This document shows, one piece after another, positions 1 to 37,131 of a stretch of 37,131 bases of DNA. The DNA lies in contig JACQKT010000027.1 in assembly GCA_016204355.1 (NCBI GenBank), forward strand, positions 1 through 37,131. The letters run 5' to 3'. The notes under the pieces were generated by a model. It was not told where the DNA came from. It made no database searches and worked only from the letters and a program-made list of their open reading frames with translations. A program made the position numbers and the translations under genes. Source of the DNA: Candidatus Liptonbacteria bacterium (GTDB lineage Bacteria; Patescibacteriota; Minisyncoccia; UBA6257; 2-01-FULL-56-20). Within the stretch, counting starts at the first letter, position 1. Each line of letters starts with the position of its first letter.

Positions 1-645
1 TTCCGTTCGAGCCTTTTGATAGAACTTGTCAATGTTCTCATTGAGGAGGGAGTTTTCCCTCCAGATACAAAAAAAATATTTTCAAAGGAATACCGGCTTT
101 GGGTCGACCGGGAAAGCGGCTATGAAAAATATATCGGGGCAGTAATAAATGCATTCGACAAAAAAATAAAAAAAGTAGGGGAGAAAAATCTTAGAATTGC
201 CGTGGATAAAGTGATTGCACTACACAGGAACCGCCTATATACCTACACGCGCGATCTCATAAAAGAACTTAAAAGAAAGAACTACTTCCTTCTGGCGATT
301 TCCCATTCGCCGAAATACGTCGTAGGCAAGTTCGCCAAGAAAATTGGTTTCAACAAGGTTTACGGTCTTCTGTTGGAGCTTGACGAAGAAATGCGGCTTA
401 CCGGCAATAAATTGCATGCCGATTTGATATTCGATAAATCTAAAATTTTGAAGCGTGCTATCGAAAAAGAAAGTTTGACTTTGAAGGACTCGGTCGGCGT
501 AGGCGACACAGATTCGGACATTCCTTTTCTGAAAATGGTAGATAAGCCGATCTGTTTCAATCCCAATGGCCGGCTTTATAAGGCGGCAAAAAAGAACAAA
601 TGGCGTGTCGTTGTCGAGAGAAAGGATGTCATTTACGAAATTTGA
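1..645 (+). CDS. HAD-superfamily hydrolase (HAD-IB, SerB-like), 5' end cut off by the window
   Basis: The reading frame is open from base 1 and begins FRSSLLIELV, which is what follows the DxDGT nucleophile motif in HAD-IB phosphatases, so the start and catalytic aspartates lie upstream of the window. A TTG at 16 would be an internal codon rather than a real start. Visible downstream motifs are the HAD motif II serine region (LLAISHSPKYVVGKFAKKIG) and motif III/IV GVGDTDSDIPFL, which supplies the Mg-binding acidic residues. Family members dephosphorylate small phosphoesters such as phosphoserine; the substrate here is unknown. The gene ends 3 bases before tsaC and is probably co-transcribed with it. 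Confidence 0.85.
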   Translation, partial: FRSSLLIELVNVLIEEGVFPPDTKKIFSKEYRLWVDRESGYEKYIGAVINAFDKKIKKVGEKNLRIAVDKVIALHRNRLYTYTRDLIKELKRKNYFLLAISHSPKYVVGKFAKKIGFNKVYGLLLELDEEMRLTGNKLHADLIFDKSKILKRAIEKESLTLKDSVGVGDTDSDIPFLKMVDKPICFNPNGRLYKAAKKNKWRVVVERKDVIYEI

Positions 646-648
646 AAA

Positions 649-1242
649 ATGGAAATTTTTAAAGAATTTAACTCGGAAACTGTCAAAATTTTGAAAAATG
701 GAGGAATAGGAGTGATTCCGACAGACACGATTTACGGCATTGTCGGCTCGGCATTATCAAGAAAAACCGTTGCAAGAATTTATAAGCTAAGAAAAAGAAA
801 TCCGCGGAAGCCAGTGATAGTACTTATCGCTTCGATGCTTGACCTAAAAAAGTTCGGGATCAAATTGAATCGCGGTGACCGCAGAATACTCGATGAATTA
901 TGGCCCGCCCCGGTGAGCGTGATATTAAGATTGTCGGACGGCAAAGAAAAAGCGAAAAGATTCGAGTATTTGCATCGCGGCAAAAATGCAGTAGCATTTC
1001 GTTTGCCGCGCAGGAAAAACCTGCTCCGATTTTTGAAAAATACCGGACCGCTTGCGGCTCCGAGCGCGAATCTTGAAGGCATGCCGCCCGCCAAAACGGT
1101 AAAGGAAGCCCGGAGATATTTCGGAAACAAAATCGATTTTTATGTGAATGGGGGAAAATTAAAATCAAAACCTTCGGCGCTTGTTTCTTTGAAACGCGGA
1201 AAAGTTTCGATAGTCAGAAAAGGGGCTGGGAATTTTAAATAA
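649..1242 (+). CDS. tsaC: Threonylcarbamoyl-AMP synthase, Sua5/YciO/YrdC family
   Basis: This family makes threonylcarbamoyl-AMP from threonine, bicarbonate and ATP, the first step of the t6A modification at position 37 of ANN-decoding tRNAs. The 197-residue length is that of the short TsaC form without the Sua5 C-terminal domain. Characteristic motifs are GGIGVIPTDTIYGIVG near the N-terminus, the KLRKRNPRKPVIVLI segment, and the nucleotide-pocket PLAAPSANLEG segment near residue 140. It starts 3 bases after the HAD gene and ends 3 bases before the laccase-domain gene, so the three form a tight operon. No Shine-Dalgarno site is obvious. Confidence 0.93.
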   Translation: MEIFKEFNSETVKILKNGGIGVIPTDTIYGIVGSALSRKTVARIYKLRKRNPRKPVIVLIASMLDLKKFGIKLNRGDRRILDELWPAPVSVILRLSDGKEKAKRFEYLHRGKNAVAFRLPRRKNLLRFLKNTGPLAAPSANLEGMPPAKTVKEARRYFGNKIDFYVNGGKLKSKPSALVSLKRGKVSIVRKGAGNFK

Positions 1243-1245
1243 ACA

Positions 1246-1980
1246 ATGTATCAATTGAACGGCCTGAAAAAAATTCCCGAACTGATTCATGGATTTTCCG
1301 AAACAAAAGACGGCAACATGTCTTTTGTCTGGGGTGCGCGCGATGATGTTCTTGCAAGCAGGAAAAATTTTTTTCTGAAAATAGGCGCGGAGGGGATGAA
1401 TTCAGTTACGGCATTCCTTAAACACAGGACGGACATTGCGCTTGTCGATGCATCTTTTGGCGGCGAAGATGCTATGGAAGCCGATTGTCTTATGACAAAT
1501 TCTAAAAATGTTCTTCTTTCGATTTTATCGGCCGATTGTCTGCCGGTTATAATTTTTGACCCTTTAAAGAGTGCTTTGGCTTTGGCTCATTTGAGCCGGA
1601 TAAACTCTACGAGGGGATTTTTACGCGCAATAATCGAAAAAATGAAAAAAATATATGGCTCCAACGCCGAAGATGTGCTTGTCGGAATAGGGCCGTGCAT
1701 ACATAAAGAATCATATGTTTTCGCGGAGAAAGAATTCAAAAAACGCGTGCCCGACGAAAAAATTTTTGACGGTTTTGTATCGGGCCTATCTGACGGCAGA
1801 AAAGCGATCGATTTGCCGGGTTATAGCGTCGAAGAACTGATCTCTGCGGGGATATCCGGTAAAAATGTGGAAATAAGCGAAGTCGACACGGCACAAAATA
1901 CGAGTTTCTTCTCGCATTACCGTTCCCGTATCACGGGCGAACAAGAAGGACGGATGATTACGGTTGCAGGGATGGTTTAA
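1246..1980 (+). CDS. Laccase-domain (YfiH/YlmD/PgeF-type) protein
   Basis: The protein has the core of the DUF152/laccase-domain family, whose members act as purine nucleoside phosphorylase/adenosine deaminase-like enzymes or in peptidoglycan editing. The cysteine motif SADCLPVIIFDP and VGIGPCI segment are present, together with KHRTD, which supplies one histidine, and AHLSR, which supplies another. In most relatives the last motif reads AHAGWRG, so this member departs from the usual site although the Cys-His-His set appears kept. The protein is 244 residues, a normal length. It follows tsaC with 3 bases between and is followed by a short gap with A/T-rich sequence before the thioredoxin-like gene. 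Confidence 0.85.
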   Translation: MYQLNGLKKIPELIHGFSETKDGNMSFVWGARDDVLASRKNFFLKIGAEGMNSVTAFLKHRTDIALVDASFGGEDAMEADCLMTNSKNVLLSILSADCLPVIIFDPLKSALALAHLSRINSTRGFLRAIIEKMKKIYGSNAEDVLVGIGPCIHKESYVFAEKEFKKRVPDEKIFDGFVSGLSDGRKAIDLPGYSVEELISAGISGKNVEISEVDTAQNTSFFSHYRSRITGEQEGRMITVAGMV

Positions 1981-2041
1981 AAATAGTGTCGCTTGGTGTA
2001 AAATAGTAGCGCGCGATAAAAGGCATTTATAAAATAAAACT

Positions 2042-2296
2042 ATGCTTTTGGAATTTTATGGAACAGAATGTCCGCATTGCCTCAGAATGGCGCCTAAAAT
2101 CGAACGGCTTGAGAAGGAAACCGCCGTAAAGGTTGAAAAATATGAGGTTTGGCACAATGACGAAAATGCGGCAAAAATGCGGGAATACGACAAGGGGCTT
2201 TGCGGCGGAGTGCCGTTTTTCTTCAATACCGACACCGGCAAATATATTTGCGGAGAAGACTCTTATGAAAATCTGAAAGTTTGGGCAGGGAAATAA
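2042..2296 (+). CDS. Small thioredoxin-like protein with CPHC motif
   Basis: This 84-residue protein starts with a beta-strand and then CPHC at residues 10-13, the position of the redox-active CxxC in thioredoxins and glutaredoxins. A later GGVPFFFN segment matches the cis-proline strand of the fold (VP). The single-domain size suits a glutaredoxin-like cytosolic thiol oxidoreductase; the partner is unknown. TAAAAT at 1999-2004 and TATAAA around 2029 are possible -10 elements. The stop codon overlaps the next start in a TAATG arrangement, so translation is probably coupled to glutamate dehydrogenase. Confidence 0.8.
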   Translation: MLLEFYGTECPHCLRMAPKIERLEKETAVKVEKYEVWHNDENAAKMREYDKGLCGGVPFFFNTDTGKYICGEDSYENLKVWAGK

Positions 2297-3465
2297 TGGC
2301 AAAAACCGAAACGGAAACAAAAAAGGACAAATTCGGTCCGGAATATGTCGTCGAAGTTTATGATGCCCGCATCGGAATGCGCGGGTTTTTGGTTATCGAC
2401 AATACCGTGCTCGGTCCGGGCAAGGGCGGAATAAGAATGACTCCCGACGTAACCGCGGAAGAAGTTTTCCGGCTGGCGCGGACAATGACGTGGAAAAATG
2501 CTTTGGCGGACATTCCTTTTGGCGGCGCGAAGGCGGGGATTATAATGCCACCGGAAGTTTTACGGGATAAAAAACTAAAGAAAAAATTTGTCCAGAGTTT
2601 CGCGAAAGCGATATCCGCTTTTACGCCGAAAAAATACATAGCGGGTCCGGACGTAAACAGCGGCGAGGAAGAAATGAAGTGGTTTGTCGAATCTACAGGA
2701 AATTGGAGAACGGCCACGGGTAAGCCGGCGAACTATTGCATGGCGATTTTCGGCGGAAAGGGAGAAAAGTGCGGAATCCCGCACGAGTTCGGAAGCACCG
2801 GGTTCGGTGTTGTAGAGTCGACGGAAGTGGCGGCGGAACTTGCCGGAATTCCTATTAAAAACGCCACGGTCGCGATACACGGCTTTGGGAATGTGGGAAC
2901 TTTCGCTTATCAGTTTTTGACGGAAAAGGGAGCGAAGATAGTCGCGCTTGCCGATAAGAGCGGCGCCATTTTTTCGAAAAACGGGTTCGAAAAAAGACTT
3001 ATCGGAAAAGCTATTACCGGTAAAAAATCGCTTGCTTCCGTTTTCCCGAAATTGAAAATAAGCGAAAAAGATTTTTGGAAGACGAAAGCAGATATACTGA
3101 TACCGGCTTCTGTAACGGACGTGATAAACGAATCCAACAAAAATTCCATCCGGGTGAAGATAATCGTCGAAGCTGGCAATATCCCCATGAGCGAAAAAAT
3201 CGAAAATGAATTGTTCAAAAAGGGAATTTTGATAGTACCCGATTTCGTGGCGAACACGGGAGGAGTTATATCGTCATATGCGGAATACAGGGGATACAAT
3301 CCTAAAAGAATGTTCGACCTTGTCAGCAGAAAAATAAGAAAGGTCACAAACGCGATTTTGGAAAAAAGCATAAAAGAAAAGAGAAACCCAAGGGAAATCG
3401 GCATGGAAATGGCGATAAGGAAGGTAGCCGGCAGAATGAAAAAAAGAGAGGTTGTTGATAAATAA
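2296..3465 (+). CDS. gdhA: Glutamate dehydrogenase (Glu/Leu/Phe/Val dehydrogenase family)
   Basis: The enzyme interconverts glutamate and 2-oxoglutarate plus ammonium with NAD(P). ATG at 2296 is preferred over the upstream TTG at 2281 because it overlaps the previous stop (TAATG) and gives an N-terminus of normal length. The product is 389 residues. The dimerization/substrate half carries GPGKGGIRM, FGGAKAGI (catalytic lysine region) and GPDVNSGEEEM. The Rossmann half has HGFGNVGTFAYQFL, and VPDFVANTGGVISSYAEY closes the active site. It is the last gene of the left operon. In a CPR cell with few biosynthetic routes it may serve amino-acid catabolism or nitrogen balance, which is inference. 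Confidence 0.93.
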   Translation: MAKTETETKKDKFGPEYVVEVYDARIGMRGFLVIDNTVLGPGKGGIRMTPDVTAEEVFRLARTMTWKNALADIPFGGAKAGIIMPPEVLRDKKLKKKFVQSFAKAISAFTPKKYIAGPDVNSGEEEMKWFVESTGNWRTATGKPANYCMAIFGGKGEKCGIPHEFGSTGFGVVESTEVAAELAGIPIKNATVAIHGFGNVGTFAYQFLTEKGAKIVALADKSGAIFSKNGFEKRLIGKAITGKKSLASVFPKLKISEKDFWKTKADILIPASVTDVINESNKNSIRVKIIVEAGNIPMSEKIENELFKKGILIVPDFVANTGGVISSYAEYRGYNPKRMFDLVSRKIRKVTNAILEKSIKEKRNPREIGMEMAIRKVAGRMKKREVVDK

Positions 3466-3470
3466 CCATC

Positions 3471-3499
3471 TTGTAAAGCGGACCGCGCAGTGATATACC
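3471..3499 (+). promoter_or_regulatory. Putative sigma-70 promoter for the 3577 gene
   Basis: TTGTAA at 3471-3476 and TATACC at 3494-3499 are separated by 17 bases. The predicted start near 3506 would give a leader of about 70 nt before the ATG at 3577. Confidence 0.5.
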
Positions 3500-3508
3500 A
3501 TTCAGTAT

Positions 3509-3547
3509 AAGCCCAAGCTTTGTTCGGGCTTACCACCGGGTTTTTTT
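3509..3547 (+). terminator. Leader hairpin followed by T7 tract (possible attenuator)
   Basis: AAGCCC (3509-3514) pairs with GGGCTT (3526-3531), and a run of seven T residues lies at 3541-3547. It may end the gdhA transcript or act as an attenuator, since it sits between the predicted promoter and the next gene. The ten bases between stem and T-run make it an imperfect terminator. Confidence 0.4.
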
Positions 3548-3576
3548 ATCTGTCACTTGAAAAACTGGAGCAAAAG

Positions 3577-4008
3577 ATGAGCGCAAAGAAATTGGTACAA
3601 ACGTCGGTCGCAGTTCACCTTCGTAACACCAAGGGGATGGTACGTGCCCAAATAATCGCCATGGATTTCTCGAGCGGAAACGGCGCAGGCGATTCGACCA
3701 AACGCGTTTACGGCGTCGTGGCTGCGGGCCGAACCGTTGTGGGCTTCCAGGCCAAATCGGCAAACGGCGGGTGCGGCCCATGGGATATCGAACAGTTGAA
3801 CGCCGCGTACCTCGAGGTCATGGCCGCGAGTATCAAGGCGTTCGCGTCCAAATTTCGCGAGGCAACGGGGCGGGAATTCAACGGCGGATTACACGCCGAA
3901 GTTCCGTACACCTTCATCACGGCTTTTCAGGGCTCCCCGCAATTCAGGCGGGCGCTGGGCGGGGTGTGCAACCGCATTGCGACTTCTGCCGTCGCCATGG
4001 CCGCGTAA
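3577..4008 (+). CDS. Orphan protein of unknown function (143 aa)
   Basis: I do not recognise a family. ATG at 3577 is chosen because CTGGAG lies just upstream (3565-3570); a longer frame reaching 3520 would run through the leader hairpin. The 143-residue product is soluble, with no signal peptide or membrane segment, and is rich in Ala, Gly and Arg. It contains two cysteines, in GGCGPWD and GGVCNRI. The coding sequence looks more GC-rich than gdhA or the next gene. It has its own promoter, leader and strong terminator, so it is a single-gene unit, and it could have been acquired by transfer. Confidence 0.72.
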   Translation: MSAKKLVQTSVAVHLRNTKGMVRAQIIAMDFSSGNGAGDSTKRVYGVVAAGRTVVGFQAKSANGGCGPWDIEQLNAAYLEVMAASIKAFASKFREATGREFNGGLHAEVPYTFITAFQGSPQFRRALGGVCNRIATSAVAMAA

Positions 4009-4037
4009 AAGGACCTCCCCATCGGTCATTTTCAAGG

Positions 4038-4084
4038 CCGCCAGCCGTAATAACAAAATATAACGCTGGCGGTTCGCTTTTTTT
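4038..4084 (+). terminator. Intrinsic terminator after the 3577 gene
   Basis: CCGCCAGC (4038-4045) pairs with GCTGGCGG (4065-4072), followed by TTCGC and seven T residues at 4078-4084. Confidence 0.8.
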
Positions 4085-4110
4085 GCAATTTTTTCGCTAA
4101 CCGCTATCAT
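4082..4110 (+). promoter_or_regulatory. Putative promoter for the PD-(D/E)XK gene
   Basis: TTTGCA (4082-4087) and TATCAT (4105-4110) lie 17 bases apart. The ATG at 4123 is only 12 bases past the -10 box, so the leader would be about 6 nt, too short for a Shine-Dalgarno site. Confidence 0.5.
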
Positions 4111-4122
4111 TCGTATATTAGA

Positions 4123-4812
4123 ATGACAAAACTTTCCCGCTCGAAGATAGATCTGTTCGTCGATTGCCCGAGATGTTTTTGGCTCGAACTGAAAAAGGGA
4201 GTAAAGCGGCCCCAGCCGTTTCCTTACACGATAAACAACGCCATCGATTATCTTTTAAAACAGGAATTCGATTCATACCGCGAAAAGGGAAAAGCACATC
4301 CCATAATGTCAGAGAACGGAATCGATGCGATACCTTATAAAAGCGAAAAGCTAAATGAATGGAGGCATAATTTTACGGGAATACGGCACGATCATGAGCC
4401 GACGGATTTCACCGTCTTCGGCGCCGTTGACGATATTTGGGTGAATCTGGAGGGCGAACTGATAATCGTGGATTACAAAGCTACTGGCGCCAATGAACAC
4501 AAGGTTCAGGATTCTTATCTGCGCCAGATGGAAATTTATCAGTGGCTTTTCCGAAAAAACGGATTCAATGTTTTCCCTGTAGGATATTTCGTTTTTGCAA
4601 AAGCCAACAAAGGAAATGGCTTTTACACCGAAAACGGACACACCAAAGCGGCGCTTCCTTTTGATTTCTTCGTCGAGTCGCACAAAGGCGACGATTCATG
4701 GGTTGAAAAAACTCTTTCTGAAGCAAGAGAAGTTATCGATTCTGATGAAGTACCCGCCGCTTCGCCCAATTGCCAATATTGCAGTTACCGCGTAGGCGCC
4801 GGAGAATTTTGA
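4123..4812 (+). CDS. PD-(D/E)XK nuclease-superfamily protein, Cas4/RecB-like
   Basis: The 229-residue protein has the RecB/Cas4 nuclease layout. CPRC lies at residues 15-18 and CQYC at 217-220, a Cys pair at each end that could hold an Fe-S cluster or zinc. The nuclease core is GAVDDIW near 100-106, then IIVDYKA with D117 and K119 of the (D/E)xK motif, then a RQMEIY segment around 134-139 that matches the QxxxY motif of this superfamily. Known relatives are 5'-3' DNA exonucleases. No CRISPR array or cas1/cas2 is nearby, so a repair role is more likely than adaptation. The next gene starts 17 bases downstream. Confidence 0.85.
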   Translation: MTKLSRSKIDLFVDCPRCFWLELKKGVKRPQPFPYTINNAIDYLLKQEFDSYREKGKAHPIMSENGIDAIPYKSEKLNEWRHNFTGIRHDHEPTDFTVFGAVDDIWVNLEGELIIVDYKATGANEHKVQDSYLRQMEIYQWLFRKNGFNVFPVGYFVFAKANKGNGFYTENGHTKAALPFDFFVESHKGDDSWVEKTLSEAREVIDSDEVPAASPNCQYCSYRVGAGEF

Positions 4813-4829
4813 TTGACCTAAGATCAATC

Positions 4830-5165
4830 ATGTCACTCGTAAAAAAAGAAAAACCGCTGCACTGGACAAGTCACAGCAAATACAAAATGCGATTTTACGG
4901 GCTTTCCGAAAACCGGGTTAAAAGAGTTATAAACCACCCCGGAAGAATAGAAGAAGGAATCGCTCCGAAAACCATTGCCATGATGCAGCCCGCCGGCAGC
5001 GCAAAGCACCCTTACGAAATATGGATAATGCTGCAGGACGAAAAGAGCCGGAGGAAAATTATCAGCGCGTGGAGATATCCGGGGAAAACCAAACCGAGCG
5101 ATATAATTTCATTTCAGGCGTTTAAGCGGGAGTATTCCGAATTCGAAGAAAGCGGTGGCAAATGA
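4830..5165 (+). CDS. DUF4258-like small protein
   Basis: ATG at 4830 gives 111 residues; the open frame continues upstream into the previous gene, so the internal ATG is preferred. The N-terminal half reads HWTSHSKYKMRFYGLSENRVKRVINHPG, which resembles the His-x-K/R-M-R-x-x-x-G-L-S pattern of DUF4258 proteins, some of which look like BrnT/RelE-type RNase toxins. The remainder is basic. It follows the nuclease gene closely and they may be co-transcribed. No antitoxin-like partner is visible next to it, so a toxin role is not supported by context. Confidence 0.6.
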   Translation: MSLVKKEKPLHWTSHSKYKMRFYGLSENRVKRVINHPGRIEEGIAPKTIAMMQPAGSAKHPYEIWIMLQDEKSRRKIISAWRYPGKTKPSDIISFQAFKREYSEFEESGGK

Positions 5166-5237
5166 TACGGCGAAGAGGGATTAGCTGAAATTTAATGGAA
5201 ACCATGATATTCTATATCTCGATATCCTGCGCAAGAA

Positions 5238-5789
5238 ATGAAAAATTTGACGGCATATATTATCGTTCTTGCGGCAATCCTCCTGACGGCAATTTTTTTC
5301 TTTTTCAATAAAAAAGATAATACGCAAATTTCAAATTCGAACCTAAGTTCACACATGAATATCTCAAGCACGGAATTCAATAATAACGAATCCATTCCGG
5401 TGAAATTCACCTGTCAGGGGGACAATATAAATCCGCGAATTGAAATAAGCGGAGTTCCCGATGATGCGAAAAGCTTGGCGCTTATTATGGACGACCCCGA
5501 CGCACCCGTCGGCACTTTCACGCATTGGCTTATTTGGAACATAGACCCGAAAACGGCAGTTATGGCCGAAAACAGTGTGCCCGGCATTCAGGGGAAGAAC
5601 AGCGCCGGAAGTTTGAAATACATCGGTCCTTGTCCACCGAGCGGCGTTCATAGATATTTTTTTAGACTATATGCCCTGGATTCGATGCTGGATTTGTCCG
5701 CAGGCACGGAGCGGGAACAGCTGGAACTTCAGATGTCAAAGCACATTTTGGAGCGGACAGAATTTATCGGAACATATAAGAAAATCTGA
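5238..5789 (+). CDS. Membrane-anchored YbhB/YbcL-type PEBP-family protein
   Basis: The 183-residue product begins with one hydrophobic helix (about residues 5-23), suggesting a membrane anchor with the domain outside, or an uncleaved signal. The rest is a phosphatidylethanolamine-binding-protein fold: DDPDAPVGTFTHWLIWNI and GPCPPSGVHRYFFRLYAL are the two canonical ligand-site motifs of the Raf-kinase-inhibitor-like bacterial family. Ligand and role in bacteria are poorly defined. An extended -10 (TGATATTCT, about 5205-5213) lies 24 bases before the ATG. Confidence 0.9.
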   Translation: MKNLTAYIIVLAAILLTAIFFFFNKKDNTQISNSNLSSHMNISSTEFNNNESIPVKFTCQGDNINPRIEISGVPDDAKSLALIMDDPDAPVGTFTHWLIWNIDPKTAVMAENSVPGIQGKNSAGSLKYIGPCPPSGVHRYFFRLYALDSMLDLSAGTEREQLELQMSKHILERTEFIGTYKKI

Positions 5790-5846
5790 CACCCCTCGGC
5801 GGTGGTATAACGTGGTCATGCGGAGAAAGGAAAATAGGCTGATTTG

Positions 5847-5891
5847 TCGTGTCAAAAATATTTGACACGATATTCCTGGCCATTTTATGCT
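5847..5891 (+). promoter_or_regulatory. Promoter with perfect 10-bp inverted repeat over the -35 box
   Basis: TTGACA (5862-5867) and TATGCT (5886-5891) are 18 bases apart. TCGTGTCAAA (5847-5856) and TTTGACACGA (5861-5870) form a perfect inverted repeat around AATA, with the -35 inside the right arm. This is a good geometry for a repressor operator; a rho-independent stop is less likely because no T-run follows. Confidence 0.55.
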
Positions 5892-5914
5892 GAAGTCGTA
5901 TTTTGTTGCGTATT

Positions 5915-5947
5915 GAAGATTATCAATCCGTCGGGTTGATAATCTTC
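5915..5947 (+). other. Perfect 12-bp leader hairpin upstream of the 6020 gene
   Basis: GAAGATTATCAA (5915-5926) pairs fully with TTGATAATCTTC (5936-5947) around a 9-nt loop. It begins about 17 nt after the predicted transcription start and is not followed by a T-run, so it could stabilise the 5' end or bind a regulator. A smaller CCGC/GCGG hairpin follows at about 5951-5964. Confidence 0.55.
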
Positions 5948-6019
5948 AGGCCGCAATCGGGCGGTTTGAACTCTCCACGCAAGGAGGGGAATCGAAACTT
6001 GAAAGAGGGATACGGTATC

Positions 6020-6568
6020 ATGACTGAACAGCATAAGGGGTTCGAAACCCTGGTTTTTGAACCGAACGAAAGCAGGCTTCGCCTTGACCTCATTCAGGCG
6101 ATAGTGGAAAAAGGTGCGGACCTGTTGAAAAATCCTCGGGCTTTCGTAGGCAGAGGAGTCGGAAACGGCTGGATCTCCTGGGCTCTCAACATTGGCAAAG
6201 ACGAAGGAAAATCCATCACTGTCCGGGTCGTCGACATTCTCAAGATGCCCACTCCTAACGCCGCCATGCTGACGTTCATCGGCAAGGTTCTTTATGTCGT
6301 ATTCGACGACCGGCGCGTCAGGATGAGTCTCTCCTTCGACGAGGCGAACAAGAGATGCGTGCTCACTGTTTCAACCTGGGTAAAGCCGAGTCATGTCCTT
6401 CGTCTGGCCAACCAGATCGTCGCCGACCTCGTCGTCAACGGCAGGGAAAGGGAATACCTGCTTGCTGTCGAAACAGCAAGACGGACGAAACAGAGGAAAA
6501 AAGAAATCCGCGCGCATAACAGGAAAATAACTTCACTGCGCGACTGGCAAACCGACAATCCCTACTGA
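6020..6568 (+). CDS. Orphan protein of unknown function (182 aa)
   Basis: No family is recognised. ATG at 6020 is chosen because GAGGGA lies about 10 bases upstream and the predicted promoter and leader lie before it. The product is soluble, with a mixed alpha/beta centre (residues 50-130) and a very basic C-terminus (RRTKQRKKEIRAHNRK), which could bind nucleic acid. The gene has its own promoter, structured leader and terminator and appears more GC-rich than ychF. It belongs to the same class of single-gene units as the genes at 3577, 13524, 33290 and 34130. Confidence 0.75.
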   Translation: MTEQHKGFETLVFEPNESRLRLDLIQAIVEKGADLLKNPRAFVGRGVGNGWISWALNIGKDEGKSITVRVVDILKMPTPNAAMLTFIGKVLYVVFDDRRVRMSLSFDEANKRCVLTVSTWVKPSHVLRLANQIVADLVVNGREREYLLAVETARRTKQRKKEIRAHNRKITSLRDWQTDNPY

Positions 6569-6607
6569 TTCGCAACTTCCGTCGACACAGGAGGGTCGAC
6601 CCAAAAC

Positions 6608-6640
6608 GAGGCGCAGCGCAAGCTGACGCCTCTTTAATTT
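6608..6640 (+). terminator. Intrinsic terminator after the 6020 gene
   Basis: GAGGCGCAGC and GCTGACGCCTC pair around a GCAA tetraloop with one bulged A, then TTTAATTT. An AGGAGGG tract flanked by GTCGAC repeats sits just before it (about 6576-6599). Confidence 0.75.
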
Positions 6641-6708
6641 CGATAAACCGTTTAGAAGAAAATATTATAATTTGAATTTTTCGATAAAATAAGCGATATT
6701 AAAAAGCG

Positions 6709-7704
6709 ATGAAATTATCAATAGCAATAGTCGGCCTTCCGAATGTTGGCAAATCGACCCTGTTCAAGATTCTGACAAAGCAGGAAATAACAATCGCCAA
6801 TTATCCCTTCGCGACAATCGACCCGAATGTCGGCGTGGTAACCGTTCCGGACGAACGCCTCCAAAAACTGGCGGAAATCAGCCGTTCAAAAAAGACAGTT
6901 CCGGCAGTCGTTGAGTTTTACGATATTGCCGGTTTAGTTAAGGGCGCTAATAAGGGCGAAGGACTTGGCAATAAATTTTTATCTCATATCAAAGAAACGC
7001 AGGCGATAGTCGTTGTTATCAGGATATTCGGCAATTCGGAAATCATACACGTTGAAGGAAATATTAACCCGCTGCGCGATTTGGAAATAATAAATGCCGA
7101 ACTCATATTGAAGGACCTGGAAACAATAGAAAAACGCCTCTCAAGTTTGGAAACGGAAAAAAGAAGCGGCGACAAAAAAGCAGCTAAAAATTTTGAAGTT
7201 CTGAATAAAATCCGCGAAGAATTGGGCGCGGGAAATCTCGCGGTAAAATACGTTTCCGAAGAAATAGTCCGCGAACTTCAGCTTCTTACTGCAAAAAAAC
7301 AGGTTTATCTTTTAAACGGCGGAGAATTTGAAGCCCCGCACGAACTTTTGGACAAAATAAAAGAAATAGGAGCAGATTACATAATTGCCGATTTGAGTTC
7401 CGGCTCTGCAATACCGGAACTTATCAAAAAATCGTACGAAGTTCTCGGACTTATAAGTTTTCTGACGACGGGCGAGGATGAAACGCGCGCATGGACGATA
7501 GAAAAGGGAACACTCGCCCCGCAGGCTGCGGGAGTTATACATACCGATTTCGATAAGAATTTCATACGCGCGGAAGTCGTTAACTGGCAAAAGCTCGTGG
7601 AATGCGGCGGCTGGAATCAAGCGAAGCAAAAAGGACTAATCCGTTTGGAAGGAAAAGATTATGTTGTGCAGGATGGAGATGTGATGGTTGTTAGGCACGG
7701 GTAA
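6709..7704 (+). CDS. ychF: YchF/OLA1-family P-loop NTPase
   Basis: YchF is a universally conserved ribosome-associated ATPase of the Obg-related group. The product has GLPNVGKS at residues 9-16 (Walker A), the switch region YPFATIDPNVGVV, DIAGLVKGANKGEGLGNKFL (G3), and NGGE as the NxxE form of G4 that allows ATP use. A coiled-coil insertion spans roughly residues 120-190. The TGS domain forms the C-terminus (FLTTGEDETRAWTI to VMVVRHG). At 331 residues it is somewhat shorter than the usual ~360. TTGAAT (6672-6677) with GATATT (6695-6700) is a possible promoter giving an almost leaderless message. Confidence 0.96.
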   Translation: MKLSIAIVGLPNVGKSTLFKILTKQEITIANYPFATIDPNVGVVTVPDERLQKLAEISRSKKTVPAVVEFYDIAGLVKGANKGEGLGNKFLSHIKETQAIVVVIRIFGNSEIIHVEGNINPLRDLEIINAELILKDLETIEKRLSSLETEKRSGDKKAAKNFEVLNKIREELGAGNLAVKYVSEEIVRELQLLTAKKQVYLLNGGEFEAPHELLDKIKEIGADYIIADLSSGSAIPELIKKSYEVLGLISFLTTGEDETRAWTIEKGTLAPQAAGVIHTDFDKNFIRAEVVNWQKLVECGGWNQAKQKGLIRLEGKDYVVQDGDVMVVRHG

Positions 7705-7737
7705 ACGGCAATCAGATAAGTCGTTCGCAAGTAAGTG

Positions 7738-7746
7738 TGTTATACT
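7738..7746 (+). promoter_or_regulatory. Extended -10 element for the 7755 gene
   Basis: TGTTATACT matches the extended -10 consensus (TGNTATAAT). It ends 8 bases before the ATG at 7755, so the message would be leaderless or nearly so. Confidence 0.5.
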
Positions 7747-7754
7747 CAAATAAA

Positions 7755-7943
7755 ATGAAAAAAGTATCGATAGCACTACTAATGACTGCTGCAGTAATTT
7801 TTGTGCTTTTTCAAATCTGGGTGTTTTTGATAACAGGTTGTGTATGGCCGTACATCAAAGCTTTTGTTGTGTATCAAGGACAGAATGGGGAAATATACGA
7901 CGCTGCTGAATGCATATTTGAGCCCCTTGGAATATTTCGTTAA
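7755..7943 (+). CDS. Small membrane protein of unknown function (62 aa)
   Basis: ATG at 7755 is preferred over an upstream GTG at 7737, which would lie before the predicted -10 box. The 62-residue product is basic at its start (MKKVS), has one hydrophobic helix over about residues 5-30, and then a short tail with two cysteines (GCVWPY and AECIFE). It could be a single-pass membrane protein or a secreted peptide. Similar short proteins exist in related genomes as far as I recall. The support is its well-placed promoter and hydrophobic pattern; there is no recognised domain. Confidence 0.55.
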   Translation: MKKVSIALLMTAAVIFVLFQIWVFLITGCVWPYIKAFVVYQGQNGEIYDAAECIFEPLGIFR

Positions 7944-7976
7944 TAAAAACTGACACTAAAATACGGAAATATTTTT

Positions 7977-8612
7977 TTACCCCCTCCGTTCGAGCGCGCT
8001 GCCGAGAGTTTCGTCGTCCGCAAATTCTATTTCGCCGCCGGTGGGCAAACCGCGCCCGAGCCGGCTTATTTTTTTTGCGAGCGGCTTAAGTTCTTTTTCT
8101 ATAAGCGAGGCGTTGAAATTTCCGACGCTGGTCGGGTTGAATCCGAGGATTATTTCTTCTGCCTGTCCCGAGGCAGAACCCTGAGCGTTAGTCGAAGGGC
8201 TCGGCAGGTTCTTTTCGATAAAACTTTTCAAACCCTGCAAGCGCAATTTTTGCCTGTCATCCAGAACCCCGCTTTTCGAAATTTCCCCGAGTATGAAGTA
8301 ACACCCGTTAAACCTGCCTGTATTTTCGAGCGACATCAAGTCAGTTTCCTTTTCGATGACTGCAATTATATCCTGGCGGCGTCCCGAATTGCCGCATATG
8401 TCGCATAAGGCACCCGGATTCTGGTGTATAAAAAAACAGCGCTCGCATATTTTTATCTTTTTCAGGTCGTCCGTAGCCCGGGAAAGATTTTGGATATTAT
8501 TCTGTCCCTGGTGAATAAGGTAAAAAACAAGGCGGATTGCCTGCCGGGGGCCGATTGACGGCAAGTCGGCGAGCAAATCGACGAGTTTTTGAAAAGAATC
8601 TGGCAATCTCAT
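7977..8612 (-). CDS. recR: Recombination mediator RecR
   Basis: RecR forms a ring that, with RecO/RecF, loads RecA at gaps. The product has an N-terminal helix-hairpin-helix (LPSIGPRQAIRLVF), a zinc finger with C56, C59, C70 and C73, a TOPRIM domain (IAVIEKETDLMSLENTG), and the C-terminal ISRLGRGLPTGGEIEFADDETL motif. At 211 residues it is a little longer than usual because residues 136-150 are an extra low-complexity segment inside TOPRIM, encoded by repeat-like DNA. ATG at 8612 lies 6 bases downstream of a TATACT -10 box, so the message should be leaderless. Confidence 0.95.
   Translation of the reverse strand: MRLPDSFQKLVDLLADLPSIGPRQAIRLVFYLIHQGQNNIQNLSRATDDLKKIKICERCFFIHQNPGALCDICGNSGRRQDIIAVIEKETDLMSLENTGRFNGCYFILGEISKSGVLDDRQKLRLQGLKSFIEKNLPSPSTNAQGSASGQAEEIILGFNPTSVGNFNASLIEKELKPLAKKISRLGRGLPTGGEIEFADDETLGSALERRG
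8161..8210. repeat. Palindromic repeat inserted in frame in recR
   Basis: On the minus strand the segment contains CCTGCCGAG near one end and CTCGGGACAGG near the other, with CCCTTCGACTAACGCTCAGG between. This core resembles the TTCGAC-N-GCTCA repeats common between genes in many bacteria. It encodes residues 136-150 of RecR, absent from typical RecR. Confidence 0.65.
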
Positions 8613-8618
8613 TCAACC

Positions 8619-8648
8619 AGTATAATCCGAGAAGCATTTAAAATTCAA
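8619..8648 (-). promoter_or_regulatory. recR promoter
   Basis: On the minus strand TTGAAT (8648-8643), 18 bases, then TATACT (8624-8619). The ATG begins 6 bases past the -10 box, placing the transcription start at or within a base of the initiation codon. Confidence 0.65.
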
Positions 8649-8690
8649 TCTATCCAACGACTTCTGGTTTTGTTAAGAAAACTGTCTCGG

Positions 8691-8765
8691 AGGGCGAGCG
8701 GGCAAGGTGTTCACCCAGGGCGGGCGAGCTCGAGAGCAAGCGCAATTTCCTCGCTGGGGAAATTG
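8691..8765. repeat. Repeat-like intergenic sequence between dnaB and recR
   Basis: The stretch has GGCGAGC and GGGCGAGC copies around GGTGTTCACCC, then an inverted repeat CAATTTCC (8743-8750) with GGAAATTG (8758-8765). I see no gene in it. It may end dnaB transcription, but no T-run follows on the minus strand. Confidence 0.4.
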
Positions 8766-8786
8766 ACAGCGTGTTTTCGTACAAAA

Positions 8787-10160
8787 TCAGAAATCGTCAG
8801 CCACCCCTGCCATTTCTTCGTTGTAGCGCTTTTCAATCGTTTTGAATTCCACGCGTTCCGGGTCGAATTTCAATTTTACCGAACCTGTAGGTCCGTTCCT
8901 GTGCTTGGCGATGATTATTTCGGCAATATCTTTTTCTTCCTGCGACAAATCGTTTCTGTCGCGGTCTTTTCTGTAAATGAAAAGAACGACATCAGCATCC
9001 TGTTCGATACTCCCGCTTTCGCGAAGGTCGGAAAGACGGGGAATTTTATTGTCTCTTTGGTCTACCGCGCGGGAAAGCTGGGAAACGGCGAGAATCGGCA
9101 CATTAAGCTCGCGTCCGAGCGATTTCAGTCCTCGGGAAACTTCCGTTATCTGTTGGACCATATTCTCGGAATTTGTTCTCGGAGATATCAGCTGGAGATA
9201 GTCGATTATCAAAAGCCCCAATCCGTGCTCTATCTGCAGGCGCCGGGCCATCGAGCGCATCTGGATTATGTTCGGCGAGGGAGTATCGTCTATAAAAAGG
9301 GTCGCGTGCGAAAGGCGTTCGAGTGCCGCCTGTATCATTTCGAATTCCGTGTCGTCGCTTATCCGCCCTGTGCGTAATTTCCATAACGGAACTTGCGACT
9401 CGGCGGCTATCAGGCGGTCGATAACCTGCTCGCGCGACATTTCGAGCGAAAAAATCCCCACAGGAATTTTCCCCTTGAGCGCGGCGTGTCTTGCTATGTC
9501 GAGCGCCAAAGTGGTCTTCCCAAGCGAAGGCCTTGCTCCGAGAATTATGAGGTCCGACGGCTGAAGTCCGGAAAGCATGTTGTCGAGTTCCGTGAAGCCG
9601 GTCGGAACTCCGCGCAAAATTCCTTTTCCCTGATGGAGTTTTTCGATGCGCTCATAGGCAGGCTTCAGCTCGTCGCGGAGCAGTATAAAATTTTGCGGAG
9701 AATATTTTTGCGAGATGGCGAGAATCCTGTGTTCTATATCGTCAAGAATTTCTTCTACTTCTTTCGTCGGCTCGAACGCGTCCTCGGTTATTCGCGAAGA
9801 CGCCTCAATGAGATTGCGCAAAACTTTTTTCTCGCGGACGAGTTTGACATAGTGGTCAAGATGGGAAGCCGTAGCTATCTGATTAGTGAGTTCGGCCAGA
9901 TAAGACGACCCGCCGATTTCGGCAAGAATATTTTTTTCCTTAAGGCGGTTGGTGAGACTCAATACGTCTATAGGCTGATGCTTGTCGAAAAGCTCCAGGA
10001 TTGTTTCATATATTTTTTCATGGGCGGGGGCATAAAAATCTTTCGGAGTAAGCTGGTCGGCTGCTTTGAATATTGCGTTTTTATCTATCAGAATGCACCC
10101 GAGCACGGATTGCTCCGCTTCGATATTTTGCGGCGGAAGTTTCGGTTTTTTTGCGGCCAT
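8787..10160 (-). CDS. dnaB: Replicative DNA helicase DnaB
   Basis: The 457-residue protein has the DnaB N-terminal domain (PPQNIEAEQSVLGCILID near residue 10) and the RecA-like hexameric motor domain. Walker A is GARPSLGKTT near residue 207, and Walker B is LLIIDYLQLI near 315. Motif H4, the DNA-binding loop region, follows with SRGLKSLGRELNVPILAVSQLSRAVDQR. It unwinds the fork and recruits primase. It starts one base after the cysS stop, so both form one minus-strand operon. A linker segment (EKLHQGKGILRGVPTGFTELD) matches the intein-free form seen in other bacteria. Confidence 0.97.
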   Translation of the reverse strand: MAAKKPKLPPQNIEAEQSVLGCILIDKNAIFKAADQLTPKDFYAPAHEKIYETILELFDKHQPIDVLSLTNRLKEKNILAEIGGSSYLAELTNQIATASHLDHYVKLVREKKVLRNLIEASSRITEDAFEPTKEVEEILDDIEHRILAISQKYSPQNFILLRDELKPAYERIEKLHQGKGILRGVPTGFTELDNMLSGLQPSDLIILGARPSLGKTTLALDIARHAALKGKIPVGIFSLEMSREQVIDRLIAAESQVPLWKLRTGRISDDTEFEMIQAALERLSHATLFIDDTPSPNIIQMRSMARRLQIEHGLGLLIIDYLQLISPRTNSENMVQQITEVSRGLKSLGRELNVPILAVSQLSRAVDQRDNKIPRLSDLRESGSIEQDADVVLFIYRKDRDRNDLSQEEKDIAEIIIAKHRNGPTGSVKLKFDPERVEFKTIEKRYNEEMAGVADDF

Positions 10161-10161
10161 A

Positions 10162-11535
10162 TTATTTTCTTGATTTTCTGAGTATTGAACCGGTTTCGGT
10201 ATCCCTTACGATATATCCTAACTTTTTGATTTTTTCCCTCAAGCCGTCGGATTTAACAAACTGTTTATTTCGTCTGTATTCCTCGTATTCGTTTTGCAGC
10301 GCCTTTATTTCCGAAGGGATTTCGGTGTCAAAAAAGGTTATTCCGAGGACTTGGGCCATTTTATCGGCCAGTTTGCCGGAATTCTCGAGGCCGGTAAGTT
10401 CTCCCAAAACGGCGAGGGCTTCCGCAGTATTCAAATCATGGTTCAATGCTTCGGCAAAGCGCTCTTCGGCATTCCCAGCTTTGCCGGGATTATTCAGATT
10501 GAATCTTGCGTCGCTTAAATGCTCAAGCCCCGATTCCGCAGCTTTCAAAGCGGCGATTGTAAAATTCATTTTGGCTCTGTGATGCGTCTGAAGCGCAAGG
10601 TATCTGAATGATACTCCCGCGTCCGGAATTTCTTTTTCAAGGTCTCTAAGCGTGTAAAAATTTCCTTCGCTTTTCGCCATCTTGCGGTCGTCAACCAAAA
10701 GGTGCTCGCAGTGCGACCAATGCAATACAAAAGGCTCATATATGGGCTGGCTCTGGGCGATTTCGTTTGTGTGATGAGGGAATATCAGGTCGACCCCGCC
10801 GGTATGTATATCCGTTGGTGCCCCACCGAAACTGATTTTATTTATTGCCGAACATTCTATATGCCACCCGGGGCGTCCTTCGCCGAGTTCTTTATCATCC
10901 CAGAAAACATTCCCGTCGGATTCGTCGCGGGCTTTCCATAAAGCGAAATCACTTAAATTTTCTTTCTCGTACTCGTCCACTCTGACGCGTGCGCCCGTCT
11001 TTTTACCGGCAAGAAAATTTTCGCCGACAAGCTCTCCGTAATCGCCGAAATCTTTCTGATATTTTTCTATGCTGAAATAAACACCGTCGTCGGTTTTATA
11101 GGCGAATCCCAGTTTGATAAGTTCCTTTATGAATTTTTTTATCTCGTTTATTTTGTCCGAAACGCGGACGAAAGTTATGCGTTCTTGGTCTGTGGGGATA
11201 TTCACGGAGACGAGGTCCTTTTTGAATTCATCGAAATATCTGTCGGTGTATTTCCGGAGTTCTTCCGGAGTGGCCTCCTTGCCGAATTCATCAACGGTTC
11301 GCTTGATGGTTTTGTCGTCAACGTCGGTGATGTTCATCACCCAATTGACTTTATAACCGTTAAATTCAATAACGCGCCGCAAAACATCGGCGAAAATATA
11401 ACTTCGCAGATTGCCTATGTGCGCGCTGTCGTAGACCGTAGGGCCGCAGGTATAAAGATTTACGGCATTTCCCCCCGAAGCGGGTTTAAACTCCTCAATT
11501 TCTCTGCGGAGCGTGTTATATAGCCGAAGAGCCAT
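10162..11535 (-). CDS. cysS: Cysteinyl-tRNA synthetase
   Basis: This class I synthetase charges tRNA-Cys. The 457-residue protein contains CGPTVYDSAHIGN, which joins a zinc-ligand cysteine to the HIGH-type motif, then HIECSAIN and HCEHL with further zinc ligands, and KMAKSEGN as the KMSKS loop. The DALR/anticodon-binding region occupies the C-terminal third. ATG at 11535 is 8 bases downstream of TATAAT on the minus strand. It is the first gene of the cysS-dnaB operon. Confidence 0.97.
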   Translation of the reverse strand: MALRLYNTLRREIEEFKPASGGNAVNLYTCGPTVYDSAHIGNLRSYIFADVLRRVIEFNGYKVNWVMNITDVDDKTIKRTVDEFGKEATPEELRKYTDRYFDEFKKDLVSVNIPTDQERITFVRVSDKINEIKKFIKELIKLGFAYKTDDGVYFSIEKYQKDFGDYGELVGENFLAGKKTGARVRVDEYEKENLSDFALWKARDESDGNVFWDDKELGEGRPGWHIECSAINKISFGGAPTDIHTGGVDLIFPHHTNEIAQSQPIYEPFVLHWSHCEHLLVDDRKMAKSEGNFYTLRDLEKEIPDAGVSFRYLALQTHHRAKMNFTIAALKAAESGLEHLSDARFNLNNPGKAGNAEERFAEALNHDLNTAEALAVLGELTGLENSGKLADKMAQVLGITFFDTEIPSEIKALQNEYEEYRRNKQFVKSDGLREKIKKLGYIVRDTETGSILRKSRK

Positions 11536-11543
11536 TAAAATTG

Positions 11544-11573
11544 ATTATATGCCAAACTATTCTTTATTGAAAA
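11544..11573 (-). promoter_or_regulatory. cysS-dnaB promoter
   Basis: On the minus strand TTTTCA (11573-11568), 18 bases, then a perfect TATAAT (11549-11544). Only 8 bases separate it from the ATG, so the cysS message should be leaderless. Confidence 0.6.
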
Positions 11574-11707
11574 GCATAAATTTTTCATTTTATTAGGAGC
11601 TATCGATGCGGCCAAGCCCATTTTGTTTTTAGAACTATTGTAGCTTTTGTAGCTTTGTATTTTGTATATAGTTCCCAAAACGAAAGTGTTCCATGATTTA
11701 ATTTTTA

Positions 11708-11716
11708 TGATAAAAT
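11708..11716 (+). promoter_or_regulatory. Extended -10 for the antiporter gene
   Basis: TGATAAAAT is an extended -10 and lies 7 bases before the ATG at 11724. A clear -35 is not visible, as expected for extended -10 promoters. Confidence 0.5.
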
Positions 11717-11723
11717 TCAAAAT

Positions 11724-13391
11724 ATGGATAATATCTTTCTCCAAATAAGCGTTCTTCTTGCCATAACGACGGTTGTCGCTTTTTTTGTGCGCCTCCTGAA
11801 ACAGCCCCTGATAATCGGCTATATCATCGCAGGTATTATAGGGGGACCGCTCTTTTTCAACATCGTGCACGGGGGGGAGGAAATGTATGACGCATTCGCC
11901 CAGTTCGGAGTTATACTTTTGCTCTTCGTCATCGGGCTGAACCTGAACCTGAACCATCTCAAGGAAATAGGCAGGACATCTTTTATAACAGGTATCGGAC
12001 AGGTTGTTTTTACGATTGTCTTCGGTTCGGCCATTCTGTTGTGGCTTGATTTTCCGCTTTGGACATCAGTGTTCCTTGCAGGAGCAATCACTTTTTCAAG
12101 CACGATAATTATAATGAAACTTCTGATGGAGAAGAAAGACACCGAAACCGTTTACGGCAGACATACGATCGGATTGATGATAGTGCAGGACCTAATCGCT
12201 GTCGCGATGATCATAGCGATAGGGCTGATGAGGACCGGCTCCGGCGTTTCCATAGAACTCGCGCTTCTCTTTCTTAAAATTGCCATACTTTCAGCAGCCG
12301 TCATTTTGTGCTCTCGTTACATTCTCCCCGGTTTCCTAAGGAGGATATCAAATTCAGGCGAGATGCTTTTTCTTTTTACGGTTGCCTGGTGTTTCGGAGT
12401 GGCAAGCGCCTTTTTTGTCGCCGGTTTTTCCATTGAAATAGGCGCTATTGTGGCGGGAATATCATTGGCTTCTTCGCCATTCAAACTTGAGATAGGAAGC
12501 CGCATCCGGGCTTTGCGCGATTTCTTTCTTGTATTGTTTTTTATAGTTCTCGGGACGCAGATGGGCATGAGCCCTCTCTCGGATATTTGGCTGCCGGGCA
12601 TCGCGCTTTCGTTGTTTATTCTTATCGGCAATCCACTAATACTTTATTTCCTGTTCCGCCTTCTTAAGTTCACGAGGAGGAATAGTTTTCTGGCCGGGCT
12701 AACCGCGGCTCAAGTCAGCGAATTCGGCTTCGTTCTTTTATATGCGGGAGCGAACCTGGGCTTTGTTACGGGGCGAGAACTTTCCATTTTTACAATGGTG
12801 GCGATAATAACCATCTTCATTTCTTCTTACCTGATAATCTATGGCGAAAAAATATACCGCTATTTGCTTCCGTGGTTCAATATGTTCGGCGCTGACCGCC
12901 ACCGGCAAGCTGAAAAGGTTTCCGAAAAGTTTGACATTTGGATAATCGGTTATCACCGCATCGGCGGGTATGTCGCCGAGTCACTGCGCGAGTCGGGGCT
13001 AAAAATTGCGCTGGTTGATTATGACCCGGATGCGGCAAAACGTATACGCGATAAAAATATTTCTTTGTTCTTCGGCGATGCATCGGATATTGAGTTTATA
13101 GAGAATCTCCCGATGGCAAGTTCAAAGCTTGTTGTAATCACAATACCGGCATTGGACGACCAACTAACGGTGATACAGCACATACGCCAATCGCGCTCGG
13201 AAACATTCATTATCGCTAACGCATACCAATATTCGGAAATAAAACAATTGTACAATGCGGGCGCGGATTATGTTATGATGCCTCATCTTGTCGGCGGTAA
13301 CTGGATAGCCGGCGTTTTGAAAAAAGGTAAGTGGACGAGAGACGCCTTTGCGCAGTTAAGAAACGAGCAGGCCGAAATGCTTGCGTCCTGA
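11724..13391 (+). CDS. CPA2-family cation/proton antiporter with RCK (TrkA-N) domain, KefB-like
   Basis: The first ~390 residues are a multi-pass Na+/H+-exchanger domain (about 12 hydrophobic segments) that includes ITFSSTIIIMKLL and GLMIVQDLIAV, typical of CPA2 transporters. The last ~140 residues form a TrkA-N nucleotide-binding domain starting IWIIGYHRIGGYVAESL, with D in LVDYDPDAAKRI as the NAD-ribose acidic residue and FGDASD after it. Such proteins exchange or release K+ or Na+ for protons, gated by NAD(H) or nucleotides. The 555-residue length is normal for this arrangement without a TrkA-C domain. It ends at a strong terminator. Confidence 0.92.
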   Translation: MDNIFLQISVLLAITTVVAFFVRLLKQPLIIGYIIAGIIGGPLFFNIVHGGEEMYDAFAQFGVILLLFVIGLNLNLNHLKEIGRTSFITGIGQVVFTIVFGSAILLWLDFPLWTSVFLAGAITFSSTIIIMKLLMEKKDTETVYGRHTIGLMIVQDLIAVAMIIAIGLMRTGSGVSIELALLFLKIAILSAAVILCSRYILPGFLRRISNSGEMLFLFTVAWCFGVASAFFVAGFSIEIGAIVAGISLASSPFKLEIGSRIRALRDFFLVLFFIVLGTQMGMSPLSDIWLPGIALSLFILIGNPLILYFLFRLLKFTRRNSFLAGLTAAQVSEFGFVLLYAGANLGFVTGRELSIFTMVAIITIFISSYLIIYGEKIYRYLLPWFNMFGADRHRQAEKVSEKFDIWIIGYHRIGGYVAESLRESGLKIALVDYDPDAAKRIRDKNISLFFGDASDIEFIENLPMASSKLVVITIPALDDQLTVIQHIRQSRSETFIIANAYQYSEIKQLYNAGADYVMMPHLVGGNWIAGVLKKGKWTRDAFAQLRNEQAEMLAS

Positions 13392-13403
13392 CCAGACACG
13401 AAT

Positions 13404-13434
13404 AACCAGCCCTTAAGCAAGGGCTGGTTTGTTT
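13404..13434 (+). terminator. Intrinsic terminator after the antiporter gene
   Basis: AACCAGCCCTT (13404-13414) pairs perfectly with AAGGGCTGGTT (13419-13429) around AAGC, followed by TGTTTG. Confidence 0.8.
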
Positions 13435-13461
13435 GACATTTATATTCTTTTTTTGTATAAA
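13433..13461 (+). promoter_or_regulatory. Strong sigma-70 promoter for the 13524 gene
   Basis: Consensus TTGACA (13433-13438), exactly 17 bases, then TATAAA (13456-13461). The leader to the ATG at 13524 would be about 57 nt. Confidence 0.8.
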
Positions 13462-13523
13462 GTTTGCAGGCGCCCGAGAAGCAATCGAGCGTTCCGATTG
13501 TCAAATCAATAAAGGGGGTGAGT

Positions 13524-13916
13524 ATGGCAAGCGTGCAAAAAAGAGTGCTGGTAGCGCTCGGCATGGTCTTTCTGGTAATTTCAACGAAGTTTTTTTCAAT
13601 CGGCAAGGCCGCAGAACCGACGTTTCTGAAACCGCCGCCGGCGACGAACTGCGTGTCGAAAGTTGAAAAAGAAAAGGTAGCGAAAACCTGGGATCGACTC
13701 TGGGATGGAAGATGGTGGTACTCTTCGAAGGTTGAAGGGGAGTCAAAGGGAGCGATAGTTAACGATATGGCGCTTCCGGAGAAAGTTCGAAAGGCCACGA
13801 AAGCGTCGGAAGACGTTTTCGGAACAGTCGTGCACGTGACCGAATACGTTTCGGGGTGTTTCGAGCTCCAGTTCGAAATCGCCCCCCGGCGATCCGGGAA
13901 CGTGAAGCTCATTTAG
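13524..13916 (+). CDS. Secreted or membrane-anchored orphan protein (130 aa)
   Basis: No family is recognised. ATG at 13524 is chosen because GGGGGTG lies just upstream as a Shine-Dalgarno site. The N-terminus (basic MASVQKR, hydrophobic stretch to about residue 25, then SIGKAAEP) is a good signal peptide with possible cleavage after AxA-like residues near 29-30. The mature part has two cysteines (ATNCVSK and SGCFELQ) that could form a disulfide, and an aromatic WDRLWDGRWWY segment. The gene sits alone between its promoter and terminator. Confidence 0.75.
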   Translation: MASVQKRVLVALGMVFLVISTKFFSIGKAAEPTFLKPPPATNCVSKVEKEKVAKTWDRLWDGRWWYSSKVEGESKGAIVNDMALPEKVRKATKASEDVFGTVVHVTEYVSGCFELQFEIAPRRSGNVKLI

Positions 13917-13982
13917 GCGCCTTCCCGAGTTTTAAAGCGCTCCGTATTAAAGTGCGAGGAAAGGAGGTGAAGATTTTTCCAT

Positions 13983-14019
13983 GCTGCGGCGCAGTTTCGA
14001 ACCGCAGCTTTTTATTTTT
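13983..14019 (+). terminator. Intrinsic terminator after the 13524 gene
   Basis: GCTGCGG (13983-13989) pairs with CCGCAGC (14002-14008), followed by TTTTTATTTTT. A perfect Shine-Dalgarno string, AAGGAGGTGA (13961-13970), lies directly before it. Confidence 0.85.
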
Positions 14020-14118
14020 AGAAATATTGGCATAGCAAGCTTAAACTTGATTTTTTGAGCAGTGTCATATATTCTCTACTGGTTCGACAATGTCCACTGC
14101 AGACCGATATATATTCTA

Positions 14119-15201
14119 ATGGAAGACAAAAATTCAAAAACAGCGCTGCTTCAGGTGATAAAAGACGAACTTTCGAACGTCCGGCTTCGCGACGGTGAAA
14201 TAGTCGAAGTGGAACTTATCAAAAAAACCCCGCGGGGAGTGTTTTTCGATTTGGGCAAGTTCGGAACCGGAATTGTTTACGGAGCTGAACTTTCCAACGC
14301 CCGTGAAATTTTGAAAAAAATAAATCCGGGAGACCGCATTTCTGCGCGCATAGAAAACATCGACGGCGAAGGCGGCTATATAGAACTTTCGCTCGCGGAG
14401 GCAAGCAAGCAGAAAGTCTGGCAGCAGGTTCAGGAACTTCAGGAAAGCGGTGAAATAGTTAAGGTGAAAGTAACCGGCTCAAATCCCAGCGGACTTATAG
14501 TCGACCTTCTCGGGCTCAAAGCGTTTTTGCCCATGTCTCAGCTTTCGCCGGATCATTATCCGAAAACCGCGGAGGGCGATCAGCAAAAGGGAATGGACGA
14601 AATAAAAAATCTCATAGGCCAGGAATTCGGAGTGAAAGTAATAGCGGTCAATCCCAGAACAAACAAGCTGATAGTTTCCGAAAGGGAAATGATGACCGCG
14701 AACGTGAAAGAGCTTCTTTCCGCTTATCAGGTTGGGCAAACAGTTGACGGGATAGTTTCCGGAATCGCCGACTTCGGAATTTTCGTGAGATTCGTGGACA
14801 ACCCGCAGATAGAAGGACTGGTTCACATTTCCGAACTCGACCACAGGATAATCGACAGCCCGAAGGAACTTGTCGCTCTCGATCAGCCCGCGAAAGTGAA
14901 AATTATAGACATAAAAGAGGGACGCGTGTTCTTGTCCATGAAGGCATTAAAGGACGACCCGTGGCAGGGAGTCTCCGAACTTTACAAAGCGGGACAGGAG
15001 GTCAGTGGCATGGTTTACAAATTCAATCCGTTCGGAGCGGTCATCGATCTTGACGGGGGGATCCAAGGGCTTATACATATTTCCGAATTCGGCGGTACGG
15101 ACGAGATGAAAAAAGTCCTCGTTCCCAAGGAATCCAAACAGTTCGTTATAGATTCGATAAAGCCCGAAGAAAAGAGGATAATACTTAAAATTAAAAAGTA
15201 A
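14119..15201 (+). CDS. rpsA: Ribosomal protein S1-like protein with four S1 domains
   Basis: ATG at 14119 (MEDKNSKT) is preferred over the frame opening at 14062, because a TATATT-like -10 lies directly before it and homologous S1 proteins begin here. The 360-residue product holds four S1 RNA-binding repeats: about 20-95 (GVFFDLGKFGTGIV), 105-190 (GLIVDLLGLKAFLP), 205-280 (IADFGIFVRFVDNPQIEGLVHISELD), and 292-358 (NPFGAVIDLDGGIQGLIHISEF). The third repeat is closest to consensus. In bacteria such proteins recruit mRNA to the small ribosomal subunit, which may matter in a genome with many leaderless or SD-less genes. Confidence 0.92.
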   Translation: MEDKNSKTALLQVIKDELSNVRLRDGEIVEVELIKKTPRGVFFDLGKFGTGIVYGAELSNAREILKKINPGDRISARIENIDGEGGYIELSLAEASKQKVWQQVQELQESGEIVKVKVTGSNPSGLIVDLLGLKAFLPMSQLSPDHYPKTAEGDQQKGMDEIKNLIGQEFGVKVIAVNPRTNKLIVSEREMMTANVKELLSAYQVGQTVDGIVSGIADFGIFVRFVDNPQIEGLVHISELDHRIIDSPKELVALDQPAKVKIIDIKEGRVFLSMKALKDDPWQGVSELYKAGQEVSGMVYKFNPFGAVIDLDGGIQGLIHISEFGGTDEMKKVLVPKESKQFVIDSIKPEEKRIILKIKK

Positions 15202-15202
15202 A

Positions 15203-15252
15203 AACACCGCGCTTAGCGATGTTTTTCATTTGGCTCGCTCGCCGCAAATAAA
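15203..15252. repeat. Terminator-like hairpin fused to a TTTCATTTGG...CGCCGCAAAT repeat
   Basis: An imperfect AAAAACA...TGTTTTT hairpin follows the S1 gene, and the sequence from 15219 to 15252 recurs in inverted orientation at 17830-17863 with about four mismatches. The two copies bracket the cysteine-rich gene and rnhB. Confidence 0.65.
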
Positions 15253-15326
15253 TAACCCTTCATTTACTTTCTTCTCGCTGCCGAATGTAGCAATTGGGTA
15301 ATTGCGGAATTGGGCAATTTAGCAAG

Positions 15327-15356
15327 AAAATGCCGTCAAAGCGGCGTTTTTATTTT
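15327..15356 (+). terminator. Hairpin and T-run upstream of the cysteine-rich gene
   Basis: AAAATGCCG pairs with CGGCGTTTT around TCAAAG (one G-T pair), then TTTTATTTT. It lies between the repeat-rich spacer after S1 and the next gene. A low-complexity tract rich in GCAATTGGG/AATTGCGG variants (about 15287-15325) precedes it. Confidence 0.6.
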
Positions 15357-15390
15357 CTGTATTTCCCGTTTAATATTAAAGGAATCAAGC

Positions 15391-17205
15391 ATGAACGCCG
15401 AAACTAAAATCTGTCAAAATTGTAAGCATGATTTTGTTGTCGAACCGGAAGATTTTGATTTCTATAAAAAAATCGGCATGCCGCCACCGACATTTTGCCC
15501 AAGATGTCGATGGCAAAGAAGATTAATGTTCAGAAATGAACGCTCTCTTTATTTTATAAATTGCGGCCTTTGTAAAAAAAAGACCATCTCGATTTATTCT
15601 CCTGACTCCCCGTTTCAAATCTACGATTATAATTGCTGGATATCCGACAACTGGGACAGGCTTCCGTATGGCAGAGAATACGATTTTTCCCGACCTTTTT
15701 TCGAACAATTCAAAGAATTGTCCAAAGAAATTCCTCATTATGCCACGTTAATTCTCCAGTCTCCGGGCTGCGAAACCTGCGCCTTGTCCTGGAACTCGAA
15801 AAATTGCTATTTGAGCCTCGTAAACACGAGCGAGGACTGTTTTTATGTTCACGGCTTCAAGTTGAGAAATTCTTTGGACGTATACTGGGGATTAAAACTC
15901 GATTTTTCTTACGAGTGCGTTGATTGTTCGGACGGCAACAGGGTTTCTTTCTCGCAATGCGCGGATAATTGCTCGTTTTCTTCTTTCATATACGACGGCA
16001 GGAATCTTCAAAACTGTTTAGGATGCGTCGGATTGAGAAACAAGCAATACTATATATTCAACAAGCCGTATTCAAAAGAAGATTACATCAAAAAAGCAAA
16101 AGAATACGATTTTGGAAGTTATAAAACCCTGTCGAAATTCAAGGAAGAATTCGAACGAATGAAAATGCTTTATCCGCGACGTTTCGCTCATATTATTCAG
16201 TCACAAAATGTTACTGGAAACAACATCCATGAGAGCAAAAATTGCCGGTTTTGTTTCGACACCGGGTATGGCGTTGAAAATGGGAAATATCTTGCCATCG
16301 CCGGGCTGAATCTCAAAGACAGTTACGATTGCTATGATGTCGGAACAAATTCGCAACTGATATATGAAGGAGTGGATGTCGGCCTCGATTCCAGCAAAGT
16401 GTTTTTTGGGTCTATGGTATGGACGGGGCTTGATGTGCAATATTCAAAGGACTGCCAAAACTGTTCGAACGTTTTCGGATGCGTCGGCCTCCGCAATAAA
16501 AAATACTGCATATTGAACAAACAATATTCTGAAGGGGAATATAAGAAATTGTTGCCGCGCGTCATCGAACATATGAATTTGACGCCATACATCGACAAAA
16601 TGGGCAACGTTTACAAATACGGCGAGTTTTTCCCTTCGGAAATTTCGACGTTCGCATACAACGAAACCATCAATCAGGAATCGTTTCCTTTGAGCGAGGC
16701 GGAAGCGAAATCGAAAGGTTTTAACTGGAAGGCTCCCGAGTTGCGCAATTACTCGATAACCAAAAAAGCCGAAGACCTGCCGGACCACATAAAAAATATC
16801 GACAATTCGATTTTAAAAGAAGTAATCGGCTGCCTCCATGAGCAGAAGTGCAATGAGCAGTGTACGCAGGCGTTCAATATCCAATCGGGCGAACTGGAAT
16901 TTTACAAGCGAATGAATGTTGCCCTGCCGCGCCTTTGTCCGAATTGCAGGCATTATCAGAGAATAACGCTCAGAAACCCGTACAAGTTATGGCACAGGAA
17001 ATGCCAGTGTGAGGGATCGGCTGCAAATGGTCCCTCGGCGGTGAGCTCGGGACGGTCGAACCGCAAATTGCAAATAGCTTATCGGAATACGACACCTCAT
17101 TTTCATGGCGACAGCCCGTGTCCCAACGAATTCGAAACTTCGTATGCGCCGGAAAGGCCGGAGACCGTGTACTGCGAACAGTGCTATAACGCAGAAGTGA
17201 TATGA
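15391..17205 (+). CDS. Large cysteine-rich, zinc-ribbon-like protein of unknown function
   Basis: ATG at 15391 (MNAETKICQNC) follows TAATAT (15371-15376) by 14 bases; the frame is open further upstream but would run through a terminator hairpin. The 604-residue soluble protein has an N-terminal ribbon (CQNC, then CPRCRWQRR and CGLC) and a similar C-terminal one (CNEQC, CPNCRHYQR, CQC, CPNEF, CEQC). The middle carries two repeats ending in GCVGLRNKQYYIFNKPYS and GCVGLRNKKYCILNKQYS, preceded by many paired cysteines. It probably binds several metal ions. Similar proteins are, from memory, frequent in Parcubacteria with no known role. Residues 541-568 are an insertion with repeat-like DNA. It overlaps rnhB by ATGA. 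Confidence 0.85.
   Translation: MNAETKICQNCKHDFVVEPEDFDFYKKIGMPPPTFCPRCRWQRRLMFRNERSLYFINCGLCKKKTISIYSPDSPFQIYDYNCWISDNWDRLPYGREYDFSRPFFEQFKELSKEIPHYATLILQSPGCETCALSWNSKNCYLSLVNTSEDCFYVHGFKLRNSLDVYWGLKLDFSYECVDCSDGNRVSFSQCADNCSFSSFIYDGRNLQNCLGCVGLRNKQYYIFNKPYSKEDYIKKAKEYDFGSYKTLSKFKEEFERMKMLYPRRFAHIIQSQNVTGNNIHESKNCRFCFDTGYGVENGKYLAIAGLNLKDSYDCYDVGTNSQLIYEGVDVGLDSSKVFFGSMVWTGLDVQYSKDCQNCSNVFGCVGLRNKKYCILNKQYSEGEYKKLLPRVIEHMNLTPYIDKMGNVYKYGEFFPSEISTFAYNETINQESFPLSEAEAKSKGFNWKAPELRNYSITKKAEDLPDHIKNIDNSILKEVIGCLHEQKCNEQCTQAFNIQSGELEFYKRMNVALPRLCPNCRHYQRITLRNPYKLWHRKCQCEGSAANGPSAVSSGRSNRKLQIAYRNTTPHFHGDSPCPNEFETSYAPERPETVYCEQCYNAEVI
17011..17094. repeat. Mosaic repeat inserted in frame in the cysteine-rich gene
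   Basis: It separates KCQC from HFHGDSPC inside the C-terminal zinc ribbon. The DNA has CCCTCGGCGGTGAGCTCGG and GGTCGAAC, resembling the reverse of the GTTCGAC...GCTCACC repeat family, then GCAAATTGCAAATAGC, an intergenic-type mosaic. Confidence 0.55.
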
Positions 17206-17828
17206 AGAGAAATCCTCAAAAATACATTATCGGCATAGACGAAGTTGGTAGGGGAGCTCTTGCAGGGCCGGTGGTCGTCGCGGCGGTATGTTTTCCCGCC
17301 GGGATGAAAATATCGAACAGGAAACTCGGCGCGCTTAAAGATTCCAAGAACCTGTCTCCCAAACTCCGCAAATTATGGACGGAATATTTCAAATCCATTT
17401 CAGAAATATCGCATAAAACCGCGAGGATTTATCCGAGGACAATAGAAAAAATAAACATATCGGAAGCGGCGAATCGTTCGGCGTCAGTGGCTTTCGGGCG
17501 GCTCATCGCCGAATTGAAGATAGGCGTGCGCAATTGCAGTATTTTTTTGGACGGCGGGCTTTTTATAAAACCAGCGCCAGCGCGCGCGAAAACCATAATC
17601 AAAGGCGACGAAAAAATAACCGCAATAAAAATCGCCTCGATAATCGCCAAAGTCCAGAGGGACAGATATATGGAAAAACTTTCCAAAAAATACCCGCATT
17701 ACGGTTTTGAAGCGCACAAGGGGTATGGAACAAAACGCCACTTAAAAGCAATCAGAAGACATGGCCCGAATGAAGCTCATCGGTTGACATTTCTTACATT
17801 TAGCAGCGAGTCCGCAAGAAAAGCATAG
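17202..17828 (+). CDS. rnhB: Ribonuclease HII
   Basis: RNase HII cuts the RNA strand of RNA-DNA hybrids and removes single ribonucleotides misincorporated in DNA. The 208-residue protein begins with IIGIDEVGRGALAGPVVVAAV, giving the D-E catalytic pair, then LKDSKNLSPKLR, the third acid in FLDGG, and the fourth region IASIIAKVQRDRYM; the C-terminal HYGFEAHKGYGTKRH motif is also typical. The start overlaps the upstream stop as ATGA, so translation is coupled to the cysteine-rich protein. A long palindrome directly downstream could end the transcript. Confidence 0.96.
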   Translation: MKRNPQKYIIGIDEVGRGALAGPVVVAAVCFPAGMKISNRKLGALKDSKNLSPKLRKLWTEYFKSISEISHKTARIYPRTIEKINISEAANRSASVAFGRLIAELKIGVRNCSIFLDGGLFIKPAPARAKTIIKGDEKITAIKIASIIAKVQRDRYMEKLSKKYPHYGFEAHKGYGTKRHLKAIRRHGPNEAHRLTFLTFSSESARKA

Positions 17829-17829
17829 T

Positions 17830-17890
17830 TTTATTTGCGGCGAGCGGACCAAATGAAAAATGTTGTATTTTACAACATTTTTCATTTTCT
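17830..17890. repeat. Inverted repeat copy plus 15-bp perfect hairpin after rnhB
   Basis: AAATGAAAAATGTTG (17851-17865) and CAACATTTTTCATTT (17873-17887) form a perfect hairpin with a 7-nt loop. The left flank (17830-17863) is the inverted partner of 15219-15252. The hairpin could serve as a terminator, since the descending arm is T-rich. Confidence 0.7.
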
Positions 17891-17937
17891 CGAAAATTTC
17901 AAGATAAAACGCAGAAATTTTCTTAGAAAATCTTAGA

Positions 17938-18082
17938 CCCCGCACTTATTTTGCTGATGAATTATTTGGCGGCGCAAGGGCGAATAGCCCTGCCCTATTC
18001 GGGCACAGCGCCTCGCATGCCCTTCACTGCTGCCCTTGATTTAAAGTTAGCCCTGACTTACAATGGCAAAATAAGTGCGGGG
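17938..18082. repeat. 145-bp element with perfect 17-bp terminal inverted repeats
   Basis: CCCCGCACTTATTTTGC (17938-17954) is repeated in inverted form at 18066-18082. Inside is a smaller inverted repeat, CGAATAG with CTATTCG, and several GCCCT/AGGGC pairs, so a transcript would fold strongly. There is no ORF. It may be a MITE-like element or a structured RNA ahead of rpmF. No clear target-site duplication is visible. Confidence 0.65.
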
Positions 18083-18130
18083 CGTAAGTTTTTGTAAACT
18101 CGCGCTGACTCATTAACAAAAACTAAGCAC

Positions 18131-18283
18131 ATGGGAGGCGTACCAGTAAAACATCACAGCAAAGGAAAAGTCGGACGAAGACGCTCGCATCTGGCCTTGA
18201 AAAAGACCAATTTTTTGATTTGCAGGAATTGTAACGGACCCAAATTACCCCATAGAATATGCGCCCAATGCGGGAAGAAGTAA
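18131..18283 (+). CDS. rpmF: 50S ribosomal protein L32
   Basis: The frame from ATG 18131 encodes 50 residues beginning MGGVPVKHHSKGKVGRRRSHLALKK in pieces typical of bL32, where the PV(K)xxSK...RRRxHxAL pattern is diagnostic. The C-terminus has CRNC and CAQC, a four-cysteine zinc ribbon, so this is the zinc-binding form. It is too short for many ORF callers. It begins the rpmF-nusB-rnc-smc cluster, an order seen in other Parcubacteria as far as I recall. TAAGT/TAAAC-rich sequence lies upstream but I cannot fix a promoter. Confidence 0.95.
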   Translation: MGGVPVKHHSKGKVGRRRSHLALKKTNFLICRNCNGPKLPHRICAQCGKK

Positions 18284-18288
18284 TCAGC

Positions 18289-18382
18289 GTCATGTGTCAC
18301 GTATCATGTTTCACGATTTAAAATAAAGGGTAATCGAATTTCGTTTTTGTACCTTGATACTTGATACCTGACACTTGATACT
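18289..18382. repeat. Mosaic low-complexity spacer between rpmF and nusB
   Basis: The spacer is built of variants of GTGTCACGTATCATG and CTTGATACTTGATACCTGACA, including a loose inverted arrangement. I see no gene in it. Similar tracts are, from memory, scattered through Parcubacteria genomes. Confidence 0.55.
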
Positions 18383-18388
18383 TTTCAG

Positions 18389-18901
18389 ATGGCAACTCGA
18401 CATTTAGTAAGAAGCATAGTTCTTCAATCACTTTACGAGTGGGATTTTTATAAGCGAAAAAAAGACCTCACTCAAATCCTTGAAAGAAACCTCGGCGAGT
18501 TTGCGCCTGGCATCGACGAGCCGGATTTCGCCTGGCGCATCGTCAAAGGCATCGCCGAACACCTTCCTGAAATCGACAGAATAATAGAAAAGGCGGCGCC
18601 GGAGTGGCCGCTTGATAAAATTGCGATGGTTGAAAGAAACGTGCTCCGCATAGGTCTTTACGAGCTTTTGTACGCGGACAAAAACGAAGTTCCGCCGAAA
18701 GTCGCCATAAACGAAGCGATAGAAGTCGCCAAAAATTACGGCGGGCCAAATTCCGTCAAATTCATAAACGGAGTTTTGGGTACCGTTTACCGCGAAATGG
18801 AAAAAAACGGAGCATTCGAAAATCTAGAAAACAAAAAGGAACATATCAAAACCAAAGAAAAAACTTCCGAGAAAGAAAAATCGGAATCAGAAGATGACTA
18901 A
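18389..18901 (+). CDS. nusB: Transcription antitermination factor NusB
   Basis: NusB binds boxA RNA with S10 (NusE) and promotes rRNA antitermination. The 170-residue protein has the all-helical NusB core: N-terminal [18 protein letters not shown], middle [34 protein letters not shown], and C-terminal [30 protein letters not shown], the best-conserved block. After residue 138 there is a charged Lys/Glu-rich tail of about 30 residues not present in standard NusB. The last 8 bases overlap the start of rnc, so translation is probably coupled. Confidence 0.95.
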
Positions 18902-19592
18902 TCAAAGTCAAAACACAAGCGAACTGGAAAAAAGAATCGAATACGACTTCAGCAACAAAAACCTTTTGAACGAGGCGCTGACGCACCGCTCTTATCTTAA
19001 CGAAAATACCGACTGGTGCTTTCCGAACAACGAGCGGATGGAATATCTCGGCGATGCGGTCATCGAACTTGTCGTCAGCGAGTCGCTTTTCAAAAAATAT
19101 CCCGAAGCCCCCGAGGGCAAAATGACCGTTCTCCGTGCTGCGCTCGTCAATTATCAGATGCTTGCAAAAGTGGCTGGCGAGATGGGACTTGAGGAATTCA
19201 TTTTCATGTCGAGAGGCGAGCGGGGAGGTTCGCCGAAAGCAAAAGAAGTAATTCTTGCGAACGCAGCAGAAGCTCTTGTCGGAGCGGTTTATCTCGATGG
19301 AGGAATAAAGGCGGCGGGAAAATTCGTCGATAAGTTCGTCATGTCGCGCCTGAAAGAAGTTCTCGAAACGAGAAGCTACAGAGATGCAAAGAGCGAACTT
19401 CAGGAAATAGTCCAGGATAAAATGAAAGTCACTCCATCGTACCGCGTTCTCGAAGAAACCGGCCCGGCGCACGAGCGGCAGTTCAAAATTGGCGTTTATT
19501 ACGGAGAAAATCTCATAGCCGAAGGGCGCGGCGCCTCAAAACAGGAGGCCGAACTGGAAGCGGCGAAGGAAGCGCTAAAAGAATTCAAATAA
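18894..19592 (+). CDS. rnc: Ribonuclease III
   Basis: RNase III cleaves double-stranded RNA, including rRNA precursors. The 232-residue protein has the endonuclease domain (residues ~12-150), with the signature [18 protein letters not shown] holding catalytic Glu and Asp, and [15 protein letters not shown] with the second acidic pair. A double-stranded RNA-binding domain follows ([19 protein letters not shown] to [14 protein letters not shown]). It overlaps nusB by 8 bases and precedes smc by 7 bases. Confidence 0.97.
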
Positions 19593-19599
19593 TCGAAAT

Positions 19600-21810
19600 A
19601 TGCCTCATTTATTGAAACGTCTGGAATTGAACGGCTTTAAATCGTTCGCGCAGAAAACGTCAATAGAATTTCCCCCCGGAATAACGGCAATCGTGGGACC
19701 GAACGGTTCCGGAAAATCGAACGTAATCGACGCAGTCCGCTGGCTTTTGGGCGAAAGGGAATCCAAAAACCTCCGCGGAGCGAAAGCCGAGGACCTCATA
19801 TTCGCGGGAACTCCGAAACGTGCACGCGTAGGGCAGGCGCAGGCGGCGCTTTATTTCGAGAACGAAAACAGTTTCTTCCCGGCGGAATTTTCGGAAATAG
19901 CGGTTTCCCGGCAGGTCAGCCGGGACGGCGACAACAAGTTTTTTATGAACAAGTCCGAGATCCGACTGAAGGACCTGATAGATTTTTTCGCCAAAGTGCG
20001 GCTCGGCACCAAAGGATTGGTTGTCGTCACGCAGGGGAACAGCGACATTTTCATTCAGGCATCACCTTCGACAAGAAGGGAAATGCTCGAAGAGATGCTG
20101 GGGCTCCGCGAATATCAGCTGAAAAAGAATTCCGCCGAGCGCCGGCTGAAAAACACGCAGATAAACATCGAGAAAGTTGACGCGCTGATGAAAGAATTGG
20201 CGCCGCATTTGCGCTCGCTGAAAAGGCAGACCGGGCGTTGGGAAAGGCGCTCGACAATGCAACAGGAATTGCGCGAATCGGAAAACGCTTTCTTCGGGCG
20301 GCAGTTCGCGGAATTGAGCGGAAAAACTTCCGAAATCGACAAAGAAATCGTGGCGCGCAAAGACGAACTCAAAGTTCTTGAAAAGGAAAAAGAATCGGCG
20401 GAAAACAATCTGAAGAAAGTCGAAGCGGGACAGCCGAAAGAGAGGCAGGAGCTCACCGAGATAAAAAAGAAAACGCAGCTGCTTCTCGAAAAAAGAAGCG
20501 AATTCCAAAAAGAGCTCGGGCGGCTTGAAGCCCAGCTCGAAATGGAAAGCGCTGTTTCCGAAGAAGTTTCTGTTCCGCCGGCAAAAGTTATCCAGCTTCT
20601 CAAAAAAATAAAAGAAGAGCTTTCCGGCGCGATGGAAGTCGCCGAGTTCAGGGAGCTTCGCAAGGCCATTTCGTCCGTTTTATCGGAAATAAACGGTTTG
20701 CTTGACGGCTCGACTCCGTTCGCCGCAGGCAGCGGTAAAAAACAGGATTTCGGTTTGAAAAACAAACTGGGAGAAATAAGCAAAAAACTTTCTGAGCTCG
20801 ATGCCGAAATATCCAAACAAAGGGAAGAAGAAAATTCTCTCGAAAAGCGGCAGGAAGATTTTTACGGCGAATTCAAAAAAGCCGTTTCGGCGGTCGAGTT
20901 CGCGAAGGACAAGATAGAAAAATGGGAAGTAAAAAACCAGGAGCGGCTTTTCGAAAAAGAAAGGTTGCGGCTCCGGCTTTCCGAACTTGAAAGGCAGATT
21001 TTGCAGGCAGGGAGAACGGTTGAAGAGTTTGAGCGTTCGAATCGTTCGAATGTTCAAATTGTTGATGACCTTAATTCTCTTGAGCGCCGCATGTTCAAGC
21101 TGCGCGGCGATTTGGCGAGCATCGGAGAAGTTGACGAAGCGCTTATCAAGGAAGCGAGAGAAACCGAGGACAGGTTCACTTTTTTGGAAAGGGAATCAGG
21201 TGATTTGGAAAAAGCGCGCAACGATTTAAGGCAATTGATAGGCGAGTTGAGCGAAAAAATAAAAATCGAGTTCAAAGAAGCTCTCGACAACATAAACAAG
21301 GAATTCGACACGTTTTTCAAGCTGATGTTCGACGGCGGGCACGCGAAACTCAAGGTTGTGCAACAAGAGACAAGGGACAAGAAACAAGGGACGAGCGATA
21401 AGGAACAAGACGCAGCAGAGGCAATTGAGCAAAAAGCAAGTAACGGCAACGGCGAGGAAGAGGAAAAAGAGCCGGAAGAGGGGATTGAAATAAGCGTCAG
21501 TTTGCCGCGCAAGAAAATAAATTCGCTTGAAACGCTTTCGGGCGGCGAGAGAAGCTTGGTCGGGATAGCGACTCTTTTTGCGATGATTTCGGTAAGCCCT
21601 CCGCCGTTTCTCGTTTTGGACGAAGTCGACGCGGCTCTGGATGCAAGGAACTCCAAACGTTTCGCCGAGATGCTTAAGGAATTTTCAAAAAAGACGCAGT
21701 TTATCGTCGTCACCCACAACCGCGCCGTGATGGAATCGGCGGATATTCTTTATGGCGTAACTTTGGCAGAAGACGGAACGTCAAAGATTTTATCGTTGAA
21801 GTTGGAGTAA
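19600..21810 (+). CDS. smc: Short SMC-type chromosome segregation ATPase without a recognisable hinge
   Basis: SMC proteins fold and separate chromosomes. Walker A GPNGSGKS is at residues 33-40, the Q-loop segment TQGNSD is near 147, the ABC signature LSGGERS near 646, and Walker B FLVLDEVDAALD near 670, so both ATPase halves are intact. The protein is only 736 residues, against about 1150 for standard SMC. The coiled coils are short, and in the middle (about 310-380) I see a helical PPAKVIQLLKKIKEELSG stretch rather than the conserved globular hinge. Two segments (about 478-488 and 586-626) are encoded by repeat-like DNA. It is the last gene of the rpmF cluster. Confidence 0.88.
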   Translation: MPHLLKRLELNGFKSFAQKTSIEFPPGITAIVGPNGSGKSNVIDAVRWLLGERESKNLRGAKAEDLIFAGTPKRARVGQAQAALYFENENSFFPAEFSEIAVSRQVSRDGDNKFFMNKSEIRLKDLIDFFAKVRLGTKGLVVVTQGNSDIFIQASPSTRREMLEEMLGLREYQLKKNSAERRLKNTQINIEKVDALMKELAPHLRSLKRQTGRWERRSTMQQELRESENAFFGRQFAELSGKTSEIDKEIVARKDELKVLEKEKESAENNLKKVEAGQPKERQELTEIKKKTQLLLEKRSEFQKELGRLEAQLEMESAVSEEVSVPPAKVIQLLKKIKEELSGAMEVAEFRELRKAISSVLSEINGLLDGSTPFAAGSGKKQDFGLKNKLGEISKKLSELDAEISKQREEENSLEKRQEDFYGEFKKAVSAVEFAKDKIEKWEVKNQERLFEKERLRLRLSELERQILQAGRTVEEFERSNRSNVQIVDDLNSLERRMFKLRGDLASIGEVDEALIKEARETEDRFTFLERESGDLEKARNDLRQLIGELSEKIKIEFKEALDNINKEFDTFFKLMFDGGHAKLKVVQQETRDKKQGTSDKEQDAAEAIEQKASNGNGEEEEKEPEEGIEISVSLPRKKINSLETLSGGERSLVGIATLFAMISVSPPPFLVLDEVDAALDARNSKRFAEMLKEFSKKTQFIVVTHNRAVMESADILYGVTLAEDGTSKILSLKLE
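21031..21060. repeat. GTTCGAAT-type repeat inside the smc coil
   Basis: GTTCGAATCGTTCGAATGTTC with a following AAATT is a tandem-like tract that encodes RSNRSNVQI inside a coiled coil. Similar GTTCGAATGTTC tracts occur, from memory, between genes in this group. Confidence 0.4.
21358..21411. repeat. ACAAGGGAC/ACAAGAAAC tandem-like tract in frame in smc
   Basis: Variants of ACAAGAGAC, ACAAGGGAC and ACAAGAAAC follow each other and encode the start of a polar insert between GHAKLKVV and EGIEISVSLP, two segments that are nearly adjacent in normal SMC heads. Confidence 0.6.
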
Positions 21811-21827
21811 CCCTTGCGGTAAACGAA

Positions 21828-21980
21828 ATGGATTATTTAAAGTTTTATGATTTGGAAAGTTATTTATTTAATGAAGTTAGAAAAAACTTCAAAAAAAATC
21901 ATTATCTAATTCCTGAAGAATTTTTCTGTATCGTTATCTGGAAATCTAATCGTAGCAAAACAATCATTAAGAAAAAATAA
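21828..21980 (+). pseudogene. Probable gene fragment (50 aa) of a CPR hypothetical family
   Basis: The frame MDYLKFYDLESYLFNEVRK...FFCIVIWKSNRSKTIIKKK ends abruptly. From memory, longer Parcubacteria proteins begin with a similar (F/Y)DLE-x-YLF...FFCIVIWKANRAKS pattern, so this looks like an N-terminal remnant that has lost the rest of the gene. It is AT-richer than its neighbours and has no clear promoter or Shine-Dalgarno site. It could also be an expressed short protein. Confidence 0.45.
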
Positions 21981-22043
21981 AATCCGTTCTCTATGCAATC
22001 TTAAAAAAACAAAAAACGTCTCGGCGTAACATAAAGCAACAGC

Positions 22044-22072
22044 TTGATTTTATAATCGATTTTCCGTATTAT
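22044..22072 (+). promoter_or_regulatory. Promoter of the 22080 gene
   Basis: TTGATT (22044-22049), 17 bases, TATTAT (22067-22072). The ATG at 22080 follows after 7 bases, so the message should be leaderless. Confidence 0.65.
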
Positions 22073-22079
22073 TAGAAGC

Positions 22080-22325
22080 ATGGCCGGCAAGAAAACACCG
22101 AGAGACAGCGAGTTGGAACTTAATCAGGTAAAAACGTCCCTGCTGATTTTTATGGAATCCTACAACAAAAGCATTCCGGAAAGTTTTCCTCATACGACGA
22201 TAAAAATATTGAAAAAATTTCAGGCATTGCATCCCATGCTTTTCAGGGGCAGAGACGAATGGTCAATCGACAGACACCGCAAAAGAGTAATGGATTGGCT
22301 TCCTTCGCACGTCAGCACTTCATAA
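22080..22325 (+). CDS. Conserved-looking small protein of unknown function (81 aa)
   Basis: No family is recognised. The product is soluble and mostly helical, with a charged start (AGKKTPRDSELELNQVK), a central FPHTTIKILKKFQALHP segment and an aromatic end (RDEWSIDRHRKRVMDWLPSH). Support comes from the well-placed consensus-like promoter, which would start transcription at the ATG itself, and from a plausible protein composition. It lies upstream of the LuxR-type gene but has a separate promoter. Confidence 0.65.
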   Translation: MAGKKTPRDSELELNQVKTSLLIFMESYNKSIPESFPHTTIKILKKFQALHPMLFRGRDEWSIDRHRKRVMDWLPSHVSTS

Positions 22326-22366
22326 ACAAAAACAAAAAACGCCGCGGCTTTTGGTCTTTTGATTTG

Positions 22367-22395
22367 TTGACAAATCCCCGCGCCGTTGATAGAAC
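22367..22395 (+). promoter_or_regulatory. Promoter of the LuxR-type HTH gene
   Basis: Consensus TTGACA (22367-22372), 17 bases, TAGAAC (22390-22395). The leader to ATG 22456 would be about 55 nt and ends in GAAGAGG five bases before the start. Confidence 0.65.
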
Positions 22396-22455
22396 TTCAT
22401 TGAAATCCAGGCGCAGTACTTCAGAAACAGTAACTTTATAAGCGAAGAGGCAGCT

Positions 22456-22806
22456 ATGAATAACTCCGCACATCTGTCCCCGCGGCAGCGTGAAATCCTT
22501 TTGTGGGCCGCAAGAGGAAAGAGCAACGAAGAAATCGGTGGAATCCTCGGCCTTTCTCCGCTGACGGTCAAGAATCACATGCAGCTGGTTCTGAAGAGTC
22601 TTAATGTTACCAGCCGGGTCTCGGCTGCCATAGAAGGCATCCGTCTCGGTTACCTCACACTCGATATGTCGAAAGACAGGACAAACGGCTACGCCATCTC
22701 TGCGGCGGAGGAACAAGCGAGAAGCTCTTCTGGTTTTGTCGCCGCCGCCGAACCGAAGCCGACTGCTCCGCACGAAGACTTTCCGCCCGCCGTCGGTGTC
22801 CGATAA
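22456..22806 (+). CDS. Stand-alone LuxR/GerE-type helix-turn-helix protein
   Basis: Residues 6-68 form a LuxR C-terminal DNA-binding domain: LSPRQREILLWAARGKSNEEIGGILGLSPLTVKNHM shows the four-helix pattern with the conserved LTxRExEVL-like start, GKS-x-x-EI and V-K-x-H in the recognition helix. There is no N-terminal receiver or autoinducer domain. After residue 75 the chain is a low-complexity tail rich in Ala, Ser and Pro. It may regulate a small set of genes or its own promoter; the target is unknown. The WAARGKS sequence is like proteobacterial LuxR proteins, so transfer is possible. It has its own promoter, SD site and terminator. Confidence 0.85.
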   Translation: MNNSAHLSPRQREILLWAARGKSNEEIGGILGLSPLTVKNHMQLVLKSLNVTSRVSAAIEGIRLGYLTLDMSKDRTNGYAISAAEEQARSSSGFVAAAEPKPTAPHEDFPPAVGVR

Positions 22807-22858
22807 AAGCCGGAAGGAATACCGGCATCTCCCGAATTCAGCAACAACTTTTTAGTTA

Positions 22859-22889
22859 AGGCTACTCCATTGCGGGTAGCCTCCCTTTT
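22859..22889 (+). terminator. Intrinsic terminator after the LuxR-type gene
   Basis: AGGCTAC (22859-22865) pairs with GTAGCCT (22876-22882), then CCCTTTT. A weaker GCCGG/CCGGC hairpin lies just after the stop codon (22809-22826). Confidence 0.65.
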
Positions 22890-22894
22890 ATGGT

Positions 22895-22922
22895 TTGACA
22901 AATTTCCCGGCCCTGCTAACAT
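22895..22922 (+). promoter_or_regulatory. rplJ-rplL promoter
   Basis: TTGACA (22895-22900), 16 bases, TAACAT (22917-22922). A leader of about 190 nt follows before rplJ. Confidence 0.65.
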
Positions 22923-22929
22923 TAGCTAA

Positions 22930-23059
22930 ATCCAGAGACCATAGGTTTCCCGGAGAAAAGGGAGTAACTTGTCGGCCATAACTTTAGCGAAGGCCGGAGC
23001 CTATCGAGGAATGAGCGAGTTTTCGCTGTTTCGAGCGGTCGTTGGATGGCCGTTTTTTT
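22930..23059 (+). promoter_or_regulatory. Candidate ribosomal protein L10 leader with attenuator
   Basis: The leader starts CCAGAGACCATAGGTTTCCCG, in pieces similar to the AGACC...AGG kink region of the L10 leader, the site where L10(L12)4 represses its own operon. CGGCC/GGCCG and GGGAGT-containing stems follow. CGGTC (23036-23040) pairs with GGCCG (23048-23052) and leads into seven T residues, giving a premature terminator. The position directly before rplJ supports feedback control. The assignment rests on sequence resemblance and location. Confidence 0.55.
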
Positions 23060-23104
23060 ATTTTCCGGTAGGAAAATAATCCTCCGTAGCTTTAGCGAAG
23101 GAGG
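23058..23104 (+). repeat. Two hairpins between the attenuator and rplJ
   Basis: TTATTTTCC and GGAAAATAA pair perfectly around GGTA (23058-23079). CCTCC (23081-23085) and GGAGG (23100-23104) enclose GTAGCTTTAGCGA. A related ATAACTTTAGCGAAGG occurs at 22979-22994, so this core is repeated within one leader and the second hairpin hides an SD-like GGAGG. Confidence 0.55.
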
Positions 23105-23120
23105 ATATTTAACCACCACC

Positions 23121-23642
23121 ATGAAAACAAGAACACAAAAAGGAGAAGAACTTAAAACAGGCAAAAAGCTTCTCGAGAAAAGCCAGGTTTTGGTTTTTAC
23201 CGATTTTTCGAAAGTCGGGACGGCCGATACTAGAAAACTCCGCCAGCAATTGAAGGAAATCGGCGCCAAATATTTCGTCATCAAAAAGCGTCTTTTGGGG
23301 CTTCTTCTCAAAGAACAGGGAATTGAAATCGACACGAAAGCGCTCGGCCCCCAGCTCGGAACTATTTTTTCGGAAAGCGACATCGAGAAATCGAGCGCGC
23401 CGGTCTATAAGTTCTTTTACGGCATCGGCGGCGACACGAAAGCCGGGCGCGAAGAAAGCGTCAAAAAAATCCTCGGAGCCTACGACATCAAGAATAGAAA
23501 TTTCATCGAAGCCAAAGACATTGTCTTTATCGGACAACTGCCGCCCCGCGAAGTTTTGCTTGGCCAGCTGTTCGGCATGATTGCCGCGCCGATAAGTTCT
23601 TTGCTATGTATTTTGAAAGAAAAATCAAAAAGGTCGTCATAA
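23121..23642 (+). CDS. rplJ: 50S ribosomal protein L10
   Basis: ATG at 23121 (MKTRTQKGEEL) is chosen because the open frame upstream runs through the leader hairpins. The 173-residue protein has the L10 core LVFTDFSKVGTADTRKLRQQLKEIGAKYFVIKKRLL, with the family pattern of thumb domain and RNA-binding region, and GPQLGTIFSE. The C-terminal helix (LLGQLFGMIAAPISSLLCIL) carries the L7/L12-binding segment. It anchors the ribosomal stalk and pairs with rplL downstream. Confidence 0.94.
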   Translation: MKTRTQKGEELKTGKKLLEKSQVLVFTDFSKVGTADTRKLRQQLKEIGAKYFVIKKRLLGLLLKEQGIEIDTKALGPQLGTIFSESDIEKSSAPVYKFFYGIGGDTKAGREESVKKILGAYDIKNRNFIEAKDIVFIGQLPPREVLLGQLFGMIAAPISSLLCILKEKSKRSS

Positions 23643-23741
23643 TGAACATAATGCTAATGATGCGAAACAGTATGCGGATGCCGCGAAAATTTTTCGCATA
23701 ATTCGCTAAGTTAATTCGTAAATTCGCATTATGATGATGAA
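23643..23741. repeat. AT-rich mosaic spacer between rplJ and rplL
   Basis: CATAATGC near 23644 and GCATTATG near 23726 form an outer inverted repeat, and variants of ATTCGCATAATTCGC and AATTCGTAAATTCGC fill the interior. No gene is seen. Confidence 0.5.
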
Positions 23742-24107
23742 ATGGAAAAACACAAAGACCTTATTTCAAAAATCGAATCTTTGACCGCCCTTGAGCTCGC
23801 CGAGCTCGTTAAAGCTCTCGAAGAAAAGTTCGGAATATCGGCAGCCGCGCCGGCCGCCGCAGGAGCGGGAGCAGGAGCCGCCGCAGCGGAAGAAAAAACG
23901 TCATTCAACGTTCTTCTGAAAACTTCCGGCGAACAGAAAATAAACGTCATCAAAGTCATCAGGGAAGCGACCGGCCTCGGGCTGAAAGAATCGAAAGACA
24001 TCGTTGACGGCGCGCCGAAGGTGGTCAAGGAAGGATTAAAGAAAGAAGACGCTGAAGCGCTGAAAAAGAAAATCGAGGAAGCCGGAGCTCAGGCGGAGAT
24101 ACAATAG
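23742..24107 (+). CDS. rplL: 50S ribosomal protein L7/L12
   Basis: The stalk protein recruits and activates translation GTPases. The 121-residue product has the N-terminal dimerization helices ([18 protein letters not shown]), an Ala/Gly-rich flexible hinge (about residues 35-50), and the C-terminal domain with [45 protein letters not shown] in typical order. Residues contacting EF-G (K-V-I-R-E) are present. It is followed by a strong terminator. Confidence 0.97.
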
Positions 24108-24155
24108 CTAGAAAATAGAAAGTAGAAAATAAAATCTAGAAATTGCCCAACAAAG

Positions 24156-24195
24156 ACAGGTACTATGCTATAGCATAGTACCTGTCTGTTTTTAT
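24156..24195 (+). terminator. Terminator of the rplJ-rplL operon
   Basis: GACAGGTACTATGC (24156-24169) and GCATAGTACCTGTC (24174-24187) pair perfectly around TATA, then TGTTTTTA. The tract just before it (24112-24148) is a GAAAATAGAAAGTAG-type mosaic. Confidence 0.85.
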
Positions 24196-24243
24196 GTTTC
24201 TTGCGGCGAGATATTATGCTTGATAATATTGATGAAACAAATT

Positions 24244-24317
24244 GGACGGTTAGCTCAGCTGGTTAGAGCACTGCATTCACATTGCAGGGGTCACTGGTTC
24301 GAATCCAGTACCGTCCA
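24244..24317 (+). tRNA. tRNA-Val (anticodon CAC)
   Basis: The acceptor stem GGACGGT pairs with ACCGTCC (24310-24316), with discriminator A at 24317. D-arm GCTC/GAGC, anticodon stem CTGCA/TGCAG with loop TTCACAT, and T-arm CTGG/CCAG with TTCGAAT are all present. The anticodon CAC reads GUG. CCA is not encoded, so a CCA-adding enzyme is needed. Confidence 0.95.
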
Positions 24318-24337
24318 CAGGGCTGTCGTAGGCCGAA

Positions 24338-24376
24338 GGTCCTGAACGAAGTTGAAGGATTCAATCCCTTCAGGAC
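24338..24376. repeat. Palindromic repeat directly after tRNA-Val
   Basis: TCCTGAA (24340-24346) and TTCAGGA (24369-24375) enclose CGAAGTTGAAGGATTCAATCC in part. The GTCCTGAACGAAGTTGAAGG core resembles the CCTGAGCGNAGTCGAAGG repeats common in bacterial spacers. It also ends GCACCA-like, but no cloverleaf can be drawn. Confidence 0.5.
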
Positions 24377-24405
24377 GCACCAAGTCGATGAATTAAAGTA
24401 AATTT

Positions 24406-24960
24406 GTGAACAGACAGAAAGGCAATTTAATACGAGATTTGGGAATTATCGTATTCAGCATTTTCGTTGCTGTCGTTCTCGTGAAAACCGGTGCAGTGGA
24501 ATACCTGCTCGCGAACGCCGAAGGCTCGAAGTTTTTAGGGAGCTTTCTTGCCGGACTGTTTTTTGTATCTATCTTTACCGTTGTGCCTGCAGCGGTTGTG
24601 TTGATTGAAATCGCGAAAATCAATCCTGTTTGGGAAGTTGCGTTGATAGGCGGAGCTGGAGCGCTTGCCGGCGATTTCATCATTTTCCAATTTGTCAGGG
24701 ATAATTTGGTCGCGGACATTCGTTGGCTGGTGCAAAAAACCAAACAAGAACGCCTGGTTTCGATTTTTCATCTGAAGCTTTTCAGATGGCTGGTTCCTTT
24801 CGTCGGGGCATTGGTAATTGCCTCGCCTTTGCCCGATGAAATCGGGCTTGCTATGATGGGTCTTTCAAAAATGAAAACGGCGGCATTCATACCTGTTTCC
24901 TTTCTCCTAAATTTCTTAGGAATTCTCATAATAGGATTGATGGCAAAATTGCTTATATAA
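24406..24960 (+). CDS. Multi-pass membrane protein (VTT/DedA-like or COG2426-like)
   Basis: GTG at 24406 is the likely start; an ATG is not available in frame nearby. The 184-residue protein has about five hydrophobic segments (around 12-32, 45-70, 75-100, 125-145 and 155-183). IIASPLPDEIGLAMMG and the closing FLLNFLGILIIGLM resemble the small membrane proteins related to the VTT/SNARE-associated group, where a P-x-P-x-E-like motif lies in a re-entrant loop. Its substrate is unknown; the family link is tentative. Confidence 0.6.
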   Translation: MNRQKGNLIRDLGIIVFSIFVAVVLVKTGAVEYLLANAEGSKFLGSFLAGLFFVSIFTVVPAAVVLIEIAKINPVWEVALIGGAGALAGDFIIFQFVRDNLVADIRWLVQKTKQERLVSIFHLKLFRWLVPFVGALVIASPLPDEIGLAMMGLSKMKTAAFIPVSFLLNFLGILIIGLMAKLLI

Positions 24961-25018
24961 TGTTTCGCATAAATTAATAAGCGAAAAACCTGTTATCATT
25001 AAACACTAAACGGAAATA

Positions 25019-25469
25019 ATGCACAAAATGAAAATCGGAATCGATTATATTAGGGGTTTCGACCCCCTTCTATTGCAACGATGGAAAAGGAAATTTTTTG
25101 TTTCACAAAAGAAGCAAAAATTGCAGGGACGAACAAGGGAATTGGGATACTGGGGCTGGAAAATTGGATTTCGGGTTAAGTTTGGAGGAAAATGTTTTAA
25201 AGGAAGTTTTTGAGGAATATGGCTGCAATGGTGAAATTCAGGAACGTTTACCAGCACATGATATTTTCAGGGAGCAAAATGGCGTGAGAACGCATTGGCT
25301 GGTTGTGCCATTTTTTGTAAAAGTTAACCCGGATGAAGTGAAAAATAATGAGCCGGAAAAAATTGATGAGATATGCTGGGCAAAACTAGATAATTTACCA
25401 GCCCCATTACATAGCGGTTTTCAATTCAGTTTCAATAAATTCAAAGATTTTTTCGACAAGTACCAATAA
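25019..25469 (+). pseudogene. NUDIX hydrolase with a frameshift near codon 11
   Basis: ATG 25019 encodes MHKMKIGIDYI, then the frame shifts. Removing the A at 25052 joins it to GVSTPFYCNDGKGNFLFHKRS, restoring a normal NUDIX protein of about 150 residues. The NUDIX box is GKLDFGLSLEENVLKEVFEEYG, with the EExG acids kept but the first Glu replaced by Leu and the Arg by Lys, as I recall for related CPR proteins. The rest (THWLVVPFFVKV...FQFSFNKF) is intact. It is either a fresh pseudogene, a programmed frameshift, or a one-base assembly error. An extended -10 (TGTTATCAT, about 24991) lies upstream. Confidence 0.8.
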
Positions 25470-25470
25470 A

Positions 25471-26238
25471 ATGCCACATCATAAACAATTGATTTTTCTG
25501 TTGATATGGCCGTTGGTCGCAATGGTTCTATCTTTTGTTTTTAATGCGCATCAAATAGTCAGTCAGATACTTTTTCTTGGTGTACCGGCTCTGATTCTCG
25601 CTGCATTGGAACCGCGAGCGGCATTAAAGGCGCTAATTTTCGGCTTAGTTTTTGTTCCTCTGTGGCTTTTTGTAGAGCATGTCATGCAGACTACCGGCCA
25701 ATGGCACGCGATTTCCATATTTCCAGAGCGTTTTCTGGGAAGCATCGCCTACGATGCGATCACATGGTTCTTATTAGCCCAACTTTACATAGTCATGTTC
25801 TGGGAATACTTTTTCGAGTCCCATAAACGTATAAAAGTGTGGCAGCGCCGCATGACGCCGCTTATCGCGACACTTTCGATATTTTTGGTAATCACTATCG
25901 TGCTTTTACTTTGGGCGCCGAAATTTCTTCAAATACCGTATTTTTATCTTTTGCTTACAATAATTGTTTTCATTTTGCCGCTTGTTATGGAGCTAAAGGC
26001 GCATCCCAACCTTCTCCCGAAATTTTTGAAGGTGAGCGCTTATTTTATTTATGCGTTCACTGTCTATGAGGTTACAGCCATCGCCCTAGGACAATGGTAC
26101 TATCCAAGCACCCAATTCATCGGTTGGGTAGAATTATTCGGGCAAAGATTTCCGTTCGAAGAATTTGTTTCTTGGATATTGATCGGTTCGATGACCTGTC
26201 TTGCCTGGTATGAGCATTTTGACGACGACGAACACTGA
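25471..26238 (+). CDS. Seven-helix-type membrane protein, possibly lycopene-cyclase-domain-like
   Basis: The 255-residue product has about seven hydrophobic segments. The last part, GQWYYPSTQFIGWVELFGQRFPFEEFVSWIL, has the G-x-W-Y...G...P-x-E-E pattern seen in CrtYc/CrtYd lycopene cyclase domains, where the Glu pair is needed for activity; MFWEYFFES in the middle may be the matching motif of a first repeat. No carotenoid genes are nearby, so the reaction is uncertain. The start overlaps closely with the NUDIX end (1 base between), suggesting one operon. Confidence 0.6.
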   Translation: MPHHKQLIFLLIWPLVAMVLSFVFNAHQIVSQILFLGVPALILAALEPRAALKALIFGLVFVPLWLFVEHVMQTTGQWHAISIFPERFLGSIAYDAITWFLLAQLYIVMFWEYFFESHKRIKVWQRRMTPLIATLSIFLVITIVLLLWAPKFLQIPYFYLLLTIIVFILPLVMELKAHPNLLPKFLKVSAYFIYAFTVYEVTAIALGQWYYPSTQFIGWVELFGQRFPFEEFVSWILIGSMTCLAWYEHFDDDEH

Positions 26239-26246
26239 AATTACAC

Positions 26247-27137
26247 ATGCTTTCTGAACTAAATCAGATAAAAACAAAAGACGGCCTGCGGCTCGAGGGA
26301 CTCATTTTTGAACCCAAGCGCAGGAGCAAAGTAATCGCATTCTGGCTTAGTGGCCTTACAGGAATGTTTTCGCACAGCCCGACGCGGGTTCATGCGGTCG
26401 CGGGAGAATTGGCAAAAAAGAAAATTTCTTTCGCCGTTTTCAATCATCGCGGATTCGGAGTTATAAACAGCCTAAGCGCAAAAAGAGGGAAAAAGAGCAA
26501 ATACAAATATTTCGGCACAAGCTTCGAAAAATTCGAACATTCGATTTTGGATATCGAGGCGATGCTCCGTTTCTGCCGCAAAAGGGGATACAAAAAGATT
26601 TTTCTTTTCGGACACAGCACGGGTGCGAACAAGGCGGCTTATTACATTCAAAAAAGAAATGGGCGGGGACTTGCGGGTATTGCGCTTCTCGGTCCGGTGA
26701 GCGACATTCCAGCGATGAAGAAAGAACTGGGCAAGAAATATAAAAAAACGCTCGAACTTGCCGAAAAACTGGTCAAGCGCGGCAAGAGCGACGAGATTCT
26801 TCCATTAAAAATGATCGGCGGCAAATTCTATACGGCTAGCCGTTTTTTGAGCATAGCGCACGAGGGAATGAACGAAGACACTTTTCCGTATTATGACCCG
26901 AAGAGAAAATTCCGCTGGTCGAAAAAAGTCCGCCTACCGGTTCTGGTTATGATAGGAAGCAAAGAACAGCACGCCGACCGTCCGGTTTCCGAAATTATGG
27001 AAAGATTCCGGAAAGAGATGTCTCCGAAATATTTTTCAGGCAAAATAGTAAAGGGCGCAAATCACAGTTTCAGGAAAAAAGAAAAAGAACTCGGCAAAGA
27101 AATAGCGAAGTGGATTTCAGCGGCATTGAAAAAATAA
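26247..27137 (+). CDS. Alpha/beta hydrolase-fold protein
   Basis: The 296-residue protein has the alpha/beta hydrolase order: oxyanion strand AFWLSGLTGMF, NHRGFG, the nucleophile elbow FGHSTGANK (Ser in GHSTG near residue 128), and a C-terminal VLVMIGSKEQHAD (acid region) followed by GANHSF with the catalytic His. It is cytosolic, with no signal peptide, and very lysine-rich. The substrate is unknown; esterase or acyl hydrolase is most likely. It sits 8 bases after the membrane protein and ends at a palindromic terminator. Confidence 0.85.
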   Translation: MLSELNQIKTKDGLRLEGLIFEPKRRSKVIAFWLSGLTGMFSHSPTRVHAVAGELAKKKISFAVFNHRGFGVINSLSAKRGKKSKYKYFGTSFEKFEHSILDIEAMLRFCRKRGYKKIFLFGHSTGANKAAYYIQKRNGRGLAGIALLGPVSDIPAMKKELGKKYKKTLELAEKLVKRGKSDEILPLKMIGGKFYTASRFLSIAHEGMNEDTFPYYDPKRKFRWSKKVRLPVLVMIGSKEQHADRPVSEIMERFRKEMSPKYFSGKIVKGANHSFRKKEKELGKEIAKWISAALKK

Positions 27138-27163
27138 TTTGTGTTTAAATTTTACGCTTATGA

Positions 27164-27200
27164 CATTCTAACATTCTGCAGAATGTTAGAATGTTTTTAA
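27164..27200 (+). terminator. Perfect palindromic terminator
   Basis: CATTCTAACATTCTG (27164-27178) is followed directly by its complement CAGAATGTTAGAATG, then TTTTTAA. Confidence 0.75.
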
Positions 27201-27223
27201 CTGGTGTATCTCGGAATTTGATT

Positions 27224-27232
27224 TGCTATAAT
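27224..27232 (+). promoter_or_regulatory. Extended -10 of the candidate small RNA
   Basis: TGCTATAAT is a perfect extended -10. Transcription would begin near 27239. No good -35 is visible. Confidence 0.6.
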
Positions 27233-27238
27233 TAATTC

Positions 27239-27330
27239 GACTCTTGGTGGGTCGCCGCCAGATTCGGTTAGCGTTACACACGAAGTACCTGCCTATAACG
27301 CGTCGAAGCAGCACTGGCGGCCTTTTTTTA
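27239..27330 (+). ncRNA. Candidate structured small RNA (~92 nt) with intrinsic terminator
   Basis: Three nested stems can be drawn: GCCGCCAG (27254-27261) with CTGGCGGC (27314-27321), TTCG (27263-27266) with CGAA (27304-27307), and GCGTTA (27271-27276) with TAACGC (27296-27301). The apical loop is 19 nt and contains ACACGAAGTACCTGCC. The outer stem runs into seven T residues, so it doubles as a terminator. There is no ATG in the transcript. It lies between a terminator and the convergent xerD end and matches no RNA family I can name (not tRNA, tmRNA, SRP or RNase P). Confidence 0.6.
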
Positions 27331-27332
27331 CT

Positions 27333-28241
27333 TTACGATTTCCGGCGGCGGCCGTGAAAACTTTTATGTATCTCGCGGAGCTCCTTATTGGTGAGATGAG
27401 TGTAAACCTGTGTCGTTGAAATATTGGAATGGCCGAGAAGCGATTGAACCGAGCGCAAATCGGCGCCGTTGAGCAACAGATCGGTTGCGAATTGGTGACG
27501 CAGCTGGTGCGGCGTAACATGGTCGGCGATTCCGGCTTTGCGGCGATAAAAGTTCACGAGCCGCTGGACAGTGCGCGGAGTTATACGACCAATAACTTTT
27601 GACTCATGACTTTTAACACTTGACCCCTTTGTTAAACTTACAAACATTGCTTCGTCTGCATCGGGCCGCTTGTCGAGATAATTTTTAATCGCTTTCTTCG
27701 CCCTGTCGGAAAGAAAAACTACGCGTAATTTGTCTCCTTTGCCGCGAACGGTTATTTCGCCGCGCTCCAAATCTATGTACCGGCTCAAGGAACAAAGTTC
27801 GGAAATACGAAGACCTGTTGAAAAAAAAGTTTCAAGAATCGCTTTATCGCGGATAGAACGCAAATCGGAGCCGCTCGGCGCCGAAAGCAGGCGCTCGAGG
27901 TCGCCGTATTCGATTATCAATATCTGCCTGCTCGGCGTTTTCGGCAGTTCTATTTTCTCCGCTGCCAGGGTTTTTATGTCGCGCTTGGAAAGATATTTCA
28001 AAAAGTTTCTGATGGCGATGACATAATAATTCTGCGTTATTTTTTTCAGATTTTTGCGCGCGAGCCCGATGCGGAAATTTCTTACAGCATCATCCGTAAT
28101 ATCGGAAGGGGATTTTATCTTTGTGGATGCCAAAAATTCTTTGAGATAGTGCTCGTAATTTTCCCGCGTTTTCGGCGACCGGTTCTTTTCGATTTCGAGG
28201 TAATCCAAATAGTCCTTTAAAAGCGATTGGATATCGGACAT
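27333..28241 (-). CDS. xerD: Tyrosine recombinase XerC/XerD family
   Basis: The enzyme resolves chromosome dimers at dif-type sites. All catalytic residues are visible: R145 in STGLRISEL, K168 in VRGKGDKLR, H245 and R248 in HQLRHQF, H271 in LLGHSN, and nucleophile Y280 in TTQVYTHLT. The N-terminal SAM-like domain covers residues 1-95. The 302-residue length is slightly above normal because residues about 206-218 are an extra polar segment encoded by repeat-like DNA. ATG 28241 follows an extended -10 by 6 bases. Many CPR genomes have a single Xer; whether this is XerC, XerD or XerS is not decided. Confidence 0.93.
   Translation of the reverse strand: MSDIQSLLKDYLDYLEIEKNRSPKTRENYEHYLKEFLASTKIKSPSDITDDAVRNFRIGLARKNLKKITQNYYVIAIRNFLKYLSKRDIKTLAAEKIELPKTPSRQILIIEYGDLERLLSAPSGSDLRSIRDKAILETFFSTGLRISELCSLSRYIDLERGEITVRGKGDKLRVVFLSDRAKKAIKNYLDKRPDADEAMFVSLTKGSSVKSHESKVIGRITPRTVQRLVNFYRRKAGIADHVTPHQLRHQFATDLLLNGADLRSVQSLLGHSNISTTQVYTHLTNKELREIHKSFHGRRRKS
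27588..27626. repeat. AAAAGTCATGAGTCAAAAGT-type tract in frame in xerD
   Basis: On the minus strand the tract has AAAAGTCATG followed by AGTCAAAAGT. It encodes SSVKSHESKVIG, which lies between two well-conserved parts of the catalytic domain and is not expected in XerC/D. Confidence 0.55.
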
Positions 28242-28247
28242 ACGTCT

Positions 28248-28256
28248 AGTTTAACA
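28248..28256 (-). promoter_or_regulatory. Extended -10 of xerD
   Basis: On the minus strand TGTTAAACT ends 6 bases before the xerD ATG, giving a leaderless message. Confidence 0.5.
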
Positions 28257-28299
28257 TTTTGCGACAAATTGACCCTTGAAAAAACTTTGTTCGTACTTA

Positions 28300-28360
28300 T
28301 TCCGACGAGCGAGGATGCAAAGTGAAAAATTATTTTCATTTTGTCCGAGCGATGTCGGAA
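28300..28360. repeat. 61-bp palindromic element between xerD and grpE
   Basis: TTCCGAC (28300-28306) and GTCGGAA (28354-28360) form the outer arms, and GTGAAAA with TTTTCAT the inner ones around ATTA. The TTTTCATTT...GTCCG part is related to the repeat at 15219 and 17830. Confidence 0.55.
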
Positions 28361-28363
28361 AAG

Positions 28364-28397
28364 GGTATTGCCTTAAATGGGCAATACCACTTATAAT
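28364..28397 (+). promoter_or_regulatory. grpE promoter with 9-7-9 inverted repeat (candidate heat-shock operator)
   Basis: TTGCCT (28368-28373), 18 bases, perfect TATAAT (28392-28397). GGTATTGCC (28364-28372) and GGCAATACC (28380-28388) are a perfect inverted repeat with a 7-base spacer that covers the -35 and most of the spacer. The geometry resembles CIRCE (9-9-9), but the sequence does not. Confidence 0.6.
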
Positions 28398-28418
28398 ACA
28401 AGCCGGTTTGGCAATAAA

Positions 28419-28970
28419 ATGGACGAGATCAAGCAAAATCCTTCGATAAATCCAGGGTCTTCACAGGGCTCCGGCGGCCAGGAAAACAATCGGCAGCAGG
28501 CTCCGAAGGCCGATGCCGCCCCGGAAGACAAACTCGCCGCGGCCGAGAAACAGCGCGACGAATATCTTGCCGGATGGCAGAGGGCGCGTGCGGATTTCAT
28601 CAATTACAAAAAAGAGGAAACCGCGCGGCTTGAAAGCGTTATCAGGTTCGCAAACGAGGATATTCTCGAGGAGATGATAGAAATTTTGGACAGTTTCGAC
28701 CTCGGACTGACGGCGCTTGAAAAAGCAGGCCCGGTCGAAAAGGGTGTTTACATGATACGCTCAAAACTTGAGGATGCGATAAAACAGCGCGGAGTCGAAA
28801 AGTTGCCTGTGAAGGTGGGCGACAAATTCGACCCTTCTTTGTCCGAAGCCGTTGTCGAAATGGAATCCGAGCAGCCGGCAGGGACAATCGTTGAAATAAT
28901 CGCTCCGGGGTACAAGCTTCATGATAAAATATTAAGGCCGGCGAGAGTGAAGGTAAGCAAAGGAAAATAA
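28419..28970 (+). CDS. grpE: Nucleotide exchange factor GrpE
   Basis: GrpE releases ADP from DnaK. ATG at 28419 is chosen since the upstream ATG at 28377 lies before the -10 box. The 183-residue protein has a disordered, Gln/Gly/Ser-rich start, a long helix (KLAAAEKQRDEYLAGWQRARADFINYKKE), and the beta-rich head with VEKLPVKVGDKFDPSLSEAV and the near-terminal IAPGYKLHDKILRPARVKVSKG, the best signature. It precedes dnaK by 70 bases. Confidence 0.96.
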   Translation: MDEIKQNPSINPGSSQGSGGQENNRQQAPKADAAPEDKLAAAEKQRDEYLAGWQRARADFINYKKEETARLESVIRFANEDILEEMIEILDSFDLGLTALEKAGPVEKGVYMIRSKLEDAIKQRGVEKLPVKVGDKFDPSLSEAVVEMESEQPAGTIVEIIAPGYKLHDKILRPARVKVSKGK

Positions 28971-28993
28971 AAGAGTAAACGGAAAATAGAAAG

Positions 28994-29022
28994 TTGAATT
29001 AATTTTTAAATAAATTTAGAAT
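28994..29022 (+). promoter_or_regulatory. Possible dnaK promoter
   Basis: TTGAAT (28994-28999), 17 bases, TAGAAT (29017-29022). This would give dnaK a separate message with a leader of about 11 nt. Confidence 0.5.
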
Positions 29023-29040
29023 TTAAAGCCAAACAAAGCC

Positions 29041-30945
29041 ATGCCAAAAATTTTAGGAATTGACCTTGGAACCACCAACTCCGCAACGGCAGTTGCCGAA
29101 AGCGGCGAGCCGCGCATTTTGGAAAATACGGAGGGAGCGCGAACTACGCCGTCGGTGACGGCAGTCAGCAAAACAAACGAACGCCTTGTCGGCTTGATAG
29201 CAAAACGACAGGCGATAACCAATCCGAAAAACACCATTTTTTCGGTAAAGCGCCTAATCGGCAGGAAATTCACCGATGCCGAAGTCCAGCGCGACAAAGC
29301 CTGGCTCCCTTATGAAATACAGGCAAGCGCAAGCGGAGGAGTTGAGGTTAAGATGTCCGCCCAAAGCGGATCCGCCACGGGCGGAGGCGAAACCTCTACA
29401 TGGTATTCGCCCGAAGAAATTTCATCTTTCATTCTCGCCAAACTGAAAACGGATGCCGAGGCGAAACTCGGGGAAAAAATAGAAGAAGCGGTCATAACCG
29501 TCCCGGCTTATTTCGACGACTCGCAGAGACAGGCGACGAAAAACGCCGGAGAAATCGCTGGACTCAAAGTACGCCGCATAATCAACGAACCGACTGCGGC
29601 GGCGCTGGCATACGGACTGAACAAGCAAAAGAACGAAAAAATAGTTGTTTACGATTTCGGCGGAGGAACTTTCGATGTTTCCGTTCTCGAAGTCGGGGAC
29701 GACACGGTTGAAGTCCGCGCAACCGGCGGCGACACGCATCTCGGCGGAGACGATTTCGACAAGCGGATAAACGAATATCTGGTAGCGGAATACAAAAAAC
29801 AGGAAGGAATAGACATCTCCAAAGACCCGCTCGCTTTACAGCGCCTTAAGGAAGCGGTCGAGCGCGCCAAACATGAGCTTTCAACCGTTACGGAAACAGA
29901 AGTCAATCTTCCGTATATCACTTCCGATGCGGCAGGGCCGAAACACTTTTTGATAAAACTTACGCGCGCGAAGCTTGAATCTCTGGTCCAGGATTACATA
30001 GACAAATCAATAAAGCTGACCGAAGAAACGGTTACTTCACCCGCACCGAAGGGAGCGGGATTCAAACTTTCCGAAATCAACGAAGTCATTCTTGTCGGAG
30101 GGCAGACAAGAATGCCTGCCATACAGGAAGCGGTAAAAAAACTTTTCGGAAAAGAACCGCACAAAGGAATAAATCCGGACGAAGTCGTGGCGCTCGGCGC
30201 CGCCGTTCAGGCGGGAATATTGCAGGGAGACGTCAAGGATATTTTGCTTCTCGACGTCACTCCGCTCAGTTTGAGTATTGAAACGCTCGGGACAGTGGCA
30301 ACGCCGATGATACCCAAAAACACGACCGTGCCGACTTCCAAAACGCAGACTTTCTCGACGGCTGCGGACAATCAGACATCCGTTGAAATACACGTCCTTC
30401 AGGGCGAAAGGCCAATGGCGGCTGACAATAGGACGCTCGCGCGATTCGTCCTTGACGGAATTCCTCCCTCGCCGCGTGGAATTCCGCAGGTTGAAGTGAC
30501 ATTCGATATCGACGCCAACGGTATATTGAACGTTTCCGCAAAAGACAAAGCAACGAGCAAATCGCAATCTGTTAAGATTGAAGCGTCGACCAGCTTGTCG
30601 AAGGATGAGATCGAAAGACTGAAGAGCGAAGCGGCAAAGTATGCCAGCGAGGACCAGAAAAAGCGCGACATGGCGGAAGCGCGAAATCAGGCGGAAACCC
30701 TGGTTTATGTGGCCGAGAAATCACTGAAAGACGCCGGAGACAAGGTCCCGAACGAAATCAAAACGGCGGTCAACGAGAAAACGGAAAATCTCAAAAAAGC
30801 TTTGCAGGAAAACGCCGACATCGAAACGCTCAAGTCCGGAATAGCGGAACTCTCGGCAGAGATTCAAAAAATAGGACAAAACGCTTATAATCAAGGAGAT
30901 GGCACTTCTGGGGAGAATGGAGAGGCTGGACGGGAACCTTCTTAA
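29041..30945 (+). CDS. dnaK: Chaperone DnaK (Hsp70)
   Basis: The 634-residue protein begins with the phosphate-1 loop [12 protein letters not shown] and includes [36 protein letters not shown] (phosphate 2), [14 protein letters not shown] (adenosine motif) and the linker [21 protein letters not shown]. The substrate-binding domain and helical lid follow, ending in a Gly-rich tail instead of the usual EEV-type end. An insertion of about 14 residues (106-119, [16 protein letters not shown]) sits before WYSPEEIS and is encoded by a 30-bp palindrome. The 3' end overlaps the next gene. Confidence 0.97.
29356..29385. repeat. 30-bp palindrome in frame in dnaK
   Basis: TCCGCCC (29356-29362) mirrors GGGCGGA (29379-29385) and encloses the palindrome GCGGATCCGC (29366-29375). 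It encodes [10 protein letters not shown], which is missing from typical DnaK. The same TCCGCC/GGCGGA motif is common in CPR spacers, from memory. Confidence 0.65.
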
Positions 30946-31906
30946 GCAAGTCCCGGAAAAAGAAATCACCGGCCTCAAAAATACCTACAAGTTTTTTATT
31001 CTCGACGTTCTCGCAGTCGCTTCGGCGGCGTTTTTGGGCTATTCGTATTACGATTTTCTGAAAAACGGACCCTTGCTTCTTCTTGCGACGGCATTCTTTT
31101 TGTTTCTTGCCCTGTCGGCTTTCAAGGTAATGCTCATAAAAAGTTTTTTTCACAGGATATTGGTTCTGCTTTTGGAATCCGTGGCGCTATTGCCATTTTT
31201 TTATCTGACGCCCCGGAGTTACCTCGTATGGGCGGCTGTTTTATTTTTTTCGGTTTCCATACTGGGAGAAATGTCCAGCCGCTCAAGAATTTCCAATTCT
31301 CTCGAAGTAAAATTCATAATGTTCACGGCGCCGGTTTTCAGGGCGTCGACGGTGGCATTTATTCTTTTCGCACTGCTGATGTATATTCCCGGATTAGACA
31401 ACAATAAAATTTTCGTATCGCAGAATACTTTCAGTTCTATGTTCGCTTCTTCGAGCTGGCTGTTGCACGATATTTATCCTTTGCTCGATACAAACCTGTC
31501 CTTGAAACAGTTTTCCGAGCGGATTGCGCTATCGAAGCTTTCAGGAACGCCGGCGTACGAGAGCATGGCGGAGTCGGACAAGCTTACTTTTTGGAAAAAC
31601 GCGTCAATTCAGATATCCGACCAGATAAAGAAAGCTCTCGACGGGAATATTACCGATGACCAAAAAGTAAGCGATATTTTATACAAGGTAATTACGGATC
31701 GGCTTTCAAAATCAGAGAGTCAATTCGGCTACTGGTTCATAGCCCTTTGGACAGCCCTGGTATTCGTAATCGCTTATTCCTTTGGTTATGTTGCCTGGTG
31801 GATTTGCGCACTGGGTACGCTCGCTATTTATGAATTGCTGATTGCGGTAAATGTTATCGCCGTTCGCGGAGAATCCATAACAAAGGAAACCGTGATGTTT
31901 TCCTGA
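30899..31906 (+). CDS. Membrane protein of unknown function between dnaK and dnaJ
   Basis: Starts at ATG 30899 or at ATG 30917, the latter preceded by GGGGAG; both lie inside the dnaK 3' end, so the overlap is 47 or 29 bases. The 335-residue product (from 30899) has an N-terminal cytosolic stretch, three or four helices in residues 33-120, one around 148-168, a soluble middle domain (about 170-270) and two helices near the C-terminus. No motif is recognised. Overlap with dnaK suggests coupled translation and perhaps a role in membrane protein quality control, which is inference from position only. Confidence 0.75.
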
Positions 31907-31922
31907 TTTTTTATTGTCCAAC

Positions 31923-31952
31923 TTGCCCGTTTGGCTTTAGCAGGATTATAAT
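31923..31952 (+). promoter_or_regulatory. dnaJ promoter
   Basis: TTGCCC (31923-31928), 18 bases, perfect TATAAT (31947-31952). The -35 and spacing are nearly those of the grpE promoter. The leader is about 11 nt. Confidence 0.6.
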
Positions 31953-31969
31953 CTTGTTACGTTTGAATT

Positions 31970-33082
31970 ATGAAGGATTATTACAAAATCTTAGGCGTAG
32001 CCAAAGCCGCATCCGATGAAGAGATAAAAAAGGCATATCGCAAGCTTGCCCATAAATACCACCCCGACAAAACGGGCGGCGACGAGGAAAAGTTCAAGGA
32101 AATCAACGAGGCATATCAGGTTCTTTCGGATAAAAACAAGCGCTCCAATTACGACCGCTTCGGAACAGCTGAACCTTTCGGGGCGCAGGGCGCGCAATGG
32201 GGGCCGGGCGGTCCGTTCGGCGGGTTCGATTTCAGCGGTTTTGGCGGCGGACAGGGATTTAATCAGGACTTCTCTTTTTACGATGCCGGTGACATGAGCG
32301 AGCTGTTCGAGAATTTTTTCGAAGAGCTCGGAGTCAAACCGCGAAGACGCACGTATGAACGGGGTTCGGACATAGAAATTCTGCAGGAAATAACACTCGA
32401 GGAGGCATTCCGCGGAGCAGCCCGCGACATAAAGGTGAAAACTTTCGTTACTTGTCCGGATTGCAAAGGAAAAGGAGGCGACCCGTCCGCCGGTTCCAAA
32501 ACCTGCGAAGCCTGCGGCGGAAGGGGAGAAATACGCGAAAAAAGGCAGACATTTTTCGGCAGTTTTTCGCAGATAAAATCATGCGGGCGTTGCCGCGGCT
32601 CGGGCAAAATACCGAATAAGGTCTGCGAAAAGTGCAAAGGAAGCGGCCGCGTAAACGGAGAAAGAAAAATTCAGGTCGATATCCTGCCCGGAGTTCAGGA
32701 CAGCCAGATAATAAAAGTTAAAGGAGTCGGGGAAGCCGGAGAATTGGGAACGCCGACGGGGGACCTTTATGTAAGAATAAAAACCCTCCCGCATTCCATA
32801 TTTGAAAGAAGGGGAGACGATTTGGTCGTCAAGAAAGAAATAAAAGTGACTGATTTGCTTTTGGGCAAAAAAATCGAAGTTCCCACAATCAGCGGCGGCA
32901 AGATGGATTTTGAAATTCCGGCGCACTTCAACCTCAAGGAAGATTTAAGAATAAACGGAGAAGGAATGCCTCATTTCGGCTCGTTCGGCAGAGGAGACCT
33001 TCTTGTCAGTTTTATAATCAAGGCGCCGGAAAAACTCAGCACGAAAGCGAAAAAACTACTTGAAGAATTAGGAGAGGAATAG
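31970..33082 (+). CDS. dnaJ: Chaperone DnaJ (Hsp40)
   Basis: DnaJ delivers clients to DnaK and triggers its ATPase. The 370-residue protein has the J domain (residues 1-66) with the HPD tripeptide in YHPDKTGG, a Gly/Phe-rich region (about 70-115), four CxxCxGxG zinc repeats ([32 protein letters not shown]), and the C-terminal substrate domains ([36 protein letters not shown]). It is a complete type I DnaJ. Confidence 0.97.
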
Positions 33083-33102
33083 TAAAATTATTCGATTAAA
33101 AT

Positions 33103-33175
33103 GCCCCGTTAGCTCAGTTGGTAGAGCAGCTCCCTTTTAAGGAGAAGGTCGTAGGTTCGAGACCTACACGGGGCA
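33103..33175 (+). tRNA. tRNA-Lys (anticodon TTT)
   Basis: Acceptor stem GCCCCGT pairs with ACGGGGC (33168-33174), with discriminator A. D-arm GCTC/GAGC, anticodon stem CTCC/GGAG with loop CTTTTAA, and T-arm GTAGG-TTCGAGA-CCTAC are visible. CCA is not encoded. Confidence 0.96.
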
Positions 33176-33213
33176 CATTCACTTTATCCTCCTCTCGTGG
33201 GCGCACAAAAAAT

Positions 33214-33243
33214 TTGACAACCGTCCCGCCGGCGGGTTAGTAA
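33214..33243 (+). promoter_or_regulatory. Promoter of the 33290 gene with palindromic spacer
   Basis: TTGACA (33214-33219), 18 bases, TAGTAA (33238-33243); TAATAT slightly downstream is another -10 choice. A perfect palindrome CCCGCCGGCGGG (33225-33236) fills the spacer. Confidence 0.5.
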
Positions 33244-33289
33244 TAATATTCCAAGCATCTTGTCATTTTTTCAACGGGAGGGTAGGACT

Positions 33290-33997
33290 ATGGCAACTAA
33301 TGGGAAGACGGTGCTGTTCGATCTCGACGGGACGATGGTAGACTCGAGAGAGGGAATCGCCGGTAGCATTCGGCATGCAATGACGGGGCTCGGCTATGAG
33401 GCGTCGGTATCTGGCGACCTTTGCTGGTGTATCGGGCCGCCACTCCGCAACTCGTTCGAAAAACTTCTTCGCTCCTCGGACGCGAATTTGATCGATAAAG
33501 CGATCGCGCTCTACCGCCAACGTTTTTCGGCGGTCGGCTGGCGGGAAACCAAGATATATCCGCGGATTCCGGAGGTTCTCGACGCAGTCCGCGGTCTTGG
33601 TTTTTCGCTCTGCGTGGCGACGTCGAAGCCGCAGGCGTACGCGGCAAGGATAGTCAGGCATTTCGGACTAGAACGGTTTTTCGACAGCGTCTACGGCAGC
33701 ATGTTCAACGGCGGCCTATCGGACAAGGGCGAACTCATCGCCTACGTCCTCGACGACAGAGGAGTAGAGTCCGGCGAAACGATCATGGTCGGCGACCACA
33801 AGAATGACATCGTCGGCGCCAAGAAGTGCGGCGTCCCGTGCATCGCTGTTCTGTACGGCTACGGCAGCGAAGAAGAACTGACTGCGAGCGGCGCCACCTT
33901 CACGGTCAAGGCGCCGGAAGAAATCCCCAGGATCGTTGCCTATATGGCACGGCAAATCGCAAGGCGCAAACGCCGCGCGCATCACTTCCTTTCCTAG
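33290..33997 (+). CDS. HAD-superfamily phosphatase, phosphoglycolate-phosphatase-like
   Basis: ATG 33290 follows GGGAGGGTAGG, a strong Shine-Dalgarno region, and is preferred to an earlier start. The 235-residue protein has FDLDGTMVDSREG (motif I, nucleophile Asp), a helical cap with IGPPLRNSFEKLL, motif II CVATSKP, a lysine in SDKGELI, and MVGDHKNDIVGAKKCGV (motif IV acids). This matches the Gph subgroup of HAD enzymes that hydrolyse phosphoglycolate or similar small phosphoesters; exact substrate unknown. The gene is GC-rich, arginine-rich at its end, and flanked by its own promoter and terminator, so it may be acquired. Confidence 0.88.
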   Translation: MATNGKTVLFDLDGTMVDSREGIAGSIRHAMTGLGYEASVSGDLCWCIGPPLRNSFEKLLRSSDANLIDKAIALYRQRFSAVGWRETKIYPRIPEVLDAVRGLGFSLCVATSKPQAYAARIVRHFGLERFFDSVYGSMFNGGLSDKGELIAYVLDDRGVESGETIMVGDHKNDIVGAKKCGVPCIAVLYGYGSEEELTASGATFTVKAPEEIPRIVAYMARQIARRKRRAHHFLS

Positions 33998-34022
33998 GCG
34001 CGAAGAGCGCCGCGCCAAAGTC

Positions 34023-34058
34023 ATCCGCCGCGCAGAAATCTTGCCGGCGGATTTTTTT
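34023..34058 (+). terminator. Intrinsic terminator after the 33290 gene
   Basis: ATCCGCCG (34023-34030) pairs with CGGCGGAT (34045-34052), then seven T residues. Confidence 0.85.
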
Positions 34059-34067
34059 AAAATAAAA

Positions 34068-34096
34068 TTGACAAAATGACGATAATTTTATATAGC
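34068..34096 (+). promoter_or_regulatory. Promoter of the 34130 gene
   Basis: TTGACA (34068-34073), 17 bases, TATAGC (34091-34096). Confidence 0.65.
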
Positions 34097-34129
34097 AATA
34101 GCGTAGCAATTTAGAAGGAGGGGATGAGC

Positions 34130-34369
34130 ATGGGCGCAGTGACAACAATGGAAAGCAAACACTGGTATTTCCTTAGCCCGCCAGCAATGAATCAGGGCAA
34201 GATATTCAACCGGGTGTTTTGCGAGTGCCGCTTTCCGAGTACCAACGAATATCTGCTTTACGGAGTTCCGCTTGGCGGAGAAGAAGAACAGGTTTTTCAT
34301 GTCGAAGTCGGATGGAACTACTTCGGCGAGGCGATACCATGTGACCCCGTACTGCGGGTGGTGAAATAA
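34130..34369 (+). CDS. Small orphan protein (79 aa)
   Basis: No family is recognised. GAAGGAGGGG (34114-34123) directly abuts an ATG at 34124, so the second ATG at 34130, at normal spacing from GGAGG, is the better start. The product is soluble with an aromatic WYFLSPPAMNQGKIFNRVF start and a short acidic GGEEEQVFHVEVGW centre. It could be a small beta-rich domain. A GCGGGTGG/CCACCCGC hairpin overlaps the stop codon and a terminator follows, so it is a single-gene unit. Confidence 0.65.
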   Translation: MGAVTTMESKHWYFLSPPAMNQGKIFNRVFCECRFPSTNEYLLYGVPLGGEEEQVFHVEVGWNYFGEAIPCDPVLRVVK

Positions 34370-34388
34370 TCCACCCGCAAAACAAGAG

Positions 34389-34427
34389 AGCCGCCGGCCG
34401 ATTTCTGGCAAGGCGGCTTTTTATTTC
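34389..34427 (+). terminator. Intrinsic terminator after the 34130 gene
   Basis: AGCCGCC (34389-34395) pairs with GGCGGCT (34412-34418), then TTTTATTT. Confidence 0.8.
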
Positions 34428-34548
34428 TGCTTGGACAAATATATAAAACAAGCACTGCGATGCATCACAGTGCCCACCTTTTTGTCCCCGATATTTTCAG
34501 AAGAAATGTCCATTGCTACAGCTTATGTACAGTTTGAGTTAAGTACTT

Positions 34549-35751
34549 TTACTTCATCTCATTCCAGAGAAGCGGGTCCTGTTCGCCGTCGAATTTGAAG
34601 AAAACCACACCGCGAATGCCCAGTTTTTTTGCAAGCGCTATTTTATCGGCTGCCGATTTCGAATCGCTGAACGATACGAATCGGGTAAATAATCCCTGCG
34701 CGCTCGTCGAGGCAACGAATTCCGGGATCGTCGAAGTAACTTTCCATGTGAGGTTGGGAGAAGCGCCGCCGTACGAATCGATAGAGGTGCTTGTCGCGTA
34801 AGCAAAACTCAATTCTCCGGCACTGTTTCTCATCGGTATAGCGCCGACTCTTGCGGCCCTTTCTATTGCCTGGAAGAAAGTGTGGCTTCGAAGGCGCTTA
34901 TAAATCAGTTGCCCGTTATACCATCCGACTTCGTACTCGTAACCGTATGTCGGTATGCCGAGCATTATTTTTTTCGGACTGATGTATTTCAGCGCTTCGC
35001 GAACCGTTTTTTCCGCCCATTCCGGGTCGGCGATGGGAGCGTAAATCGTTCCGTTTCCTTTTGTCATGTCGAGTTTTCCGTCAACAAGTCCCTGGTCGTA
35101 AGCCATTATGCGCACTTCATCGCAATACTTGTTAAGTACTGCGTAATCGTTCGCGGTTCTCGTGTCTTCAGGCATGCCGTTGGTGATAACACTAAGAAGG
35201 GAAGTGAGCGGAGTTCTTGCTTCAACCGTACAGGTAAGTTTTTTCCCGAGCGGATGAAGCCGTATCGCAAGCCCGTATATGAAAGTGGAAAAATACGGCT
35301 TGGTATCGGCGAGCTTGGCTTCGTAATCGATATCGATACCGTCGAATTTCATATCTTTCACGAGTTTTGTTATGGCATCTTCGTGGGCTATCCTTTTCTT
35401 TTTATTTGTAAGAAGTTTGTGTATTGCCGGACCGTCGAACCACGCAATGGTCGGAATATTTTTCACTCCCGCATCTTTTACCGCCGAAAGCCATGCCGGC
35501 CAGAATCCTTCCTTCAATTTCAGGTCATCGACTATCGTGCCGTCCGAAAGAACTTTGTAGGAGAACGGGCTCAGTTCGTGAAAATCGTAGAGATTATCGG
35601 AAATGTCTATCGCGCCACTTTGCTTTTTCCAAAAAGGAAGCCAGCCCGCGTAGTAGAACGGCTGTTTCGCCGCGGCGAAACCGACCGACGTCGAAAAAAA
35701 AGATGCCACGAAGATTACAAGGACAAGAGCGGATAATTTTTTGAAAAACAT
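34549..35751 (-). CDS. Secreted glycoside hydrolase family 18-like protein (YaaH/spore-germination type)
   Basis: The 400-residue product starts with a clear signal peptide (MFFKKLSALVLVIFVASFFST, cleavage likely near FAAAKQ). The GH18 barrel has FDGIDIDYEAK at residues 136-146, matching the DxxDxDxE motif with E144 as the catalytic acid. Other barrel strands (YYAGWLPFW, RIMAYDQG, IMLGIPTYGYEY, GVVFFKFDGEQD) fit peptidoglycan- or chitin-cleaving members. It may remodel the cell wall of this cell or its host. On the minus strand, TATACT (about 35782-35787) with a 23-base gap before the ATG is a possible promoter. No terminator with a T-run is evident downstream. Confidence 0.88.
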   Translation of the reverse strand: MFFKKLSALVLVIFVASFFSTSVGFAAAKQPFYYAGWLPFWKKQSGAIDISDNLYDFHELSPFSYKVLSDGTIVDDLKLKEGFWPAWLSAVKDAGVKNIPTIAWFDGPAIHKLLTNKKKRIAHEDAITKLVKDMKFDGIDIDYEAKLADTKPYFSTFIYGLAIRLHPLGKKLTCTVEARTPLTSLLSVITNGMPEDTRTANDYAVLNKYCDEVRIMAYDQGLVDGKLDMTKGNGTIYAPIADPEWAEKTVREALKYISPKKIMLGIPTYGYEYEVGWYNGQLIYKRLRSHTFFQAIERAARVGAIPMRNSAGELSFAYATSTSIDSYGGASPNLTWKVTSTIPEFVASTSAQGLFTRFVSFSDSKSAADKIALAKKLGIRGVVFFKFDGEQDPLLWNEMK

Positions 35752-35846
35752 TTTTATATTTTGAAAAGGGTTTCAGTATAGTTAACGGGTAATATCGCGT
35801 TTAGGATACTTCATGAATTTTCGGATTATACGCATTGTATTTTAAA

Positions 35847-35913
35847 TTGTTAACAACTCTCGCAGTTGCAAGATTTGTTAACAAAGATAACGATCGTCAG
35901 GAATGTTAACAAA
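35847..35913. repeat. Three TTGTTAACAA-type boxes at 28-bp spacing
   Basis: TTGTTAACAA (35847-35856), TTTGTTAACAAA (35874-35885) and TGTTAACA (35904-35911) have centres exactly 28 bp apart. Each is a palindrome around GTTAAC. Further GTTAAC sites lie near 35780 and 36466. They lie upstream of the GH18 gene and could be operator sites or iterons. Otherwise I see no gene in 35752-36156. Confidence 0.5.
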
Positions 35914-35938
35914 CTTTATGGCGAAGAGAAAACGTAAT

Positions 35939-35977
35939 GGCCGCAATCATCTTTCGACGAAAGCGGCCCGGCTTTTT
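35939..35977 (+). terminator. Orphan intrinsic terminator on the + strand
   Basis: GGCCGC (35939-35944) pairs with GCGGCC (35963-35968), with CTTTCG/CGAAAG stacked inside, then CGGCTTTTT. No upstream + strand gene is evident, so it may end a short RNA arising in the GTTAAC region. Confidence 0.5.
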
Positions 35978-36064
35978 CCTTCGCTGCCATCGATCTCCAG
36001 CTGGTTAGTCGGAACTTCACTTTGGCACTACACAAGCTGCCGGGTTAATAATAACAAATTTTGA

Positions 36065-36118
36065 ATAAAAAAACGGAGCCACCTTGTCCGTCTCCTTTTA
36101 CGGATAGAGGATGGCTCC
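36065..36118 (-). terminator. Terminator of the minus-strand 57-aa gene
   Basis: On the minus strand GGAGCCA (36118-36112) pairs with TGGCTCC (36081-36075), with TCCG/CGGA inside, then CGTTTTTTTATTC. Confidence 0.75.
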
Positions 36119-36156
36119 TGTTGCTTGCGTTCAGCCTTGCGGCTGATTCGCTCGGA

Positions 36157-36330
36157 CTACGCCGCCGCGGTCTCGTCGCCCTTGGTCGTCGCGCTTTCGT
36201 TGCCGTTGATCATCGCGTGCGCGGCGTGCCCAGGCTTCGCTGTGCTGGTGTCGGTGTCGAAGACCTTGCCTTTGATCTGCGCTTGACGTTGGCTCACACC
36301 CGCGGTCCGTGGAACTTGCTTTGCAGTCAT
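36157..36330 (-). CDS. Small orphan protein (57 aa)
   Basis: No family is recognised. The ATG at 36330 is preferred over an open frame extending to 36474, because ACAGGAG lies 7 bases before it and a promoter lies beyond. The 57-residue product (MTAKQVPRTAGVSQRQAQIKG at its start) is polar, rich in Ala, Thr, Lys and Asp, and probably disordered. Promoter, SD, ORF and terminator are all in place on the minus strand, so expression is plausible despite the small size. Confidence 0.6.
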   Translation of the reverse strand: MTAKQVPRTAGVSQRQAQIKGKVFDTDTSTAKPGHAAHAMINGNESATTKGDETAAA

Positions 36331-36410
36331 GGTATTTCTCCTGTGATGAGTTACGGAATTGGACACCGCAATATCAGCCAAAAAATCAGCCGATTCAAGG
36401 TGCCGATTTG

Positions 36411-36438
36411 ATTGTAACGCGCCCTGCGCGGCGGTCAA
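36411..36438 (-). promoter_or_regulatory. Promoter of the minus-strand 57-aa gene
   Basis: On the minus strand TTGACC (36438-36433), 16 bases, TACAAT (36416-36411). The leader would be about 74 nt. Confidence 0.6.
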
Positions 36439-36465
36439 TGCCGAATGTGTTGAAAACATCGAATC

Positions 36466-36474
36466 TGTTAACAT
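36466..36474 (+). promoter_or_regulatory. Extended -10 of the tRNA-binding-domain gene
   Basis: TGTTAACAT is an extended -10 that ends 6 bases before the ATG at 36481. It is also a GTTAAC box like those at 35847-35911. Confidence 0.45.
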
Positions 36475-36480
36475 TTGAAT

Positions 36481-36876
36481 ATGGCTACAATAGACGATTT
36501 CAAAAAACTGGATATAAGAATAGGAAAAGTGATTTCCGCGGAAAAAATCGAAGGCAGCGACAAGCTTTTGAAGCTTATTTTTGATTTCGGTTCGGAAAAT
36601 GGTTCAACCCATTCGACAGATTCGACAAGCTCACTGCGGGCTAACTCAGGGCAAGCTGGGCTCACCATAAAACGGCAGATTATCGCCGGCATCGCCGCTT
36701 TTTACCCGAACTTCGAATCGCTTATCGGCAAAGAAATCCCCGTAATCGTGAATCTTGAGCCGAGAATGCTGATGGGCAACGAAAGCCAGGGAATGATTCT
36801 TGCCGCAAACAGCGGGGAAGAAGCTGTGATACTTATGCCGGAAAAAGAAGTTCCGCCCGGGAGCATAGTAAGGTGA
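36481..36876 (+). CDS. Free-standing tRNA-binding (EMAP/MetRS C-terminal-type OB) domain protein
   Basis: ATG 36481 is preferred over the TTG at 36475. The 131-residue protein starts IDDFKKLDIRIGKVISAEKIEGSDKLLKLIFDFG, the signature of the tRNA-binding OB fold found at the C-terminus of bacterial MetRS and in CsaA and Trbp111. It continues QIIAGIAAFYPNFESLIGKEIPVIVNLEPRMLMGNESQGMILAA. Residues about 39-62 are a polar insertion (NGSTHSTDSTSSLRANSGQ) encoded by a repeat. It may bind the outside corner of tRNAs, or be the detached tail of MetRS; no metG is in this window. Confidence 0.9.
   Translation: MATIDDFKKLDIRIGKVISAEKIEGSDKLLKLIFDFGSENGSTHSTDSTSSLRANSGQAGLTIKRQIIAGIAAFYPNFESLIGKEIPVIVNLEPRMLMGNESQGMILAANSGEEAVILMPEKEVPPGSIVR
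36597..36665. repeat. TTCGACAAGCTCA-type repeat in frame in the tRNA-binding-domain gene
   Basis: The segment has ATTCGACAGATTCGACAAGC and then CTCA...CTAACTCAGGGCAAGC, the same family as the repeat in recR. It encodes the extra residues 39-62. Confidence 0.65.
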
Positions 36877-37017
36877 AGTATAGTAAATCGTTTTTCGGAA
36901 CCGCGGTCCGCTCGCTACAGCGGCTCGCGTCCGCTGCCTCTCGGAACAGCAAATCCTGTCGGATACCGAGATTGCTTGTTCCTGCGAGAGCTTCCTGAAA
37001 AACGATTTATTATACTT
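36876..37017. repeat. 142-bp element with 21-bp terminal inverted repeats
   Basis: The left arm (36876-36896, AAGTATAGTAAATCG then TTTTTC) and the right arm (36997-37017) are complementary with one difference. The left copy begins inside the stop codon of the upstream gene. There is no ORF. It resembles the 145-bp element at 17938 in size and organisation, but not in arm sequence. Confidence 0.65.
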
Positions 37018-37131
37018 GATTGGTTTTGGTTTATTAGGGTAAAATATCACCCGATGTCCCGTAGGAAACAGCGAGAAAATATGAAATATTTTTGAGCTGA
37101 TAATCCTTAGTTTATAATTTATAAAAACAAA
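37018..37131 (+). other. Right edge: promoter-like sequence, no gene seen
   Basis: TAAAAT about 37041 lies near an ATG at 37054 that opens a frame of only 13 codons. A TATAAT near 37113-37119 could serve a gene beyond the window. Confidence 0.3.

Follow-up and report, generated by a model that had tools for sequence, protein, structure and literature searches.

Stand-alone structured RNAs of bacteria have been catalogued by comparative genomics (PMC2864571), and these RNAs are likewise intergenic, with a promoter and terminator of their own and a covarying structure. The RNA gene described here differs from them in that it has no match in Rfam 15, has so far been found only in Patescibacteria (CPR bacteria), and is built from helices P1-P3, Pa and Pb with a GCAGY bulge and a UUGUACACA linker. 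Its full members share the size class of 6S RNA (RF00013) and would likewise be stand-alone transcripts, but they lack the single rod with a central promoter-like bubble, occur sporadically and not generally, and give no match to the 6S model. Bacterial SRP RNA (RF00169, RF01854) is of similar length, but the CPR RNA has neither its GGAA apical loop nor its symmetric loop, and the two show no match at E values up to 10. CPR bacteria are a large and mostly uncultured part of bacterial diversity, and no catalogue devoted to their regulatory RNAs came up in a limited search of the open literature. A covarying RNA gene without an Rfam match is a defined object for metatranscriptomes and for cultivable CPR-host systems.

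The locus and its counterpart in a sister species

The window, i.e. the whole 37,131-nt stretch of DNA that was analysed, comes from a contig of a 0.69-Mb CPR metagenome assembly. The 92-base stretch at positions 27239-27330 of its forward strand is a genuine small RNA gene that belongs, in shortened form, to a family of structured RNAs, and direct reading of the window sequence places its start near 27239. It is preceded by an extended -10 promoter, TGC-TATAAT (27224-27232), in register with TGG-TATCTT in the genome of a sister species (G001) and with most promoters of the family, whereas the -35 is weak. The six-base discriminator TAATTC (27233-27238) follows the family pattern TAAYYY, the corresponding sequences being TAACTC in G001 and G322, TAATTT in G352, TAACTT in G277 and TAATCT in G003. 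The RNA begins with a 5' hairpin, GACUC-UUGGU-GGGUC (27239-27253; DNA GACTC-TTGGT-GGGTC), which is supported by the predicted fold and by the changes in G001 and occupies the place where full members have P1-P3. Next come the 5' strand of helix Pa, GCCGCCAG (27254-27261), assigned from the fold and the family alignment, the 5' strand of helix Pb, UUCGGU (27263-27268; DNA TTCGGT), taken from the fold and belonging to a helix that covaries, and a genus-specific inner hairpin (27271-27301) seen in the fold, in which GCGUUA pairs with UAACGC (27271-27276/27296-27301) around an apical loop of 19 nt (27277-27295). The 3' side consists of the Pb strand GUCGAA (27302-27307; DNA GTCGAA), indicated by covariation, the asymmetric bulge GCAGC (27308-27312), recognized by comparison with the family motif GCAGY, and the Pa strand CUGGCGGC (27314-27321; DNA CTGGCGGC), which according to fold and alignment doubles as the terminator stem. 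The T7 tract of the intrinsic terminator was read directly at 27323-27329, and all members have a T-rich tail after Pa.

The minimum free energy fold (-28.9 kcal/mol) has the shape given in the preliminary description, and the extended -10, the helices, the 19-nt loop and the stem with its T7 tract are all present as reported there, as is the 5' hairpin in addition. Three helices are indeed nested, and the 5' hairpin adjoins them instead of lying inside. The folding energy of the window RNA is within the range of chance (z -1.34), 19 of 200 shuffled sequences folding as well. A simple promoter and terminator scan of the window missed both elements, owing to the weak -35 and the length of the terminator loop.

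The upstream neighbour is an alpha/beta hydrolase gene (PF08538/PF12146; 26247-27137, forward strand) and the convergent neighbour encodes a xerD-type tyrosine recombinase (27333-28241, reverse strand), the nearest named relatives of which are in Liptonbacteria, Harrisonbacteria and Wolfebacteria genomes. Between the hydrolase gene and the RNA promoter, a perfect 32-nt palindrome, ACATTCTAACATTCTGCAGAATGTTAGAATGT, with a short T tract (27163-27199) is probably the hydrolase terminator. This bears on the simplest reading of the locus, in which the stem and T tract only end hydrolase transcripts or separate convergent genes. Such a reading would suit a strong G+C stem with a T7 tract beside the convergent xerD stop codon, and most weak matches to the models described below are ordinary terminators. 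But the hydrolase has its own palindrome and T tract ahead of the RNA promoter, and a terminator has no need of a conserved bulge, Pb, a promoter, a 5' domain or phylum-wide covariation. Covariation and the P1-P3 domain make this explanation unlikely, and it is given hardly any credence here. In the window, dnaK and grpE, named by sight from the protein sequences, lie near the RNA, as they do at the uncertain locus of G312.

A blastn search found 19 of 20 matching bases in G001, the one other genome of the genus searched. The locus is syntenic, with hydrolase and xerD genes matching those of the window on either side of the RNA, and the promoters and start sites align in register (TGCTATAATTAATTC/GACTC in the window and TGGTATCTTTAACTC/GGCCC in G001). 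The 5' hairpin GACUC/GGGUC is GGCCC/GGGCC in G001, with one double-sided and one single-sided change that leave every position paired, and the compensatory change converts A-U to G-C. Pa is identical in both, and GAAGNAGCN is common to their 3' strands. The interior is about 35 nt long in the window and about 85 nt in G001 with no common loop sequence, and the inner hairpin GCGUUA/UAACGC of the window is kept neither in G001 nor in the wider family. At the position of the linker, G001 reads GUGUACACAACGC and the window UGCCUAUAACGC. The G001 copy folds at z -4.0. Most other blastn matches (L003-L030) were dismissed as chance, being mostly inside coding sequence. Among the matches listed, none placed the RNA beside xerD in other genomes of the window's family, where tRNAs or unrelated sequence were found; adjacency to xerD, pointed out in the preliminary description, holds for the window's genus and is a local feature, not a family-wide one. 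The G001 promoter sits in an inverted repeat, ACCAAACTGAC...GTCAGTTTGGT (L110, about 50-100 bases upstream of 1501), for which the window has no counterpart.

A family of structured RNAs in Patescibacteria

A covariance model of the core common to the window and G001 (R1) was searched over 244 genomes of the order and gave one new strong match (36 bits, E 5.6e-6), in G183, a genome of another family with other neighbouring genes. The G183 locus shares features beyond those in R1: it has an inner hairpin, a promoter-like sequence and the linker UGUACACA, which occurs in G001 as well. In the alignment of these three RNAs, 6 of 24 pairs have double-sided changes and Pb covaries. The model built from them (R2), with which the window, itself a training member, scores 61.2 bits, matched G153, G003 and G242 within the order and G322, G362, G352, G470, G439 and G277 elsewhere in the class. 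A third model, built from 12 members (R3), added G875 from another class of the phylum at 45 bits. G029, a genome from the window's family, has a tandem pair that came up with a full-length profile; the two copies (L125:1310-1616) lie between infC-like and radC-like genes, and the first retains the 5' domain and has a broken Pa and no T tract. Matches in G282 (38 bits) and G312 (31 bits) have no clear 5' domains and were left as uncertain, and those scoring lower resemble ordinary terminators.

The same RNA is found in about a dozen other genera, from the window's own family to another class, in unrelated gene neighbourhoods. Its distribution is patchy: the order has at least 7 carriers among 244 genomes, the class sample outside it 6 and the phylum sample beyond 1, these counts being lower bounds as the large searches used strict filters and models of the 3' domain. 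In G024, a near-complete genome of the window's family in a single contig of 840 kb, R3 found no copy over 760 kb, nor did inspection of the secA surroundings or a descriptor scan, and the idea of a universal RNA near secA was rejected since G024 has no detectable copy. Viral contigs gave no match to the core pattern and 12 candidate matches to a short P2 pattern; phage and plasmid records gave no match to the RNA family. No Rfam 15 family reached its gathering score and no meaningful match appeared at relaxed E values (up to E 10), in keeping with the preliminary description of a self-contained candidate small RNA of no family that could be named, and a limited open full-text literature search found no description of these RNAs. 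As far as Rfam 15 shows, they are the first recognized members of a CPR RNA family, a new family of an ordinary kind, the stand-alone structured RNA.

Full members are about 150 nt long. Helix P1 encloses P2, with the loop UGGCC or UAGCC, and P3, usually followed by CGAC; then come GGCY, Pa enclosing Pb, and the T-rich tail. The consensus of Pa is GCCRCNAGA/UCUNGYGGC and that of Pb GUCNGG/CCNGAC, with the 3' bulge GCAGY between the two helices, and Pa also encloses an inner hairpin, Pc, and usually a single-stranded linker, UUGUACACA. The GGCY before Pa can pair with the P2 loop, the variable pair being G-U, G-C or A-U with one mismatch, in G153. This pairing is a probable pseudoknot; a permutation test gave 2682/5000, the GGCC/GGCU alphabet being too poor for such a test. 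The window and G001 have no P1-P3, and hence no P2 loop, immediately downstream of the promoter; in their place, the sequence leading into Pa forms a local hairpin. What the window does have is the family core, i.e. the Pa and Pb helices, the GCAGY bulge and the T-rich tail, and a promoter of the form TGN-TANNNT-TAAYYY in register with the RNA start. It is assigned to the family by this core alone, as a truncated form, and the unit of about 92 nt first described, present as such in the window, is not the typical form, which carries the 5' domain. The linker, kept in G001 and lost in the window, is also absent from G875 and is common in the family without defining it.

In the 12-member alignment (A6), 95.1% of cells are paired and 16 pairs (47 cells) have double-sided changes, a result matched by none of 500 shuffles, and structures slid along the alignment left only 38-47% paired. 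Compensatory changes in relatives, which the preliminary description had named as its test, are thus present both across these 12 members and in the 5' hairpin of G001. The A6 counts lean toward the model to which the alignment was fitted, and support was therefore also checked outside it. Helices P1 and P2, which are in no model, are complementary in 96% and 92% of positions, respectively, compared with 51% and 70% when partners are permuted, and 0 of 5000 permutations reached the observed covariation in either helix; the two helices were parsed manually. When the window's genus was left out, a sequence-only profile found the window site at E 9.3e-8, the next match being at 1.2, and G001 at E 3.8e-12. 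A full-length profile, again without this genus, matched the window at 4.7e-7 among all collected loci. On control DNA taken from member genomes (400 kb), R3 scored 20.5 bits at most. The stems contain 24 G-U and 3 A-C combinations, which favours the described strand, with the reservation that the models permit G-U on that strand and so bias the count. The RNA is set above chance by its syntenic homologue at z -4.0, the family-wide covariation and the match to the leave-genus-out profile.

Gene context and comparison with known RNA classes

At each of the 15 loci examined, the RNA is followed on its 3' side by an opposite-strand gene, the stop codon of which is within about 65 nt. This gene differs in nearly every member (recombinase, HIT, polA, mnmA, NUDIX, ychF and others). 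At none of these loci does the RNA lie upstream of a co-directional gene, as a riboswitch or leader would; with a convergent 3' gene of varying identity, the RNA is therefore a stand-alone gene and not a leader. The proximity of the RNA 3' end to an opposite-strand stop codon in all members would also fit a cis-antisense RNA directed against the 3' end of the convergent transcript, here that of xerD. This is very unlikely, as a gene that changes from member to member cannot explain a conserved structure, and the stems favour the RNA strand.

A NUDIX hydrolase gene (three cases) or a gene for a base-excision glycosylase of the UDG, Fpg or MutY type adjoins the RNA in 6 of about 12 lineages (L211, L213/L114, L214, L215, L216 and L218), compared with about 1-2% of control ORFs, an excess that was spotted after the fact and is only suggestive. 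The gene secA, named by sight, lies on the 3' side of the RNA, no more than a few genes away, in G242, G470, G875 and the uncertain G282 (L213, L217, L220, L221), and in G875 the RNA is flanked by secD and secF, also named by sight from the protein sequence.

The Ffh M-domain (SRP_SPB, PF02978) was absent from 11 genomes of the order (G000, G001, G021, G030, G018, G014, G024, G022, G042, G056 and G047), and no SRP RNA was found by RF00169 (6 genomes) or RF01854 (11 genomes), the controls being positive, so that the order seems to be without a signal recognition particle. A divergent form of a missing housekeeping RNA (SRP RNA, 6S RNA or tmRNA) might be sought in the new family, given that neither 6S nor SRP RNA was detected in the genomes tested. 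This is extremely unlikely: without an Ffh M-domain there is no SRP partner, no resemblance to SRP RNA, 6S RNA or tmRNA appeared in Rfam even at E up to 10, ARAGORN made no tmRNA or tRNA call for the RNA, and a copy undetected in near-complete G024, of the same family, is unlike a housekeeping RNA. SRP RNA is excluded as an identity by the missing model match and the missing M-domain, and 6S RNA (no RF00013 match) and tmRNA (no match) are not supported. A GAAGCAGC string in the window recalls the SRP loop strand. As the tested genomes appear to be without SRP and show no 6S RNA, any conserved stand-alone RNA in them is worth explaining.

Proposed mode of action and the linker

The reading favoured here, and considered fairly probable, is that 27239-27330 is a non-coding RNA gene, a 5'-truncated and fast-evolving form, confined to the window's genus, of a sporadic Patescibacteria/CPR family of trans-acting RNAs recognized by protein. 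The RNA would be transcribed from its own promoter-like sequence, transcription would end in the Pa stem, and the product would act in trans. A protein would recognize the Pa/Pb junction with its GCAGY bulge, making this a regulatory or housekeeping RNA of the RNP type, and the window form would retain the protein-binding core, having shed the 5' domain. Recognition of the junction is favoured because junction and bulge are common to the window form and all others; to judge from this conservation, protein binding there is most likely.

Given the loss of the linker motif and of P1-P3, the window copy may be partly decayed. A stronger version, in which the RNA of the window's genus is a decaying relic, still transcribed and no longer doing the family's job, would account for the loss of P1-P3, pseudoknot and linker together, and the defective first copy of the tandem pair in G029, in the same family, offers a parallel. 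It appears unlikely, considering that both species of the genus retain Pa, Pb, the bulge, the promoter and the covarying 5' hairpin and that the sister copy folds well below its shuffles.

A second mode of action to be weighed against protein recognition is that of a trans-acting base-pairing small RNA, such as those of the Hfq/ProQ type, an exposed strand of which would pair with mRNAs. In the window this strand would be the apical loop, while full members would use the UUGUACACA linker. The RNA has its own promoter and terminator, a 19-nt loop is exposed in the window, and most full members have a conserved unpaired linker, and for these reasons the idea retains some weight, although it is rather unlikely. 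The loop, proposed in the preliminary description as the target-pairing part, turned out to be the least conserved element, which not even the sister species shares; the window and G875 lack the linker motif, and a scan of rRNA loci showed no complement to it, which also led to rejection of the linker as an antisense to rRNA. Conservation lies in the helices and the bulge more than in a seed.

The linker has a resemblance of its own, to the decoding-centre strand of 16S rRNA, residues ~1388-1403 (E. coli numbering). Its consensus, CCUUGUACACAACGCC, is identical to the universal 16S sequence CCUUGUACACACCGCC at 15 of 16 positions, and the strand of the next helix resembles 1404-1407. In contrast, the 16S rRNA of these genomes themselves reads UCUUGUACUCACCGCC, with UACUCACC in place of UACACACC. 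Nothing else in the RNA is similar to rRNA, and neither the window copy nor G875 has the motif. With a weight matrix of the linker the universal 16S sequence scored 24.2 bits, above all members but one, and over ~4.5 million positions the best site outside the family was a 16S decoding site; other sites were within 1.5 bits, and rRNA loci made up 2.3% of the bases searched. Local alignments of the whole RNA to 16S loci were mostly within the range of shuffles.

These data could be read as a free-standing mimic of the ribosomal decoding centre, in which the linker and the start of Pb reproduce 16S ~1388-1407 as a decoy for a binder of that site. The decoyed partner would then be an assembly or hibernation factor, a methylase or an inhibitor, and the window's genus would be losing the decoy function, G001 having kept the linker and the window being without it. 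Such mimicry is improbable and was set aside, since the alignments are mostly at shuffle level and the genomes' own 16S rRNA differs from the linker; it remains a lead. The 16S rRNA at L163, L164, L167 and L170 reads UACUCACCGCCCGUC, the universal sequence being UACACACCGCCCGUC, and several 16S genes of these CPR genomes appear to be split by insertions.
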